Assembly (NCBI RefSeq): GCF_009932555.1
Contig: NZ_BLJO01000005.1
Location: 209,140-273,139 of the forward strand
Reading direction: 5' to 3'
Length of the DNA: 64,000 nt
Origin: Steroidobacter agaridevorans
GTDB taxonomy: Bacteria > Pseudomonadota > Gammaproteobacteria > Steroidobacterales > Steroidobacteraceae
The translations under genes were made by a program, and so were the position numbers. Below the pieces are notes generated by a model. The model was not told the origin of the DNA. It ran no database searches and was given only the letters and a program-made list of their open reading frames with translations. Positions 1 to 64,000 of this stretch are shown here, one piece after another; position 1 is the first letter of the stretch; each line of letters begins with the position of its first letter.

Positions 1-1
1 C

Positions 2-670
2 ATCACCCGCAATGCCACTGCCGTGCTGGTGCCGGTGCTGCCGTCGGACATCGACATTCACGCCGCGGCTAAATGCATATCCAATCTGCTGCTGATTGCC
101 AAGCTGCGTCGTGACGAGCAGCGCATCGCGGTGATCGCCAATCGGGTGAAAAAGCAGACGCTGATCTACAAGTCGCTGATGAAGTTTCTGGAGAACCTGC
201 AGATTCCGGTGATCGCGACGCTGCGCGACTCGCAGGCTTATATCCGTTCGGCCGAGACCGGCTTGGGCGTATTCGAGATGAAGCCGAATGGAGTGCGCGA
301 AGACCTGGAGCAATGGCTGCCGCTGGTGGGCTGGCTCGCGCAACGCAAGCCGCTACCCATCGAGCCCGGCACACCGGCGATTACGTCGGCGCCGACTACG
401 GCGCCAAAAACCGCGACCACTTCGCTCGAATCTCTCGTGACACCGACACCGCCTGCGAAGCCGGTGCTGGCTCAAGCACTCGCCGCTCCACCCGCTCGAT
501 TCAATCCCGCTGCTGAATCCGCGAAGCCGCCGCAGGTGAGTCCGGACGCGGTCGTGAACGCGCTCGCGAGTCCAGCCAGCGCGCTGACTCCTCGGGGCTC
601 CAGCGGCACGAACAAGATCGAGCGCTCCGAGTCGTTGCTGCCGTCACTGCTTCGCCGCGTCTTCGGCTGA
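2..670 (+). CDS. ParA/MinD-like ATPase, C-terminal part (5' end outside window)
   Basis: The reading frame is open from the first complete codon at base 2 to a TGA at 668-670, so the gene begins upstream of the window. The visible part starts in the second half of a ParA/MinD-type P-loop ATPase: a hydrophobic strand followed by PSDIDIHAAAKC, then RIAVIANRVKK, where the Asn-Arg pair resembles the adenine-binding region of ParA proteins. The Walker A motif would lie upstream and is not seen. From about residue 110 of the visible part the protein becomes a Pro/Ala/Thr-rich, probably disordered tail, which is longer than usual for the family. ParA-like ATPases position plasmids, chromosomes or protein clusters on the nucleoid; no ParB partner is visible here, so the cargo is unknown. 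Confidence 0.75.
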   Translation: MTRNATAVLVPVLPSDIDIHAAAKCISNLLLIAKLRRDEQRIAVIANRVKKQTLIYKSLMKFLENLQIPVIATLRDSQAYIRSAETGLGVFEMKPNGVREDLEQWLPLVGWLAQRKPLPIEPGTPAITSAPTTAPKTATTSLESLVTPTPPAKPVLAQALAAPPARFNPAAESAKPPQVSPDAVVNALASPASALTPRGSSGTNKIERSESLLPSLLRRVFG

Positions 671-693
671 AGCAGCTCCGCTCGAAAGCGGAG

Positions 694-966
694 TTACTTG
701 CCGCTCTTCGTATCCTTGTCCCAACTGCTCTTCACCTTGTCAGTCCAGCTCTTGTAGTTGGACCAGGTGTGCAGCGAGCGCGTGATCGCGGCATGACGCG
801 AGTTGCTCGCGGCCGTCGGCGCACGGTCGAGCCAGTTGGCTCGCTGCGGCTCACGCGGCGGAGTGCCCGTGCCGGCGCGAACGATCGCACCCGCGCTCTC
901 GCCCGCCCAGGCGCGATGCCGGCCCGTGGCGGTCATCTCATCGATCTTGGTTTCGGTGGTGGTCAT
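694..966 (-). CDS. Small hypothetical protein, about 90 aa
   Basis: I do not recognise a family. The start at 966 is chosen because AGGAG lies 8 bases upstream of the ATG, an excellent ribosome binding site; an in-frame start at 1011 adds 15 residues without support. The product is hydrophilic, begins MTTTETKIDEM, has no cysteine and no membrane segment, and ends in a Lys/Ser/Trp-rich stretch (SWTDKVKSSWDKDTKSGK) that could be an amphipathic helix. It is convergent with the ParA-like gene, with 23 bases between the two stop codons, and stands alone. The good ribosome binding site and GC-rich codon use suggest a real gene; function unknown. Confidence 0.6.
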   Translation of the reverse strand: MTTTETKIDEMTATGRHRAWAGESAGAIVRAGTGTPPREPQRANWLDRAPTAASNSRHAAITRSLHTWSNYKSWTDKVKSSWDKDTKSGK

Positions 967-1232
967 GTGTGATCTCCTGTTGTGAGCGAAGTTACGGAGC
1001 ACACACCACACACAAGAGGAACTACATCACAGCGATGAAGCGACGTCTCCAGAGTGCGACAGCCATCGCAAGGGCGGCGCCTCACACGTCACAAAGCGCG
1101 CTGCATTTAACCGGCCGTTATGCATTATTGGAGCGATTGCACCGCGTCGCGCGCAACACACATCGATGCACGCATGCGTTCATCGGCGAGAGTGGAAAAA
1201 GTTCCGACACTCGCGGCTAAGTAACAAATGTT
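967..1232. other. Intergenic region, no gene seen
   Basis: These 266 bases separate the small protein gene, which starts leftward at 966, from the end of the next leftward gene at 1233. The stretch is less GC-rich than its surroundings and contains AT-rich patches near 1107-1135 and 1215-1235, where a promoter for the small gene could lie. I see no clear operator, hairpin or RNA gene. Confidence 0.4.
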
Positions 1233-1934
1233 TTATTTCGCTGCGAGCAACGCAGCGAAGGCCGGTTTGATCTCGTCAAGGATGTCGTGGATCGCGGCAG
1301 GCACGAGACTGCTGAACACATCGAGCAGCACCACTGCATTCACGATCGCATCCTGTCGGCTCGCCGCGCGCAGACGCGTCGCCATGCCGCGATTCACCGA
1401 GTGCACGCCGCGATACACGCGTTCGAGATCGTTGAGCACGAAATCCGCCGATGCACCTTCGCGCGCAGCGTAGTGCTGAGCGAGCAGATACATCGATGCA
1501 ACTCGATACGCCGTTTCGGATTCGCTGGAGAACGGCAGATGGAAGCGCGCCATCGGGCGAAACACCGCGGTGCGCGGGCAACCGCTCGATGCCATGATCA
1601 AGCCCATCAGCGAAGCGAGTGCTTGCTGTGCGGCCAAGGTCGCTGTGACCTGGCGCTCTTCGCTCTCCACCGTCACTTTCACCTTGTCGTAGGAAACGAT
1701 GTCGGTGAAGCCATCGATCACGCCGGCGAGCTGCAAAGCCGCGGGACAATGCGGCGTCTCGGCGGCATTGAACGGACAGCCGGTGCACTGATTGAAGCCC
1801 AGCGCCGTCCACGCCGGCGGCTGCGGCACATTCGGCGGACTGAGCTCCGCCGTGTCGCGATCCATCTCCAGCTCGAAAGCGCGTTCCTGGGAATCGGGGA
1901 AGGTGAAGCGATAGGTAAGTGTGACCTTGCTCAT
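1233..1934 (-). CDS. Conserved hypothetical protein with cysteine cluster, coupled to ppnN
   Basis: A 233-residue soluble protein without signal peptide. The first 30 residues (MSKVTLTYRFTFPDSQERAF) look like a small beta domain similar to short proteins grouped as DUF6901; I am not certain of this. It is followed by a Cys-rich stretch at about residues 48-66 (NQCTGCPFNAAETPHCPAA), with a further Cys-Pro pair near residue 117 (SSGCPRT), which together could bind a metal or an Fe-S cluster. The rest is predicted helical. The ATG at 1932-1934 overlaps the TGA of the upstream ppnN gene in an ATGA arrangement, so the two are almost certainly translated together. Function unknown; the coupling suggests a link to nucleotide turnover. 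Confidence 0.75.
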   Translation of the reverse strand: MSKVTLTYRFTFPDSQERAFELEMDRDTAELSPPNVPQPPAWTALGFNQCTGCPFNAAETPHCPAALQLAGVIDGFTDIVSYDKVKVTVESEERQVTATLAAQQALASLMGLIMASSGCPRTAVFRPMARFHLPFSSESETAYRVASMYLLAQHYAAREGASADFVLNDLERVYRGVHSVNRGMATRLRAASRQDAIVNAVVLLDVFSSLVPAAIHDILDEIKPAFAALLAAK

Positions 1935-3355
1935 GCGACCAGCCGATAGCAGGGCTTGTATTCGCCCGCGAGCTTCATGCGTTTTTGCCGCACGAACGCC
2001 GACAGCAGCTCATCGAGCAGCGTCATCACTTCCTTGTCACCGTGCAGTTCGAAGGGGCCGCGCTCTTCGATGGCGTGAATGCCGTTCTCCTTCACGTTGC
2101 CGGCGACGATGCCGGAGAACGCGCGGCGCAGATTGGCGGCCATCACGTGCGAGGGCAGATCCCGCCGCAATTCCAGGCGCGCCATGGCCTCGTGCGTGGG
2201 CTCGAACGGACGCTGGAAATCCTCGGGGATCTTCAGCAGCCAGTTGTAGTTGTAGGCATCGCTCTTGGTGCGTCGATATTCGCGCACGGACTCGATGCCC
2301 TTGTACGCCTCGCGCGCCGCCTGCGGCGGATCGCCAATGATGATCTTGTAACGGCTGCGCGCAGCTTCGCCCAAGGTCGCACCGATGAAGCGATCGATCT
2401 GACCGAAATATTCGGCGGCCGACGGCGGCCCGGTGAAAATCACCGGCACCGGCTGATCGGCATTGGCCGGATCGAGCAGGATGCCGAGCAGATACAGAAT
2501 TTCCTCGGCGGTGCCGGCGCCGCCCGGGAACACGATGATGGCGTGCGCGCAGCGGACGAACGCTTCGAGACGCTTCTCGATGTCCGGCATGATCACCAGC
2601 TGATTGACGATCGGATTCGGCGGCTCGGCGGCGATGATGCCGGGCTCGGTCATGCCGATATAACGCCCCTCGCGAATGCGCTGCTTGGAGTGGCCGATGG
2701 TGGCGCCCTTCATCGGGCCCTTCATCGCGCCCGGCCCGCAGCCCGTGCAAACGCTGAGCGCGCGCAGGCCGAGCTCGTAGCCGACCCGCTTGGTGTAGTC
2801 GTACTCCACCGAGCTGATCGAATGGCCGCCCCAGCAGACCACCAGGTCGGGCCGGCCTTTGTAGTCGAGGATCCGCGCGTTGCGCAGGATGTGATAGACC
2901 GCGTTGGTGATGCTGGCCGAATCGGTCAGATCGAAGCGCTGGCTGCCGAGAATCGCATCGTGGATGTAGACGATGTCGCGCAGCACCGCGAACAGATGTT
3001 CCTTGATGCCGCGGATCATCGAGCCGTCGACGAACGCGCTCGCCGGCGCATTCTTCACTTCCAGCTTGATGCCCCAGGCCTGGCGGCCGAGCCGGATCTC
3101 GAAGTCCTTGTAGCGATCGAAGATGGCGCGCACGTCGTCGGACTCGAGGCCCGAGCTGAGCACCGCCAGCGCACAGCGGCGGAACAGATCGTAAACGCCG
3201 CCCTGCCCCGAGCTGAGCAGCTGCTGCACTTCACGCTGCGATAGATTTTCCAGGCTGCCTAGCGGCGAGACTCTGGCGTCGACCACTCCTTCGGGTTCAG
3301 CCTGGGTTACCGAAACCGAGGCCGAGGCGCGTCCATCGGTGGACGGCGCCTTCAT
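1931..3355 (-). CDS. ppnN: Pyrimidine/purine nucleotide 5'-monophosphate nucleosidase (LOG family)
   Basis: This 474-residue protein matches PpnN (YgdH) along its whole length; the E. coli protein is about 454 residues. PpnN hydrolyses nucleoside 5'-monophosphates to free base plus ribose 5-phosphate in the cytosol and in E. coli is modulated by (p)ppGpp. The central LOG/Rossmann domain shows GCGPGAMKGPMKGA and the hallmark nucleotide/phosphate-binding motif FPGGAGTAEE. The N-terminal domain (about residues 25-150) and the C-terminal DUF3412-like domain are both present, distinguishing it from short cytokinin-type LOG proteins. The first 25 residues are low-complexity and may be an extension. 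The ATG at 3355 is the only well-placed start. It lies 13 bases after the stop of the L,D-transpeptidase gene and overlaps the hypothetical gene downstream by 4 bases. Confidence 0.92.
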   Translation of the reverse strand: MKAPSTDGRASASVSVTQAEPEGVVDARVSPLGSLENLSQREVQQLLSSGQGGVYDLFRRCALAVLSSGLESDDVRAIFDRYKDFEIRLGRQAWGIKLEVKNAPASAFVDGSMIRGIKEHLFAVLRDIVYIHDAILGSQRFDLTDSASITNAVYHILRNARILDYKGRPDLVVCWGGHSISSVEYDYTKRVGYELGLRALSVCTGCGPGAMKGPMKGATIGHSKQRIREGRYIGMTEPGIIAAEPPNPIVNQLVIMPDIEKRLEAFVRCAHAIIVFPGGAGTAEEILYLLGILLDPANADQPVPVIFTGPPSAAEYFGQIDRFIGATLGEAARSRYKIIIGDPPQAAREAYKGIESVREYRRTKSDAYNYNWLLKIPEDFQRPFEPTHEAMARLELRRDLPSHVMAANLRRAFSGIVAGNVKENGIHAIEERGPFELHGDKEVMTLLDELLSAFVRQKRMKLAGEYKPCYRLVA

Positions 3356-3368
3356 CTTGAACTCTCTT

Positions 3369-3917
3369 TCACGGCAAGATCTCTATGGGCGTGTCGGGCG
3401 GCGTCATCAACCAGATTTCCACCATGTCCGAATTGGACACGGCGATGCAGCCCTCGGTCCAGTCGACATTCGCGTAGTAGTCGCGGGACTTCTTCGGAGT
3501 GTTCGGCTGGCCATGAATCATGATCGCACCACCCGGACGCAGGCCCTGCTTGCGCGCACGCTTCACGTCCTGCTCGTTCGGATAGTCGACCTGGATGGAA
3601 AGGAAATATTCGCTGTTCGGGTTCCGGCGCGTCAGGCGATAGGAGCCCTCGGGCGTGCGGAAGTCGCCTTCGAACTGCTTGTGGCCCTCGGGGCGCAGCC
3701 CGAGCGCGATCTTGAACGTCCTGAGCGCCGCGCCGTTGCTCATCAGGAAGAGCTTGCGCTCGGCCTTGCGCACGATGATCTTGTCCGCCAGCGGCAGCGC
3801 CGCTTCGACGCTGGAGGAGACCAGGGCCGAGGACTGCAATGGCGTTTCCGCCCGCAGCGGGGCGGTGGCGAAGAGAATCAATGAAGCGATGACTGGGACG
3901 GCAATGTTTCGCGGCAT
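3369..3917 (-). CDS. L,D-transpeptidase family protein (YkuD domain), exported
   Basis: The 182-residue product begins MPRNIAVPVIASLILFATAPLRA, a clear Sec signal peptide, which is why 3917 is preferred over an in-frame ATG at 4094 that would bury the signal. Residues about 50-180 form a YkuD domain: IIVRKAERKLFLM at the start, a MIHG motif, and the catalytic TEGCIAVSN with nucleophile Cys at about residue 157. Such enzymes crosslink peptidoglycan stems or attach proteins to them in the periplasm; variants of this small single-domain type can also act as murein peptidases, so the exact reaction is open. Downstream on the same strand comes ppnN after 13 bases, suggesting a shared transcript. 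Confidence 0.85.
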   Translation of the reverse strand: MPRNIAVPVIASLILFATAPLRAETPLQSSALVSSSVEAALPLADKIIVRKAERKLFLMSNGAALRTFKIALGLRPEGHKQFEGDFRTPEGSYRLTRRNPNSEYFLSIQVDYPNEQDVKRARKQGLRPGGAIMIHGQPNTPKKSRDYYANVDWTEGCIAVSNSDMVEIWLMTPPDTPIEILP

Positions 3918-4060
3918 AAGGGTGACGACGGTCAACGCTGACGGAGTATAGCGTGCTTGCGAGTTATGTCGGCTCGCCGGTGAGCCGATTGAGGGCTGTA
4001 GGGCATCCTCCATGTGTATCTTGGCGACACGGGGCGGAAAAACCGTGATTTGGATCGCAT

Positions 4061-4444
4061 TCAGTCCTGGGATTCCAGCGTCACACCGGTGCATTCACGC
4101 AGTGCCGGCCCGGTCTCGGCGCGTAACCGGTATTTACGACCGCCGTACACCTCCACATCGAGCGAATGGCGCGAGCCGCCCTTGGTCTCGGCAATCCGGC
4201 AGTCCACCAGCAAATTGTGCTTGCCTTCCAGGACATCGACCGAGGTCTGCGTGACGCCGATGTCGTGACCGTCGACCTGCCGCAGGATCACGGTAACCGG
4301 CGAACCGGCGGTGACCACCGGATCGCCCGTGATGCGGGCAACTTCGTCCCGATCTCGTTTCGGTCCGTCATACAGCTGCACGCTCATGCAGCCGCCGGCC
4401 AGCAGCGCGGCAATCGCCAGCAGACTCAGTTCGATGGACTTCAA
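4061..4444 (-). CDS. Small lipoprotein translationally coupled to mltD
   Basis: The product of about 127 residues carries a short lipoprotein signal ending ALLAGGC, with the lipid-accepting Cys near residue 19. Its mature part contains DGPKRDRDEVARI and a beta-rich region with two more Cys (VDCRIAE and RECTGV). The only sensible start is a TTG at 4442-4444, one base before the TGA of mltD (4441-4443), giving a TTGA overlap and probable translational coupling. A longer reading of the same frame to 4810 runs through the mltD sequence on another frame and is not credible. I do not recognise the family. Its linkage with a lytic transglycosylase suggests an envelope role. Confidence 0.65.
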   Translation of the reverse strand: MKSIELSLLAIAALLAGGCMSVQLYDGPKRDRDEVARITGDPVVTAGSPVTVILRQVDGHDIGVTQTSVDVLEGKHNLLVDCRIAETKGGSRHSLDVEVYGGRKYRLRAETGPALRECTGVTLESQD

Positions 4445-6627
4445 GCCGAGGGCTCCGCAACACCTGTGGCTTCGACCAGCGGAATCACCAAACGTGCGCC
4501 AGGCTGCAACGCGCCGAGGTCCAGGTCCGGGTTGTACTGGCGCAGCAGCCAGATCGGAATGTTGTAGCGCTGCTGAGCCAGCACCCACACCGATTCGCCG
4601 CGCTTGATGACGTGCTCGCGCGTTCCCTGGATGCGGAACTCCGTGAAGAACGCTTCCTGCAGAGCGCGGTGATATTCCACGCGGCGCGCTTCGAACTGGT
4701 CGGGCGTGACCTTGGAGAAGTCCAGCTTCACTTTGCGGCCGATCACCACCGGCGTCGCCATCGAGATGCGGTTCAGCTGGCGCAGCTGGCTGGCGCGCAC
4801 GTCCAGCCACTCGGCGTAGTGACCGAGCGTCTCGGCCGCCTGCACGATGACCGTGTTGTTGTCCTTGACGCCGTAATCGCTGGGATCGGCCGAGGCCGCC
4901 GTCTGCGTGCCGGGCACCAGCGCGGGGCCGATTTCTTCGGCTTCGCGCTCCGACACCGGCTCGACCGCTTCAGCCTCGGCCGGCGGCTCGCTGACGGCGG
5001 CGATCGTCGCCACCGGCACTTCAGCTTCCACTGGCGGCTTGGCGCGCGCCGAGGCCACCAATGCGAGCACCTGGCCTTCGTAGATGAACTGGCGATTGCG
5101 GATGCTGTTCATTTCCATCAGCTGGTCTTCGGTCAAACCATGCTTCTTCGCGATCTTGCCGAGCGTGTCGCCACGACGGACCACATAGCTCTCCGCGCCG
5201 ACCACACCGGTCGGAGGCGTCGGCTTGGCGGCCGGCAGCGCGGGCGGCGGTGTTTCTTTCGGCGCCTGCGCGACCGTGGCGGCCGGGCGAGTACCCCTCG
5301 ACGGCAACTCCAATACCTGACCAATGCGCAGCCGATACGGGCGGTTCAAATCGTTCAACTCGGCCAACTGCTGCTGGCTCACACCGTACTGGCTCGCAAT
5401 GGCCGACAGCGTCTCGCCGCTCTCCACTCGATGCTGAGATTCGGCCAGCGCGACTTCGACAGCCTCGGCTGCGCCGCCCGTATTCAGCTTGGCCATCACC
5501 GTCGACAGATCGATATGCGAGGGCACGCGGAACTCATAGCCGCGCGGCACATTGCGAGCGCCCTTCCAGACCGAGTTCAGCAACGCCGGATTCAGGCGGC
5601 GCAGTTCTTCGCGTTCCAGGTCGAGCACGGTCGCGATGCGGCTGGCCGGAATCGATAGCGGCAACTTCATCACCAGGCTGCTGTCCGCAGCGTTGCGACG
5701 GATGCCGGGGAAGTACTTCTCCGGGTTCTGATCGATTTCCAGCGCCGCCAGGAACGCCAGATAGAAGTTGCGCGAAGCAAAGCCGAACGAACGGCTGTTG
5801 TACTTGCGCACGATGGTGGTGATGTCGCTGGTGCCGAGCTGCTCCTGAGCGCGCTTCATGCCGCCAGGACCGTGGTTATAAGCGGTCAGCGCGAGCGGCC
5901 AGCTGCCGAGAATGATGTAGTTCTGTTCGAGGAAGCGCGCGGCCGCCTCGGTGGAACGGTAGGGATCGAGGCGCTCGTCGACCGTTGCGTCGATGCGCAG
6001 GAAGCGGCGGCCGGTGCTGCGCATGAACTGCCACATGCCGGCGGCGCCGACTTTGGAATAAGCGTAAGTGTTGAACGAAGACTCGACGTGCGGCAGCGAG
6101 GCCAGCTCGCGCGGCAAGCCCATTTTCTGGAACGTATCGGCGATGTGCTCGCGCCACGCGCCCGAGCGCACCAGGCCTTCGCGGAAGCGGTCCGCCTGAC
6201 CCAACTGGAAGCGCACTTCTTCGGAAGCCTGCTCGAAACGTGAACGGCGCGTGTTCTTCGGCCACAGCGCCTGAACGCGCAACTCTTCCTCACTCAGGTC
6301 GTCGGCGCCGCTCGCCAGACGATCCAGGATGCGCGAGTACTTCTTCTTGGCGTCCTCGATGCGCTTGGTGCGAGTTTTCGGCGCAATGTCCGAGGGAAAC
6401 TCGAGCACTTCATAAACGACGCTCAGGTCTTCCGGGTCGTGCAGCAGACCGCCTGCGGTCGTGACCTCGGTGTAAATGCGGCGCCAGAACGCGATGTCCG
6501 GTTCCAGCTCTGCCGGGCGCACGAAATGCTCGCTCTGGCTGGCGCTGGCGCGGGCCGGCATGGCCAGCGCGAGCGCCAGCGATGTCAGCAACAACAGGAG
6601 GGTGAGGCGATACGAGGTCGTCTTCAT
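4441..6627 (-). CDS. mltD: Membrane-bound lytic murein transglycosylase D-like protein with LysM repeats
   Basis: The 728-residue protein has a signal peptide (residues 1-28, LLLLLTSLALALAMPARA), a family 1 lytic transglycosylase domain at about 150-300 with the catalytic Glu in VESSFN (about E182), followed by GAAGMWQFM and AYNHGPGG, the usual helix and substrate-groove motifs. Four LysM-like repeats follow: about 400-448, 480-525, 595-640 and 675-720; the third is divergent. MltD cleaves the MurNAc-GlcNAc bond of peptidoglycan with 1,6-anhydro formation in the periplasm. No lipobox is seen, so it is probably soluble or anchored through LysM binding. With four LysM domains and a long linker it is larger than E. 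coli MltD (about 450 aa). A small lipoprotein gene overlaps its stop codon. Confidence 0.9.
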   Translation of the reverse strand: MKTTSYRLTLLLLLTSLALALAMPARASASQSEHFVRPAELEPDIAFWRRIYTEVTTAGGLLHDPEDLSVVYEVLEFPSDIAPKTRTKRIEDAKKKYSRILDRLASGADDLSEEELRVQALWPKNTRRSRFEQASEEVRFQLGQADRFREGLVRSGAWREHIADTFQKMGLPRELASLPHVESSFNTYAYSKVGAAGMWQFMRSTGRRFLRIDATVDERLDPYRSTEAAARFLEQNYIILGSWPLALTAYNHGPGGMKRAQEQLGTSDITTIVRKYNSRSFGFASRNFYLAFLAALEIDQNPEKYFPGIRRNAADSSLVMKLPLSIPASRIATVLDLEREELRRLNPALLNSVWKGARNVPRGYEFRVPSHIDLSTVMAKLNTGGAAEAVEVALAESQHRVESGETLSAIASQYGVSQQQLAELNDLNRPYRLRIGQVLELPSRGTRPAATVAQAPKETPPPALPAAKPTPPTGVVGAESYVVRRGDTLGKIAKKHGLTEDQLMEMNSIRNRQFIYEGQVLALVASARAKPPVEAEVPVATIAAVSEPPAEAEAVEPVSEREAEEIGPALVPGTQTAASADPSDYGVKDNNTVIVQAAETLGHYAEWLDVRASQLRQLNRISMATPVVIGRKVKLDFSKVTPDQFEARRVEYHRALQEAFFTEFRIQGTREHVIKRGESVWVLAQQRYNIPIWLLRQYNPDLDLGALQPGARLVIPLVEATGVAEPSA

Positions 6628-6777
6628 GAAACTTAAGGCAACGGGAAGCTTGGCGGCAAGACTATGTAAAACCTTGGCGCTTGCACAGCGGTGCAGTTCG
6701 CAAATTGCGACAGGTAGGGCCCTAAGCCTTTCCCTGATTTAACAACGACCGATCGGACTCCCTGTCACGACGGTCGT

Positions 6778-6811
6778 GCTCCGAGGAAAAAGCGTCGTTT
6801 TTCCTCGGAGC
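6778..6811. repeat. 14-bp perfect inverted repeat (hairpin)
   Basis: The arms 6778-6791 and 6798-6811 are perfect complements around a 6-base loop. The upper part of the stem is an A5/T5 run, so on either strand the transcript would form a hairpin containing a U-run. It could be a bidirectional terminator backing up the one at 6901-6936 or a processed leader structure upstream of mltD. Confidence 0.55.
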
Positions 6812-6900
6812 CGCCACTTGCGTGGCGTGGTCACATCCATGTGCCCAGTTGCCCATTCGTCGCGGCGCGCCGGCCGGTTTTGCGACGCGCCGCGCCTGAA

Positions 6901-6936
6901 TAAAAAAACGGCAGGAGAGTTGCGGCTCCTGCCGTT
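6901..6936 (-). terminator. Rho-independent terminator of the glucuronoyl esterase gene
   Basis: An 11-bp perfect stem (6926-6936 paired with 6907-6917, 8-base loop) is followed on the minus strand by a run of seven T. It lies 60 bases after the esterase stop codon at 6997, an ideal position for ending the xylan-uptake transcript. Confidence 0.85.
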
Positions 6937-6996
6937 AAAGTCGTCGGCGGGTAACACCACCGGGGGTAAACGACAGCACCCCCGCCGACGTCTCGA

Positions 6997-8958
6997 TCAG
7001 CGTTTCGGGCAGCCGCCTCCAATGGTGTCGCCATGCGCCAGATGCGCAGGCACCGCGTGCTTGTTCACATGCTGGCTGCGGCCCTTGTGACAGATCTGGA
7101 TATCGCTCGGAATCTTGACGATCACTTCGGCCGCGTGGCTCGGCAGCTTGCCGTCGCCGGCCATTACCGTGAGCTGGTAAGCCTCCCGCTTGAAGTCGAT
7201 GCGCTGGGGCTGCGCGATGCGAATGGTTCCGGTGTCCGCGTCGATCTCGAAGATGCCGACGCCGGCGCCGCCTTTGATCTGCCAGCTGCCAATCGTGTCG
7301 TTCTCATCGGCGTCCTTGCCGTGCACCGTGCCGACCGTGTTGAGCGGCGCTTCTCCGAGCCGAAATTTCTGATCGTTGGCAATGACCGGACGGCTGTCGT
7401 TCAGATAGCGGGCAGCGAACATCGCGAACGTCGGCCAGTTCGGCGTCGAGACGTGACCTTCGATCTGGCGCCGCCAGCCCACCGTGCCGTCGATGAACGC
7501 CACGTTGAATGGCGGCGTGCCGCCGATCGATTCACCCGGCCCCGAAGTGAACACGGTGCCCTCTGGAACGATCTGTCCTTTCCAGCCGAGCAGGTTCCAC
7601 ACCGGCGAGGCCAGCTGACCCGAAAGGAATGTGCCGCGCGGATCGGCCCATGCGTCGCCAAAGCCGGGAGGTGTATCCGTACCGTTGGTGACAAAGATGG
7701 CGCGCGGTGCGAGCAGCGATGTGGTCGAGTGCGCATCCACATCGAGCAACTCGAGCTTGCGTGGCATGAACTGCCCTTCGTGCAAGGCTCCGGCGTATTT
7801 CAGGATGTTGCCATTCACCCAGTGATATTCACCGGTGGAACTGGCCACGAATTCCAACGACTCGCCCCAATGACGGCGCGCCATCGCCGTTCCCAGCGCG
7901 CCCGCGTCACTGGGCCAGGCAACGACGACGCGCTCGTCGTACGCGGCCGTAACCAACGTCGCTTTGCCGTAGCGCGAGTGTCCCTGCACGGCGATCTTGT
8001 CGCCGTCGAAGTCCGCGTCGCGCTCCAGCGCGTCGATGAGTCGGCTGACACCCCAGCCCCACGCCACCAGCGCGCCAGGATCGTCCGGCTTGCGCCATTG
8101 GCCTTGCGTGACCAGACCGATGAGATAGCTGGACAGGTTGCCGGTGTTACCGTTGTCCGGCTGCACCTGGGTCGGCAAGTAATTGCAGACACCGATCCCA
8201 TACGGCGCGGTGTATTGGAAACGATTCACGCCTTCGCCGTAAGTGATGACAGCGGGATATTTCTTGCCGGCCTCGGCCGGATAGCGGCAGGTCGCATTGA
8301 CGACCGGCACGTTGCGCAGCTGCGGATAGCGCGATGTATCGACCGTCCCGGTGAAGGTTTTCTCTCGATAGGAATAGCCGACCCCGCCGACGACTTGCGT
8401 CCCCGTGGTGACGGCGCTCACCGCCCAACTCACTTCGATATTCGGATCGATGGGCTTGCCGTACAGCTGCTCCTGCACGAGCTTGAAGATTTCCGGCCGC
8501 CGCTTTTGCCACCAGTCCGTGGCCGTGGCGACTGCGTCGCCGTCCTTCATGCGTAACAGATCGATGTCGGAATAGCGCGGCGACGAAAAAGGGCCGTAGT
8601 CGCCGAAGCCGCTCATGGCGCCGCCCGCCTGGCCGGCGGAATCGTCATAGGTGTGCCACAAACCGAAGTTGGTGCGCACTACGGTGTGACCGAGCGCATC
8701 GGTCCAGTTGCCTTCGGGATTGGCGGGATTCGAGGGCCACGCGTTGCTGGGACGATTGGGATCTTGCAGACGCGGCGGCAAGACAGGAAACGAAATGCCG
8801 AGCTGGCACAACATGCGATCGCGATCCTGCGCCGACGTGACGGTCGCATCGGGCATCGCTGGCAACGCGCAGTTCTGCGCAGGTGAGATCAAAGGAAGAA
8901 GCAGGCCTCCCGCGAGCGCCCCGATGACGCTGCCGCGGGGGATGGAACTAACATTCAT
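6997..8958 (-). CDS. Glucuronoyl esterase (CE15) with cadherin-like C-terminal domain
   Basis: CE15 esterases cut the ester between glucuronoyl groups of xylan and lignin alcohols. The 653-residue protein has a signal peptide (about 1-27) and a long alpha/beta-hydrolase domain (about 60-510). The nucleophile is in VQGHSRYGKAT (Ser about 328); most CE15 proteins have Cys before this Ser, here it is His. HWGESLEF may supply the acid and EGHVSTPNW the His of the triad. After this come a cadherin-like domain (about 540-615, EIDADTGTIRIA, YQLTVMAGDG) and a Cys-bracketed tail (ICHKGRSQ to AVPAHLAHGDTIGGGC). The ATG at 8958 has GGGGGA 5-6 bases upstream. It follows the TonB receptor gene by 157 bases on the same strand, fitting a xylan uptake operon. 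Confidence 0.88.
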   Translation of the reverse strand: MNVSSIPRGSVIGALAGGLLLPLISPAQNCALPAMPDATVTSAQDRDRMLCQLGISFPVLPPRLQDPNRPSNAWPSNPANPEGNWTDALGHTVVRTNFGLWHTYDDSAGQAGGAMSGFGDYGPFSSPRYSDIDLLRMKDGDAVATATDWWQKRRPEIFKLVQEQLYGKPIDPNIEVSWAVSAVTTGTQVVGGVGYSYREKTFTGTVDTSRYPQLRNVPVVNATCRYPAEAGKKYPAVITYGEGVNRFQYTAPYGIGVCNYLPTQVQPDNGNTGNLSSYLIGLVTQGQWRKPDDPGALVAWGWGVSRLIDALERDADFDGDKIAVQGHSRYGKATLVTAAYDERVVVAWPSDAGALGTAMARRHWGESLEFVASSTGEYHWVNGNILKYAGALHEGQFMPRKLELLDVDAHSTTSLLAPRAIFVTNGTDTPPGFGDAWADPRGTFLSGQLASPVWNLLGWKGQIVPEGTVFTSGPGESIGGTPPFNVAFIDGTVGWRRQIEGHVSTPNWPTFAMFAARYLNDSRPVIANDQKFRLGEAPLNTVGTVHGKDADENDTIGSWQIKGGAGVGIFEIDADTGTIRIAQPQRIDFKREAYQLTVMAGDGKLPSHAAEVIVKIPSDIQICHKGRSQHVNKHAVPAHLAHGDTIGGGCPKR

Positions 8959-8995
8959 GTCGATCCCCCGAAGTTCTTCGCTTGTTTCGACTCGC

Positions 8996-9023
8996 CGCGG
9001 CCCGAGGATTGCCTCGGGCCGCG
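8996..9023. repeat. 12-bp GC-rich hairpin between receptor and esterase genes
   Basis: Arms 8996-9007 and 9012-9023 are perfect complements around a 4-base loop. No T-run follows on either strand. Inside a presumed operon this fits an mRNA-stabilising or attenuating hairpin that would let the receptor be made in larger amounts than the esterase. Confidence 0.55.
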
Positions 9024-9115
9024 AACGAAGGTGCTCCGTGCGTGCTGGTCTCTCTAGCTAATTCCCGCGGGATGACCGCAGGCCGCGCTCCTTAGGTCGC
9101 GCAGCCTTTCCGGCC

Positions 9116-12100
9116 TCAAAACTTGCCGCGCAGGCCGACGATCACCGTGCGGCCAGCTTCATACTGCGTGAACGTGGCGTTCGGGAACTGGAAGTACTGA
9201 CGCTGTTCCTCGTCGAACAGGTTGATCACGTCGACCGTGAGCTGCGGAATGAACTCGGACCAGCCGAACATCGTCGTGAAGTCGAAGCTGGACGAGAAGT
9301 CCCACTGCTCGTAGTCGTCGTTGAACAGCGCCGCGGTCGCGATGCCGTTCTGGTTCAGACCCGAAGCCTGCGAGCCCTGGCTGAACGTCGTCGACAGACG
9401 CGCGCTGATGCCGAAGTTCTCGTAGTAGATCGTCGCGTTGTAGGTTTCCGGCGCGACGCCGACCGCCACCGCCGGCACCTGGCCGTCGCCCTTCTGGTCG
9501 ACGATCGTGTAGTTGGCCGTGAAGCCGAGGCCTTCGACCCCCAGATCCGCCAGCAGGAAGTCGAGCGGCTGCACCCAGTTGAGCTCGAGGCCGTTCACCG
9601 TGAGGCGACCGTCCGCGTTCACCTGCTGTTGCAACACCACCGTGGCCGCATCCGGGCCGCCGCGAGAATTGATGGCCTGCTGCTGCGTCGGAGTGAGGCT
9701 GTCGAACGTCACGCCGTAAAGCGCGAGCTCGCTGAACGGCACGGTCTTCGAGCCCAGCACCGTGAAGCCGTCGATGCCTTTGCGGAACGCGGTCGCGCCG
9801 ACGTAACCTTCCTTGCCGGTGTAGATCTCGAAGCCCAGATCGATGTTGTCCGAAAGGAACGGCTTCAGATCGGGATTGCCCACCGTGCCGACGTCCGCCG
9901 ACGGCGTGCTGAAGCCCAATCCCGGCAGCATGTCGTTCGGATTCGCGCGGGTCATGGAGCGCGAAGCTGCGGCACGAATCACCACGTTATCCGTAACGTT
10001 GAAGGCGACATTCGCCGACGGCAGCCAGTTCTCGTACGTGCGCTCGGTCTCGACGAAGTTCACCATGTTCGGATAGCGCGAACCGTCCGCAATCGAGGTG
10101 CCATCCGGCAGCGTGTTACGAGGATCGGCGATCGAGACGCGGCCACCGACGGTCTGATCGGTGCGAACCCAGCGCACGCCCACGTTGTAACGCAGCCGCT
10201 GGTCGCCGACATCAACGTCACCGTTGACCTCGGTGTAGAAGCCGGTGGACTGTTCGCGAATCAAGCCGCCACTGGCGCCGGTGTTGGACGAACTTGCTTC
10301 CGGGGAAGCTCCGTGGAACGCCGCGTACTGCGAGTCACGCGCGAAAGCATCCCAATCGGCAGTGACGAAGCCCGGGCCGGGCCGCAGATAGTTCACGAGC
10401 GACGACTGCGGAATCAATGAACCTTGATAGTTCAACGCCGGAGCGCCCACGGACGCGCCCGTGCCCAAGCCCGGATACGCCGGGTAACCCGCTGGCGCCG
10501 CGCCCGGTGCAACCGCGCCCAAGCAAGCCGGCTGACTGTTCGGCGTCTGCAGGAAAACGTTCGGATTGTTGCCGCAGACTGCGTTCTGCCAGGCCTGGCT
10601 GTTATCGAAGGCGCGAATCCGACGTTCCACGTCGTCATAGGCGCCGCCCAGACTGACGCTGAAATCGCTGTCGCCCCAAGTCAGGCTGGCGCGCGTGCCT
10701 TTCGTTTCGGTCTCGCGCTCTTCGTCCTGCATGTTGACGCGGCCGCCCGCCCAACCGAAGTTCGCCGGATTGTTCAGATCGAGCGAGCTGTCGATGGTCG
10801 GAATGCCGCCGTTATTGGTGTAGTTCACCGTCATGCCGGAGTTCGCCGGCGTGCTGACCAGGAAGGTCGGCGATTCGCGATGGAATTCGCTGTGCGTGTA
10901 ATCGGCCTGCCAGTTCAGGCTCAGCTTGTCGGTGAGCTGCCATTCGAAGCCCGGATTGGCGCCGTAGAACTCGGTGTCTTCGATGAACGGCCGGTACTCG
11001 AGGAACGCCTGCGCATTCGCGAACGTGGCGCTGGTCACCACGCAGCCCTGCGCGCAGTTGACGCGGTCCACTTGCATGTTCAGCGGAATCATCGCCCCGT
11101 TGCGCCCGACCAGGTTCATGTCGATGCGCTCCAGGTCGTTTTCCTTCTTGCCGTACATCGTGTCGAGGTAGGCGTGGAAGGTATCGGTCGGGCGGAATTC
11201 GAACGCGGCCACGGCGTTGTAACGGTCGCGGTCGCCGGAGATCACCGCGGGACGGCCCAGGCGCGGAATGATGGCGTTGTCGATCTGCTCGAGGGTGAGG
11301 CCCGGGTTGTTGGCGAGCAGGAATTCCCGATTGATGACGTCGCCCGGCGTCAGGCCGTTGCCTGCATTGCTGGGCACGACGCCCGGAATCGTGAAATTGC
11401 CGCCGCCGGTGCCGTTACACCGATCGCCGGCGCCGGGTCTGCATTGCGCATTGGCCTCGGGCACGGGGTTGGTCGTGCTGGTGCTGGGCACGACCAGATT
11501 GGGATTGGTCCAGCCGATGGTTTCGAAGCCGGTGGTGTTCACTTTGTTGTGAACGCCGGCCACGCCGATCAGCGCGCCGAAGCTGCCCCAGGTGTTGCTG
11601 GCAACGATCGAGCCGCGGCCGCCCATCGAGTCGGCCTTGCTGTTGTCGATGCCTTGCATCGAATAAGCGATATGGCCGCCTTCGTTATCGAACGGACGCG
11701 CACTGCGCATGTTCACCGTACCGGCGGCGCCACCTTCCAGCATTGCGGCGGTGGGCGTCTTGCTCACGGTCAACTGCGAGAACAATTCGGTCGGAAACAG
11801 ATCCAGATCGACTTCGCGGTTCGTGCTTTGCGCATCGGTGCGGCCGGTGGATGCGACGGCGACCGGGGCGCCATTCAGCAGCACTTTCGTGAAGTTCGTG
11901 CCGAGGCCGCGGATCGCGATGTTCAGGCCTTCGCCCGAAGTTTCGCGGGCGATGGTGATACCTGGAATGCGATTGAACGATTCGGCGATGTTGGAATCGG
12001 GAAACTTGCCGATGTCCTCGGCGAAGATGGCGTCGACGAAGCCGACCGCGTCCCGCTTGGCCGTGGTCGAGCTCTCCAGGCTCTGGCGATAGCCCGTGAC

Positions 12101-12250
12101 CACCACTTCTTCGAGCGCGCTCTCATCGGCCGCCGGCGCGGCAGCCTCCTGAGCATGCGCGAACTGCGCCTGGCCCAGGGCAGCAGCGATACAGATGCTC
12201 AGAGCTTTACTGCGGGCGGCGCGCCCTGCGTCCAATTTGCGATTACTCAC
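9116..12250 (-). CDS. TonB-dependent outer-membrane receptor (Xanthomonas/Caulobacter type), probably for xylo-oligosaccharides
   Basis: The start is taken as the GTG at 12250: GGGGAGGGG lies just upstream and the frame then opens with a signal peptide (RSKALSICIAAALGQAQFAHAQ). An in-frame ATG at 12382 would place an unlikely 44 residues before it. The mature protein shows a TonB-box-like EEVVVTG, a plug domain (about 60-180: VDAIFAEDIGKFPDSNIAESF, IAIRGLG, VLLNGAPVA) and a 22-strand barrel ending in Phe (VGLRGKF). At about 1044 residues it belongs to the large carbohydrate-type receptors common in Xanthomonas and Caulobacter. The cargo is inferred from neighbours: CE15, GH3, GH67 and CE20 genes surround it, and a LacI-type operator sequence lies upstream at 12454-12467. 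Large decorated xylo-oligosaccharides are the likely substrate. Confidence 0.9.
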   Translation of the reverse strand: MSNRKLDAGRAARSKALSICIAAALGQAQFAHAQEAAAPAADESALEEVVVTGYRQSLESSTTAKRDAVGFVDAIFAEDIGKFPDSNIAESFNRIPGITIARETSGEGLNIAIRGLGTNFTKVLLNGAPVAVASTGRTDAQSTNREVDLDLFPTELFSQLTVSKTPTAAMLEGGAAGTVNMRSARPFDNEGGHIAYSMQGIDNSKADSMGGRGSIVASNTWGSFGALIGVAGVHNKVNTTGFETIGWTNPNLVVPSTSTTNPVPEANAQCRPGAGDRCNGTGGGNFTIPGVVPSNAGNGLTPGDVINREFLLANNPGLTLEQIDNAIIPRLGRPAVISGDRDRYNAVAAFEFRPTDTFHAYLDTMYGKKENDLERIDMNLVGRNGAMIPLNMQVDRVNCAQGCVVTSATFANAQAFLEYRPFIEDTEFYGANPGFEWQLTDKLSLNWQADYTHSEFHRESPTFLVSTPANSGMTVNYTNNGGIPTIDSSLDLNNPANFGWAGGRVNMQDEERETETKGTRASLTWGDSDFSVSLGGAYDDVERRIRAFDNSQAWQNAVCGNNPNVFLQTPNSQPACLGAVAPGAAPAGYPAYPGLGTGASVGAPALNYQGSLIPQSSLVNYLRPGPGFVTADWDAFARDSQYAAFHGASPEASSSNTGASGGLIREQSTGFYTEVNGDVDVGDQRLRYNVGVRWVRTDQTVGGRVSIADPRNTLPDGTSIADGSRYPNMVNFVETERTYENWLPSANVAFNVTDNVVIRAAASRSMTRANPNDMLPGLGFSTPSADVGTVGNPDLKPFLSDNIDLGFEIYTGKEGYVGATAFRKGIDGFTVLGSKTVPFSELALYGVTFDSLTPTQQQAINSRGGPDAATVVLQQQVNADGRLTVNGLELNWVQPLDFLLADLGVEGLGFTANYTIVDQKGDGQVPAVAVGVAPETYNATIYYENFGISARLSTTFSQGSQASGLNQNGIATAALFNDDYEQWDFSSSFDFTTMFGWSEFIPQLTVDVINLFDEEQRQYFQFPNATFTQYEAGRTVIVGLRGKF

Positions 12251-12453
12251 AATCCCCTCCCCATCACGAACGTTACGACATGCGCCGAATGGCGCAGGCA
12301 TGGCATAGGGAGGGAGTCCGCAGCTTTGGCGGCAGAGACAACAAAGAGCCGAGGCAAAAGCATCGTTCTCTCCCCCTGACAACTCGATCTTTATCTGGGC
12401 CGGCCGCGCTTACGGCGCGGGGGCCCTGTCGCTTTCCAGCGAAGGCGATTTGA

Positions 12454-12467
12454 TGATAGCGCTCACA
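12454..12467. promoter_or_regulatory. LacI-family operator-like site upstream of the TonB receptor
   Basis: TGATAGCGCTCACA keeps the left half and centre of the perfect site found at 24559 (TGATAGCGCTATCA); the right half with its flank (GCTCACAATT) equals the classical lac operator half-site. It lies about 200 bases before the receptor start codon. Inference: bound by the LacI regulator encoded at 23373-24488. Confidence 0.55.
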
Positions 12468-12675
12468 ATTCGACAAATGCAACCGTCCCTGGCGAGCGCT
12501 CCGTCACAAAGTCTTCAGGCCCCCTGGCGGAGCTGTTGTCGCGCCGACGCCATCCAGAAAATTCGTCTAAAAATCTCACCGCTGGCGAATGATGTCCGCG
12601 CGCCACAGTGCGCGACCGAGCGTGGGCGGGAGGAATTTGCAGCCGCGATTGACCCCGACCGGGGGCCTGGGTTAA

Positions 12676-12689
12676 TGATACCGGTATCA
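12676..12689. promoter_or_regulatory. LacI-family operator, perfect 14-bp palindrome
   Basis: TGATACCGGTATCA is a perfect palindrome with the central CG typical of LacI-family operators. It lies 59 bases before the GH3 start codon, a position suited to repression of this promoter, and matches three other sites in the window in most positions. Confidence 0.75.
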
Positions 12690-12747
12690 CCTTACTAACA
12701 AAGACGAGCCCGTTTTGGAGCCCGTTTCACAACCCTAGGGGGGACCC

Positions 12748-15141
12748 ATGGTGCGAGCTTTCAGCCTGGCCACGGCTGGCCAGCGGATGCGTAATCCGAG
12801 CGCGAAATTAGGTGTCTTGATCGCCGCGGTGCTGGTGGCGTCCGGAGTATCGGCGCAGTCACGCAGCGACCGCCCCACGTATAAAGATCCGGCGGCGCCG
12901 GTCGAACAGCGCGTGCAGGACCTGCTCTCGCGCATGACCCTGGAAGAAAAGATCGCGCAAATTACCGCGGTCTGGACCAAGAAGAATGAGCTGCTCGATG
13001 CCAAGGGAAACTTCGTTCCCGAAGCCGCGCAGAAGCTATATCCCGCAGGCATCGGTCATTTCACACGCCCCAGCGATCGTCAGCAGGTCGGCAGTCCGCT
13101 CCAGACGCCATTTCGTAACGAGCGCGAGACCGTCGAGCTGATCAACGCGATCCAGCGTCATGCCACTCGCAACACACGGCTGGGCATTCCGGTTTTGTTT
13201 CATGAGGAAGGACTGCACGGCCATCAGGCGCTCGGCGGCACACACTTCCCGCAAGCCATCGCACTCGCGAGCAGCTGGGATCCGCAGTTGCTCGAGCGGA
13301 TTTTCACTGTCGTCGCTCGAGAGATTCGTGCTCGCGGCGCGCATCTGGTGCTCGCTCCCGTCGTAGACGTCGCGCGCGACCCGCGCTGGGGCCGCTTCGA
13401 AGAAACATACGGCGAAGATCCCTACCTCGTAAGCGCGATGGGCGTGGCGGCGGTGCGCGGATTCCAGGGCACTACCCTGCCGCTTCCCAAAGATCGAGTG
13501 TTCGCAACCCTCAAGCACATGACGGGGCACGGCCAGCCGGAGAGCGGCACCAATGTCGGCCCGGCAAATATCTCCGAGCGCATCCTCCGTGAAGTGTTCT
13601 TTCCGCCCTTCAAGGCCGCCGTCGCTGCCAACGCCCAGGCGGTAATGCCTTCATACAATGAAATCGACGGCGTGCCGTCGCACGCCAATCACTGGCTGCT
13701 GCAGGACATCCTGCGTGGCGAGATGGGCTTCAAAGGCGCGATCGTCAGCGACTACTTCGCGATCAAAGAACTCATCGACGTGCATCACATCACGACCGAT
13801 CCGGTCGATGCCGCGGTCCGCGCGTTGAAGGCCGGCGTTTCTTCGGACCTGCCCAACGGTGACAGTTATGCGTTGCTGCCGCAGGCGCTCGCCGCAGGAC
13901 GCATTCAGCAGGCGGACATCGATAGAGCCGTCGGCGACATGCTGCGCCTGAAGTTCCTCGCAGGCCTGTTCGAACAGCCGTATGCGGATGCCAAATACGC
14001 TGAAAAGATCACCGGCAACGCCGAGGCCCGTGCGTTGGCGCTCGAAGCTGCACGCAAGTCCATCGTGCTCCTGAAGAACGATGGCGTATTGCCGCTGCGT
14101 GCCGATGGATTGAAAACATTGGCGGTGATCGGCCCGAATGCCGCTCGCGTCGAGCTGGGCGGCTATTCGAACGTTCCCAAGCACGTCGCCACTCTTCTGG
14201 ATGGCATCAAAGCCAAAGTCGGGCAGCGCGTGAACGTCGTCTCGGCCGAAGGCGTGCGCCTGACCGAGAGTGGCGACTGGTACACCGACGAAGTCGTCCG
14301 CGCGAAGCGTGAAGACAATCTCGAGCGCATCAAGGAAGCAGTGAAAGTCGCGCAAGGCGCCGACTCCATCGTGCTGGCAATTGGCGGCAGCAGCGCTTTG
14401 CACCGCGAGGCGTGGGCGAAGAATCATCTCGGCGACAGCCTCACCCTCGGCCTGACGGGGGAACAGAGCGAGCTTGCCGAGGCGATGTTTGCTCTGGGCA
14501 AACCGGTCGTGGTGGTGCTGATCAACGGCCAGCCACTGTCGATTCCCCAGGTTGTGGACAAGGCCAACGGCGTGCTCGAAGGCTGGTATCCCGGCCAGGA
14601 AGGCGGCACGGCCCTCGCGGATGTGTTGTTCGGCGACGCCAATCCGGGCGGCAAACTGCCGGTCACGGTCGCTCGCGACATCGGACAGCTGCCGTTCTTC
14701 TACAACCAGAAGCCGAGCGCGCATCGCGGTTACCACTTCGAATCGAAGCAACCGCTGTTCCCGTTCGGCTTCGGTCTGTCCTACACCAAGTTCGAGCTCG
14801 GCGAGCCGAAGCTTTCGAGCGCGCGCATCAGCGCCGACGGTAACGTGAAAGTGTCGGTGGACGTGCGTAACACCGGCTCGATGCAGGGCGATGAAGTCGT
14901 GCAGCTGTACGTACGTGACGTTGCCAGCTCGATCACGCGTCCCGTGAAAGAGCTCAAGGCATTCCGCCGCGTTTCATTGCAGCCCGGTGCGTCGACTACC
15001 GTGGAATTTACGTTGGCCAAGGAGGCATTCGCGTACTGGAATCAGGAGATGAAGTACGCCGTCGAGCCTGGCGAATTCAGCATCATGACCGGTCCCAACT
15101 CGGCCGAGCTGAAGTCCGCAACTTTGACCATCGGCGACTGA
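12748..15141 (+). CDS. GH3 glycoside hydrolase, secreted (beta-glucosidase/beta-xylosidase type)
   Basis: The 797-residue protein has an N-terminal signal peptide (hydrophobic segment about 20-36, ending VSAQ) and the complete three-domain GH3 fold. The TIM-barrel domain (about 45-400) shows KHMTGHG (about K256-H257) and the nucleophile Asp in GAIVSDYFAIKEL (about D335). The alpha/beta sandwich domain (about 420-650) has SIVLLKND and EGWYPGQEGGTALADVLFG. A fibronectin-III-like domain with FPFGFGLSYTKF and GDEVVQLYV closes the protein. GH3 enzymes release terminal beta-linked glucose or xylose. The SDY rather than SDCD motif and the longer N-terminal region set it apart from the second GH3 enzyme nearby, so another linkage is likely. 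The start has AGGGGGG about 6 bases upstream. An operator palindrome precedes it. Confidence 0.9.
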   Translation: MVRAFSLATAGQRMRNPSAKLGVLIAAVLVASGVSAQSRSDRPTYKDPAAPVEQRVQDLLSRMTLEEKIAQITAVWTKKNELLDAKGNFVPEAAQKLYPAGIGHFTRPSDRQQVGSPLQTPFRNERETVELINAIQRHATRNTRLGIPVLFHEEGLHGHQALGGTHFPQAIALASSWDPQLLERIFTVVAREIRARGAHLVLAPVVDVARDPRWGRFEETYGEDPYLVSAMGVAAVRGFQGTTLPLPKDRVFATLKHMTGHGQPESGTNVGPANISERILREVFFPPFKAAVAANAQAVMPSYNEIDGVPSHANHWLLQDILRGEMGFKGAIVSDYFAIKELIDVHHITTDPVDAAVRALKAGVSSDLPNGDSYALLPQALAAGRIQQADIDRAVGDMLRLKFLAGLFEQPYADAKYAEKITGNAEARALALEAARKSIVLLKNDGVLPLRADGLKTLAVIGPNAARVELGGYSNVPKHVATLLDGIKAKVGQRVNVVSAEGVRLTESGDWYTDEVVRAKREDNLERIKEAVKVAQGADSIVLAIGGSSALHREAWAKNHLGDSLTLGLTGEQSELAEAMFALGKPVVVVLINGQPLSIPQVVDKANGVLEGWYPGQEGGTALADVLFGDANPGGKLPVTVARDIGQLPFFYNQKPSAHRGYHFESKQPLFPFGFGLSYTKFELGEPKLSSARISADGNVKVSVDVRNTGSMQGDEVVQLYVRDVASSITRPVKELKAFRRVSLQPGASTTVEFTLAKEAFAYWNQEMKYAVEPGEFSIMTGPNSAELKSATLTIGD

Positions 15142-15152
15142 TCGACGATGGC

Positions 15153-15180
15153 TGGCGTCCGCCGTTGCCGGCGGACGCCA
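15153..15180. terminator. Hairpin between two convergent GH3 genes, probable bidirectional terminator
   Basis: An 11-bp perfect stem (15153-15163 with 15170-15180, 6-base loop) fills the 49-base gap between the two convergent GH3 genes. There is no long T-run, so it may work only partly as an intrinsic terminator. Confidence 0.6.
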
Positions 15181-15190
15181 TTGCCTCGAA

Positions 15191-17860
15191 CTAGCGTTTC
15201 ACTTCAAATGTCTGTCGGGCGCGAATGTCCGCGCTCGAGGCACCGACCTGCACTTCGTACTTGCCGGGATCGACCGTGTAACGCTTGGCGTTCACGTCAT
15301 AGTGACGCAGATCGCTGGACGCCTCGAGCGTGAAGCTGACATTGCCCACCTCGCCCGGCTTCAACGCAACGCGCTTCACACCACGCAGATCTTTGTTGGC
15401 CCACTGCTGCTTGGAGTCCTTCGGCGCAACGTACAGCTGAACGACTTCCTCACCGGCCCGCGAGCCCGCGTTCTTCACCGTGAGCGACGCCTGAATCGTT
15501 CCATCCGGAGCGACGTTCGCGCGATCCAGCTTCAGGTTCGAATACTCGAAGCGCGTGTACGAAAGCCCGTGGCCGAACGGATACAACGGCTGGCCCGTGA
15601 AATAACGATACGTCCGGCCCTGCATGGCGTAGTCATCGAACGCCGGCAACTTTTCGTTCTCTTTGTAGAACGTGACAGGCAGGCGACCCGACGGATTCAC
15701 GTTGCCGAACAACACATCCGCCACCGCATTGCCACCGCGCTGACCCGGATACCATGCCATCAGGATCGCAGGCAGACGCTGCTGCGCCCAATCGACCGCG
15801 AGCGCCGAGCCGCCCGTGAGCACCAACGCAACCGGCTTGCCCGTGGCCTGCAACGCTTCGAGCAGTTTTCGCTGGCTGCCGGGCAAGCGCAGATCGGTGC
15901 GATCGCCGCCGGCGAAGCCCGGATAGCTCACCTTCATCTCCTCGCCTTCGACATCGCCCGTCAGACCGCCGACGAACACAACTGCATCGGCGGCGCGTGC
16001 GGCGTCCATTGCTTCTTCGAATGGCGCCTTGGCGCCGGGGCGTCGCCAGCCCAAGCGGATTTCGGCGTCGCGGATGTCTTCGAAGTATTCGAGCTTGATG
16101 CGATAGGCCCGCCCGCCTTCGAGATCCACGCTCGCGCTGTGACTTTTCACGCGCTCGTTCTGATCCCAGCCGTTCACGATCAGGCGATCGTCGATATACA
16201 AACGCACACCATCGTTCGCACCCACGACCAGCTCGTACTTGCCCGAAGTCGGCGGTAGCAACTGACCGGTCCAGCGAACGCTGAAGTCATCGCCGGCCAG
16301 CGCCTGCGCATTCGACAGCTCACCTCGCGCAGCCAGGTCATCGGTCGGCGCGCCGCGATCCCAACGGAACGCGATTCGCGAATCGACGCGCGTCATCACC
16401 GGCGCGCCCGCAAAGTCGCGCCCCCGGAAGTATTCGCCTTTGAGGCCCTGCTCTTTCGAATTTGCATCGGGCCGCAGGAAGTTCGCGTCGATCAGCGGCA
16501 CCGCGCGAGGCTCTTCGCGTCCTTCGACCAGGTCGACGCCACGCGAATAGATCACCTTCGTCTGCTTGCCCGCTGCCTCACGGATGCCCTGGAGAATCGT
16601 CACTGGAGCCGCCGGCGTGCCGTAGTAATTGCCGAGCAGCGACATGACTTCATCGGCTGTCGGACCGATGACAGCCAGCGTTTTGATATCGCGCGAAAGC
16701 GGCAACATGCCGTCGTTCTTCAGCATCACGATGGATGACTGCGCTGCCCGCCGCGCCAGCTGATCGTGTTCCGCCGATTGATTGACCGAATATGGAATCT
16801 GCGCCCACCGTACACGCTCGGGCGGATCGAACATGCCCAACTGAAAGCGCGTCAGCATCAGCTTGCCCACAGCGGCGTCGATCTCTTTCTCGCTGATCAG
16901 ATTCTGCTTCACGGCCGGCAGGAGAGCGTCATAGGTCTTGCCGCAGTCCAGCTCGCAGCCATAGCGCACGCCCAGCGCGGCGGCTTCGGGCGCCGTCGCG
17001 ACGATCTTGTGATGTTTCCAGATGTCCTCGATGGAATCGCAGTCCGAGACGACGTAGCCATCGAAGCCCCAGTCCTTGCGAAGAATCTGCTGTAACAGCC
17101 GCGGACTGGCGGAAGCCGATTCGCCATACACGCGGTTATATGCACCCATCACCGACGCGACCTTGCCCTCCTGAACGAGCGCTTGGAACGCAGGCAGATA
17201 GGTGTCGTACAGATCGCGCTCGCTCGGATGCACGTCGAAGTGATGTCGATCCGCCTCCGGCCCGCTATGCACCGCGAAGTGCTTGGCGGTGGCGTCGACC
17301 TTCCGATACTTCGGATCGTCGCCCTGCAAGCCCTTCACGAACGCGACGCCCATGCGCGCAGTGAGCCATGGATCTTCGCCGTAGGTTTCCTGTCCGCGTC
17401 CCCAGCGAGGATCGCGGAAGATATTGATGTTGGGGGACCAGAACGTCAGGCCCTGATAGCGCTTGCGCAGACCGCGACGTGCGAATTCATGATGCTTGGC
17501 GCGCGCCTCGTCACTGATGGCAGTCGCGATCTCGAACATCATCTTCTCGTCGAAGGTCGCGGAGAGCCCGATAGCTTGCGGGAACACGGTCGCCGCGCCG
17601 GCGCGAGCGACGCCGTGCAACGCTTCATTCCACCATTCGTACTCGGGAACATCGAGCCGCGGAATGGCAGGCGCGGCGTTGCCCAACTGGGCGATCTTTT
17701 CTTCCAAGGTCATGCGGGACACCAGGTCGGCCGCACGTTCCTCGAACGACTTGTTCAAATCCTTGTATGCAGGCTGCTCGGCGCCTGCCGAGAACGAAAC
17801 GCACAGCAGTGCGGCAACGGTCAAGGCAAGCTTCGTCGATCCCGACTTCATGTAGCGCAT
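15191..17860 (-). CDS. GH3 exo-beta-xylosidase-type enzyme with inserted PA14 domain, secreted
   Basis: About 889 residues from the ATG at 17860; the frame is open further upstream but that part overlaps the mannonate dehydratase gene. A signal peptide (LALTVAALLCVSFSAGA) follows the start. The catalytic domain shows HSGPEADRHHF and the nucleophile in YVVSDCDSIEDIW (about D273); SDCD is typical of xylosidase-type GH3 members, while SDW/SDY is usual in glucosidases. A PA14 carbohydrate-binding domain sits inside the second domain (about 473-603, KGEYFRGRDFAG, DGVRLYIDDRLIVNGW). The C-terminal fibronectin-like domain has FPF replaced by YPFGHGLSYTRF. Expected role: removal of xylose from xylo-oligosaccharide ends, probably in the periplasm. 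It starts 2 bases after the stop of the mannonate dehydratase gene, as last gene of a four-gene operon (GH67, CE20, ManD, GH3). Confidence 0.9.
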   Translation of the reverse strand: MRYMKSGSTKLALTVAALLCVSFSAGAEQPAYKDLNKSFEERAADLVSRMTLEEKIAQLGNAAPAIPRLDVPEYEWWNEALHGVARAGAATVFPQAIGLSATFDEKMMFEIATAISDEARAKHHEFARRGLRKRYQGLTFWSPNINIFRDPRWGRGQETYGEDPWLTARMGVAFVKGLQGDDPKYRKVDATAKHFAVHSGPEADRHHFDVHPSERDLYDTYLPAFQALVQEGKVASVMGAYNRVYGESASASPRLLQQILRKDWGFDGYVVSDCDSIEDIWKHHKIVATAPEAAALGVRYGCELDCGKTYDALLPAVKQNLISEKEIDAAVGKLMLTRFQLGMFDPPERVRWAQIPYSVNQSAEHDQLARRAAQSSIVMLKNDGMLPLSRDIKTLAVIGPTADEVMSLLGNYYGTPAAPVTILQGIREAAGKQTKVIYSRGVDLVEGREEPRAVPLIDANFLRPDANSKEQGLKGEYFRGRDFAGAPVMTRVDSRIAFRWDRGAPTDDLAARGELSNAQALAGDDFSVRWTGQLLPPTSGKYELVVGANDGVRLYIDDRLIVNGWDQNERVKSHSASVDLEGGRAYRIKLEYFEDIRDAEIRLGWRRPGAKAPFEEAMDAARAADAVVFVGGLTGDVEGEEMKVSYPGFAGGDRTDLRLPGSQRKLLEALQATGKPVALVLTGGSALAVDWAQQRLPAILMAWYPGQRGGNAVADVLFGNVNPSGRLPVTFYKENEKLPAFDDYAMQGRTYRYFTGQPLYPFGHGLSYTRFEYSNLKLDRANVAPDGTIQASLTVKNAGSRAGEEVVQLYVAPKDSKQQWANKDLRGVKRVALKPGEVGNVSFTLEASSDLRHYDVNAKRYTVDPGKYEVQVGASSADIRARQTFEVKR

Positions 17861-17862
17861 GG

Positions 17863-19122
17863 TTACCAATCCCACATTGAGCCGTCTTCCAGACGAGCGA
17901 TAGGTAGTTGTTTGGGCGAGTACGGATACTTCGCCGCGAGTTTTTCGTCGATGGTGACGCCGTGTCCCGGCGACTCGCCACAGTGCAGCCGGCCATCGCT
18001 GAAACGATAGTCGTGCGGAAACACTTCGTCGGTCTCCTTGGCGTGATGCATCCACTCCTGAATGCCGAAGTTCGGCACCCAGGTGTCGAAATGCAGGGCC
18101 GCGCCCATGCACACCGGCGACAGATCGGTCGCGCCGTGAAAACCCGTGCGCACTTGATACAGCGATGCAAAGTCCGCGAGCCGACGGACGTGCGTGATGC
18201 CGCCCGCGTGCACGATGGTCGTGCGGATGTAGTCGATGAGCTGATTCTCGATCAGATGTTTGCAATCCCAGATCGAGTTGAACACCTCACCGACGGCGAG
18301 CGGCGTTACGGAGTGATGCCGGATCAGCTCGAATGCCTTCTGATTCTCCGCTGGTGTCGCATCTTCCAGCCAGAACAGGCGGTATGGCTCGAGGCTCCGC
18401 GCCAGACGCGCCGCCTCGATCGGTGTCATGCGGTGATGACCATCGTGCAGCAGCTCGACCTCGTTGCCATGATCGATGCGCAACTGCTCGAACAGCTTAG
18501 GCACGATCTCCAGATACTTCGGCGTCGACCACAACGTCTCCAGCGGCAGCTGCGTTTCCGCGGGCTCATAAGCCTTACCGCCGCTGGCAATGCCGTACGT
18601 CTTTGCCAATCCGGGCACTGCGCACTGAGCGCGGACCGCACGAAATCCCATTCCGATGTAGCGAGCGACTTCATCGCTGGTCTCAGCGATGTCGCGGCCG
18701 TTGGCATGCGCGTAGACGAGCGCACCCTCGCGCGAACGACCGCCGAGCATTTGATAAAGCGGCAGACCGGCGAGCTTCGAAACGATGTCCCACAACGCCA
18801 CGTCGACAGCAGCAATCGCCGTCATCGTCACAGGGCCACGACGCCAATACGCGCCGCGATAGAAAAACTGCCAGGTGTCTTCGATGCGACCGGCATCTTT
18901 GCCGATCAAGTTGGGAACGATGTGCTCTTGCAGATAGGCCGCGACGGCCAGCTCGCGACCGTTCAGCGTGGCGTCGCCGAGCCCGGTGATTCCCGAGCGC
19001 GTGACGATCTGCAACGTAACGAAATTACGACCCGGACAAGTCACGATCACCTTGGCGTCGACGATCTCGCGATCCCGACTCGAGCCGGCCACTGCTGGCG
19101 ACTCTTTCTCGACCTTCATCAT
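17863..19122 (-). CDS. D-mannonate dehydratase, enolase superfamily (ManD/RspA-like)
   Basis: The 419-residue protein matches the ManD branch of the enolase superfamily. ManD turns D-mannonate into 2-keto-3-deoxy-D-gluconate in the cytosol, a step of glucuronate breakdown. The capping domain is at about 15-130 and the barrel follows. Metal ligands can be assigned to [24 protein letters not shown] and LAVGEVFNS; the end MWDW is typical. Some ManD-family proteins are poor mannonate dehydratases, but the neighbouring alpha-glucuronidase makes uronate metabolism the obvious role. No uronate isomerase (UxaC) or fructuronate reductase (UxuB) gene is in the window. The ATG at 19122 overlaps the stop of the esterase gene in an ATGA arrangement. 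Confidence 0.88.
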
Positions 19123-21059
19123 TTGACCTCGATCTGGAACGGACCGGCCGGCAGCGGCGCCGTGTCATATAACGTGCACACGGGGCTGTCGGCCCAGCAA
19201 TAACGGACGCGCGTCGCAGTCCCTGAGTTCGCGCTATTCAACAGCACGCGCTGACCTTGAATCGTCGCTTCGGCGTATTCGCAGGTGCCCGCAGCAGCGC
19301 CGCAGGTTTCGAAGCCGATCGGACGCGCGGCGCTGTAGGCCACGAGCTTTCCGGTGACATCCGCGAATTCAACCGAAACAGCGTCGCCCTCGCGACGCGC
19401 GCTCGCCGGCACAGGGCCGGACGGGGGAGCAGTGTCCTTGTACAGAACATGCCGAGCCGCACGAGCAAGCCGCCGCGCGACCTCTTGTTTGTTGGCCGGA
19501 TGAACGTCGGTGTACTCGCCCAGATCGATGGCAACCGCGAGAGCCGCATTCGGATCTGCCTTCACCGCGAGGCGCTGCGCTTCGCGCGTCTTCGCCCAGC
19601 CGCTTTCGGTCGGCTCTGTCGAGGCCGGGCCGTAGCCCGCGAGTTGCACCACGAAGAACGGCACGCTCGCACCGAACTGCGTGCGCCAATCGGCCATGAA
19701 TCGGGTCAACAGCGCCTGATACTGATCGCCTTCATCGGTATTGGATTCGCCCTGATACCAAACGACGCCACGCAGGCTGAGATTCGACAGCGGCGCGATC
19801 ATGCCGTTGTGGATCACGCCCAATCCGGCAGTTGCCTCCCAGGGCGCACGCAACGGATACGCAGCATTGGCCGGCGGCAATTGGTAACGCCATTCCTTGT
19901 TGAGCAAGACGTTCGAGCCATCGGCGAAGCGAATTGCACGACTTTCCATGGAACCGGGCAGACCGCCGCTCGCGTATGTATCGAGCACGCTGACGACGAC
20001 CGTGTTCTCTCCAGCACGCAGCACCTTCGGCGGCAGCGGATAAGATTTTTCGCCGCCCGGGCCCGCGGCCCCCACCAGGCGGCCGTTGATCCAAACTTGA
20101 TCGGACTCATCGACGCGCCCCAAGGCGAGCGTGGCTTGCTGCGCGGCTTGTGACTTCGTCAAAGTCACATTCGTCCGATACCACAGCATGCCGTCGTACT
20201 TGGCCAACTCGGGCACGCCCCACTCTTCCCAGTAGCCGCGCTCCACCGGTGCAGGCTTCCACTCGCCGTTGGGCTTTGCGCTCCAGGGCTCCTGGCCCGG
20301 ACGATCTTTGGTGCGCTCGCGCCACCAGCCTTCCCAAATGCTGGCCCACTGAGCGTTCGCAGCGATCGGGTCTTTGCTCGACAGCGCCAGCGCGTCCAGC
20401 GCGCCCTCATAACCGCCCATCGAACGAAGCGCCGGCGCCGTCATCCAGGACTGGATCTTCGATCCGCCCCAGGCCGCGGCGATCAAGCCCATCGGCACCT
20501 TGTCTTTCTTCTGCAGCTCGCGCGCGAAATACAAACAAACGGCCGAGAACTCCGGCACTGTCTGCGGCGACGCCTTCAACCATTTCACCGGACTGGCAAA
20601 GCCGTACTGAGGAACCGGATTGTTCGCCAACGGCACGGTCAGCATGCGAATGGAGTCGTTCGTCGAGTTGAGGATCTCCGAACGAGAATCGAGCGCGCGG
20701 TGGACTTGCAGGACCATGTTGGACTGGCCCGTGCACAACCACACGTCGCCGATCATCACATCGTCGACGACCTGCTTTTCGCCCGAGGCGGCGGCGACGG
20801 ACAGCTGATAAGGACCGCCCGCGCTCATGCTTGGCAGGCTCGCTCGCCAACTCCCCGTCGCGTCCACCTTCGCCTGTACGCTCGAGCTCGCCAACGTCAC
20901 GGTGAGCGACTCACCCGGCTCGGCGCGTCCCCAAACATTGATCGCCTGCTCCCGCTGCAGGACCACGTGATCCTGAAACAGGTCGTGCAGCAGCGGAGCC
21001 GCATTCGCGCTTGTCGTCGAGAGTACTGCCAACAGCGCGCCCGGGATCCACTTCGACAT
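19119..21059 (-). CDS. Sialate-O-acetylesterase-family enzyme, probably a CE20-like xylan acetylesterase
   Basis: An SGNH-fold esterase of about 646 residues with signal peptide ([19 protein letters not shown]). The catalytic Ser lies in GQSNM (about S113) and the His in DVHP (about H520). Between them, at about 290-400, is a beta-rich insertion ([25 protein letters not shown]) like the jelly roll of glycoside hydrolase 2 families. This inserted architecture matches CE20 acetylesterases described from Xanthomonas xylan loci. The annotation 'sialate esterase' usual for such proteins is probably misleading here: all neighbours act on xylan. The start at 21059 is preferred because GAGGA lies 8 bases upstream; an in-frame ATG at 21074 is the alternative. 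It lies between GH67 and ManD, overlapping the latter by 4 bases. Confidence 0.85.
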
Positions 21060-21076
21060 GCAGCGAGTCCTCATGA

Positions 21077-23269
21077 TCAGTGATGTCCCGGCGCGTACGG
21101 GAACTCGAGCGACTTGTAGTAATCGAGCGAGTGCTCAGGAGGCGCGAAACCTGCGGGCAGCGGGCGCTTCGAGAAGGTCTGGAAGTAAGCGATGCTGGCG
21201 TCGCGCCACCACTTTGCTTCCTTCTCCTGAATCTTCAGGAAGGCAGCGACCTCGTGGTGACGTTCGGCATCGACGAACGGCGCCAGCCCTTGCCACGTGC
21301 CTTCCATCTCGCGAACCGTGTCGACACCCCGCGTGTATCGATACACCAGCTCGTCCCATAGGATGCGGCCGGACTTCGTGCGGTAGTCCCAAGGCACGTG
21401 ATGGAACCACAGCAGGAACTGCTCCGGCACTCGCTTGAGATCGCCAAACTGTGCGGCCACGGGCGGCGCATATTGAGCGACGGCATTGCTGCCCGTCTTG
21501 GTGCGATCGAAGCCAATGCCGTTGGCGTCGGCGCGATGGTAGTAAACGGAAGTCCAGTCGGCGCGCGGACCGCCTTCGACCCACGGTCCCGGTCCATAGT
21601 GATGACCGCGTCCCATCAAATGATGCAAGCCGAGCGGCGTCATGTAATCGACGACCGCCTCGTGCGACTTCATCATCATCGCGACCACCGGCTTTACGAA
21701 CTGCGGATCGTTCGAGAACGTCATCCGCACCCATTCTTCGGCGAGGTCCTTGGACGACAGCATCGGATTCCAGGCGAGGCGCCCGAAGGCATACCAGTTC
21801 GCCTGCTCGAACTGCGCGCCGCTCCAGTTGCGATCGGTGCCGATGTTGGCCACGCCCGCAATTGCCGTGCGCGCGTAGTTATGTACGGAGCCATCGAGGA
21901 TCTTCGCCACCGTCGAACCCTGACGCGGGCGATAGGTGTCGGCACGCAGCACTTCTTCGTAGAACGCGCCGAGATAAACCAGATGCGTCGCGAAGCCCAG
22001 ATATTCCTTGGTGATCTGGAATTCCATGGCCAGCGGCGTCTTCGGCATGGCGCCGAACAAGGGATGGAACGGCTCGCGCGGCTGGAAATCGATGGCGCCG
22101 TTCTTCACCTGCACGAGCACGTTGTCGCGGAACTTGCCGTCGAGCGGCACGAACTCGTCGTAGGCCTGTTTGGCGCGATCGTCCGGCTGCTCGTGCGAAT
22201 AAACAAACGCACGCCAGATGACCGTGCCGCCGAACGGTTTGACGGCGTCGGCCAGCATGTTCGCGCCGTCGGCGTGAGTGCGGCCGTAATCCTGCGGGCC
22301 CGGCTGCCCTTCGGAGTTGGCTTTGACCAGGAACCCGCCGAAATCGGGGATAAATTTGTAGACCTCGGCAGCCTTTGCTTTCCACCACTGCTGCACACCG
22401 GGATCGGCGGGATCCGCCGTCTTCAAGCCGCCGATTTCGACTGGAGCACTGAAGCGCGCCGTTAGAAACACCCGGATGCCATACGGGCGAAACACGTTCG
22501 CCAGCGCCGCGGCCTTTTCCAGATACGGCGCAGTCAGCATCGTCGCGTTTGCATTGACGTTGGTCAGCACCGTCGCATTGATGCCGATCGACGCGTTGGC
22601 GCGCGCATAGTCGGTGTAGCGCGGGTCGAGATAGTCGGGCAGCTTGTGCCAGTCCCACAGCGAAAAGCCCGCGTAACCGCGCTCGACGGTGCGGTCGAGA
22701 TTGTCCCAGTGATTCAGCATGCGCAGCTGAATGCGCGAGGACTCGGTGATGTTGATGTTGCCCAACGGCTGCTGGGTCTGCAGCACCCGCAGGAAATGAA
22801 ACACGCCGTAGAGCACACCGACATCGTCGTTGGCCGCGATGATCACGGTCGCCTGGCCATTGATGGGCCGGTGACGAATGACATAACCCTGCGCCGCCAG
22901 CCCCTTCAAGCCCAGATCGAACTGAGCAATCTGCGCGTTCGACTGTGGCGTGCCGATCACCAATGCGGGCGCCGACACACTCTCGACGGCAGCAGGCTGT
23001 TGCGACAGTAAGCCGTTCAACCCGCGCAACAATTCGTCCTTGGCGGCAACGAGGGTCGGCGAAGGAGTCGGCATCACGAGCTGAGTCGTGGCTCCGGCAT
23101 AACGATCGCGCTGATCGGCAGGTAGCGGGCGATAGCGGAGCCAGAGCTCATAGCCATCTTCGGCGGCGGCGGGTTGCATGAAAAGCGCCGCGCACAGCGC
23201 CCAAATAGACATGACTGCTCGAAACAAAGGCGCGCATCCGCCACCCAACGAACGATGACCTGGCGCCAT
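21077..23269 (-). CDS. Alpha-glucuronidase GH67
   Basis: GH67 enzymes release (4-O-methyl-)D-glucuronic acid from the non-reducing end of aldouronic acids made from xylan. The 730-residue protein has the usual length and a signal peptide (AVMSIWALCAALFMQPAAA), suggesting periplasmic action. The N-terminal domain is at about 40-165, the TIM barrel at about 170-490 and the helical C-terminal domain follows. Recognisable motifs are the probable general acid in KANSEGQPGP (about E320), VKNGAIDFQPREPFHP and MEFQITKEYLG, which carry the other conserved acidic residues. The start at 23269 has AGGGGAAG just upstream. It is the first gene of a leftward operon, divergent from the LacI regulator, with an operator-like sequence 33 bases upstream. 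Confidence 0.93.
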   Translation of the reverse strand: MAPGHRSLGGGCAPLFRAVMSIWALCAALFMQPAAAEDGYELWLRYRPLPADQRDRYAGATTQLVMPTPSPTLVAAKDELLRGLNGLLSQQPAAVESVSAPALVIGTPQSNAQIAQFDLGLKGLAAQGYVIRHRPINGQATVIIAANDDVGVLYGVFHFLRVLQTQQPLGNINITESSRIQLRMLNHWDNLDRTVERGYAGFSLWDWHKLPDYLDPRYTDYARANASIGINATVLTNVNANATMLTAPYLEKAAALANVFRPYGIRVFLTARFSAPVEIGGLKTADPADPGVQQWWKAKAAEVYKFIPDFGGFLVKANSEGQPGPQDYGRTHADGANMLADAVKPFGGTVIWRAFVYSHEQPDDRAKQAYDEFVPLDGKFRDNVLVQVKNGAIDFQPREPFHPLFGAMPKTPLAMEFQITKEYLGFATHLVYLGAFYEEVLRADTYRPRQGSTVAKILDGSVHNYARTAIAGVANIGTDRNWSGAQFEQANWYAFGRLAWNPMLSSKDLAEEWVRMTFSNDPQFVKPVVAMMMKSHEAVVDYMTPLGLHHLMGRGHHYGPGPWVEGGPRADWTSVYYHRADANGIGFDRTKTGSNAVAQYAPPVAAQFGDLKRVPEQFLLWFHHVPWDYRTKSGRILWDELVYRYTRGVDTVREMEGTWQGLAPFVDAERHHEVAAFLKIQEKEAKWWRDASIAYFQTFSKRPLPAGFAPPEHSLDYYKSLEFPYAPGHH

Positions 23270-23301
23270 CTCTTCCCCCTACCATCGGCTAACCGGAGTT
23301 T

Positions 23302-23315
23302 TGGTAACGGTAACA
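23302..23315. promoter_or_regulatory. LacI-family operator-like site in the GH67/lacI divergent region
   Basis: TGGTAACGGTAACA matches the palindrome at 12676 in 11 of 14 positions and keeps the central CG, but its own two halves agree only partly. It lies 33 bases from the GH67 start and 58 from the regulator start, so it could control both, including autoregulation. Confidence 0.5.
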
Positions 23316-23372
23316 CGGGCGCTCGACGCGCTTCCACCCTTCCCGACTCCGAGGCAATAATGTGCTGAATTC

Positions 23373-24488
23373 ATGAGCCCATCGGGCCCGTCACCTACAA
23401 CCTGCATGCAAAACGCACCTCGCAAAGCCCGCAACTCGGCCACTTCGACACGCCGTAAAAGCGCCGCTGTCACCATTCACGAAGTGGCCCAGCGCGCCGG
23501 CGTCTCGCCGATGACCGTGTCCCGCGTGGTCAACGGCAACGCCAATGTGCGGGCCGCGACTCGCGAATTGGTGATGCGCACGGTGCGCGAGCTCAACTAC
23601 ACACCGAACGCCGCCGCTCGCTCGCTGGCCGCCGCGTCCGGCACCCGGATCGCATTGATCTATACAAACCCGAGCTCGGCCTACTTGAGCGAGTTGCTGG
23701 TCGGCGCGCTCGACGGAGCCAGCAAGGCGGCAACGCAACTGGTGCTCGATACCTGGGATCACATGACGCGCGCGACCGAACGAGCCGCCGCTCGCAAGAT
23801 CGCCCAGAGCGTGGCCGGCGTGATTCTTCCGCCCCCTTTGTGCGAATCGAAAGCCGTTTGTTCCGAACTGGTGGCTGCGGGAATTCCGGTGGTCGCCATC
23901 GCTTCCGGGCGCTTCCAGCCGGACATTTCCGGCGTGCGCATCGACGACTTTCGCGCAGCGCAAGAAATGACCGAGCATTTGATTTCATTCGGACATTCGC
24001 GCATCGCCTTCATCAAAGGCCATCCCAATCAGACCGCCAGCGCCCTGCGCTACGAAGGTTTCCAGGCGGCCATGGCGGCGGCCGGCATACCGGTCGATCC
24101 GACCATGGTTCAGCAAGGGTTCTTCACCTATCGCTCCGGCCTGGAAGCGGCGGAGAAACTGCTCGCGCGCAAGAAGCCGCCAACAGCCATTTTTGCCAGC
24201 AACGACGACATGGCCGCGGCCGCCGTGTCGGTGGCTCACCGCCGGGGTATGGATGTACCGCGCGACATATCCGTGGTGGGTTTCGACGATACGCCGACCG
24301 CGACCACCGTCTGGCCCGAACTGACCACCATCCGTCAGCCGATCGCCGCGATGGCGGCGTCTTCCATCGACCTGCTGCTACGGAGCATTCGTCGCCGTAA
24401 GGACGGCGAAGCCCGGGTGGTGGTCGATCACGTCGTGGCTCACGTCCTGGTCAAGCGCGACTCGGTGGCCGCCCCCGGCCCAGGCTGA
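23373..24488 (+). CDS. LacI-family transcriptional regulator of the xylan/xylose genes
   Basis: A 371-residue LacI-family repressor. The helix-turn-helix is at about 34-55 (TIHEVAQRAGVSPMTVSRVVNG), followed by the hinge helix (YTPNAAARSLAA) and a periplasmic-binding-protein-like sensor domain (about 92-360). About 30 extra residues precede the DNA-binding domain; a second ATG 11 codons in would shorten them. The gene stands between the GH67 operon and the xylose operon, and palindromes of LacI type flank it. Inference: it represses the xylan and xylose genes until an inducer such as xylose, xylonate or a uronic acid binds. A short hairpin with TTCG-type loop follows the stop codon (about 24493-24506). 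Confidence 0.9.
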   Translation: MSPSGPSPTTCMQNAPRKARNSATSTRRKSAAVTIHEVAQRAGVSPMTVSRVVNGNANVRAATRELVMRTVRELNYTPNAAARSLAAASGTRIALIYTNPSSAYLSELLVGALDGASKAATQLVLDTWDHMTRATERAAARKIAQSVAGVILPPPLCESKAVCSELVAAGIPVVAIASGRFQPDISGVRIDDFRAAQEMTEHLISFGHSRIAFIKGHPNQTASALRYEGFQAAMAAAGIPVDPTMVQQGFFTYRSGLEAAEKLLARKKPPTAIFASNDDMAAAAVSVAHRRGMDVPRDISVVGFDDTPTATTVWPELTTIRQPIAAMAASSIDLLLRSIRRRKDGEARVVVDHVVAHVLVKRDSVAAPGPG

Positions 24489-24558
24489 TTCCGCGCTTCG
24501 GAGCGCATTTCCTTCCCCTCGTCCTACGTTCTGGTAAGGCAAGGTCGCGCTTGAATTT

Positions 24559-24572
24559 TGATAGCGCTATCA
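24559..24572. promoter_or_regulatory. LacI-family operator, perfect 14-bp palindrome, upstream of the xylose operon
   Basis: TGATAGCGCTATCA is a perfect palindrome with central CG. It lies 84 bases before the first gene of the xylose operon and 71 bases after the LacI gene. It shares its left ten bases with the site at 12454. Confidence 0.78.
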
Positions 24573-24655
24573 CTACGCTCGTCCATCAGCATGAGGCCAT
24601 TGAGAGCCTCGCTTCGCCAATCTACCCATAGGCGTCATCTCAGGGGGCGCAATTT

Positions 24656-26146
24656 ATGTCACAGGGGATTTCCCAGGCCGAGCTGAATCCCACGCTGGTG
24701 CGTGGACTTGCGTTCGTCGCCGCACTCGGTGGACTGCTGTTCGGCTACGACACGGCTGTCATTTCCGGCGCGGTCGGCGCCATCGACCATAACTTCATCC
24801 TGCCCCGTGGACTGCCGGAAACCAGCGCAGCCAGCCTGTCGGGTTGGGCCATTTCCTGCGCCTTGCTCGGCTGCGTGATCGGCGCCGCGTTGGCCGGCCC
24901 GATGTCACAGAAGATCGGCCGTCGCGGCGGCCTGATGGTCTCGGCCGTGCTGTTCATCCTTTCCTCGGCCGGTTCCGCCTACCCGGAATTCGGCTTCCTG
25001 GGCATTGGCGGCGAGGGGCCTGAAGCGCTCACCTCGTTCATTCTTTATCGAATCCTCGGCGGCATTGGCATCGGCGTGGCCTCGATGCTCTCGCCGCTAT
25101 ATATCGCCGAGATTGCTCCGCCGAAACAGCGCGGCCAGCTGGTCACTTATCAGCAGGTCGCCATCGTCGTCGGCATGACGCTGGTGTACTTCGTGAATTG
25201 GTTCATCGCCTCGCAGGGCGACGACCAGTGGGTGCTCTCGACCGGCTGGCGCTTCATGCTGCTGTCGGCTGCGTTGCCGGCGGCTTTGTTCCTCGGCCTG
25301 TTGCTGCTGGTGCCCGAAACGCCGCGCTGGCTGGTGATGAAAGGCCGCATGGACGAGGCACGGGACGTTCTGGCGCGCCTGACGAACGAAGCCGAAGCCC
25401 GCGTCGTGCTCAAAGAGATCGACGAATCGCTGCACGAGCGCACCGGCAAGTTGTTTGCTTTCGGTGCACTGGTGGTGTTCGTCGGCATCATGCTGTCGGT
25501 GTTCCAGCAGTTCATCGGCATCAACGCGGTGCTGTACTACGCGCCGCTGATGTTCCAGAACATGGGCGCCTCGACCGATAGCGCGCTGTTGCAAACGATC
25601 ATCGTCGGCGTGGCCAACATCGTATTCACACTGGTCGCGCTGGTGACCGTGGATCGCTGGGGCCGCAAGCCGCTGCTGATCCTGGGCGGCGTGGTGATGG
25701 CGATCTCGATGCTGTCGCTGGGCTTCCTGTTCAACAGCCACAACGTCGGCACCGCCGCGCTGGTCGCGGTCGTCGCTTATATCGCCGGCTTCGCGCTTTC
25801 GTGGGGCCCGGTGGTGTGGGTGCTGCTGGCGGAAATCTTCCCGAACCCGATCAAGGGCAAGGCGATGGCCATTGCGGTGGCCATGCAGTGGATCGCGAAC
25901 CTTTTCGTTTCCTGGTCGTTCAAGGTGCTGGACGGCAACTCGGCGTTGAACGCGATGTTCAACCACGGCTTCTCCTACTGGATCTACGGCGTGATGAGCA
26001 TTCTCGCCGCGCTGTTCGTGTGGCGCTTCGTGCCCGAGACCAAGGGTCACAGCCTGGAAGCCATTCAGCACTTGTGGATGGAAAAGCCGCAGGACCACTC
26101 GAGCTCCGAGGCTGCCTCCAAGGCCAGCACTGCTAACGCGCTCTGA
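24656..26146 (+). CDS. Sugar:proton symporter, MFS sugar-porter family, probably D-xylose
   Basis: A 496-residue inner-membrane transporter with twelve predicted membrane segments. Sugar-porter signatures are present: GGLLFGYDTAVISG in the first segment, RILGGIGIGVASMLSPLYIAE, PETPRWLV, the QQFIGINAVLYYAP motif in segment 7, DRWGRKPLL and VPETKG near the end. Length and motifs match XylE/GalP-type symporters. It heads an operon whose next four genes encode oxidative xylose enzymes, so xylose import is the likely role. A LacI-type operator lies 84 bases upstream. Eleven bases separate it from the next gene. Confidence 0.9.
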   Translation: MSQGISQAELNPTLVRGLAFVAALGGLLFGYDTAVISGAVGAIDHNFILPRGLPETSAASLSGWAISCALLGCVIGAALAGPMSQKIGRRGGLMVSAVLFILSSAGSAYPEFGFLGIGGEGPEALTSFILYRILGGIGIGVASMLSPLYIAEIAPPKQRGQLVTYQQVAIVVGMTLVYFVNWFIASQGDDQWVLSTGWRFMLLSAALPAALFLGLLLLVPETPRWLVMKGRMDEARDVLARLTNEAEARVVLKEIDESLHERTGKLFAFGALVVFVGIMLSVFQQFIGINAVLYYAPLMFQNMGASTDSALLQTIIVGVANIVFTLVALVTVDRWGRKPLLILGGVVMAISMLSLGFLFNSHNVGTAALVAVVAYIAGFALSWGPVVWVLLAEIFPNPIKGKAMAIAVAMQWIANLFVSWSFKVLDGNSALNAMFNHGFSYWIYGVMSILAALFVWRFVPETKGHSLEAIQHLWMEKPQDHSSSEAASKASTANAL

Positions 26147-26157
26147 ACGATCTATTT

Positions 26158-27315
26158 ATGAGACTACTTGCCCATCTTCCGGCGGACTGGCGTGAGGCCA
26201 CCTTGGTTGGCCGCATCGCCACGGCCGCCGGCCCGACCCCAGTCGTCATCACTCGCGGCCACGTTCGCGACGTGTCGCGAGTCGCGCCGACGGTTTCCGA
26301 CCTGCTCAACAATTGGAACGGCACCCTGCCAGCTGGCGATGACCTCGGCCCGCTCGAGCAGCTGCCGTTGTCGGCTGCTTTCAACGGCGGCGCGGATGCG
26401 TCGACGCGCTTGCTCGCGCCGGTAGATCTGCAATGCGTAAAAGCTTGCGGCGTGACGTTCGCCGTCTCGGCGGTGGAACGCGTGATCGAAGAGCGCGCCC
26501 GTGGCGACTACGCCAAAGCTCAGTCCATCCGTGATGCGCTGGGTGAACGTGTTGGCGCCGACATCCGCTCGGTCAAGCCCGGCTCGGCCACCGCGGTTCG
26601 CTTGAAAGAAGCGCTGATCGCCGACGGCCTGTGGTCGCAATACCTGGAAGTGGCCATCGGTCCGGATGCCGAAGTGTTCACCAAGTCGCCGGTGCTCTCC
26701 TCGGTGGGCTGGGGTGACTGGATCGGCGTGCGCAAGGAATCGCAGTGGAACAATCCCGAGCCCGAGATCGTGCTTGCGTGCGATGCGAAAGGCCGCACGC
26801 TGGGCGCCTCGCTCGGCAACGACGTGAATCTCCGCGATATCGAAGGCCGTAGCGCGCTGTTGCTCGGCAAGGCGAAGGACAACAACGCGTCCTGCGCCAT
26901 CGGCCCCTTCATCCGCATGTTCGACTCGACCTTCAGCATCGACGACGTGCGCCAGACCGTGGTGTCGCTGACCGTCGAAGGGCCCGAGGGCTACAAGCTC
27001 GAAGGCCGCAGCTCCATGTCGTTGATCAGCCGCGATCCGCTGGAGCTGGTCGAGCAGACCCTGAGCCAGCATCAGTATCCGGACGGCTTCGCGCTGTTCC
27101 TCGGCACCATGTTTGCTCCCACCGACGATCGCGATGTGGCCGGCCGCGGCTTCACGCACAAAGTCGGCGACATCGTGCGCGTGTCCTCGCCTCACCTGGG
27201 CACGCTGGAAAACAAACTCACGACTTCGGACCAGGCGCCGCCGTGGTCCCACGGCATCGGTCATCTGATGCGGAATCTCGCCAGCCGGGGCTTGTTGGCC
27301 CAGCGCTCCACTTAA
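26158..27315 (+). CDS. xylX: 2-keto-3-deoxy-D-xylonate dehydratase-like protein (fumarylacetoacetase family)
   Basis: The 385-residue protein belongs to the fumarylacetoacetate hydrolase superfamily; length and sequence features (KACGVTFAVSAVERVIEERARGD, VGWGDWIGV, NNPEPEIVLACD, SSMSLISRDPLELVEQT) match XylX of the Caulobacter xylose cluster. XylX removes water from 2-keto-3-deoxy-D-xylonate to give alpha-ketoglutarate semialdehyde, the fourth step of the Weimberg pathway. The Glu pair in EPEIVL is expected to bind the divalent metal. Inference rests on order in the operon as well as on family: transporter, this gene, dehydrogenase, lactonase and dehydratase. Homologues act on the L-arabinose-derived acid, which is the same compound class, so some arabinose activity is possible. 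Confidence 0.85.
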   Translation: MRLLAHLPADWREATLVGRIATAAGPTPVVITRGHVRDVSRVAPTVSDLLNNWNGTLPAGDDLGPLEQLPLSAAFNGGADASTRLLAPVDLQCVKACGVTFAVSAVERVIEERARGDYAKAQSIRDALGERVGADIRSVKPGSATAVRLKEALIADGLWSQYLEVAIGPDAEVFTKSPVLSSVGWGDWIGVRKESQWNNPEPEIVLACDAKGRTLGASLGNDVNLRDIEGRSALLLGKAKDNNASCAIGPFIRMFDSTFSIDDVRQTVVSLTVEGPEGYKLEGRSSMSLISRDPLELVEQTLSQHQYPDGFALFLGTMFAPTDDRDVAGRGFTHKVGDIVRVSSPHLGTLENKLTTSDQAPPWSHGIGHLMRNLASRGLLAQRST

Positions 27316-27335
27316 GCTCAGGCTCAGCTCATTTT

Positions 27336-28103
27336 ATGTCTCACACCGTTTATCCCTCGCTTCGTAACAAGCGTGTCGTTGTCACCGGTGGCGGCTCCGG
27401 CATCGGCGCGGCCATCGTCGAATCGTTCGTCCGCCAGGGCGCGCGAGTGGCGTTTCTCGACATCGCCGATGACGACTCCAAGCAGCTGGAGCGTCAACTG
27501 GAATCCAGCAGCGCCACGCCGCCTCGCTACTACCGCTGCGATCTGAAGAGCATCGACGCGATCCGCGAAACGTTTGTTCGCGTGCGTGCCGATCTGGGTG
27601 GCGGCATCGATGTCCTGGTGAACAACGCGGCCAACGACGACCGTCACACGGTGCAGGAAATCACCGAGAAGTATTGGGACGACCGCATCGCTGTGAACCT
27701 GCGCCATCACCTGTTCTGCGCGCAGGCCGTGGTCGAGGACATGAAGGCGGCCGGCGGCGGCGCCATCATCAACCTGGGCTCGATCTCCTGGCATCTGGCC
27801 CTTCCGGACCTCGCCATCTACCAGACCGCCAAGGCCGGCATCGAAGGCCTGACCCGCTCGCTGGCTCGCGACCTGGGAACGTTTGGCATTCGAGTGAATT
27901 GCGTAGTACCGGGCGGCGTGCGCACGCCGCGCCAGATGAAGTTGTGGCATACGCCGGACGAAGAGGCGCGCATGCTCGGCCTGCAATGCATTAAGGCCCG
28001 CGTCGAGCCGCACGACGTGGCCAACATGGTGGTGTTCCTGTCGTCGGACGACGCCCGCATGTGCACGGGACACGAATATTTCGTGGACGCTGGCTGGCGC
28101 TGA
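27336..28103 (+). CDS. xylB: Short-chain dehydrogenase, probably D-xylose 1-dehydrogenase
   Basis: A 255-residue classical short-chain dehydrogenase starting at the ATG 27336; the frame is open 93 bases upstream but that part overlaps the previous gene. Rossmann motif TGGGSGIGAA, NNAAN, catalytic Ser in NLGSISWH and Tyr/Lys in YQTAKAG are all present. In Caulobacter-type clusters the short-chain dehydrogenase XylB oxidises D-xylose to D-xylonolactone with NAD. Sequence alone does not fix the sugar; the genes on both sides do. It follows xylX by 20 bases and precedes the lactonase by 32. Confidence 0.85.
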   Translation: MSHTVYPSLRNKRVVVTGGGSGIGAAIVESFVRQGARVAFLDIADDDSKQLERQLESSSATPPRYYRCDLKSIDAIRETFVRVRADLGGGIDVLVNNAANDDRHTVQEITEKYWDDRIAVNLRHHLFCAQAVVEDMKAAGGGAIINLGSISWHLALPDLAIYQTAKAGIEGLTRSLARDLGTFGIRVNCVVPGGVRTPRQMKLWHTPDEEARMLGLQCIKARVEPHDVANMVVFLSSDDARMCTGHEYFVDAGWR

Positions 28104-28135
28104 GCCAGCGGAACTCTCACATCACGGACTGAAGC

Positions 28136-29005
28136 ATGACCAAGGTCGATTGCGTCTGCGCCGTGGGCGCCCAACTGGGTGAAGGCCCGCTCTGGTCAGC
28201 GCCAGAGCAGGCAGTCTGGTTCGTCGATATCAAAGGCCGCCAGGTTCATCGCTTCGACACTCGTGGCAGCGCATTGAGCTCGTGGGCGGCGCCGGAAGAA
28301 GTCGGCTTCGTGGTCAAAGCGACCGGCGGACGCTTTGTCGCCGGCATGAAGAGCGGGCTGCACTCGTTCGATCCGACGAACGGCAAATTCACTTTGATCA
28401 CGCGCGTCGATTCGGATCGGCCGCGCAATCGACTCAATGATGGTTACGTCGACGGCGCCGGCCGCTTGTGGTTCGGCTCCATGGACAACGACGAATCGCA
28501 GCCCACCGGCTCGTTGTACCGCTTCGACCAGCGCGGGCTGCGACGCTGCGACGAGAACTACGTGATCACCAACGGCCCGACCACCAGCCCGGATGGCCGC
28601 ACGCTGTATCACGTCGACACCCTGGAACGGATCATCTACGCCTTCGACTTGAACGATGGCGATCTCAGCAATCGTCGCGAGTTCGCTCGCATCGAAAAGC
28701 CCGGCGCCTATCCGGACGGCCCGGCCATCGACGCCGATGGCTGTGTATGGATCGGCCTGTTCGGCGGCTGGGGCGTGCAGCGCTTCTCGCCGCAGGGCGA
28801 GCTGCTGCAAACGATCGAGATGCCGGTCGCCAACTGCACGAAGGTGGCCTTCGGCGGCAACGACCTGCGCACCATGTACATCACCACTGCGTGGAAGGGC
28901 TTGTCTAAAGAGCAGCTCGCCACGCAACCGCTCGCTGGAGGCTTGTTCGCGACCCGCGTCGGCACGCCCGGCGTAGCTCCGAACGAGGTTCGTTATGACG
29001 GCTAA
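28136..29005 (+). CDS. xylC: SMP-30/gluconolactonase-family protein, probable xylonolactonase
   Basis: A 289-residue six-bladed beta-propeller of the SMP-30/regucalcin family. Metal-binding positions are visible: the Glu in GEGPLW near residue 16, the Asn in RNRLNDGYVD and the Asp in YPDGPAIDADG. No signal peptide, so it is cytosolic. XylC hydrolyses D-xylono-lactone to D-xylonate after the dehydrogenase step. Its last 11 bases overlap the start of the dehydratase gene, so translation of the two is probably coupled. Confidence 0.87.
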   Translation: MTKVDCVCAVGAQLGEGPLWSAPEQAVWFVDIKGRQVHRFDTRGSALSSWAAPEEVGFVVKATGGRFVAGMKSGLHSFDPTNGKFTLITRVDSDRPRNRLNDGYVDGAGRLWFGSMDNDESQPTGSLYRFDQRGLRRCDENYVITNGPTTSPDGRTLYHVDTLERIIYAFDLNDGDLSNRREFARIEKPGAYPDGPAIDADGCVWIGLFGGWGVQRFSPQGELLQTIEMPVANCTKVAFGGNDLRTMYITTAWKGLSKEQLATQPLAGGLFATRVGTPGVAPNEVRYDG

Positions 29006-30767
29006 GCGCCGCTTCCGCTCCCAGGATTGGTTCGACGCCCGCGATCACATCGACATGATGGCGCTCTACCTGGAGCGCTTCATGAATTACGGCCTGACGC
29101 CGAAGGAGCTGACGAGCGGCAAGCCCATCGTCGGCATCGCTCAGAGCGGCAGCGATCTCACTCCCTGCAATCGCATCCACGTCGATCTGGCTACGCGCGT
29201 GAAAGAAGGCATTCGCGATGCTGGCGGCATTCCGATGGAATTCCCGACGCATCCGATCTTCGAGAATTGCCGGCGCCCGACCGCGGCGCTGGATCGCAAT
29301 CTCGCCTATCTCGGCCTGGTTGAAATTCTGCACGGCTATCCGATCGACGCCGTCGTGCTGACGACGGGCTGTGACAAGACGACCCCAGCCGCAGTGATGG
29401 CTGCATCGACCGTCGACATCCCTGCGATCGTGCTCTCCGGCGGCCCGATGCTCGATGGCTGGTTCGAAGATGAGCTGGTCGGCTCCGGCACCGTGATCTG
29501 GAAGAGCCGCCGCCGTCTGGCAGCGGGTCAAATTACCGAACAAGAGTTTCTCGATGCCGCCGCGGCTTCGGCGCCCTCGCCCGGCCACTGCAACAGCATG
29601 GGCACGGCTTCGACGATGAACGCCGTCGCGGAAACCCTTGGCCTGTCGTTGCCCGGTTGCTCCGCCATTCCCGCGCCGTATCGCGAGCGCGGTCAGATGG
29701 CGTATGAAACGGGCCGTCGCGCCGTTGAAATGGCATTCGAAGATTTGCGCCCGTCGAAGATCCTCTCGCGCGAATCGTTCCTCAACGCCATCACTGCGAT
29801 TGCGGCTCTCGGTGGCTCGACGAACGCGCAACCGCACCTGACTGCGATGGCGCGCCACGCCGGCGTGGAGCTGAATCCTCAGGACTGGACCAAGTACGGT
29901 CACGAGATCCCGCTGCTGCTCAACATGCAGCCTGCCGGCAAATACCTGGGCGAGCGATTCCATCGCGCGGGCGGCGTGCCCGCCGTTCTGCACGAGCTGA
30001 TGGAAGCAGGCAAACTGCACGCCGACGCGATGACCGTCACCGGTCGCGCCTTGAAAGAAAACATCAAAGGCCGCGCGAGCCGCGACCGCGAGATGATCAC
30101 GACCTACGACAAGCCGCTGCGCGAGCGCGCGGGTTTTGTCGTGTTGAGCGGCAATCTGTTCGACTTCGCCATCCTCAAGGCCAGCGTGATCACCGAAGAT
30201 TTCCGCCGCCGCTATCTGGGTGAGGCCGGGCACGACAACGTGTTCGAAGGTCGCGCCATCGTGTTCGATGGCTCCGACGATTACCGAGCTCGCATCAACG
30301 ACCCGTCATTGAATATCGACGAGCGCAGCGTGCTTGTGATCCGCGGCGCCGGCCCCCTCGGCTGGCCCGGCTCTGCCGAGGTCGTGAACATGCAGCCGCC
30401 CGATGCGCTGCTGAAGCGTGGCATCACGAGCTTGCCGACCATCGGCGACGGGCGGCAGTCCGGCACTTCGGACAGCCCGTCGATCCTGAACGCCTCTCCG
30501 GAGAGCGCCGCTGGCGGCGGGCTCGCGTGGCTGCGGACCGGCGACATCATCCGCATCGATCTGAATCAGGCTCGCTGTGACATGCTGGTGTCCGATGAAG
30601 AGATCGAACGCCGCAAGAAGGACGGCATCCCGGCCGTGCCCGAAAGCGCGACGCCGTGGCAGGAGCTGTATCGCTCCACCGTCAGCCAGCTCGATACCGG
30701 TGGCGTGATGGAGATGGCGCTGAAATATCGGCAAGTGGCCAAGAAAACGCCCCGGCACAATCATTGA
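28995..30767 (+). CDS. xylD: D-xylonate dehydratase, IlvD/Edd family
   Basis: A 590-residue dihydroxyacid dehydratase-family enzyme, the usual length for pentonate dehydratases (IlvD and Edd are somewhat longer). The Fe-S cluster cysteines lie in LTPCNRIHV, TTGCDKTTPA and GHCNSMGTAST; further hallmarks are GGSTNAQPHL and the C-terminal LPTIGDGRQSGTSDSPSI. It converts D-xylonate to 2-keto-3-deoxy-D-xylonate in the cytosol. Together with the preceding genes it completes a path from xylose to alpha-ketoglutarate semialdehyde. It ends the operon; the next gene starts about 190 bases later and has an unrelated function. Confidence 0.9.
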   Translation: MTAKRRFRSQDWFDARDHIDMMALYLERFMNYGLTPKELTSGKPIVGIAQSGSDLTPCNRIHVDLATRVKEGIRDAGGIPMEFPTHPIFENCRRPTAALDRNLAYLGLVEILHGYPIDAVVLTTGCDKTTPAAVMAASTVDIPAIVLSGGPMLDGWFEDELVGSGTVIWKSRRRLAAGQITEQEFLDAAAASAPSPGHCNSMGTASTMNAVAETLGLSLPGCSAIPAPYRERGQMAYETGRRAVEMAFEDLRPSKILSRESFLNAITAIAALGGSTNAQPHLTAMARHAGVELNPQDWTKYGHEIPLLLNMQPAGKYLGERFHRAGGVPAVLHELMEAGKLHADAMTVTGRALKENIKGRASRDREMITTYDKPLRERAGFVVLSGNLFDFAILKASVITEDFRRRYLGEAGHDNVFEGRAIVFDGSDDYRARINDPSLNIDERSVLVIRGAGPLGWPGSAEVVNMQPPDALLKRGITSLPTIGDGRQSGTSDSPSILNASPESAAGGGLAWLRTGDIIRIDLNQARCDMLVSDEEIERRKKDGIPAVPESATPWQELYRSTVSQLDTGGVMEMALKYRQVAKKTPRHNH

Positions 30768-30961
30768 GCCCGGCTCGCCAGATCCTGTAACGCTGGCGAA
30801 ACAAACGCAGATCAAAGTGGCAGGCTGGCGCGAATCTACGCGCCGGCTCGGCGGGCTCATGTCAGAGGCTTAACCTGACGCGGCAGGCCGAGCGCCGTAA
30901 AATGGCTGGCTATTCGAGTCGAGTTCCGACTCTCATCAGGCTCCGAAGTCGCCGCCCATCC

Positions 30962-32623
30962 ATGAATTCAACGTCCCGCTCGGCAATCGCACGTTGCCTG
31001 TCCGTCTGCATGTTGCTCGGCTCGCTCACCGCAGCTCCGCTGCACGCAGCCGAACCGCCGCGTCCCAAGCTCGTGGTCGCCATCGCGATCGACCAGTTCT
31101 CCTCCGATGTGTTCACCGAGTACCGTCCGTTGTATCAGGCCGGGCTGAAGCGCCTTGCCAGCGGCGCCGTGTTCCCGAAAGGCCATCAGAGCCACGCCTC
31201 GACCGAAACCTGCCCCGGCCATTCCACCATCCTGACCGGCGCGCGTCCGGCACGAACCGGCATCATCGCGAACGACTGGCAGGATCCGTTGCTGCCGCGG
31301 ACCGTGAATGGAAAGGAAACATTCACGCTGTACTGCGTGGAAAAGCCCGAGCCGGCCGGCAGCGTCGTGGACAAGACAGTCGTCTCACCGGACTCTCTGC
31401 TCGTGCCGACGCTCGGCGATCGCATGAAGGCGCGCGATCCCGCCACTCGAGTCGTGTCGGTCGCCGGCAAGGATCGATCGGCGGTGATGCTTGGCGGTCA
31501 CAACGCCGACCTCGCTTTGTGGTGGACCCAAACGGGCTTTGCGACGTACGACGGCAAGGAGTCGAGCATCCCCGAAGAGATCGCCGATAAGATCAATGCG
31601 AACCTTCGCAAGTCATACGGTTCGCCGTCAGTGCTGAAGCTGCCGGCCGCTTGCGCCTCGCGATCGCGCGAGACCAGGCTCACCGACAATATTTCCATCG
31701 GCACCTTGCAGAATCTTCCCGCCAGCTCCAAGCGCTGGCGCGCGACTCCGGCGATGGATGCGTTCACCGTCGACGCCGCGCTCGCCGCGGTGAAGAGTTT
31801 CAATCTCGGCGGCAAGGGCGCCACCGACCTGCTGGCAGTGAGCTTCTCCGGCACGGATTACGCCGGCCACTATTACGGCACCGAAGGCGCCGAGATGTGC
31901 ACCCAGCAACTCGCGCTCGATCAATCGATCGGTCGGTTGCTCGCCGGCCTCGACAAGACAGGCATCCCGTACGTGGTCGCAATGACGGCCGACCATGGCG
32001 GCATCGACACCACGGAAAGAAACAAACAGCGCGGCGTCGCCGAGGCAGCTCGCATCGATACGAACCTGCTGGCGGCAAACGTCAACGCGATTCTCGAACA
32101 AGAACTGCCGGACTTGCCGAAGCCCGTCGTGCTCGGCCCCAAAGAGTTCGCAAACGACGTTTACTTGAATGCAGCGATCCCGGCGGGTCGCCGCGCAGGC
32201 GCCCTGCATGCGGTCGCTCAGTACTATCGCAATCACCCGCAGATCGCCGCGGTGTTCACGAAAGACGAATTGATCGCAGCCGCACCGCCTTCCGGTCCCG
32301 TCGATGAGTGGACGCTGCTCCAGCGCGCCAAGGCCAGTTTCAATGCGCAACGCTCGGGCGATCTGATCGTGCTGCTCAAGCCTTACATCTCGCTGTATCA
32401 GCTGCCCAAGAACGTGGACAGCGACTACACCGCGTCGCATGGCTCGCCCTGGGGCTATGACCGTCGCGTGCCGCTGGTGTTCTGGTGGAAGGGCATTGTC
32501 GGCTTCGAGCAGCCTGTTGCCGTCGAGACGGTGGATCTGGCGCCGACGCTGGCAAAGATCATCGGACTCGACGTCCCCGCCGGCGAATTCGACGGGCGCG
32601 CGCTGCCCGTCGTCCAACCCTGA
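30962..32623 (+). CDS. Secreted alkaline phosphatase/phosphodiesterase family protein (PafA-like)
   Basis: About 553 residues from the ATG at 30962, which puts a standard signal peptide (IARCLSVCMLLGSLTAAPLHA) at the start; an ATG at 30902 would add 20 residues. The alkaline phosphatase-superfamily fold is shown by VVAIAIDQF (first metal Asp), the nucleophile region STETCPGHSTILTG with the catalytic Thr, GTDYAGHYYG, TADHGG and SHGSPWGYDRRVPLVFW. This set matches PafA-type monoesterases and related phosphodiesterases, which release phosphate in the periplasm. It does not seem to belong to the xylose operon. A 9-bp hairpin follows its stop. Confidence 0.85.
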   Translation: MNSTSRSAIARCLSVCMLLGSLTAAPLHAAEPPRPKLVVAIAIDQFSSDVFTEYRPLYQAGLKRLASGAVFPKGHQSHASTETCPGHSTILTGARPARTGIIANDWQDPLLPRTVNGKETFTLYCVEKPEPAGSVVDKTVVSPDSLLVPTLGDRMKARDPATRVVSVAGKDRSAVMLGGHNADLALWWTQTGFATYDGKESSIPEEIADKINANLRKSYGSPSVLKLPAACASRSRETRLTDNISIGTLQNLPASSKRWRATPAMDAFTVDAALAAVKSFNLGGKGATDLLAVSFSGTDYAGHYYGTEGAEMCTQQLALDQSIGRLLAGLDKTGIPYVVAMTADHGGIDTTERNKQRGVAEAARIDTNLLAANVNAILEQELPDLPKPVVLGPKEFANDVYLNAAIPAGRRAGALHAVAQYYRNHPQIAAVFTKDELIAAAPPSGPVDEWTLLQRAKASFNAQRSGDLIVLLKPYISLYQLPKNVDSDYTASHGSPWGYDRRVPLVFWWKGIVGFEQPVAVETVDLAPTLAKIIGLDVPAGEFDGRALPVVQP

Positions 32624-32634
32624 TCAGGCCGCGT

Positions 32635-32656
32635 CTGAGGCGGATTGCCGCCTCAG
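32635..32656 (+). terminator. Hairpin after the PafA-like gene, probable terminator
   Basis: A 9-bp perfect stem (32635-32643 with 32648-32656) around a 4-base loop lies 11 bases after the stop codon. The T-run is short and interrupted, so termination may be partial. Confidence 0.5.
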
Positions 32657-32683
32657 TCACGTTTCATGTAGCGTGCGCCGTGC

Positions 32684-33352
32684 ATGACCCACGGCTTTCG
32701 ACAACTGCTGTCGTTGTTTGCCACGGTGCTGCTGACGGGCCTGCTCTCCGGCTGCGCCTCGAACGACGCCTGCTACGCGCCGACCACGCCGCACGAATCC
32801 CTGCATTCGGTGTATGTGATCAAACGCGCCTGGCACACTGGCGTCGCAGTCGCGGCCGCCGATTGGCCGAATCGCAATTGGCCGGTGCTCGCCGACTTTC
32901 CGGAGTCACGGTATCTGGAGTTCGGGTGGGGCGATGCTCGCTTCTATCAAGCGCCGGCTGGCGAAGAAAGCTGGTGGCTCGCGCTTCGCGCAGCGTTCTT
33001 TTCGACCGCCAGCGTCGTTCACGTCATCGGCTTCGACCGTCCAACACCGGAAGCGCTGCTCGCAGATGAAGTGATTGAGGTGCGACTCTCGGCGGAGGGA
33101 TTGCGGAAGCTCACGGCCTCGATCGAAGCAGAGTTCAACGAGAACACGCCCAAATCGTTTGGCGCGCCGCTGCTCGGCACGCCCGATCCGAACAAGTTCT
33201 ATTACGCCAAGCGACGTTTCTTCTTTCCTCGCATGTGCAATTGGTGGACCTCGCAGCGCCTGCACGACGGCGGCTGTCCGATTGCTGCGTGGTCGGTCGT
33301 CTCCGCGAACAGAGTGATCAGGGAAGCGAAGGGATTCGCGAGCGCGCCTTGA
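32684..33352 (+). CDS. DUF2459/TIGR02117-like lipoprotein
   Basis: A 222-residue protein with a lipoprotein signal ending LTGLLSGC (lipid Cys about residue 24). The mature part matches the DUF2459 group: HSVYVIKRAWHTGVAV near the start, YLEFGWGDARFYQ, and near the end the Cys-containing CNWWTSQRLHDGGCPI. The family has no established biochemical role; the conserved His, Asp and Cys residues suggest an envelope hydrolase or transpeptidase-like activity, which is inference. It follows the phosphatase gene by 60 bases with a hairpin between. Confidence 0.75.
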   Translation: MTHGFRQLLSLFATVLLTGLLSGCASNDACYAPTTPHESLHSVYVIKRAWHTGVAVAAADWPNRNWPVLADFPESRYLEFGWGDARFYQAPAGEESWWLALRAAFFSTASVVHVIGFDRPTPEALLADEVIEVRLSAEGLRKLTASIEAEFNENTPKSFGAPLLGTPDPNKFYYAKRRFFFPRMCNWWTSQRLHDGGCPIAAWSVVSANRVIREAKGFASAP

Positions 33353-33379
33353 GCACGCTCGCGGTGGGTAAGGCCACGA

Positions 33380-33937
33380 TCATTCCTGCGGCTCCCGCTC
33401 CTGCTCCTCGGTCAGCGCGATATTGTTTTCAACGTCTCTAACGCCAGGCACGGCGCTGGCCGCATCGCCGGCGCGAGCTTTCTCTTCCACGCTCGTCACA
33501 AAGCCGCTCAGCTGCACCACGCCCGCACTCACTTCGACATTGACGTCGCTTTCGTCGTCCATCTCGACGTTGCCCAGGCTGCTGCGGACTCGGGCTGCAA
33601 TGACTGTATCGGAAACAGGTTGCTGCGCGGGCCGGTCCTCATTGCGAACGACCAGGTCATTACGAACCTCGTCGACGCCATTGACCGATCGAGCACGCAA
33701 GACCGCCGCGGAGATCGCATCGTCGGACTCCACAAATCCGCTCAACTGAACAATGCCATCGCGTGTCTCGACCTCGATATCTTTCGCTTTCACGGCGCTA
33801 TCGGCCGCCAGAGCCGATTTGACCTTCGCCGTCAGCGCGGTGTCGCTGACAGCTTGAGTGTCCTGGGCAGCCGCTGCGGCGGCAGGGATGACGCAAAACA
33901 AGCACACGATGAGGGTGAGTTCTCGCAGGTGACGCAT
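33380..33937 (-). CDS. Secreted protein with two BON domains
   Basis: A 185-residue protein with signal peptide (LTLIVCLFCVIPAAAAAAQ) starting at the ATG 33937, which has GGAGA 8-10 bases upstream. Two BON domains follow: about 35-100 (TALTAKVKSALAADSAV, GIVQLSGFVESDD) and about 112-175 (VIAARVRSSLGNVEM, GVVQLSGFVTSVEE). The layout resembles the periplasmic stress protein OsmY, which supports outer-membrane and phospholipid homeostasis. It ends in an acidic tail. It is convergent with the DUF2459-like gene, 27 bases apart. Confidence 0.85.
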   Translation of the reverse strand: MRHLRELTLIVCLFCVIPAAAAAAQDTQAVSDTALTAKVKSALAADSAVKAKDIEVETRDGIVQLSGFVESDDAISAAVLRARSVNGVDEVRNDLVVRNEDRPAQQPVSDTVIAARVRSSLGNVEMDDESDVNVEVSAGVVQLSGFVTSVEEKARAGDAASAVPGVRDVENNIALTEEQEREPQE

Positions 33938-34052
33938 TGGCTGATCTCCGGTCGCAGACTCGCTGCGATGTAGTGGGAATGAGTCAGCCAAATCGAAGTT
34001 CCCCCGGCAGGGGAAAGTGCGCACACTGTGTGTAAGTAAGCCGACCGCCCCG

Positions 34053-35435
34053 CTACTGAGCTTCGCGGGCGCCTTGCACGACCACGGCGCTGTCAGCCGG
34101 ATCCGAAGTGCCCAAGCGTCGTTGGATGTCCTCGAGCCGGACGCCGCTGGTCTCGGGAAAGAACATCCACACGACCAGGAACTGCAGGATCACCATGACC
34201 AGGAACACGAAGAACGGACCGGACTGCGACTGAGTCGCGATCACCGGAAACGCGGCCGACACGATGGCATTCATGACCCAATGCGTCGAACTGCCGAGAC
34301 TCTGTCCTTGCGCGCGCACGCGATCGGGAAAGATTTCGCTCAAGTACACCCAGACGACCGCACCCTGCGAGAACGCAAAGAACGCCACGTAACCGACCAC
34401 GAACACCAGCAGCGTTTGCTGATACTGCTGGATCCGGAAGATCGTCGCGATGGCGGCCAGGCACACTGCCAGTCCGACGGAGCCGACCAACAACAGCGTC
34501 CGCCGACCGAACCGATCGATCAGGCTCAGCGCGATGAGGGTTGCGATCAACATCGTCGCACCGACGGCCACCGCCTGCGCGTTCTGCGACGCCCGATCGA
34601 AGCCAGCCATCTGGAAGATATCGTTCAAGTAATAGAGCACCGCGTTGATGCCGATCAACTGGTTGAACATGGCCAGCACCAGCGCCAGCAGGATCGGGCG
34701 GCGATAACGCCATTGAAACAGACGATCCGAGCTCGGCCCCACATCCGCCTGCAGCGATGCACGGATGGTTTCCCGCTCGGTTTGCGGCTGCGGCGAGCCG
34801 AGCTTCCCAAGCACCTGATCTGCTTCCATCAAGCGATTCTGTGCGATCAACCATCGCGGGCTCTGCGGAATGCCGACCAGCATCCATAGAAACAGCGCCG
34901 CCGGTGCAGCTGCGACGCCCAGCTGCCAGCGCCACTCGATATCGCCCAGCGCAAACGATCCGATCACGTAGTTCGACAGATACGCGAGCAGAATGCCGCC
35001 GATGATATTTATCTGAAACGCGCCGACCAATCGCCCGCGCCACGCAGCGGGAGCAATCTCGGCGATGTACACCGGTGCAATCACAGATGAACCGCCCATG
35101 CCGAGGCCGCCGACAAAGCGGAAGATCAACAGCCACGTCCAGGATGTGGAAAGCGCGCAGCCCAACGCCGATACGAGATAGCACGCGGCCAGGATCAGCA
35201 AACTCGTGCGCCCGCCTAGCGCGCGGCCAAGCCAGCCTGCCGCCATCGCGCCCAGCACCGTGCCCCACAGCGCGGCCGACACTGTGAACCCCAGCTCGGC
35301 CGGCGAGAGATTGAATACTCGGGTCAGTCCCTGCGTCGACCCGGCGATGACCGCCGTATCGAAACCGAGCAGCGAGCCACCCAGCGCAGCGACGAAGACC
35401 GTGCGGATCAAGGTACCGTTGAGCGTCTGTTTCAT
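34053..35435 (-). CDS. Sugar porter, MFS family, of the RpiR-linked sugar cluster
   Basis: About 460 residues from the ATG at 35435, with twelve predicted membrane segments. Sugar-porter motifs are visible: GGSLLGFDTAVIAG, RFVGGLGMGGSSVIAPVYIAE, PQSPRWLI, NQLIGINAVLYYLND, DRFGRRTLL and FPETSG. It imports a sugar or sugar alcohol with protons; which one is unknown. Last of ten minus-strand genes, its ATG overlaps the TGA of the preceding gene (ATGA), showing that it belongs to the cluster. It is clearly different from the xylose-operon porter at 24656-26146, so the two are not a local duplication. Confidence 0.88.
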   Translation of the reverse strand: MKQTLNGTLIRTVFVAALGGSLLGFDTAVIAGSTQGLTRVFNLSPAELGFTVSAALWGTVLGAMAAGWLGRALGGRTSLLILAACYLVSALGCALSTSWTWLLIFRFVGGLGMGGSSVIAPVYIAEIAPAAWRGRLVGAFQINIIGGILLAYLSNYVIGSFALGDIEWRWQLGVAAAPAALFLWMLVGIPQSPRWLIAQNRLMEADQVLGKLGSPQPQTERETIRASLQADVGPSSDRLFQWRYRRPILLALVLAMFNQLIGINAVLYYLNDIFQMAGFDRASQNAQAVAVGATMLIATLIALSLIDRFGRRTLLLVGSVGLAVCLAAIATIFRIQQYQQTLLVFVVGYVAFFAFSQGAVVWVYLSEIFPDRVRAQGQSLGSSTHWVMNAIVSAAFPVIATQSQSGPFFVFLVMVILQFLVVWMFFPETSGVRLEDIQRRLGTSDPADSAVVVQGAREAQ

Positions 35436-36610
35436 TGTAATGCGAGCCCCGGTAAGGTTCCCGTGCGCAGGAAGTCGAGATGACAATAGACCGCCACCGC
35501 GGCGCCCGACGCCGCGCGCAGCACGATGCTGTTATCCCTCCAGTGACCTTCGATATCGGCGACGCAGTCGAAATCTGCCGGTACGCGCGCGACGCCCTGG
35601 AGATAAAAGATAGAGAGCCGGCCGCGCACATCCGGCCGCAAAGAAGTCGGTATGCCTCGCGCGTTCAATGGATTCTCCCGGCAGGACGCGGCGAGCCCGG
35701 CGTGAAAGTAGGCCGTGATGTCCTCGATGCCCATGACGTTGACGTGCCTGCCATTCCACGGCGGAAAATGACGTCCGCCATTGGAGAACCACAGCAGCGT
35801 CGACGCGAGTTGCTTCGGGTCGCGCAATGCGAACCAAACAAATCGTTGCTCCGGAAAGGTCACGGCCGACCAGGCGAACTCTTGCGCCGGGTCCGCGCAC
35901 AATAGCGCGAGATCTTCGAATCCGCGTCGCGCGGGATAGCGGCACAGATCCGTGGTCGAGCCATCGATGCATGGCGCGGCATGTAGATCGACGATCTGCT
36001 GATCCGTCTGGAGCCACGAGTAGCCGCGATCTTCCGGCCTGGCAGTTGGCTCAACATACGTGCGCGCATGAAGCAACGAACTAAACGAGAGCCGGGCAGC
36101 GCCCTGGCCGGTAGGAAACGCAAGTGTCGCGTGATGACCCGGGTTGATCGGCCCGGTCAGGCCCGAGAGGTCGTGCCGTTGATAAACGATCGATTGATTG
36201 GCGAGCAGCGCGGTGGTCGCATGGCATGCGCCACCTTGCAACGGCATGTCGACCCCCAGCCGCAGCCAGCAGCCGTCGTTTGTTTCTCCACTATCGATCT
36301 CGCGCCATTCGCGATTCGCGGTTTCACCGTGCGGCGGCAAACGCTGGCCACGATACGGCTCGGCGTTCTCACCAAATGCCGAGCAGAACCAGTCGCCACG
36401 CAATGCCCGAAGCATCGGCGGCACATCGGCAGGCAATGATTCCTGTGCCCACGGCGCAATCGCGTAAGGCTGAATGGGCTCATCGTCTCTGGGAAAAAAC
36501 GTAACCGGACCCAGCATGCCGCCGGTCCGGGTCAACGCCAGCTCGACATCCCGCGAGCCCAGCAGGAATGAGTCCTGCCCCTGAATCTTGACAGTGGACT
36601 CGAAGGTCAT
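35432..36610 (-). CDS. Hypothetical protein, possible aldose-epimerase-like (mutarotase) fold
   Basis: A 392-residue cytosolic protein, rich in beta-strand patterns. I do not recognise it firmly; the pattern of sugar-cluster genes, the NPGHHATLAFP and YQRHDLSGLTGPINPGHH stretches and the large all-beta character resemble aldose-1-epimerase-like proteins (for example the DUF4432 group), which interconvert sugar anomers. Conserved-looking His residues in this stretch and Glu/Asp residues further on could form the site. It sits between the lyxose-isomerase-like gene and the porter, 13 bases after the former and overlapping the latter by 4, consistent with an early step on a freshly imported sugar. 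Confidence 0.6.
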   Translation of the reverse strand: MTFESTVKIQGQDSFLLGSRDVELALTRTGGMLGPVTFFPRDDEPIQPYAIAPWAQESLPADVPPMLRALRGDWFCSAFGENAEPYRGQRLPPHGETANREWREIDSGETNDGCWLRLGVDMPLQGGACHATTALLANQSIVYQRHDLSGLTGPINPGHHATLAFPTGQGAARLSFSSLLHARTYVEPTARPEDRGYSWLQTDQQIVDLHAAPCIDGSTTDLCRYPARRGFEDLALLCADPAQEFAWSAVTFPEQRFVWFALRDPKQLASTLLWFSNGGRHFPPWNGRHVNVMGIEDITAYFHAGLAASCRENPLNARGIPTSLRPDVRGRLSIFYLQGVARVPADFDCVADIEGHWRDNSIVLRAASGAAVAVYCHLDFLRTGTLPGLALQ

Positions 36611-36623
36611 GCGACACCGGGCG

Positions 36624-37295
36624 TCAATATTCAGTACACAGTTTGTGCGTCACCGGCTCGTCTTCGTCGATGGTCGGAAAGCGCCCGACCTTGGCATGGA
36701 AGGCATTGTCGGTCTCATCGTCGTTGACCGACGAGACTTCGCCCACGATGGCCGTCCCTCTGCCTTCCTCGGCCCAGAACTCGTGATACAGATAGGGCGT
36801 CAAGGTGATGGAGTCGCCCGGCTGCAAGCGAAATGTATGTCCTGCCTTCACACGGTAGCGCACGCCGTCCAGCGAGACTTCGACATCCGAGTCCGAAAGC
36901 GTGCCGTCCGGGCCGCGATTGAACAGACGAATCAGCAGATTGCCGCCCGACTTGCAGATGATGTCCTCGGACTTGAGCATGTGATGGTGCATCGGCGTGT
37001 GCTGATTCTCTTGAATCACCAGGATCTTCTCGGCGTACGGCTTCTTGTTGTAAGGCGCGATCTTGTGATGCCCGTTACGCACCGTGAAGACCACCAGGCC
37101 GACTTTGTCGAAATCTCCCGAGCCGAAATCGGTGATATCCCAGCCCAGCTTGCATTGACGGATCTCATCGCATTCCTCGCCCTTGGTCGCCCACTCGGCG
37201 GGACTCCAATAAGCGAACGGCGGCAGGCGCACCTGATGTTCGTGCAGCAGCGCGATCGCGTCATCGATCAGCGCATTGATCTCGGATCGTTTCAT
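36624..37295 (-). CDS. D-lyxose ketol-isomerase-like protein
   Basis: A 223-residue cupin matching bacterial D-lyxose isomerases in length and motifs. The metal site is visible in TPMHHHMLKSEDII (His, His, Glu) with a later His in YLYHEFWAEEG. Known members convert D-lyxose to D-xylulose and D-mannose to D-fructose, and cupin isomerases of this type also act on other aldoses. ATG at 37295 is preceded by GGGGGAA, a strong ribosome binding site. In this cluster it would turn the imported aldose into a ketose before phosphorylation; the true substrate cannot be read from sequence. Confidence 0.85.
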   Translation of the reverse strand: MKRSEINALIDDAIALLHEHQVRLPPFAYWSPAEWATKGEECDEIRQCKLGWDITDFGSGDFDKVGLVVFTVRNGHHKIAPYNKKPYAEKILVIQENQHTPMHHHMLKSEDIICKSGGNLLIRLFNRGPDGTLSDSDVEVSLDGVRYRVKAGHTFRLQPGDSITLTPYLYHEFWAEEGRGTAIVGEVSSVNDDETDNAFHAKVGRFPTIDEDEPVTHKLCTEY

Positions 37296-37304
37296 CGTTC
37301 CCCC

Positions 37305-39269
37305 TCAGATGACCCGCTCGTTGCCGCCATCCACTGGAATCTGCGCGCCCGTGGTCCTGGAGAACCGGGGCCCGCACAGTTCGGCGGCCAGCTCCGCCAC
37401 ATCTTTGCTCGTCACCTCGACCTTGAGGACGTTGTTTGTTTTGTATTCCTGGACACTCAGTTTGTAGGAGGCCGCACGCGCGGCCAGCACTTCAGGTGTC
37501 CAGATGGCCGTATCGAAAACGGCATTCGGATGCACGCAGTTCACGCGAATGCCATCGCCACCCCACTCCAGCGCCGCAACTCGCGCCAGCTGTTGCATCG
37601 CCGATTTCGAAGCCGAGTAAGCCGCAGCTCCCGGCCCCGGGGCGGCGACATTCTTGGATCCGATAATCACCACCCGCCCCCCGCGCGGCGCGAGCTTCAG
37701 CAGTGGATGACATTCCCGCATCAGCACCAGGTTTGCATCCAGATTAATACTCATGGTCCGGCGCCATACGTCGGTGGCCAGCGCGGCAATTGGCGAGCTC
37801 TTTGGAAAGATCCCGGCATTCAGGACCAACATATCGATCGAACCGAAGGTGCGCACGGCCTGATCCAGCGCCGCGCCGATCCGCTCCTCATCGGTGAGAT
37901 TGCACTCGATGCCCAGATAGCTCTTCCGGTCGTACAGATGTTTGACGGCCGGCGCCACATCCAGGCCGATGACGGCGGCGCCGCGCGCGAGTAATGCATC
38001 GACGCAGGCTTTGCCGATGCCCGAAGCCGCCCCAGTCACCAGCGCTACTTCACCCAGGAAATCGCATTCAGGATCGGGCTTCGTGAGCTTGGTGCGCTCC
38101 AGGTCCCAGAACTCGACATCGAAGAAGTCTCTGGCTGGCAGCGCCTTCCAGCCACCGAGTTTCTCGGCGCTCATGATGATGTCGATGGTGTGCCGATAGA
38201 TATCTTCGGCGATACCCGCATCCTCGGCGCTCCGGCCCAGCACCACCATCCCGAGCTCCGGATCCAGAATGACGCGCGGCGCCGGATCGACGACCGCCAA
38301 TGTGCGTCCCGCTGCGTAGGCCCGCGCATAATCTTGATATGCCGCCGCGTAGGCCGCGACATCGCGCCCCACCATCGGCACGCGCTTCGTACGAATGACG
38401 TGATCGGGCGTCACGCCGCCACGCTGAGACAACTCGAGCACATCGGTACGCCGAGCAAAGCCCAACGCCTGTGAGTCCGAGCGCACTGTCATCACCATAG
38501 GCGCTCCGGCCGCGTCGCTCACTTTTCGACGAAGCGCCGCGATCTCCGCGCGTGGCTGAGGCTTCACCGGCTGCGTAAGCCATTCGATCCGGCCGGCGCC
38601 GTGCGTCTCGAGATAGCGCTCCGCCTGCGACACCAGATCGATCATGCGCTCGTAAGAAATCTTCGCCGATTCGCCGAAGGTAAAGAGCCCGTGATGCATC
38701 AGCACGACGCCAATGGTTTCGCGCGTCGCTTCCTTGGAAAGAATCTCGCGGCACAGACGCACCAGCTTGAAGCCCGGCATCGCATAAGGAATGATCACGA
38801 CCTGCGTGCCGTAGATCTCCTGCAAGCGCTCGAAGCCATTGCGTGAGTTCATCACGGCGATGAGCGCATCGGCGTGCGTATGGTCGACGAACTTCTGTGG
38901 AAGTAGCGCGTGCAGCAGCGTTTCCACCGACGGCGCGGGAGCGGAGGCACGCGTCAATGACAACTTCAGCTCGCTCTCCATCTGCTCGTCGGACAGTTCG
39001 GAGAGACTCACGAGCCGTAGCAGCCGCCGCAACCGACACGGCGAAAATCCGGCCGCGTCGATCGTGCTCAGATCCGCGCCGCGACCTTTGACGTACAGCA
39101 CTTCTTCGGATTCGCCGAAGAGATTCGGCTCGAGCAGCTTGACCGAGGTGTTGCCGCCGCCGTGAAGGACGAGCGAAGGATCGCGACCGAGCAGGCGCGA
39201 AGTGTAGACCCGTTGCCCCAACGGCCCCTGGAATCGGAGCGCGTCCTGATCGTTCCACAAACTGTTCAT
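37305..39269 (-). CDS. Bifunctional class II aldolase/short-chain dehydrogenase (RhaD-like fusion)
   Basis: A 654-residue fusion starting at the ATG 39269, which overlaps the stop of the epimerase gene by 4 bases. Residues about 1-400 are a class II aldolase/adducin domain with the metal ligands in DHTHADA and the later MHHGLF, plus ERYLETHG. Residues about 410-650 are a short-chain dehydrogenase with VTGAASGIGKA, LNAGIFP, catalytic Ser in VIIGSKN and YSASKSA. Related fusions split rhamnulose 1-phosphate into dihydroxyacetone phosphate and lactaldehyde and oxidise the aldehyde. Here no rhamnose isomerase or FGGY kinase accompanies it, so its ketose phosphate is probably a different one. Confidence 0.87.
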   Translation of the reverse strand: MNSLWNDQDALRFQGPLGQRVYTSRLLGRDPSLVLHGGGNTSVKLLEPNLFGESEEVLYVKGRGADLSTIDAAGFSPCRLRRLLRLVSLSELSDEQMESELKLSLTRASAPAPSVETLLHALLPQKFVDHTHADALIAVMNSRNGFERLQEIYGTQVVIIPYAMPGFKLVRLCREILSKEATRETIGVVLMHHGLFTFGESAKISYERMIDLVSQAERYLETHGAGRIEWLTQPVKPQPRAEIAALRRKVSDAAGAPMVMTVRSDSQALGFARRTDVLELSQRGGVTPDHVIRTKRVPMVGRDVAAYAAAYQDYARAYAAGRTLAVVDPAPRVILDPELGMVVLGRSAEDAGIAEDIYRHTIDIIMSAEKLGGWKALPARDFFDVEFWDLERTKLTKPDPECDFLGEVALVTGAASGIGKACVDALLARGAAVIGLDVAPAVKHLYDRKSYLGIECNLTDEERIGAALDQAVRTFGSIDMLVLNAGIFPKSSPIAALATDVWRRTMSINLDANLVLMRECHPLLKLAPRGGRVVIIGSKNVAAPGPGAAAYSASKSAMQQLARVAALEWGGDGIRVNCVHPNAVFDTAIWTPEVLAARAASYKLSVQEYKTNNVLKVEVTSKDVAELAAELCGPRFSRTTGAQIPVDGGNERVI

Positions 39270-39967
39270 CGCAACGCGCCTGTCATGGCCCTGGCATTCT
39301 CCAACGGAGCCTTGCCATCGAAGACCGCGCTGCCGGTGACGATGATGTCGGCGCCGAGGCGGGCGATGCTCCCAATGTTGTCTCGCGTGACGCCGCCGTC
39401 CACGCATATCAACGCCGTATCTCGCACGATCTCTCGCAGCCGTTTGACACGATCGCAGGTCGACGCGATGAACTTCTGACCGCCCCAGCCGGGATTCACC
39501 GCCAACATCAGCACCAGCTCGAATTCGCCCGCCAGCGGCTCCAGCACTTCCAGCGGCGTGCCGGGATTCAAAGCGATGCCACGCACGATGCCGCGGTTCG
39601 AATCGTTGGCATTGGTCATCTTGCCCAACGCCTGCAGCACGCGATGAATATGACGAGTGGATTCAGCGTGCACAGTGATGATGTCGGCGCCGGCGGCGAC
39701 GAACGCATCCAGCTTGCTGAGCGGATCTTCGATCATCAGGTGCACGTCTTTGAGCAGACGCGTCTTGAGCCCCGCGACGACGGGCGCGCCCATGGTCAAC
39801 ATGGGGCAGAACATGCCGTCCATCACATCGAAGTGCAGGAGTTCGACGCCGGCGCTTTCGAGGATCTCCAGCTGCGAGCCTAGCGTCAGCCAGTCCGCGG
39901 TGAGCACCCCAACGCTGATCTGAGGCGCGGAGGCGCGCAAACGATCAACCAGAGGTGAGCGCGCCAT
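39266..39967 (-). CDS. Ribulose-phosphate 3-epimerase family protein
   Basis: A 233-residue TIM-barrel protein of the Rpe family. Metal and catalytic residues are visible in LHFDVMDGMF (His, Asp), VHLMIEDP, VNPGWGGQKF and the catalytic Asp in CVDGGVT. Rpe interconverts D-ribulose and D-xylulose 5-phosphate; family members in catabolic clusters epimerise other ketose phosphates. Sequence details such as SVGVLTADWLTLGSQ differ from housekeeping Rpe (usually SILSADF), so it is probably a pathway-specific paralogue. It lies between the LsrF-like gene (1 base) and the aldolase fusion (4-base overlap). Confidence 0.87.
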   Translation of the reverse strand: MARSPLVDRLRASAPQISVGVLTADWLTLGSQLEILESAGVELLHFDVMDGMFCPMLTMGAPVVAGLKTRLLKDVHLMIEDPLSKLDAFVAAGADIITVHAESTRHIHRVLQALGKMTNANDSNRGIVRGIALNPGTPLEVLEPLAGEFELVLMLAVNPGWGGQKFIASTCDRVKRLREIVRDTALICVDGGVTRDNIGSIARLGADIIVTGSAVFDGKAPLENARAMTGALR

Positions 39968-39968
39968 T

Positions 39969-40862
39969 TCAACGTCCTTTCGACTCTTCGCTTCTCAACG
40001 TCAGGAACAGCTCATGCGCTTCCTTCGGCTTGAGACCGCTGTGCACGACTTTGTGAATCGCCAGCATCATGGCGCGCGGCGCTTCGCTCTGGAAAATATT
40101 GCGCCCCATGTCGACGCCGGCGGCGCCTCGCTGAATCGCGTTATAAGCCATGGTCAGCGCGTCCAATTCCGGCAGCTTCTTGCCGCCCGCCATCACGATG
40201 GGCACTGGGCACGAAGCCGTGACCGTTTCGAAACCTTCGGCGCAGTAATACGTCTTGACGATCTGCGCGCCCAGCTCGGCACAGATGCGGCAGGCCAGGC
40301 GGAGATACTGAGCATCGCGCGTCAGCTCCTTGCCCACGGCGGTAACCGCCATCGTCGGAATGCTATAGCGCAGGCCCATGTCGACGAGCCGCGTCATGTT
40401 GTGAACCGAGTGCGTCTCGAACTGTCCGCCGATGAACACCTGCGTGGTCAGCGCCGAAACATTCATGCGAATGGCGTCTTCGATATCGACCGCCAGCTCC
40501 TCGTTCGACAGTTCCTTGAGAATGCTCGGACCGCCGCTACAACGCATGACGATGGGTTTGTTGATCGCCGGCGGCACCGTGGTCCGCAAAATGCCGCGCG
40601 TGAGCATCAGTGCATCGGCCATGGGCATGAGCGGGACGATGTTGAGGTCCACCCGTTCCAGGCCGGTCGTCGGCCCTTGGAAATATCCATGGTCGATGGC
40701 GAGCATCACCGTGCGCGCGGTTTCAGGATTGAAGATGCGCGCCAGGCGATTCTTCATGCCCCAGTCGAGCGAGCCCGCTCCGCGCAGAAAGAATCCGGGC
40801 GTGCGCATCGGCACGTCCTCGTGGAAATTCTTTGCTTCTCTGAGTGCTTCTGTATCAGCCAT
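39969..40862 (-). CDS. LsrF-like class I aldolase/thiolase
   Basis: The 297-residue protein resembles E. coli LsrF over its whole length: [36 protein letters not shown], the Schiff-base Lys region [23 protein letters not shown] and [11 protein letters not shown]. LsrF moves an acetyl group from a phosphorylated 2,4-diketone (from AI-2) to coenzyme A, forming dihydroxyacetone phosphate and acetyl-CoA. None of the lsr transporter, kinase (LsrK) or LsrG genes is here, so AI-2 is not the evident substrate; an analogous diketone or ketose phosphate is more likely. The start at 40862 overlaps the E1 gene by 8 bases; upstream in-frame starts lie in that gene. Confidence 0.87.
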
Positions 40863-42870
40863 GGCTTTCCTCCAATATCTCGCGCACTCCCATCGAGATG
40901 CAGTCCGCATTGGGGCGGTATGCGTTTTCGAGCACGGGAGTGAAAGGAACAGGAACATCGGGCGAGGCCACGCGCGTTACGCGCACGGACGGCCAACGCT
41001 CGGCGATACCGGCGGCGATCTCGGCGCCCACGCCGCCAGTCACCGGCCCTTCTTCGACGATGACGGCGTGACCGGTCTTGCGCACCGATGCGCCGATCGT
41101 TTCCCAATCGATGGGAGACAGACTGCGCACGTCGATCACTTCCGCGTCGAGCTCATCGGCCACTTGCATTGCGTAGTGGACCATCAAGAGCCAGGCCAAC
41201 ACCGTCACGCGCTTGCCTTCGCGCCGAACCGCGGCTTTGCCGATCGGTACCACATAGTCTTCCAACGGAACATCGCTCGACGCATCGACCGCACCGCCCT
41301 CGGCGCGCGCGCCCTTCGAGCCGTACAACAACTTGTGCTCGAACATGAGCACAGGATTGCCGTCGCGTAACGCCGCCTTGAGCAAGCCCTTGGCGTCGTA
41401 TGCATTCGAGGGCGCAACTACTTTCAGCCCAGGAACGCCAGTGAAATAGCGCTCCATGTTTTGCGCATGCTGCGAGCCTCGGCCCGTCGCCCCTACCGGC
41501 GCACGCATGACCAACGGGACGCTGATCGTTCCGCCGGACATGTAACGAAGCTTGGCCGCGTTATTGATGATTTGATCGCTCGCGAGGAACAGGAAATCGC
41601 CATACTGCACGTCGGCGATCGGCCGCATGCCCATCACGGCCGCCCCGGTGGCCAGGCCGAAGAAACCGAGCTCCGCGATCGGTGTATTGATCATCCGCTC
41701 CGGAAATCTTTTCTCCAGGCCCAGCGTCACCGTGAACGCACCGCCCCACCCCCCCGGCACCCCAATATCCTCGCCGATGCAGAACACGCGCGGATCCGCA
41801 GCCATTTCTTCGGTAATACCCTCGCGCAACGCCTCGGCAATGCCGAGACGCCGCGTTGATCCACCTGCGCTCACGACGGGGTTTAGTTGTTCATTGAGCG
41901 CAGATGGCCGCGGCGACGCCTCGGCAAAAACGTAGTCGGTCAGGTCGCTGGCGCTCGGATGAGGCGCGACCTTTGCTCGCTCGACCGCTGCGGTGAGCGT
42001 CTTTTGAATGCGGGTATTGATGAGCTCGTGCTCTTCGGCCGTAATCTGAACCTTCGCGGCGAAGCGCTCGATGGGATCGCGTTGCGCCCAGGCCTCGCGC
42101 TCATCCTTCGGTTGGTAATGACACGGGTCGCGACGCGAGTGCCCGGTGCGACGATAGGTCATCAGCTCCAGCAGCACCGGACCGTGGCCGGCGCGACATT
42201 CGGCGACCGCCTTCTGTGCAGCTTCATACACTGCGAGAACATCGTTGCCGTCGACTGTTTCACCGCGGAATCCGTACGACTTCGCGCGATCCGAGATGCG
42301 CGAGTTCTTCATTACCAGATCGACATGCGTCGACGCGCCGTACAGATTGTTCTCGCACACCAGGATGAGCGGCAGATTCCAGATGGCCGCCATGTTGACG
42401 CCTTCGTGGAACGCGCCTTCGGCGATGGCGCCGTCACCGAAGAAGGACGCCACTACGTGTGGCTTGTTTTCCAACTTGAATGACAGCGCCATGCCGGCGG
42501 CCAACGGAATGCCGCCTGCCACGATGGCGATACCCGGCACCATCCCCTTGCTCATATTGCCGACGTGCATCGAGCCGCCCCGGCCCTTGCAACACCCGGT
42601 CTCCGCGCCAAACAGCTCATCCATCAATTCTTGCGGCGCCAATCCCTTGGCCAGCGCATGGCCGTGGCCACGAAATGTCGAAGTGATCCAATCATCGGAC
42701 GACAGCGCCGTGCACACGCCGACAGCGGTCGCCTCCTGGCCCTGACATTGATGAATCGTTCCCGGCATGGTGCCTTCGAGGAACAGGAATTTGACCGTGT
42801 CCTCGAACTCGCGGATCAGCACCATCCGCTCGTACATGTCGAGCAGGAACTTGCGATCGTAGCCAGGCAT
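40855..42870 (-). CDS. Fused alpha/beta thiamine-dependent 2-oxoacid (or acetoin-type) dehydrogenase E1
   Basis: A 671-residue protein in which the E1 alpha and beta subunits, usually two genes, are joined. Residues about 1-325 are E1 alpha with [11 protein letters not shown], the thiamine diphosphate motif [15 protein letters not shown] to ENN, and a possible phosphorylation-loop region (RTGHSRRDP). Residues about 345-670 are E1 beta ([33 protein letters not shown]). Such enzymes decarboxylate a 2-keto acid or cleave an alpha-diketone and pass the acyl group to lipoate. The ATG at 42870 shares one base with the stop of the lipoyl-domain gene. There is no E2 acyltransferase core or E3 in the window. 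Confidence 0.88.
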
Positions 42871-43112
42871 CAGCTCACCTTGATGGTCGCGATGACGGTG
42901 CCGACGGGAACCTTCTGCCCGGACTGCACATGGATGGTGGCCAGGGTGCCGTTGGCGATGCACTCCACTTCCTGGACCGCTTTGTCGGTTTCGATCTCGA
43001 GCAGCGCCTGACCGCGCTTCACGGGGTCGCCCACATTAGCCAGCCAGCGGGTGATGCCGAGCTCCACGCCTTCGTTGGTGGCGAGATCCGGCATCTTCAT
43101 ATTTACATCCAT
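42870..43112 (-). CDS. Free-standing lipoyl domain protein, 80 aa
   Basis: The whole protein is one lipoyl domain: MPDLATNEGVELGITRWLANVGD at the start and the lipoylation site in EIETDKAVQEVE (Lys44), ending IATIKVS. It has no E1/E3-binding segment and no acyltransferase core, unlike E2 subunits of about 400 residues, and it is a complete gene with ATG at 43112, two bases after the kinase stop. A longer frame to 43694 overlaps the kinase and is not credible. It probably carries the acyl group made by the adjacent E1. What takes the acyl group from it is unknown; a distant E2 or another protein of the cluster are possible. Confidence 0.85.
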   Translation of the reverse strand: MDVNMKMPDLATNEGVELGITRWLANVGDPVKRGQALLEIETDKAVQEVECIANGTLATIHVQSGQKVPVGTVIATIKVS

Positions 43113-43114
43113 CG

Positions 43115-44071
43115 TCAATGTTCCTCGCTGGTAACAGGCAACGGATGCGTGCCTAGAAATGTATCGGCTTCTTCGGCGCTGAACACGGAGTCGGTTGTGC
43201 CCGCAGCCCTGGTAGCGGACGCGCCGACGGCGCTCGCATAGCGAAGTGTTTGCTGCAGGTCCCAGCCCTCGAGCAGGCTGCGGATGACGCCCGACGTGAA
43301 TGCATCCCCGGAGCCGGACGGATCGACGACAGCCATGCGGTAGGCCCCGCAACTCCACATCTTGCCGTCCCGCCCGGCGACGGACCCATGTGGGCCACGC
43401 GTGATGATCACGGTGTTTGCACCGGCATCTTTCAGCGCGCTCAGTTGGTCGTGCGGATCGGCGAAACCCGTGAAGGCGCGCGCTTCGTCGTCGTTCGGCA
43501 GAAATACATCGATGTAGGGCAGCAAGGGGGCCAACTGCGCCATGCCCGTCATTCCTTGCGGAACGACCACATCGACGACGGTCTTGACCTCGGCTTCCCT
43601 GCAGAACTGCAGCAGCGCTTTGAGCTTCGCGAAGTCGATGCCCGGCATGACAAACAGGCCGCCGAGATAGAACACTTTCAGCGACTCCAGCCACTGGGGC
43701 GAGATGCGATCGATGCTGAATGCGTGGTTGGCGCCGAATGTATGCAGGTAACGGCGATCCTGATTTTCAATCAGCAGCACGATCGTCCGACTGGTCGGAT
43801 ACTGCTCGACCCGCTCTACCAGCGAACAACCGACGTCGTGCCTGTTGAACGCTTTGAAAAGCGTTTCGGCGGAGCCGTCGCGGCCGACACAGCCGACGAC
43901 ATCGACACTGACGCCTTGTTTGGCCAGATCGATAGCGACATTCGCGGCACAACCGCCGGCTCGTACCGGCAGGTCGTCCAGCGCGTGCAATTGTCCCGCC
44001 GGTGGCAGGGCCGGAAGCGGGCCACAGAATGTGTCTTCGACCAGGATTCCTGCGCAGCCCACATCAGGCAT
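43115..44071 (-). CDS. PfkB-family sugar kinase
   Basis: A 318-residue ribokinase-family protein. The first signature is in RAGGCAANVAIDLAKQGV, the second in VVDPSGSGDAFTSG with the catalytic Asp at about residue 256; TRGPHGSV precedes it. Kinases of this family phosphorylate ribose, fructose, ketoses and similar compounds in the cytosol. Here it would activate the ketose made by the lyxose-isomerase-like enzyme. It lies 3 bases after the first cluster gene and 2 before the lipoyl gene. Confidence 0.88.
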   Translation of the reverse strand: MPDVGCAGILVEDTFCGPLPALPPAGQLHALDDLPVRAGGCAANVAIDLAKQGVSVDVVGCVGRDGSAETLFKAFNRHDVGCSLVERVEQYPTSRTIVLLIENQDRRYLHTFGANHAFSIDRISPQWLESLKVFYLGGLFVMPGIDFAKLKALLQFCREAEVKTVVDVVVPQGMTGMAQLAPLLPYIDVFLPNDDEARAFTGFADPHDQLSALKDAGANTVIITRGPHGSVAGRDGKMWSCGAYRMAVVDPSGSGDAFTSGVIRSLLEGWDLQQTLRYASAVGASATRAAGTTDSVFSAEEADTFLGTHPLPVTSEEH

Positions 44072-44074
44072 GGC

Positions 44075-44935
44075 TCACGCCCTTCCGCAGCAACCGAGAA
44101 GATCGATCCGCTCCAGTACCGCTTCCTTCACGACGCGACGGCCGATCACCATCAGGTCGGTGCCGCTGCCATCGCCGAGCAGTGCATGCGGATTCGGCTC
44201 GGCGGTGTCCAGCGCCTCGCGGATGGTTCGAAGATACTTCTGTTTCATATAGGTGCCATAGTTGATCTTCCTGACACCCAGATGGATGGCGGCCTTGATC
44301 GAGTCGTCCTCGATACCGGTCCCCCCGTGTAATACCAAGGGCACATCGAGCCGCCGGCCCAGCGCTTCGAGCCGGCTCAGATCCAACGGCGCGCGGCCTT
44401 GCAGTTTGATTTCTTCGTTCCCGACGCTGACCGCGAGCAGATCGACGCCAGTTTCCGTTACGAACTGCACGGCGCCGTCGGCGTACGCGGCGGTGTCCAG
44501 ATCGTCGGCTTCGAAATCCGCTTCCACCGCGACCTGCCGGCTGTGGGCCAATGCCGTGAGCCGCTTCACCCGGCGGGTGTAATCCTCCAGCGGCGCATGC
44601 GGATCGGCCGGCATGACCAGGTTGAACCCCGCGCCGATGGCCTGTTCCACCCACGCATCGTTGGGGCATTCATTGAAGATGAACCCGACCGGCACATCGG
44701 CTTCGATGGCCGCCGCTTTGCCGAGCGCGGCGTACAGGCGCAACTCCTGGGCCGAGGCGTTCTGCCGTTCCGCGAGCCATTCGCCGTTGAAGCCGATGAT
44801 GATGGGCGAGCGGGTTGCCTCGGCCGCATCGATCACGCCTTGCACGGACTCGAGGCTCCAGCTTTCGAAATAGCCGAGCGCATAGTCGTGATGGCGGGCG
44901 TGCTGCATCAGTCGATTGATCGGTTCGAGCGACAT
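44075..44935 (-). CDS. Class II fructose-bisphosphate aldolase homologue lacking zinc ligands
   Basis: About 286 residues from the ATG 44935; a TTG further upstream has no support. The fold matches KbaY/AgaY-type class II aldolases, with LVLHGGTGIEDD and IHLGVRKINYGT well kept. But where active members have HLDH (catalytic Asp and first Zn His) this one reads GFIFNECPN, the region of the second Zn His (GTAHG) reads GNEEI, and VEAELG reads VEADFE. Only the last His (HGG) remains. Zinc-dependent aldol cleavage by the usual route seems unlikely; the protein may bind another metal, work by another mechanism or be regulatory. It is the first gene of the cluster, facing the RpiR operators, with 3 bases to the kinase. 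Confidence 0.8.
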   Translation of the reverse strand: MSLEPINRLMQHARHHDYALGYFESWSLESVQGVIDAAEATRSPIIIGFNGEWLAERQNASAQELRLYAALGKAAAIEADVPVGFIFNECPNDAWVEQAIGAGFNLVMPADPHAPLEDYTRRVKRLTALAHSRQVAVEADFEADDLDTAAYADGAVQFVTETGVDLLAVSVGNEEIKLQGRAPLDLSRLEALGRRLDVPLVLHGGTGIEDDSIKAAIHLGVRKINYGTYMKQKYLRTIREALDTAEPNPHALLGDGSGTDLMVIGRRVVKEAVLERIDLLGCCGRA

Positions 44936-44994
44936 TGGAAAAACCCGCGATGACAAAGACTGAAATGGCTGTGAACTAGCGCCGGAACTACGAC

Positions 44995-45007
44995 TGAACT
45001 ATGTTCA
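44995..45007. promoter_or_regulatory. Operator copy 1 (TGAAC-N3-GTTCA) of the RpiR-linked cluster
   Basis: TGAACTATGTTCA has perfect 5-bp arms around 3 bases. Its 15-base context ACTGAACT..GTTCA recurs exactly 31 bases further on, three helical turns, so proteins at both copies would face the same side of the DNA. It lies between the divergent aldolase-like and rpiR genes. Confidence 0.7.
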
Positions 45008-45025
45008 CTAATATTGTAGTGTTAC

Positions 45026-45038
45026 TGAACTTGGTTCA
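45026..45038. promoter_or_regulatory. Operator copy 2 (TGAAC-N3-GTTCA) of the RpiR-linked cluster
   Basis: TGAACTTGGTTCA repeats copy 1 with two changes in the spacer. It lies 50 bases before the rpiR GTG start and 90 from the first cluster gene, suited to control of both directions. Confidence 0.7.
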
Positions 45039-45088
45039 AAACTACGCGGCCGCTGGTGTGCTGTCAAGGCTGCTCATAGAATGGTCCT

Positions 45089-45979
45089 GTGCGACGCAAG
45101 AACTCTGCATTAAAGGCATCGACTGACACGCTTGGGGGCGACGGCCGGCGGCCGTTGCTGACCTATATCAAAGGCATCCTCGCGTCCCTCAATCCGACAG
45201 ACCGGTTGATCGCCGACTGTGTGCTCGCCGACCCGGAACGGGTCATCACCTCATCGATCGCACAGTTGAAAGACGACTGTGGCGCCAGTGTCGGCGCCAT
45301 CGTGGCGTTCTGCCGTCGCGTCGGTGTCGCGGGTTTTGCCGAGTTCAAAATCGCCCTGGCCCGCGACCTGGCGCAGTCGGGCCTGCCGGCCGGACAGGGG
45401 CAGGAAAGCGGCACGCTGCTCGAGAAGGTGTTCCAGGTTCACGCGCAGAGCCTGACGGAAACCTTGCAGATCAACCCGCCCGCCCAGTTCGAGAAGATCG
45501 CGCAAGTCATCGACAAGAGCCGGCGCGTGGAGCTGTTCTCCATCGGCCTGTCCTATCCGGTCGCTCACACGGCGTACTGCAAGTTCCTGCTGCTGGGACT
45601 GCAGGCGTCGGCGCATTTCGACTCGCATATCCAGCTCATCGCCGCGACTCAGCTGGAGAAAGGCGATGTGGCCATCGGTATTTCGTTGTCGGGCACCACT
45701 CGCGAAACGGTGGAATGCCTGAAAGTCGCCAAGGCCAAGGGCGCCACCACCATCGGGCTCACCAATGCCATGAAGTCGCCGATCACGACTTACAGCGATT
45801 ACTGCCTGTACGCGACGCCGAGCGAGATCAAATATTTCCAGGCGCCGCTCGCCTCGCGCGTGACGCAGCTGGCGTTGATCGATGCGTTATTCGTTTTTCT
45901 GGCGCTGAAACACAAGAGCCGCACGGCGGCCAAGCTGCAGTCCTCCGGCGAGGAACTGATCAAGCGCCGGATCGAGTGA
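45089..45979 (+). CDS. RpiR/MurR-family transcriptional regulator
   Basis: A 296-residue regulator beginning at a GTG. The N-terminal helix-turn-helix domain is at about 22-100 (LNPTDRLIADCVLADPERVITSSIAQLKDDCGASVGAIVAFCRRVG), and the SIS phosphosugar-binding domain at about 140-275 (VELFSIGLSYPVA, VAIGISLSGTTRETVE). RpiR-type regulators sense sugar phosphates. It is divergent from the ten-gene cluster across the two operator copies and surely controls it; the ligand is probably a phosphorylated pathway intermediate. It is convergent with the TRIC-like gene downstream. Confidence 0.9.
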   Translation: MRRKNSALKASTDTLGGDGRRPLLTYIKGILASLNPTDRLIADCVLADPERVITSSIAQLKDDCGASVGAIVAFCRRVGVAGFAEFKIALARDLAQSGLPAGQGQESGTLLEKVFQVHAQSLTETLQINPPAQFEKIAQVIDKSRRVELFSIGLSYPVAHTAYCKFLLLGLQASAHFDSHIQLIAATQLEKGDVAIGISLSGTTRETVECLKVAKAKGATTIGLTNAMKSPITTYSDYCLYATPSEIKYFQAPLASRVTQLALIDALFVFLALKHKSRTAAKLQSSGEELIKRRIE

Positions 45980-45998
45980 GACGGTTGCGAATACCGAC

Positions 45999-46661
45999 TT
46001 ACAATCTGGCGTCTTTCTGCACGTCCTTGCGCTCGCCGGCGCCGCCGCGTGGCTGTTGAAACGCCTTCGGCAGTTGCCAGCCACGCTTGATTGCCATCGC
46101 GCGCAAGACGAAACAAAACGCAGCTCCGCATAAGGCGGCAGGAAGCGGTGGCGCGCCGAACTGATCGCCCAACACCACCACCGTCGCTCCGGCGAGCGCG
46201 GCCACCGCATACAGGTCCGCACGCAACACCAGAGGAATCTGCGCGAGGAGTAAATCGCGAGCGACACCGCCGCCAATGCCGGTGAGCATGCCGAACAACG
46301 CCGCCATCACCGGATTGAGCTCGTATGCGAGCGCCTTCTGAGTTCCTGCTACCGCGAACAGCGCAAGACCCGCCGCGTCAAACATTCGCACCGGATTCTC
46401 CATGCGCTCGATGGCGGCATGCCACCGGAACGCGATGATCCCCGCGACGGCGGACGTAGCAAGAAACCGCCAATCCGTAATCGCCGCCGGCGGCGTGGCC
46501 CCAATCAAAACATCCCTCGCGATACCTCCAGCACATGCCGCCGCAAACGCCAGCACGAGAACGCCAAAGATATCCAACTGCCGCCGCGCCCCTGCCGTCG
46601 CACCAGCGAGCGCAAACACGAAGGTGCCGGCGAGATCGAGGACCAGGACGAGGGTTTTCAT
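45999..46661 (-). CDS. TRIC-type cation channel family protein (UPF0126)
   Basis: A 220-residue membrane protein with about seven predicted segments and an internal duplication: the Gly-rich GGIARDVLIGATPPA at about 45-60 and GGGVARDLLLAQIPL at about 128-145, hallmark of the UPF0126/YadS family, whose structures resemble trimeric intracellular cation channels. The physiological ion in bacteria is not settled. The C-terminal tail is charged (GERKDVQKDARL). It is convergent with rpiR, 19 bases apart. Confidence 0.88.
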   Translation of the reverse strand: MKTLVLVLDLAGTFVFALAGATAGARRQLDIFGVLVLAFAAACAGGIARDVLIGATPPAAITDWRFLATSAVAGIIAFRWHAAIERMENPVRMFDAAGLALFAVAGTQKALAYELNPVMAALFGMLTGIGGGVARDLLLAQIPLVLRADLYAVAALAGATVVVLGDQFGAPPLPAALCGAAFCFVLRAMAIKRGWQLPKAFQQPRGGAGERKDVQKDARL

Positions 46662-46682
46662 GAGAGCGCCTGCAGCAATCGT

Positions 46683-47414
46683 TTACGGCGCGCGCCGCTC
46701 TATCACCGCCAGAATTCCCTTGTGATCGCTGATGCCCTCCAGCACCTGCACCTGTGTCACCCGATATTCCGGCGTCGAGAAAATGGTATCGACTGCCAGC
46801 TCGAGCGCGCCGGCGTAATGGAACTGCGGGTCGAGCGTGGTGGTGACATCCGGCGGCAAGTGATCTACCAGCCCTAACTCGCCCGTGAACCTCGAGAACA
46901 TTTCCCCGCCGCGAGGCGCATTGAAGTCGCCACACAAGACATAGTCGGGATATGGCATCAGCACCTGTTTGAGCCGCGCGAAATCTTCGCGTTGTTCGTC
47001 GGTCGGTTCGCCGTTCCTCGACCAGGTGAAATGAGTGGTGCCGATCTTGTAATACCGCCCCTCGTGCGGGAGCTCCGTCATGACCACCAAGCGCCGTGGA
47101 TCGTTCGGCTGCTTGAAGATCCGGATGCGGGGATCGTCGGCATAGTAACTGACGGTTTGATTATGAACCGGCACCCGAGTCAGCACCGCCAAGCCCCAAC
47201 TGCGCGGACTGGTATTGCCCGCCTCGCCCTCCGGCATGAGCGCGCTGAGGGCGTACTTCACTTGATAGCCGCCCGCCGCCGCGAGCTTCGCACAGTCCTT
47301 CTCGAATACTTCCTGCAAGCAGACGATGTCTGGCAAGTGCGTGGCAATCGTCCGCGCCACCCGGTCGAGATGACGATCGTGTTCGATATTCAGGGTCAGT
47401 AGTTTGAGCGGCAT
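46683..47414 (-). CDS. Endonuclease/exonuclease/phosphatase family protein
   Basis: A 243-residue protein starting at the ATG 47414; the longer frame upstream has unnatural composition and overlaps the next gene. The metal-dependent nuclease/phosphatase fold is shown by LLTLNIEHD (Asn), IVCLQEVF (catalytic Glu), THFTW, CGDFNAPRGG and the final ISDHKGILAV (Asp-His). Members cleave nucleic acids, phosphoinositides or other phosphodiesters; no signal peptide is visible, so it is cytosolic. Substrate unknown. It ends 21 bases before the TRIC-like gene. Confidence 0.85.
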   Translation of the reverse strand: MPLKLLTLNIEHDRHLDRVARTIATHLPDIVCLQEVFEKDCAKLAAAGGYQVKYALSALMPEGEAGNTSPRSWGLAVLTRVPVHNQTVSYYADDPRIRIFKQPNDPRRLVVMTELPHEGRYYKIGTTHFTWSRNGEPTDEQREDFARLKQVLMPYPDYVLCGDFNAPRGGEMFSRFTGELGLVDHLPPDVTTTLDPQFHYAGALELAVDTIFSTPEYRVTQVQVLEGISDHKGILAVIERRAP

Positions 47415-47470
47415 AGCCGCAACAGTACGCGGCGGCCGGTGAAAAGGAAAATCACGACCGCCGCGACGGA

Positions 47471-47983
47471 TCAGGTGTCGCCTGCGTGCGTCATGCGCGT
47501 TTTCGCATGCAGCGCCTTGATCTTCACTCCATCGGTGAGCGTTTTCACCAGCGTGACCCTGTCCTCGCCGACCGTATGCACCTTCATTTGAATCCCCGCC
47601 ATCGTCACCGAGCGCTGCTCGGTATACGACACCTCGGCGGTCCAGGGGTGCAGCCAGTCGCGGCTCACCTCGACGTCGTCGCGCCGGACATTCATGCCGC
47701 TCACGACGAGCTTCATGGCCGGAACGACCTGCGCGTAGTAATCGCACAGGTCCTCCTTGCCTCCCTCCATATCGAGCGGGCGGCCCGGCGTCGTGCGGTC
47801 ATCGATCGAGAACTCCAAGTCCTCGTGCATCATCTCGCAAATGCCGTCCGCATCGCCGTTCAGCGAGAGCTGCTCCCATTCGTCGAGATAGTTCATCGCG
47901 CCTCGCGGCCCGAGGCTCATGAAGCCCGAGCCATAAATCCAGGCGAGCGCGATCGTTACGACCCAGAAGAGCTTCTTCATCAT
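47471..47983 (-). CDS. NTF2/SnoaL-like protein with N-terminal membrane anchor
   Basis: A 170-residue protein with a hydrophobic N-terminal segment (KLFWVVTIALAWIYGSG) that serves as signal or anchor, followed by an NTF2-like cone domain (WEQLSLNGDADGICEMMHEDLEFSI). Such domains bind small ligands or act as enzymes of very varied kind; none can be named here. Either of two adjacent ATG codons (47983, 47980) can serve, with AGGA just upstream. It precedes the nuclease/phosphatase gene on the same strand. Confidence 0.7.
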   Translation of the reverse strand: MMKKLFWVVTIALAWIYGSGFMSLGPRGAMNYLDEWEQLSLNGDADGICEMMHEDLEFSIDDRTTPGRPLDMEGGKEDLCDYYAQVVPAMKLVVSGMNVRRDDVEVSRDWLHPWTAEVSYTEQRSVTMAGIQMKVHTVGEDRVTLVKTLTDGVKIKALHAKTRMTHAGDT

Positions 47984-48170
47984 GCGTCCTGCGATTGAGC
48001 TGGAGCGAATGCTCGCGCAGTCGCGGCTGTCCGTGTGCGACGAGCGTCACGTTCCCGGTACGCACGGAATCGCCCGCTCCCTCTCGATTAACAATTCCGG
48101 CGCGGCGTCGCCCAGCCCGTGCGCGTGACGGCCATAGTAGCGGCCCGGTGGTCAGCGGCGGGCACCTACG

Positions 48171-49715
48171 CTACTCCCCCGGCCCGCGTCGATCTGCGTT
48201 CGACGCCGCTTCATGAAAACTCTGCGCAACTACTTCTTCCGCCCGGTCAACTTCTTCGTCCCGCATCCAGCTGAAATGCGATTTGCGCTTGTTGGTCGAT
48301 AGACGGTTGTTATTTTGGTGCACGACACGAATGAACGTGTCCATGGAATGAGGCGGCCAGTCCAGCATTCCGTTGAGAGCTTTCTTGGCAAGATCATATC
48401 CGAGCAGGTACGTTATTTCCTGTTCGAGGTCCTGCTCCACGGTGCAATCGAGCGCGTGATACAGGAAGCTCGCTTGCTCGGTGGCATCGAAGTACTGGTA
48501 GTACACCGCCTCATTTCCCTGAGCCTGCATCTTCGAGACGATCGGATCGTATGAGGTGATGGCGTTGAGAGGCTTCGAGAATGCCTTCAGCGCCGCCGAA
48601 TAGGATTCAAGATGAGCGAGAATGACGGCCGACACTGGAAGGATGATTCCCTTCGGCGTGAATTCGGCAACCGACAGTTGCTCATGGATCAGGTAGCGGT
48701 GCAATCGCCCGTTGCCGTCGATAAACGGATGTATGAATACGAAGCCGAAAGAGACGCTCGCCGCGGCAATGACCGAGTCGAGCGCAGCGGGAGCGGCTCG
48801 CAGTCGGTCCGAGAAGCGGACCAGGCCGTCCATAAGGGGACGCACATCATCGGGTCGCGGAGGTACGAACTCGACGCGTGGCATGTGCCCCAGACCATGA
48901 TCTCCGATCCAGTTCTGCTCAATCCGATAGGACGCCTCGCGGAAGCGTTCGTCGACGACGGCGTTCTGCAACTCGATGAAGCGGTCCTCGCTCAACGGTT
49001 CACCGGATTCTGCTTTCCGAAGCAGATCGGCGAAGCGCTGGGCACGGGCGGGACTGGGACGCTCGCGCTCCACTTCGAACGAGGAGTGAGTTTCCTTTAG
49101 ATAGAGATATTCAGCGGCGCGCCGTAGCAGGCCCGCATCGTACTTCTCAAGCTTCTCCTTGGTCCGAACTTTGAGGTTCTTGCCAACCATCGTCTCGAGA
49201 TAGTCTGTGCGCCGCACGAGTGGGCAGAACGCACGGTTACCCGGGAGATTGTCAATCACTCGATATTTAGGATCTCGTGGACTCTGGTCGAGGCGCATTC
49301 CGAATTGCAGAGACTCGTCGAGGACCGGGAGGTAGGCTGACTTCGGCGACACCTCCAGCGGCGCGATATCGAGCCTCTCCCCTGTGAGCCATTCATACAG
49401 GTAGCCGATGCGCCGAGAGAACGCGGACTGGAGTTGGGCTGTGATGAGCTGTCGAACGGGCTCGTCGCCCAGTTGCGCGAAGAGCAGCGCGAGCACGGTC
49501 AGGTTCAGACCTTCGTAGCGAAGCGCGAACTGCAGGTCACCAGACAGGGTGTCCTCAGGGCGGTAGGAAGGCTGAAACTCGCAAATCTCGCTGCTTCCAT
49601 CGTTCCGGGTTCGCCGGCCGTGGACGGCGGTGGCGACCTGCGCGACGATTGGAAGCGCTGGAAGCTTGAGTTGGTAACGCTCCACTAGGCGGGCGTACCC
49701 GATCGGCTCGCCCAT
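48171..49715 (-). CDS. Fic-domain protein (AMPylase/toxin-like)
   Basis: A 514-residue protein with a Fic domain whose core motif HPFIDGNGRLHR is intact, with catalytic His at about residue 329. Fic proteins usually transfer AMP from ATP to a Ser, Thr or Tyr of a target. No clear inhibitory motif of the (S/T)xxxE(G/N) form was identified with certainty. A DUF4172-like or Fic_N region probably precedes the core; the C-terminal 150 residues (QNNNRLSTNKRKSHFSWM) may be a winged-helix extension as in many single-component Fic proteins. It stands alone, downstream of an ImmA/IrrE protease gene that has its own terminator. Confidence 0.88.
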   Translation of the reverse strand: MGEPIGYARLVERYQLKLPALPIVAQVATAVHGRRTRNDGSSEICEFQPSYRPEDTLSGDLQFALRYEGLNLTVLALLFAQLGDEPVRQLITAQLQSAFSRRIGYLYEWLTGERLDIAPLEVSPKSAYLPVLDESLQFGMRLDQSPRDPKYRVIDNLPGNRAFCPLVRRTDYLETMVGKNLKVRTKEKLEKYDAGLLRRAAEYLYLKETHSSFEVERERPSPARAQRFADLLRKAESGEPLSEDRFIELQNAVVDERFREASYRIEQNWIGDHGLGHMPRVEFVPPRPDDVRPLMDGLVRFSDRLRAAPAALDSVIAAASVSFGFVFIHPFIDGNGRLHRYLIHEQLSVAEFTPKGIILPVSAVILAHLESYSAALKAFSKPLNAITSYDPIVSKMQAQGNEAVYYQYFDATEQASFLYHALDCTVEQDLEQEITYLLGYDLAKKALNGMLDWPPHSMDTFIRVVHQNNNRLSTNKRKSHFSWMRDEEVDRAEEVVAQSFHEAASNADRRGPGE

Positions 49716-49920
49716 ACTGAACTCCTACAAAATTCACCCGCGGCGTACATAAATGGGCCGCACTGGCGCCCACAGTACAAAAACGAGCCGCGATAATCCA
49801 CTTCAGGCGGGTGAGCCGGAGATAGTGGCCATAAAAAAGCCCCGCCGTATCGGCGGGGCTTCAGTCGGCCAGGTTAGTCCCCATCGTGCCGTAAAGAAAT
49901 CCAGTTGCAGAGGCTGCCCG
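49716..49920. other. Intergenic region with terminator, upstream of fic
   Basis: Of these 205 bases the left part must hold the fic promoter; the right part contains the terminator of the protease gene (49833-49861). No small gene such as an antitoxin was found. Confidence 0.5.
49833..49861 (-). terminator. Rho-independent terminator after the ImmA/IrrE gene
   Basis: A GC-rich perfect stem of 11 bp (49851-49861 with 49837-49847, 3-base loop) is followed by a T-run on the minus strand. It lies 60 bases after the protease stop codon, so fic is probably transcribed separately. Confidence 0.88.
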
Positions 49921-50763
49921 CTAAAACCTGACCAACCCCAGCTCTTCCAATCGAATCGCCATCACCTCGACCGAAACGCCGAACTTTTCATCGAGGGAAT
50001 GAAAGTGCCTGGAGTTGTAAGAATGCGCCGATGCGAGCCTACGGCTCAGGTCGCGCTCACTTCGACATTTGCGTTTTAGTTGGGCGAGAGGCTCCGCCGT
50101 CAACGCGAAAGCAGTCGCGTCAGTCAGTTCGAAGGGCGCTGCAAGAAATCTGTTAATGAAGGCCTCTCGGACCAACTTCTCTGGCAACAGAAAATATGCA
50201 GCAAACTCATCTGCTTCACGTTCCTGAGGATCGCGGGAGCGAGCCGCCGAGCCATCGGGCGCTCGGTCTCTGTGCAAGCCAGAGCCCGTATGTAGAAGCG
50301 CATGACCCAGTTCGTGAGCAGCGGTGAAATTTCGCGACCAAGGATCGAAACGCCGCGAGACACGCACCTCGCCGTGATCTCGATCCATCAATCCCGCCAC
50401 TTCATACGTGTCCTTTCCCGCAGCATGCTCCCCGAGCGATTCATGCTCAACGACTCTGTATCCAAGTGCTTTCAATGCCAAAGCAGGATCCACAATCTGA
50501 GCTGGCTCGACGTCAGCGGCCCCGAGCAACCTCTCTCGATGCGTCCACATTAACCTGTGGAGCGTTCGGGCGATCAACTCGAGATCGCGTTTGGCAAACG
50601 GGCGCCCTCTACGATACCCGTTCATCACTTGAGCAGCATTGAGTACTGGCTGGTCAAGTGCGGGCAGGACAGCATCGTACTCACCCGCACCATTTAGATG
50701 GGCGTAGGGGTTCTTGAGCAACTCTCGGCTTTTTCTGATTCGAGAATCCACATTCCGAGTCAT
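49921..50763 (-). CDS. ImmA/IrrE-family metallopeptidase
   Basis: A 280-residue protein with the zinc-protease motif AAHELGHALLH (about H150, E151, H154) and a downstream EREADEFAAYFLLP supplying the third ligand. ImmA/IrrE proteases usually cleave a partner repressor in mobile elements or stress responses. Most have a helix-turn-helix domain or partner gene; I see neither here. The C-terminal part (QLKRKCRSERDLSRRLASAHSYNSRHF) is basic. Composition is a little less GC-rich than neighbours, which may point to transfer. Target unknown. Confidence 0.87.
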   Translation of the reverse strand: MTRNVDSRIRKSRELLKNPYAHLNGAGEYDAVLPALDQPVLNAAQVMNGYRRGRPFAKRDLELIARTLHRLMWTHRERLLGAADVEPAQIVDPALALKALGYRVVEHESLGEHAAGKDTYEVAGLMDRDHGEVRVSRRFDPWSRNFTAAHELGHALLHTGSGLHRDRAPDGSAARSRDPQEREADEFAAYFLLPEKLVREAFINRFLAAPFELTDATAFALTAEPLAQLKRKCRSERDLSRRLASAHSYNSRHFHSLDEKFGVSVEVMAIRLEELGLVRF

Positions 50764-50866
50764 ATCGTGCAGCCCTGCCTGTCACAGGCGATCGCTGAAG
50801 AATCAACCAGACATTTAGCTCACACATTCGTTCATTCAAAGGAGGGAGCGCCGAGCCAGCCCCGGC

Positions 50867-51583
50867 TCATCCGCACTTCGAATCGCCGCAGTTCAAACAA
50901 GTCATGCAGCCGTCCATCAACACGACCGCGGTGGTGCTGCACTTGGAGCACAGCTGCGCGCCCTCGGGGAAATGGCTCTTCGCAAAGGCGTCGACCTGTT
51001 TGTTGCGCGCCTCGTACTCGGCCTTCTTTTCCTCGATGAGCTTCTTGCGCTCCTCTTCCATTTCCGGCTTCTTCAGCAGGCCGATGGTCTGCAAATGCTT
51101 TTCGACCACGTAGCCGAGCTCGGCGATGATGGACGGCATGAACTTGCCGCCGCTCTGCCAGTAGCCGCCGCGAGGGTCGAACACGGCTTTCATTTCATCG
51201 ACCAGGAAGGTCACGTCGCCGCCCTTGCGGAACACGGCCGAGAGAATTCGGGTCAACGCCACGATCCACTGGAAATGATCCAGGTTCTTGGAGTTGATGA
51301 AGATCTCGAACGGCCGGCGCTGCTCGTGGCGGGTGCCTTCGTTCAGGATGATGTCGTTGATGGTCACGTACATGGCGTGATCCGACACCGGCGTCTTGAT
51401 CTTGTAGGTCGAGCCGATCAGCACGTCGGGACGCTCGACTTTCTCGTGCATCCAGACGACGTTCGATTCTTCCTTGCGTTCCTTGGCCTGCACGGCTTCG
51501 GCGGCGGCTTTTTCGGCCGCAGCCTTGTCCTCGGGCTTCTCGACCCGGTACTTGATGATTTTCTTGTCGATCTTGGAGCTCAT
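50867..51583 (-). CDS. Class II ribonucleotide reductase, second part (NrdJb-like)
   Basis: A 238-residue protein that corresponds to the C-terminal part of vitamin B12-dependent reductases. It has a TSCPD-like domain (about 70-180: ILSAVFRKGGDVTFLVDEMKAVF) and ends in a Cys-rich tail: CSKCSTTAVV and CMTCLNCGDSKCG, which serves as redox shuttle that re-reduces the active site. The frame is open to 51724 upstream; the ATG at 51583 marks the conserved beginning. It follows the catalytic gene by about 50 bases, a split like NrdJa/NrdJb in Pseudomonas. Confidence 0.87.
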   Translation of the reverse strand: MSSKIDKKIIKYRVEKPEDKAAAEKAAAEAVQAKERKEESNVVWMHEKVERPDVLIGSTYKIKTPVSDHAMYVTINDIILNEGTRHEQRRPFEIFINSKNLDHFQWIVALTRILSAVFRKGGDVTFLVDEMKAVFDPRGGYWQSGGKFMPSIIAELGYVVEKHLQTIGLLKKPEMEEERKKLIEEKKAEYEARNKQVDAFAKSHFPEGAQLCSKCSTTAVVLMDGCMTCLNCGDSKCG

Positions 51584-51632
51584 GGTTTGACCTGCTTCAA
51601 GTGCGGCGGGCGCTGCGCGCCCGCCAGCGACT

Positions 51633-53777
51633 TTAAAATTTTCCGTAGTAGCCTTCTTTGAGCGCGTCGAAGAGATTCGCGGCGGTGTGCTTCTCGCCGT
51701 CGTACTCGATCTCTTCGTCGCCACGCACCTTCACTTCGGTGCCGTCTTCCAGCGTGAACACGTACGTGGTGTTCTTCAGATCTTCTTCCTTGACCAGCAC
51801 GCCCTGGAACGCTTCCGGGTTGAACCGGAACGTGGTGCAGCCCTTCAGGCCCTGCTCGTAGGCATACAGATAAATGTTCTTGAAATCCTCGTACGGATAA
51901 TCCGTCGGCACGTTCGCCGTCTTGGAGATCGAGGAGTCGATCCACAGCTGCGAGGCCGCCTGGATGTCGACGTGCTCCTTCGGCGTGATGTTGTCCGCCG
52001 TCGTGAAGTAGTCGGGCAGCTTCTCGGCCGCGTTGGTCGAGTTCGGCATCGCGCGCGGATTGATCAGCTCGCGGTAGGCCAGCAGCTCGAAGGAGAACAC
52101 GTCGATCTTCTCCTTGCTCTTCTTGCCTTCGCGGATGACGTTGCGGAAGTAGTGATGCGCGAACGACGGCTCGATGCCGTTGGACGCATTGTTCGCCAAC
52201 GACAGCGAGATCGTGCCGGTCGGCGCGATCGAGCTGTGATGCGTGAAGCGCGCACCCACTTCCGCCAGCTCATCGACCAGTTCCGGCGCGGCTTCGGCAA
52301 CGCGTTGCATGTAACGGCTGTACTTGGCGTGCAAGGTGCGGCCGTGAATCTTCTGACCGACGCGCCAGCCGTCCTTCTTCATCTCGGGACGCTTGCGGAG
52401 CATTTCCGCCGTCACGTCGAACTCCTCGACCATGATCGGAGCCGGGCCCTTCTCACGCGCCAGCTCGAGGCCCGCTTCCCAGCCCGCGAGCGCCATTTCG
52501 CGCGACACGTTCTGTGTGAAAGCAACCGACTTCTTCGAGCCGTACTTCATGCACTGCATGGTGATCGCCGAGCCCAGGCCCAGGAAGCCCATGCCATGGC
52601 GGCGCTTGCGCATGATCTCGTCGCGCTGCTGACCGAGCGGCAGGCCGTTGATCTCGACCACGTTGTCGAGCATGCGCGTGAACACCTTCACGGCCTTGCG
52701 GAACTCTTCCCAATCGAAGCGCGCGTTTTCGGTGAATGGATCGAGCACGAAGCGCGTCAGGTTGATCGAGCCCAGCAGGCACGAGCCATACGGCGGCAGC
52801 GGCTGCTCGCCGCAAGGATTGGTCGCGCGAATGTTTTCGCACCACCAGTTGTTGTTCATTTCATTGACTTTGTCGATGAGCACGAAGCCCGGCTCGGCGA
52901 AGTCGTAGGTGGACGACATGATCACGTCCCACATGCGCTTGGCCGGCAGCGTCTTATAGATCTTGCAGCAGACCAGGCCGGTCTCGTTCACGACATAGCC
53001 GTCCTTGGTCGGCCACTCGCGCCACACGTACTGGGAGCTGTCCTGCAGGTTCTCGCCGCCTTCCAGCTCGCGCTGGCTGACCGGGAAGGCGAGCTGCCAG
53101 TCCTGGTCCTTCTTCACCGCCTCGACGAATTCGTCGGTGATCAGCAGCGACAGGTTGAACTGACGCAGCCGGCCGGCTTCGCGCTTGGCGCGGATGAAAT
53201 CCATTGCGTCGGGATGACCGATATCGAATGTGCCCATCTGCGCGCCGCGACGACCGCCGGCCGACGAAACGGTGAAGCACATCTTGTCGTAGATATCCAT
53301 GAACGACAGCGGGCCCGACGTGTATGCGCCGGCGCCGGAGACATACGCCCCCTTCGGGCGCATGGTCGAAAATTCGTAGCCGATGCCGCAGCCGGCCTTC
53401 AGCGTCAGGCCCGCTTCGTGGACCTTCGCGAGAATGTCATCCATCGAGTCCAGAATGGTGCCGGACACGGTGCAGTTGATCGTGGAAGTGGCGGGCTTGT
53501 GCTCCAGCGCGCCGGCGTTCGAGGTGACGCGGCCAGCCGGAATCGCGCCCTTGCGCAGGGCCCACAGAAACTTTTCGTACCATTGGTCGCGCACGTCTTC
53601 TTTCTCGACGTCGGCGAGCGCACGGGCGACCCGTTTATAGGTGTCGTCCATGGAGCGATCGACGGGCGTGCCGTCTTTGGCGGAGAGGCGGTATTTTTTG
53701 TCCCAGATATCCAGCGAGGCTTCCTGGAACGGAATGCTGTTGACATCCATGGGCTCAAGTTTGATTGCGGTCTTCAT
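51633..53777 (-). CDS. nrdJ: Adenosylcobalamin-dependent ribonucleoside-diphosphate reductase, catalytic part
   Basis: A 714-residue class II reductase of the NrdJa type, which makes deoxyribonucleotides without oxygen dependence using adenosylcobalamin. Active-site features: TSTINCTVSGT (first redox Cys), NPCGEQPLPPYGSC (Asn, radical Cys, Glu in NPCGEQ), GCGIGYEFSTMRPKGA and ASNGIEPSF. ATG at 53777 is chosen because MKTAIKLEPMDVNSIPFQ is the conserved beginning; an upstream in-frame start at 53813 is weaker. The redox tail is in the next gene. Long leader upstream holds an NrdR box at 53933-53948. Confidence 0.92.
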   Translation of the reverse strand: MKTAIKLEPMDVNSIPFQEASLDIWDKKYRLSAKDGTPVDRSMDDTYKRVARALADVEKEDVRDQWYEKFLWALRKGAIPAGRVTSNAGALEHKPATSTINCTVSGTILDSMDDILAKVHEAGLTLKAGCGIGYEFSTMRPKGAYVSGAGAYTSGPLSFMDIYDKMCFTVSSAGGRRGAQMGTFDIGHPDAMDFIRAKREAGRLRQFNLSLLITDEFVEAVKKDQDWQLAFPVSQRELEGGENLQDSSQYVWREWPTKDGYVVNETGLVCCKIYKTLPAKRMWDVIMSSTYDFAEPGFVLIDKVNEMNNNWWCENIRATNPCGEQPLPPYGSCLLGSINLTRFVLDPFTENARFDWEEFRKAVKVFTRMLDNVVEINGLPLGQQRDEIMRKRRHGMGFLGLGSAITMQCMKYGSKKSVAFTQNVSREMALAGWEAGLELAREKGPAPIMVEEFDVTAEMLRKRPEMKKDGWRVGQKIHGRTLHAKYSRYMQRVAEAAPELVDELAEVGARFTHHSSIAPTGTISLSLANNASNGIEPSFAHHYFRNVIREGKKSKEKIDVFSFELLAYRELINPRAMPNSTNAAEKLPDYFTTADNITPKEHVDIQAASQLWIDSSISKTANVPTDYPYEDFKNIYLYAYEQGLKGCTTFRFNPEAFQGVLVKEEDLKNTTYVFTLEDGTEVKVRGDEEIEYDGEKHTAANLFDALKEGYYGKF

Positions 53778-53932
53778 GCCGGCAAAGAACTCCGGATTGC
53801 GAGCGGGCGCCAATCGTCCCCAACTGACGTCCCAAAACTCCCTCCAGCACGAGCCCCTTCAAAGCCCATGACTGGCGGTCCATCTGACCTGCGCAGTTAT
53901 CTCGCCGGTCGTGTTTTTCTTTCCACAGCGAG

Positions 53933-53948
53933 ACACTACATATTGTGT
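53933..53948. promoter_or_regulatory. NrdR box upstream of nrdJ
   Basis: ACACTACATATTGTGT agrees with the known NrdR-box consensus (acaCwAtATaTwGtgt) in all but one position. NrdR is an ATP-cone repressor of reductase genes. The site lies 155 bases before the nrdJ start; usual second box at about 31 bp distance is not evident. Confidence 0.85.
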
Positions 53949-54108
53949 CAGAGGCACAAGCCTAGACCTGCCATCTGAAGCCGTCAAGAAACCCTCCTTC
54001 GAAAAATAGGCTCGGAAAGCCCCTATAGTTCAAGGGCTTGCTGGCTTTCGCGGGAGGATTTCGGCGCTGCCGAAAAGAGGTCGCCAGTATCACCGCAAAC
54101 GCAGCAAA

Positions 54109-54124
54109 CCACAACATCTTGTGT
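54109..54124. promoter_or_regulatory. Weak second NrdR-like box
   Basis: CCACAACATCTTGTGT keeps the core C-A-A-N-A-T-N-T-T-G and right half of the NrdR consensus. It lies 176 bases from the first box, unusually far for cooperative binding, so this is tentative. Confidence 0.35.
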
Positions 54125-54153
54125 CCACCCGGTATCAACTGTAAGCGCACAAG

Positions 54154-54162
54154 TTATCCACA
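54154..54162. promoter_or_regulatory. Perfect DnaA box
   Basis: TTATCCACA is identical to the E. coli high-affinity DnaA box. Another similar sequence (GTGTCCACA, about 54177-54185) lies 23 bases further on. DnaA control of reductase genes is known for E. coli nrdAB; a single box can also occur by chance. Confidence 0.5.
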
Positions 54163-54340
54163 GCGTGCCCACCGGTGTGTCCACAGAGCCATCGTTCGCC
54201 CTCGAAATGCCAAACCGGGCGGATTGCTCATAGAATCCGGGGCTGGGCAGGACTGGCCCGGATCGAACCCAAAAACCTCAACCATTGTCTTGGCAAATGC
54301 GGCGGCGAGCCGCTTTCACGCTCCACACTAGGATTGCTTC

Positions 54341-55693
54341 ATGAGACAGGTTTACGCGCTGTTGGCCGCAACGGCTCTGCTCTACAACGTGGGCGCCGCC
54401 GCACAGCTACCGGAGAAAGTCGGAGATGCGCCGCTGCCCTCGCTGGCGCCCATCGTCAAAAAAGCTTCGCCGGCGGTGGTGAACATCGCCACTCGCGGCA
54501 CCGTGCGGGAACAGCGGCCCCGCAATCCGCTGCTGGAAGATCCGTTTTTCCGCCGCTTTTTCGATGCTCCAGAGATGGGGCCGCGCGAGCGCCAATTCCA
54601 GAGCGCCGGCTCGGGCGTCATCGTCGACGCGAAGAACGGCTACATCATCACCAACGCGCACGTAATCGAGAACGCCGACGAGATCACCGTGACGTTGCTC
54701 GATGACCGGCAGGTGAAGGCCGAAATCGTCGGCCGCGACAAGGCGTCGGACGTGGCGGTGTTGAAAGTGCCCGCGAAGAATCTGGTCGAGATGCCGCTCG
54801 CCGATTCATCCAAAGCCGAAGTCGGCGATTTCGTGCTCGCGATCGGCAATCCTTTCGCGCTCAGCCACACGGTGACCTCCGGCATCATCAGCGCGCTCGG
54901 TCGCTCCGATAACAATCCGGAGTCGTATCAGGATTTCATCCAGACCGACGCGCCCATCAATCCCGGCAATTCGGGCGGCGCGCTGGTGGACCTGAAAGGT
55001 CAGCTGGTCGGCGTCAACACCGCCATCTTCTCCGGCAGCGGCGGCAACATCGGCATCGGCTTCGCCATTCCTTCCAACATGGTGAAGGCCGTGATGGCGC
55101 AGCTCGTCCAATACGGCGAAGTGAAGCGCGGCATGCTCGGCGTGCAGCTGTCTAACAACTTCACTCCTGGCATCGCCGACAGCCTCGGCCTGGAAAATGC
55201 GCGAGGCGCGCTGGTGTCGCAGGTCATCGAAGGCTCGCCGGCGGATCAGGCGGGCATCAAAGCCGGCGACGTGATCACGTCGATCAACGGCCGCACCGTC
55301 GCCAATGCTGGCGAACTGCGCAACACCATCGGCCTGCTGCGTATCGGCGAGAAGGTCGAGCTGGGTTTGATCCGCGAAGGCAAGCCGCGTCGCGTGAGCG
55401 CTGTCATCGGTGAGCGCGATGGCGCCGATGGTGAAGGCGCCGCAGAGATTCATCCGGCCCTCGAAGGCGCCGCGCTGACCAACGCTGCAAACAATACTGG
55501 CGTGCTGGTGGAAAGCGTCGCCGACGGCAGCCCGGCTCAGCAGGCCGGTCTGCGCGCGAACGATGTGATCCTCGCGATCGGCCGCGCACGCATCAGCTCG
55601 GTTGAACAACTGCGTCAGGCAGTGAACGGCGCGACGGCCTTTGCGCTGACGATTCGTCGCGGCAATTCGACGCTGGTCTTTACGATCCAATAA
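54341..55693 (+). CDS. Do-family periplasmic serine protease (DegQ/DegP-like)
   Basis: A 450-residue protein with signal peptide (VYALLAATALLYNVGAAA). Trypsin-like domain at about 30-270 with His in ITNAHVIE (about H107), Asp in ASDVAVLKV (about D137) and Ser in GNSGGALVD (about S211); two PDZ domains at about 275-360 and 380-450. Such proteases degrade or refold misfolded periplasmic proteins. Its length and short LA loop (residues about 55-85, DPFFRRFFD) are more like DegQ than DegP. It is divergent from nrdJ; a terminator follows. Confidence 0.92.
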   Translation: MRQVYALLAATALLYNVGAAAQLPEKVGDAPLPSLAPIVKKASPAVVNIATRGTVREQRPRNPLLEDPFFRRFFDAPEMGPRERQFQSAGSGVIVDAKNGYIITNAHVIENADEITVTLLDDRQVKAEIVGRDKASDVAVLKVPAKNLVEMPLADSSKAEVGDFVLAIGNPFALSHTVTSGIISALGRSDNNPESYQDFIQTDAPINPGNSGGALVDLKGQLVGVNTAIFSGSGGNIGIGFAIPSNMVKAVMAQLVQYGEVKRGMLGVQLSNNFTPGIADSLGLENARGALVSQVIEGSPADQAGIKAGDVITSINGRTVANAGELRNTIGLLRIGEKVELGLIREGKPRRVSAVIGERDGADGEGAAEIHPALEGAALTNAANNTGVLVESVADGSPAQQAGLRANDVILAIGRARISSVEQLRQAVNGATAFALTIRRGNSTLVFTIQ

Positions 55694-55718
55694 AAAAGAT
55701 TCGATAGTCGCTGTTACC

Positions 55719-55751
55719 GCGCCCTCTGCCGATCCGGGCAGAGGGCCTTTG
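55719..55751 (+). terminator. Terminator after the Do-family protease gene
   Basis: A 10-bp perfect GC-rich stem (55721-55730 with 55737-55746, 6-base loop) followed by CTTTGATT on the plus strand, 27 bases after the stop codon and between convergent genes. Confidence 0.75.
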
Positions 55752-55763
55752 ATTCCCATCGCA

Positions 55764-57596
55764 TCAGTAGTCGATCGAGCGCGCGCAGCGGACTCCGGTC
55801 GCCGTGAATTTTGCGGTCAATAACTCGGTGGGATCGGCAGACATCAGCACGCTCCAGGCATGGTCCGGGCCGTACTGGGTCGAGCTCCAGTAGCTGAAAT
55901 TGGCCATCTCGGGCCTGAACCCCAGTCGCACCAGGTTCGTATGGATGCTTGGAACGCCGGCGGGGCAGTTCGCCAGTCCACCCACGTCGGTCAGCTGGCA
56001 AACGGCGGGCAAGTACCAGGTGCCGACACTGGCTCCGCCAGCGGTGCTGGTATCACAAACATCGGCCGCCGGCGCAAGGTTACCTAGCTGGGCCGCGATC
56101 GACGCCGTGTTGCCCGCGCCGTCGATTGGATCGGTCCCGCTCACCAAGAGCGTCGTCCCGGACCAGCTCCAAGAACCCATATTGGCGCCGTCAATCACGC
56201 TGGCGCTGGTCGGCGAGTCGACCGAGAACACCAGGTACCCATCGATCGAGAACGCGATCGCCGTCGTCGCCGACGAAGAAACATTGTCGCCTGTGATCTC
56301 GATGCCGCCCTGAGCGACGTAGGGGACGGGCGATCCCAAGGTCAGCGTGCATGCAGCCAGGGGCGGCAGCGACGGACCGCAGGTCGAGCTCACGACCGAC
56401 ACATCCGTCCAGCCCGCCGGCAGATTGATTGCGATGTTTTGCGCCGAATAGCTGGCGCCAGTGTTCGTCACGGTCAGCGACGCCGTGCCGTCGACCGGGA
56501 TCACGGCGCGAGCAGTGACCGAAAGCGTCGTGGCGTTATCGGCGCAAGAGACACCCACGTTCGCAACGTCGCTCATGTCCATCATGCCGCTGTCATTGCT
56601 CACGGTGCACGTTTGCGTCGCCGGCTGAGTCAACACAGTGACCGAATAGTTGCTCCCCTGCGCGACGGGGCTGGGGAATGTGTAGGCGCCGCTGCTAGTG
56701 ATAGCGAGATTGTCGCCGCCGTTGTTTTGCAGGACGACGGTGCCGTTCAATCCAGAGACCGTGCCGCCCAGATTGAAGTAGTTGGTCGAGCAGACGACCA
56801 CGACGTTGGAAACATCGCCCGAGCCCACCGCGCCCGCTCCCTGACTCACACTGCAGGTCTGCGTCGCCGGTTGAGTTTGAACCATCACGGCGTACGGGCT
56901 GCCCTGCGCGACGGCAGCGGGGAACTCGAACGCTCCATTGCCGCTGATGGTTATCGGATCGCCGCTGTTGTTTTGTAACACGACGTCGCCGGCGAGGCCG
57001 GAGACAGTGCCACCGATGACGAAAGTGTTGGTCGAACAAACGACAGCCACATTCTCGACCGCACTTGTTCCCATCGTGCCGGCGCCATTGCTGACCGAGC
57101 AGGTTTGGATGTCCGGATGGGTTTGAACGCTGACGGCATAAGCCGCACCTTCAGTCACGGGCGTCGCGAACGAGAATGGTCCGTCCGTGCTGGACGGGTA
57201 TGTATCGTTGCCATTGGTCAGAGTCACGGAGCCGACGAGCCCCGAGATGTTGCCGCCAACGGCGTGGCTGCGGCCTGCGCAACTGACGACGACGCTATTG
57301 ATCGATGCGTAAGGCATCGTGCCCGTGCCGCCGAGCACTGCGCAGACCTGATTCGCCGGCTGCGAACCGATCGTGACGACATAGCTCGTTTCCGCAGGCA
57401 ACCGGGTGGCGAAATTGAAACTGCCGTTAGTGGAAACTCGCAGCGATTCGCTGCCGTTTAGGATCAACGTGACTTCCCCGGACAGCCCGGTGACCGTCCC
57501 ACCCACGCCAGCCTCGAAGGAAGCCTCCTTATCGGAATCGACGCAACCGCCCAGCGCCAGCGCGGCTACCGCAGTCCATACCTTCGACAATCGCAC
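55764..57596 (-). CDS. Lipoprotein with four tandem beta repeats and DUF1566-like C-terminal domain
   Basis: A 610-residue protein with a GTG start (AGGA upstream) and lipobox ALALGGC. Four repeats of about 80 residues follow (about 32-108, 112-188, 192-268, 272-348). Each begins (V/I)GG(T/N)(V/I)(S/T)GL.G.V, contains a GPF/GAF/GSF or AYTF turn, then TQPATQTC(S/T)VS and ends VVVVCS, with two Cys per repeat that could pair. A middle beta domain (about 350-450) and a C-terminal DUF1566/Lcl-like domain (about 460-610, AWSVLMSADP, GVRCAR ending) complete it. Such proteins are surface or periplasmic and of unknown, perhaps adhesive role. Confidence 0.8.
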   Translation of the reverse strand: MRLSKVWTAVAALALGGCVDSDKEASFEAGVGGTVTGLSGEVTLILNGSESLRVSTNGSFNFATRLPAETSYVVTIGSQPANQVCAVLGGTGTMPYASINSVVVSCAGRSHAVGGNISGLVGSVTLTNGNDTYPSSTDGPFSFATPVTEGAAYAVSVQTHPDIQTCSVSNGAGTMGTSAVENVAVVCSTNTFVIGGTVSGLAGDVVLQNNSGDPITISGNGAFEFPAAVAQGSPYAVMVQTQPATQTCSVSQGAGAVGSGDVSNVVVVCSTNYFNLGGTVSGLNGTVVLQNNGGDNLAITSSGAYTFPSPVAQGSNYSVTVLTQPATQTCTVSNDSGMMDMSDVANVGVSCADNATTLSVTARAVIPVDGTASLTVTNTGASYSAQNIAINLPAGWTDVSVVSSTCGPSLPPLAACTLTLGSPVPYVAQGGIEITGDNVSSSATTAIAFSIDGYLVFSVDSPTSASVIDGANMGSWSWSGTTLLVSGTDPIDGAGNTASIAAQLGNLAPAADVCDTSTAGGASVGTWYLPAVCQLTDVGGLANCPAGVPSIHTNLVRLGFRPEMANFSYWSSTQYGPDHAWSVLMSADPTELLTAKFTATGVRCARSIDY

Positions 57597-57741
57597 GGCT
57601 CGTCCTTTTCATTGTTTTGCCGTGGAATTGTGCACCGCAGTCAGCATTGGGTCCGTGACACAGCGCTAACTCCGCGACCGTCGACTGGGCCGGTCAACAA
57701 CATGCGACTGGCTCGCTCGCCGGTGCACCTCGTCCGCCTTG

Positions 57742-57762
57742 ACCTTGCCACCGTGGCAAGGT
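57742..57762 (+). promoter_or_regulatory. CueR operator within a MerR-type promoter
   Basis: ACCTTGCCA-CCG-TGGCAAGGT is a perfect 9-bp inverted repeat matching the CueR consensus. It sits between a -35 element TTGACC (57739-57744) and a -10-like CATCAT (57764-57769), giving a 19-bp spacer, the long spacing needed for MerR-type activation. It lies 30 bases before cueR, so it drives cueR and copA. Confidence 0.88.
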
Positions 57763-57791
57763 TCATCATGCAGGCCGTTTGGAGGTGAGCC

Positions 57792-58247
57792 ATGCCTGCT
57801 GTCAAAGCGCGAGCGGAATTGTCGGAAGCCAAAGATCAGGGTTACTACAGTATCGGCAAGGCCGCCGAGCTGTCGGGAATCACCCCGAAGATGATTCGTC
57901 ACTACGAATCGCTGCAGCTCATTCCCAAGGCCGCCCGCACTGCCGGCGACTATCGCGTCTACAGCGCGGCCGATATCCATACGCTGCGATTCATCCGCCG
58001 CGCACGGGGTCATGGATTCTCGATGGAAGAGATCGGGACGCTGCTCGGCTTGTGGCGCAATCAGCGGCGCGCCAGCGAGCAAGTGAAGCGGCTCGCGACC
58101 AAACACATCACGGACCTCGATCATAAGATCGCCGAGCTGCAGTCCATGCGCGCGGCGCTAGCGGAGCTCGCCGAGCATTGTCACGGCGACTCGAGACCCG
58201 ATTGTCCCATTCTCAGCGATCTCGCCGGGCTGCCGCCGGCGGAGTGA
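57792..58247 (+). CDS. cueR: Copper-responsive MerR-family regulator CueR
   Basis: A 151-residue MerR protein. The winged helix-turn-helix is at about 18-85 ([27 protein letters not shown]), then a dimerisation helix and the metal loop with Cys about 130 and 138 (CHGDSRPDC, a C-x7-C spacing as in CueR for Cu(I)/Ag(I)). The N-terminus is about 15 residues longer than in E. coli CueR. GGAGGTGA precedes the ATG. On binding copper it activates the P-type ATPase gene, which starts 5 bases after its stop codon. Confidence 0.9.
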
Positions 58248-58252
58248 AAATC

Positions 58253-60613
<2,361 letters not shown>

Positions 60614-60916
60614 GCCGCAACACCACTGAGACATATCGACGCCGTCGCGACAGCCGAGACCCATCTCTTTGCCGGCAAGCCAAGCGAACGTGTCGGCGCG
60701 TCGACGAGGTGGGGGACCTCCTTCCGGCAGCTTTTCGGCACAGGGACGGGGCCGAAACAGCAGGGCTCACCATGGACGTGCGGCGAGGGGCGCAATGCGC
60801 TCCGGCCGGCGCCCGGTGCCGGAAGGAGGTCCCCCACCTCGGCGGCGTGCGGGAACCGACGCCTCTCCTATCCGAAACCGACGCCTCCTGAATCCCGGTC
60901 GACGCTGAGCGCCAGA
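60614..60916. other. Intergenic region dominated by a long inverted repeat
   Basis: These 303 bases lie between the convergent copA and acyltransferase genes. They hold the 25-bp inverted repeat at 60705-60841 and no credible coding frame. The remainder is GC-rich without visible signals. Confidence 0.6.
60705..60841. repeat. Perfect 25-bp inverted repeat with nested hairpins (REP/MITE-like)
   Basis: Arms 60705-60729 and 60817-60841 are exact complements. Each arm itself contains the palindromic GAGGT-N5-ACCTC, and the 87-base interior includes a 7-bp hairpin at 60733-60757. The RNA would form a large branched structure. Possible roles: bidirectional terminator, REP-type element or a small non-autonomous transposon; no target-site duplication was identified. 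Confidence 0.8.
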
Positions 60917-62185
60917 TCAGGCATGACTCTCGAGCACCGGCACCTCGACATTAGCGGACTTCCCCTCGACCGCGACCGCAGCCGCCACCGGCGCAGCCGG
61001 ACTAACAGTCTGCGGCTGAGCCACCGGCGCCGTCGACTTCAACAGCGCGCGAGCAAAGATCGGCCGCAAGTACGTACCAACGGCACGGTGATGTTTCTCG
61101 AACGAGTGATACACCACCAGCGCCACCAGATGCGCCAGCACGACACCGAACGCAATCGCGGCCGGCTTCGGCCAGCTGTGGGTGTTTTCGAACACGATGA
61201 CCAGCACGGTGTTATGCACCAGATACAGACTGTAACTATACGAAGCGCCGAACTTCGCCAGCGCGGCGGGAATCCTCCAGGCCGCCGTGGCCTGATTCAG
61301 CCTTAGGAAGATCCCGAAAAAGATCACCGTCATCAAAAAATTCGTCTGCAGATCGTACGGATCGAGTCCCAGCTTCACGACGCGCGCACCGAGCGACGCG
61401 ACCCCGCAGACGACGATGATCCAGGCAAGCAATCTTGAACGGGCGGCGGCGCTGTCCGCCCCCATGAACACGACGAGAAAGCCGGCCATGCCACCCACCA
61501 TCCAGGTAAGCGACAACGCTTTGCCCGCGCCGTCCGCCGCATTCCACAGAATCACCGGCACACTGATCAGCGCCAGCAGCACGATCCAGCCGCCCCGGAT
61601 CCGCTCACGCTTGATCGCACAGAAGAACAGCAAGCTCATCGCGATGTAGATCCAGAACTCGATCGCGACAGTCCAAAAGGGCTCGGCGGTGTTGTAGGGC
61701 CGGATGCGCCACCACACGTCGACGTGCGCAATGTCCAGCAACTGGAACACCGGATAGTCGAACAGCAGAAACAAATTCCCCAGCAGCGCAACGAAGCCCG
61801 TGCTCAACCCGTCGAGGCTCCAGTTGGTGTGAATGACCGTCGCATTCAACAGCGCAATCGCCAACAACACCGGAACGAACGGAGTCATGATGCGAGCGAC
61901 GCGGTCCGCCAGGAACGCCGGCATGTGCTCGCCAGGCTTCTTCGCTCGATACATCAATGAGCGCGTAATCAAAAAGCCCGACAGCACGAACAGGATGATG
62001 ACGGCCACGCCGCGGCCCTGGTAGGTCTTCTTGTTGTCGAAGAACACGACAAAGACATGCGACAGCAGCACCAGATTGGCCGCTGTAAAGCGCAGTAGAT
62101 CCAGAAAAGCCGTCGCGGACGCACTGGTGCCCCGGGAGTCCCGCTGCTTCGACGCGTCAGCCGTGACCGGTGGAGAACTGTCCAT
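60917..62185 (-). CDS. Acyltransferase family 3 membrane protein
   Basis: A 422-residue protein from the ATG 62185 with about ten membrane segments. Family marks: FLDLLRFTAANLVLLSHVFV, LFVLSGFLITRSL, WTVAIEFWIYIAM and SYSLYLVHNTVLV. These enzymes move acetyl or other acyl groups from cytosolic donors across the inner membrane onto exopolysaccharide, lipopolysaccharide or peptidoglycan. The C-terminal 50 residues are Ala/Pro/Val-rich and probably disordered. The GDSL hydrolase gene just upstream suggests that the pair adds and removes (or transfers) acyl groups on the same polymer. Confidence 0.87.
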   Translation of the reverse strand: MDSSPPVTADASKQRDSRGTSASATAFLDLLRFTAANLVLLSHVFVVFFDNKKTYQGRGVAVIILFVLSGFLITRSLMYRAKKPGEHMPAFLADRVARIMTPFVPVLLAIALLNATVIHTNWSLDGLSTGFVALLGNLFLLFDYPVFQLLDIAHVDVWWRIRPYNTAEPFWTVAIEFWIYIAMSLLFFCAIKRERIRGGWIVLLALISVPVILWNAADGAGKALSLTWMVGGMAGFLVVFMGADSAAARSRLLAWIIVVCGVASLGARVVKLGLDPYDLQTNFLMTVIFFGIFLRLNQATAAWRIPAALAKFGASYSYSLYLVHNTVLVIVFENTHSWPKPAAIAFGVVLAHLVALVVYHSFEKHHRAVGTYLRPIFARALLKSTAPVAQPQTVSPAAPVAAAVAVEGKSANVEVPVLESHA

Positions 62186-62195
62186 TGACGACCAC

Positions 62196-62933
62196 CTACT
62201 TCGATTCGATTTTCTGCTTGAGCGTCCGTCCCAACACTTCGTAACCCGCAGGGCCGATATGCAAGCGATCCGCAGCCAGCAGATTCGGCTGCGGCTGCCC
62301 GTCCGGGGTTGCAAACAGCGGAAACAAATCCAGCAACTCCACGTTGTCATACTTTTTCGCCAGCTCGCGGATACTGGCGTTGAGATGGGTCAGCTCCGAC
62401 GCCTTGATCGGCGCCTTCTCGCTGTTCCTCGGCGGCAAGGTGCACAGGATGACCGGCAGGTCCGCCTTGTGCGCCCGGATGGCCTGCAACATCCGATCGA
62501 TGTTTCGAGCAGTCTGATCGGTCTTCTGTAACGCGCTCAGATCGTTGCCGCCGATCAGCACGACGATCCCGCTGGGGTTCAGCTCGAGCACGTCTTCCTG
62601 GAATCGAAACAACAATCCGCGGCTCACGTCGCCGCCGATGGCTCGATTCGCGATCGGCGTCGGCGCGAGATCGCGCTCGGAGGTCTTCCAATTGCCCAGC
62701 AAGGAGTCGCCGGCGAGCACCCAGGCGCCCTGTTTTCGCTCGCGCTGCTTCCAGAAACTTTCGCGGTTGTCCTTCATCCAGCCGAAGACGCGGATCACGC
62801 CTTCGCCGGGCCAATCCTTCTCAGCCGCCGGGTAAGGCGTGGGCCCATTCTTTGAAATATTTTCAGTCGCACCGGCAACCGTCATCAAGCCGGTGCAAAT
62901 CAGCGCGGCAATTGCCCGCACCCATCTCCGCAT
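62196..62933 (-). CDS. SGNH/GDSL hydrolase, exported
   Basis: A 245-residue protein with signal peptide (IAALICTGLMTVAGA). The catalytic Ser is in VLAGDSLLGNW, the oxyanion Gly and Asn in NRAIGGDVS and IGGNDLSAL, and the Asp/His pair in AADRLHIGPAGY. It is a serine esterase or acetyltransferase-like enzyme of the periplasm. Ten bases separate it from the acyltransferase gene, so the two form an operon, as often seen in polysaccharide O-acetylation systems. Confidence 0.87.
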   Translation of the reverse strand: MRRWVRAIAALICTGLMTVAGATENISKNGPTPYPAAEKDWPGEGVIRVFGWMKDNRESFWKQRERKQGAWVLAGDSLLGNWKTSERDLAPTPIANRAIGGDVSRGLLFRFQEDVLELNPSGIVVLIGGNDLSALQKTDQTARNIDRMLQAIRAHKADLPVILCTLPPRNSEKAPIKASELTHLNASIRELAKKYDNVELLDLFPLFATPDGQPQPNLLAADRLHIGPAGYEVLGRTLKQKIESK

Positions 62934-63020
62934 ATCTCGTCCCTCGCCCGTAAACGGCGACGATACGCGAGTTGCACCGTTTTAAATATAGATACGGTTT
63001 TCAGACAAGGAACGATGACG

Positions 63021-64000
63021 TCACGAATCGGCGACAGCGCAAACTGCGGCAGCCCGCGCCTCTCTTGTTTCTTTTGCCAGCTCGCGCGCCTTCTCGTAGA
63101 ACCGTGGCAGATCGCTATCGACCGATTGCAACAGTCGACGCAACCCCGGCACGCAGCCGTAGTAAGTCGCGGCAGACACCAAATGAGCGTTGTTCAGCGT
63201 GCGACCGAACCAGGCGTCATAGCCGCGATAACCATTCCACTGCTCGGCTTTCAGCTGCGAGTACTGCAGCTTCAGCACGCCGAATTCATATTGTTTGCGA
63301 TCGCGCTTCTCGTCGTCGGGCAAGTCCGACCGATACAACGCATCGAGGCGTTCGCGAGTCTGTAACAAGAGTGCAACGAACTGAGCATTGCGCTCGCGCT
63401 GCTCATTCCACGCATCCAGATCCTTCAACCGGCCGCGCGATGCGAGCCATCGCTGCAAGCCTGCCTCCTCGACCACGGTCGCGAACGCTTCGTTGAACTC
63501 CGAATCGCCGGGCACATAGACGACCTGATGCGCCAGCTCATGAAACAACGTCGCCGCAAGCTGCACGTCGCTCCAGCCGAGCATGGTGTTGAGCACCGGG
63601 TCTTTGAAATGACCCAATGTTGAGTAAGCGGCAACACCACCCACCGCGGTGTCGCTGCCTCGCAAACGCAAGCGACGTGCATAGGTCTTCGCGTTGTTCT
63701 CTTTGAAGTAACCGCGATACACGACGCAGCCGGCAATCGGAAAGCACCAGCGCTTCGGCTGCACCGAGAACTCATCGGTCGCGAACACATTCCAGACGAC
63801 GTAAGGACGGCCGACATCCGCATAGCTGCGATAGCTGTCGTTGTCCGGCAGGCCCAGCTCTTGCGAAGCGAAAGTTCGCGCGGCGGACACGTATTCGAGC
63901 CGGTCGCGCAACTGCTCCGGCGTGCGCGCGTCGGTCAGCAGCTTGGCGATGGGCTGACGCTTGGAGGTGAGCTCCATTTGCCCGGTGGCCGCCTGGATCA
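63021..64000 (-). CDS. Predicted aminopeptidase (PF10023-like), 5' end outside window
   Basis: The frame is open to the edge at 64000; the first ATG in view (63977) is not the true start, because coding-like residues (IQAATGQ) precede it without stop. The visible 325 residues match the PF10023 group of putative membrane-associated aminopeptidases: SYADVGRPYVVWNVFA, WCFPIAGCVVYRGYF, AYSTLGHFKDPVLNTML and the zinc motif FHELAHQVVYVPGD, with NEAFATVVEE supplying a further acidic ligand. Substrate unknown. It may continue upstream into a signal peptide/lipoprotein start. Confidence 0.82.
   Translation of the reverse strand, partial: IQAATGQMELTSKRQPIAKLLTDARTPEQLRDRLEYVSAARTFASQELGLPDNDSYRSYADVGRPYVVWNVFATDEFSVQPKRWCFPIAGCVVYRGYFKENNAKTYARRLRLRGSDTAVGGVAAYSTLGHFKDPVLNTMLGWSDVQLAATLFHELAHQVVYVPGDSEFNEAFATVVEEAGLQRWLASRGRLKDLDAWNEQRERNAQFVALLLQTRERLDALYRSDLPDDEKRDRKQYEFGVLKLQYSQLKAEQWNGYRGYDAWFGRTLNNAHLVSAATYYGCVPGLRRLLQSVDSDLPRFYEKARELAKETREARAAAVCAVADS

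Follow-up and report, generated by a model that had tools for sequence, protein, structure and literature searches.

A conserved sugar operon of Steroidobacter agaridevorans combines a thiamine-dependent E1, a lone lipoyl domain, and an LsrF-type thiolase

A ten-gene operon of the soil bacterium Steroidobacter agaridevorans is built around core genes that keep company in several phyla; we found no characterized pathway to which they correspond. We tentatively propose, at somewhat short of even confidence, that it encodes an inducible catabolic route under control of an RpiR-family regulator, in which an uncommon, probably deoxy, sugar would be converted to triose phosphate and acetyl-CoA or a related acyl-CoA.

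Results

The window, by which we mean the whole 64,000-nucleotide stretch of contig NZ_BLJO01000005.1 that was analyzed, holds ten minus-strand genes at positions 34053 to 44956, located from an open reading frame list with translations, and a divergent plus-strand gene (45089 to 45979) for an RpiR-family regulator (HTH_6, PF01418, 57.5 bits against a cut-off of 28.3; SIS, PF01380, 71.2 against 25). With starts set at the likely ATGs of the translations, the junctions along the transcript, from the first gene to the transporter, are in turn gaps of 3 and 2 bases, overlaps of 1 and 8, a gap of 1, an overlap of 4, gaps of 9 and 13, and an overlap of 4. The preliminary description had taken the ten genes for one operon serving one pathway, and the gaps of at most 13 bases, the complete set in three other Steroidobacteraceae loci, and sub-sets in several phyla bear this out. 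A putative operator, the palindrome TGAACTATGTTCA (44995 to 45007), follows a pattern, TGAAY-N3-RTTCA, that is kept across five aligned promoters; a second putative copy, TGAACTTGGTTCA (45026 to 45038), lies 31 bases from the first, and the pair occurs at a single place in the 8.0-Mb genome.

The earlier family calls were backed by Pfam and NCBIfam with one exception. Gene 1 (44075 to 44935; ATG at 44935 in a frame that opens with TTG at 44956) encodes a class II fructose-bisphosphate aldolase (FBA)-like protein (PF01116, 159.7 bits), and beside it lies the gene for a PfkB sugar kinase (43115 to 44071), for which the best NCBIfam profile is IolC-type (119.5 bits against a cut-off of 300). The pair resembles IolC and IolJ, which are paired in the myo-inositol pathway, but both proteins fall far below the IolC and FBA cut-offs and the aldolase catalytic residues are replaced. 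A D-lyxose/D-mannose isomerase family cupin (LYI; 36624 to 37295) surpasses the PF07385 cut-off (319 against 20.8 bits) and matches PDB 3kmh (E = 3e-63), with a score below that of the NCBIfam equivalog NF051472 (270 against 350), and the operon closes with a sugar-porter MFS transporter (34053 to 35435; PF00083, 344 bits; TIGR00879, 338 against 237.8). The exception is the protein encoded at 35432 to 36610, whose description as mutarotase-like was not confirmed, since it matched no Pfam or NCBIfam profile and no PDB sequence; its single-sequence structure model (pLDDT 30) was unusable.

A gene-neighborhood check, proposed in the preliminary description, found that the gene set does co-occur in other genomes, which rules out chance assembly. 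All eleven genes occur in the same order in three Steroidobacteraceae loci (L038, L039, and L052), and a fourth, L040, holds the set as far as its 7.8-kb contig extends; the RpiR homologue is likewise divergent at all four. The core (aldolase-like protein, PfkB, lipoyl domain, and thiamine E1) is also present in Planctomycetota, Verrucomicrobiota, and Chloroflexota. Among 76 loci (79 minus three from Brevibacillus), a lipoyl domain was present in 66, the FBA-like gene in 53 (it was not found in the other 23), PfkB in 35, SDR in 23, RhaD in 17, strict LYI in 11, LsrF in 10, and RPE in 8. The core can thus do without LsrF and strict LYI. FBA-like and PfkB genes share a strand in 33 of the 33 loci holding both, and LsrF-RPE and RPE-SDR are neighbors in 7 of 7 loci, three of them from Steroidobacteraceae. 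The Steroidobacteraceae also have downstream neighbors of the operon in common.

Alignment to 7ncc and 3q94 was used to place the active-site residues of the FBA-like protein. In class II fructose-bisphosphate aldolase, we take HLDHG to supply the catalytic Asp and the first Zn-His and the His of HGGTG to be a Zn ligand. In 52 of 52 aligned rows, that of the window included, N95-E96 replaces the catalytic Asp and one Zn-His, and H210, the Zn-His of HGGTG, is present in all 52. The NE motif was found in 51 of the 53 FBA-like genes of the 76 loci, the other two being contig-end fragments of 91 and 97 aa. Because N95-E96 is present in every aligned row, this protein, labeled aldolase-like in the preliminary description, is probably no ordinary aldolase; with the catalytic residues replaced, the reading as a plain fructose-bisphosphate aldolase was rejected.

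The ThDP-dependent fused E1 alpha-beta protein (40855 to 42870), of the 2-oxoacid/acyloin dehydrogenase type by Pfam and NCBIfam, and the stand-alone lipoyl domain (42870 to 43112), which bears an ETDKA lipoyl-lysine motif, have the E1 alpha and beta folds and the ThDP and lipoyl motifs of acetoin and pyruvate dehydrogenase (PDH) complexes. Unlike those complexes, they lie in a sugar operon in which profile search found no E2 catalytic domain, and the E1 scores below the cut-offs for PDH alpha (TIGR03182, 336 against 394; TIGR03181, 254 against 411) and PDH beta (300 against 454 and 293 against 321). An ordinary PDH paralogue was rejected on these scores and on differing pocket positions. The residues T40, S182, R248, Q424, and T464 occur in 65 of the 65 cluster E1s of our tree, and the same five-position pattern is found in 10 of 10 E1s linked to a DXR-II gene, position 248 being K in 8 of them and R in 2. 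The full set was found in none of 33 other E1s, 22 of which have Phe at position 40 where the operon E1 has Thr; a distant E1 from the same genome (L005) has three of the five residues. The tree, with weak deep nodes, does not unite cluster E1s with the DXR-II-linked ones.

The DXR-II/E1 clusters, of which we found no description in the open-access literature, come from alphaproteobacterial plasmids and Brevibacillus. In L118 to L124 the DXR-II-type gene sits immediately upstream of E1, and in L056 to L058 it is found about 5 kb downstream; sugar-type transporters are present in six annotated plasmid loci, and an E2 in 9 of 10 clusters, recognized by profile in seven and from an AcoC annotation in two, with none shown for L118. 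In contrast, the window operon has neither DXR-II nor E2 and includes isomerase, epimerase, LsrF, and FBA-like genes. No E1 was found within 6 to 7 kb of DXR-II homologues in four regions chosen from a spread list of homologues (Phyllobacterium, 83% identical; Listeria, 41%; Deinococcus, 36%; Chelatococcus, 34%). A mutant PDH E1 is reported to give E. coli the ability to form DXP in vivo (PMC3424233); E1 enzymes can therefore handle the DXP acyloin. The placement of DXR-II next to E1 suggests that MEP is converted to DXP, which E1 then splits into acetyl and G3P. Since the operon E1 has the five positions in common with DXR-II-linked E1s, comparison of their sequences suggests a phosphorylated ketose, not pyruvate, as its substrate.

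The lone lipoyl domain is not peculiar to this genome. It is a recurrent design: across loci the domain often occurs without E2, either alone or fused to E1 alpha (11 loci). Seven E2 domains are encoded elsewhere in the S. agaridevorans genome; among 32 other E1 loci, which were covered as shorter stretches, there were also 14 in which the E2 profile missed E2, making the contrast in counts a weak one. LsrF as a substitute for the missing E2 was rejected, as at least 29 E2-less lipoyl loci have no LsrF and three LsrF loci have E2, so that no simple link joins the two.

The class II aldolase (RhaD-like)/short-chain dehydrogenase (SDR) fusion (37305 to 39269) scores 1,011 bits against the NF006196 cut-off of 831 and only 431 against the 568 of rhamnose-specific TIGR02632. 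One correction to the preliminary description is that this aldolase-SDR fusion has characterized relatives in L-rhamnose use: RhaEW of Chloroflexus aurantiacus and B. subtilis is reported to convert L-rhamnulose-1-P to DHAP and L-lactate (PMC3870299). By analogy, the operon could serve a 6-deoxyhexose of the rhamnose/fucose type, with isomerase, kinase, and RhaD-SDR yielding DHAP and lactate and with E1/lipoyl as a dedicated pyruvate dehydrogenase for lactate-derived pyruvate. This fits the GH38-type genes that BLAST clustering placed in 25 loci (7 of 7 tested match GH38), the two GH29 genes and RhaM domain of L054, and, more weakly, a GH78-like gene in L106 (25.5 bits; cut-off 24.5). We nevertheless consider it unlikely: the fusion belongs to a different NCBIfam subfamily from that of RhaEW; rhamnose isomerase, rhamnulokinase, and RhaM matches are missing from the operon, as is a lactate dehydrogenase; the E1 has the non-PDH scores and the Thr40 given above; and LsrF, RPE, and the altered FBA would go unexplained. 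The neighboring genes as a whole are mixed with respect to substrate (GH38, GH29, weak GH78-like, DUF6259, DUF4450, PhyH, and URO-D), and reading the substrate from them was abandoned for that reason. The c20 protein of some Planctomycetota loci had no PDB or family match.

The ribulose-phosphate 3-epimerase (RPE) paralogue (39266 to 39967; PF00834, 181 bits) scores below TIGR01163 (195 against 212.6) and above the subfamily cut-off of NF004076 (173 against 165). Together with LYI it suits D-lyxose, D-xylulose, Ru5P, and X5P, and hence a pentose route of "oxidative phosphoketolase" type, D-lyxose to D-xylulose to xylulose-5-P, which E1/lipoyl would cleave to G3P and glycolyl-lipoyl (glycolyl-CoA). 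The polar pocket and basic entrance residues common to this E1 and the DXR-II-linked E1s are in keeping with such a route, and a glucuronoxylan locus also lies within the window. We judge it improbable, because an ordinary transketolase would suffice, the 2,4-diketone that LsrF requires would not be formed, and RhaD-SDR and the FBA-like protein would be unused.

The LsrF protein (39969 to 40862) passes the equivalog cut-off of NF006081 (492 against 297 bits), matches PDB LsrF 3gkf (E = 3e-113), and shares 61% identity with the LsrF of an lsr operon from Klebsiella. It retains the KTYY and DHG motifs, which we take to be catalytic in LsrF, KTYY presumably as the Schiff-base Lys motif. A search of the genome at E 0.001 gave no other DeoC/LacD-family match, and at E 1e-30 LsrF is matched in 1 of 274 genomes of the class, its own. 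In a tree of 16 sequences, the operon LsrF falls in its own clade (support 0.95). The protein belongs to the P-HPD thiolase family and is predicted to be active on P-HPD. As P-HPD is 4-dehydro-5-deoxypentulose-1-P, this membership could also be accommodated by salvage of 5-deoxyribose or an AI-2-like compound (a DHAP shunt or Lsr variant), to which we assign only a slim chance. The LsrF-family thiolase with intact catalytic motifs is what the operon has in common with AI-2 degradation by LsrK, LsrG, and LsrF; Pfam and NCBIfam found no LsrK-, LsrG-, LsrB-, or LsrR-type gene and no nucleoside phosphorylase in the operon, which has PfkB, isomerase, E1, and lipoyl genes instead, and an AI-2 operon was rejected. 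The top AI-2 kinase match in the genome reaches 109 bits where the cut-off is 528, a weak point since control genomes all fall below it too, and glycosidases near relatives favor glycoside-derived sugars.

Chance assembly of unrelated sugar genes is very improbable: sub-modules can separate, but the gene set recurs across phyla, gene order is identical at L038, L039, and L052, the operator pair is shared, and the E1 and LsrF trees both join the Steroidobacteraceae copies to Verrucomicrobiota relatives.

Discussion

The preliminary description held that the operon fits no known pathway, and our searches of open-access papers likewise listed no operon with this gene set. From the observed gene content, conservation, and residue patterns we infer each catalytic step, the substrate, and the acyl group of the proposed route. 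The porter would take up the sugar, the lyxose-isomerase-like cupin would convert aldose to ketose, and the PfkB kinase would phosphorylate the ketose, with RPE adjusting C3. Two C-C-cleaving systems would then split the phosphorylated sugar into triose phosphate and acyl-CoA. In the first, oxidation of a carbinol by the SDR domain would yield a P-HPD-type 2,4-diketo phosphate, which LsrF would cleave with CoA to DHAP and acyl-CoA (acetyl-CoA for a 5-deoxypentulose chain). In the second, the fused E1 would cleave a phosphorylated acyloin (a 1-deoxyketose or ketose phosphate), probably made by the FBA-like protein through isomerization or rearrangement, and would thereby release an aldose phosphate, for example G3P; the acyl group would pass to the stand-alone lipoyl domain and then either to CoA, by means of an E2 drawn from outside the operon, or to another acceptor.

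Conversion of a sugar to triose phosphate and acetyl-CoA, as originally suggested, is still the best reading and is strengthened by the LsrF identity and by what the operon E1 shares with the DXR-II-linked ones. The evidence divides between two candidate substrate classes: deoxyhexoses, favored by RhaD-SDR and by the GH38, GH29, and (weakly) GH78-like genes nearby, and deoxypentose phosphates, favored by LsrF, RPE, and E1. The hexose-type substrates that nearby GH38 and GH29 suggest count against this reading, as they make the acetyl-CoA arithmetic less direct. Also against it stand the small share of the 76 loci with LsrF or strict LYI, the 23 in which the FBA-like gene was not found, the E1 tree, the three residues present in L005, and the four DXR-II homologue regions in which no E1 was found.

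A broader proposal, which we regard as doubtful, is a new thiamine-lipoyl class that would cleave phosphorylated (deoxy)ketoses oxidatively to acyl-lipoyl and aldose phosphate and would need no E2 of its own. The lipoyl domain of such an enzyme would be free, fused to E1 alpha, or joined to both E1 halves in a single chain. With a repurposed class II aldolase supplying its substrate, and with an LsrF thiolase working in parallel in some lineages, it would constitute an undescribed carbon route in several phyla.

If the proposed route is correct, bacteria of several phyla would have in common an unrecognized path from deoxy or rare sugars to acyl-CoA and triose phosphate, in which E1-lipoyl chemistry is applied to a sugar phosphate and not to a 2-oxo acid. 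It would explain the orphan E1s of sugar operons, give LsrF a role beyond quorum sensing, and allow acetyl-CoA to be formed from sugar with pyruvate decarboxylation bypassed.

Organization and promoter of the sugar operon

The ten minus-strand open reading frames (34053 to 44956) and the divergent plus-strand RpiR regulator (45089 to 45979) claimed in the preliminary description are present at those positions, and the tight packing it reported holds, with junctions between an 8-base overlap and a 13-base gap if the likely ATG starts are assumed. Profile matches identified a sugar porter, a D-lyxose/D-mannose isomerase family protein (LYI), an aldolase/short-chain dehydrogenase (SDR) fusion exceeding the NF006196 cut-off, a ribulose-phosphate 3-epimerase (RPE), LsrF (492 bits against NF006081, cut-off 297), a fused E1 alpha-beta, a lipoyl domain, a PfkB kinase and a class II aldolase-like (FBA-like) protein; profile searches assigned no family to the 392-residue protein. 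The regulator has HTH_6 and SIS domains. The divergent promoter contains two palindromes, TGAACTATGTTCA (44995 to 45007) and, 31 bases from it, TGAACTTGGTTCA (45026 to 45038). In an alignment of five promoters both are conserved as TGAAY-N3-RTTCA, the side of the first operon gene is variable, and conservation on the RpiR side is close to that of the palindromes themselves. The pair pattern occurs at a single place across the whole genome (8.0 Mb, 26 contigs) and is likely the RpiR operator.

Conservation and spread of the gene set

With the fused E1 as query, a set of one genome per species (84,980 species) yielded 79 loci. Subtracting three Brevibacillus loci, whose E1s are linked to a DXR-II-type reductoisomerase gene, left 76 for counting; L090 and L102 were kept although their E1s fall outside the cluster clade. 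By record titles, the 76 are mostly metagenome-assembled genomes of Planctomycetota, Verrucomicrobiota and Chloroflexota. All eleven genes recur in unchanged order in three Steroidobacteraceae loci (L038, L039 and L052), and a fourth, L040, has those of the eleven that its contig of 7.8 kb spans. Gene presence among the 76, given as lower bounds because several contigs are short, was 66 for the lipoyl domain, 53 for FBA-like, 35 for PfkB, 23 for SDR, 17 for RhaD, 11 for LYI (strict threshold), 10 for LsrF and 8 for RPE. FBA-like and PfkB share a strand in all 33 loci having both, while LsrF adjoins RPE, and RPE adjoins SDR, in seven of seven loci each, three of those Steroidobacteraceae. The operon is real and conserved, and the literature and databases searched held no characterised pathway matching it.

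Among 196 sampled genomes of the same order, an E1 at high identity was found only in S. agaridevorans itself, the next matches listed being about 45% identical; the E1 of Peristeroidobacter agariperforans (L052) is 97% identical. A second fused E1 alpha-beta of the S. agaridevorans genome (L036; G000:C2:9098-11053) is 45% identical to the operon E1. The Steroidobacteraceae E1s cluster with Verrucomicrobiota loci L047 and L075 (support 0.915) and their LsrF with that of an Opitutaceae locus, L063 (support 0.998), groupings that fit spread of the cluster by horizontal transfer. Within Steroidobacteraceae the genomic place is partly shared: a downstream phosphodiesterase gene is common to L038, L039 and L052, and downstream DUF2459 and BON genes to L039 and L052.

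Phylogeny and residues of the fused E1

A tree was built from 109 E1s, taking only places that cover more than 80% of the query. The cluster E1s in it, 65 in number (the window plus 64 of the 76 loci), fall into a single clade at support 0.946, to which an Arthrobacter plasmid E1 (L117) is sister (support 0.997); the DXR-II-linked E1s were not supported as sister of the cluster E1s in this tree, the deeper nodes of which are weak. T40, S182, R248, Q424 and T464 are constant in all 65. The 33 other E1s have Phe at position 40 (22), Glu at 248 (18) and Met at 424 (27), and none has the complete set. All ten DXR-II-linked E1s carry it with K (eight) or R (two) at 248, the Arthrobacter E1 has four of the five, and a distant E1 of the S. 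agaridevorans genome (L005) has three. The five were selected out of some 40 positions specific to the cluster, the majority of them not shared by the DXR-II group. Position 248, two residues past a His invariant across all 109 E1s, lies by alignment at the loop bearing phosphorylation site 1 in human PDH, and a basic residue there fits a phosphorylated substrate.

Besides its fused E1, the Arthrobacter plasmid region encodes an FBA-like protein (FNE type), a lone lipoyl domain, two FGGY kinases, an ABC transporter and an SDR.

DXR-II/E1 clusters on plasmids and in Brevibacillus

Of 840 records that contain a similar E1, the best 30 supplied the eight plasmid regions examined. In seven (L118 to L124) homologous oxidoreductases lie directly upstream of E1, and that of L119 matches PDB 3upl (5e-205), which we take to be the Brucella DXR-like enzyme; the eighth, L117, has none. 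The DXR-II family is described in PMC3847144. In three Brevibacillus loci (L056 to L058) the cluster includes a DXR-II homologue, 41 to 42% identical, that some 5 kb separate from E1. All ten loci encode E1 alpha and beta, and E2 was recognised in nine of them. Annotation of six plasmid loci, L118 being unannotated, gives a Gut-type PTS in four (L121 to L124) and an ABC transporter with a sugar kinase in two (L119 and L120). We infer that these are candidate 2-C-methylerythritol catabolic clusters, in which methylerythritol would be taken up and phosphorylated to MEP, MEP oxidised to DXP, and DXP cleaved to acetyl-CoA and G3P. No description of such a route was found in the literature searched. 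E1 enzymes can reach DXP-type chemistry, since E. coli PDH E1 mutants make DXP in vivo (PMC3424233).

A reverse check covered ten of 16 DXR-II homologues spread across 89 plasmid records. Six of the 16 stand beside an E1 (L119 and L122 examined directly, four by coordinates), and four have no E1 within 6 to 7 kb: those of Phyllobacterium (83% identical), Listeria (41%), Deinococcus (36%) and Chelatococcus (34%). Thus, the link is common in close homologues and not general. In Listeria innocua (L133) the homologue accompanies a sugar-binding regulator and Gut-type PTS genes.

An E1-lipoyl design lacking E2

An E2-catalytic-domain profile made in this analysis was run on 78 loci (the window, the 76 and Arthrobacter); within the stretches examined, 42 have no E2 catalytic domain, 26 of them spanning at least 15 kb. 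The same profile finds E2 in 18 of 32 other E1 loci, in shorter stretches, and in seven of ten DXR-II loci, but it misses AcoC-type E2, with which two of the three DXR-II misses are annotated. By counts alone the absence is a weak contrast, and the architecture is more telling. A free-standing lipoyl domain occurs in the window, L042, L105 and L115; in L113 the domain carries an E3-binding domain. In 11 loci (six checked by Pfam) it is fused in one open frame to the E1 alpha N terminus, with no E2 domain nearby, and in one of these, from an Anaerolineae genome (L051, 9482 to 12007), a single 842-residue frame joins lipoyl, E1 alpha and E1 beta. A full E2 was confirmed by Pfam in L063. Because seven E2 catalytic domains are encoded elsewhere in the S. 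agaridevorans genome, CoA transfer in trans is possible. The E2-less E1-lipoyl design would surprise specialists.

A divergent class II aldolase-like protein

The HLDHG motif of class II aldolases contains the catalytic Asp and one zinc His; by alignment with solved structures it reads FNEC in the FBA-like protein. Across 52 aligned rows (above 100 bits and 240 residues, window included), N95-E96 and H210 (HGGTG) are invariant; at position 182, 46 of 51 rows have His and the other five, the window included, have Glu. The N95-E96 pattern is constant and the Arthrobacter copy is likewise FNE, so the protein belongs to a distinct subfamily and is not to be classed as FBP aldolase; it may act as an isomerase or rearrangement enzyme. 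Such an altered aldolase would also surprise specialists.

Substrate clues and the proposed mechanism

BLAST clustering placed 29 GH38-type genes near relatives in 25 loci, with the GH38 match confirmed in all seven tested; L054 has two GH29 genes and a RhaM domain near the cluster, and L106 a weak GH78-like match. These are hexose or deoxyhexose types. Nearby PhyH and URO-D proteins might remove methyl groups. No glycosidase is encoded in the window operon. A glucuronoxylan and oxidative xylose locus (6997 to 30767: glucuronyl esterase, TonB receptor, two GH3, GH67, LacI, sugar porter, SDR, gluconolactonase, IlvD/Edd) ends about 3 kb past the operon, GH67 being about 11 kb off. Of four xylose-locus genes sought in flanks of up to 10 kb in L038, L039, L040 and L052, three (GH67, IlvD/Edd and gluconolactonase) gave no match and the sugar porter matched only the operon's own porter (34 to 37%), so there is no need to suppose that the two loci are related.

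RhaEW of Chloroflexus aurantiacus yields DHAP and L-lactate, and its aldolase activity depends on its dehydrogenase activity (PMC3870299). This requirement fits an order in which oxidation would precede cleavage.

The operon LsrF, 61% identical to LsrF of a Klebsiella lsr operon, retains the KTYY and DHG motifs and is the sole DeoC/LacD-family match in its genome at E 0.001. A Sagittula plasmid (L126) carries LsrF with an FGGY kinase, glycerol-3-phosphate dehydrogenase/oxidase, a class II aldolase/adducin protein, an ABC transporter and a regulator; the annotation of this stretch, an LsrF route, contains no E1, and the set again combines kinase, oxidation and LsrF. Two Bacteroidota plasmids (L010 and L011) have the order dhaK, dhaL, lsrF, which suggests that LsrF there has a use outside AI-2, together with a dihydroxyacetone-type kinase.

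P-HPD, the known LsrF substrate, is the 4-dehydro form of 5-deoxypentulose-1-phosphate and also of DXP, so LsrF and a DXP-type E1 would use phosphates one redox step apart. A plausible overall mechanism for the operon has at its centre that each of these enzymes would yield an acetyl unit and a triose phosphate.
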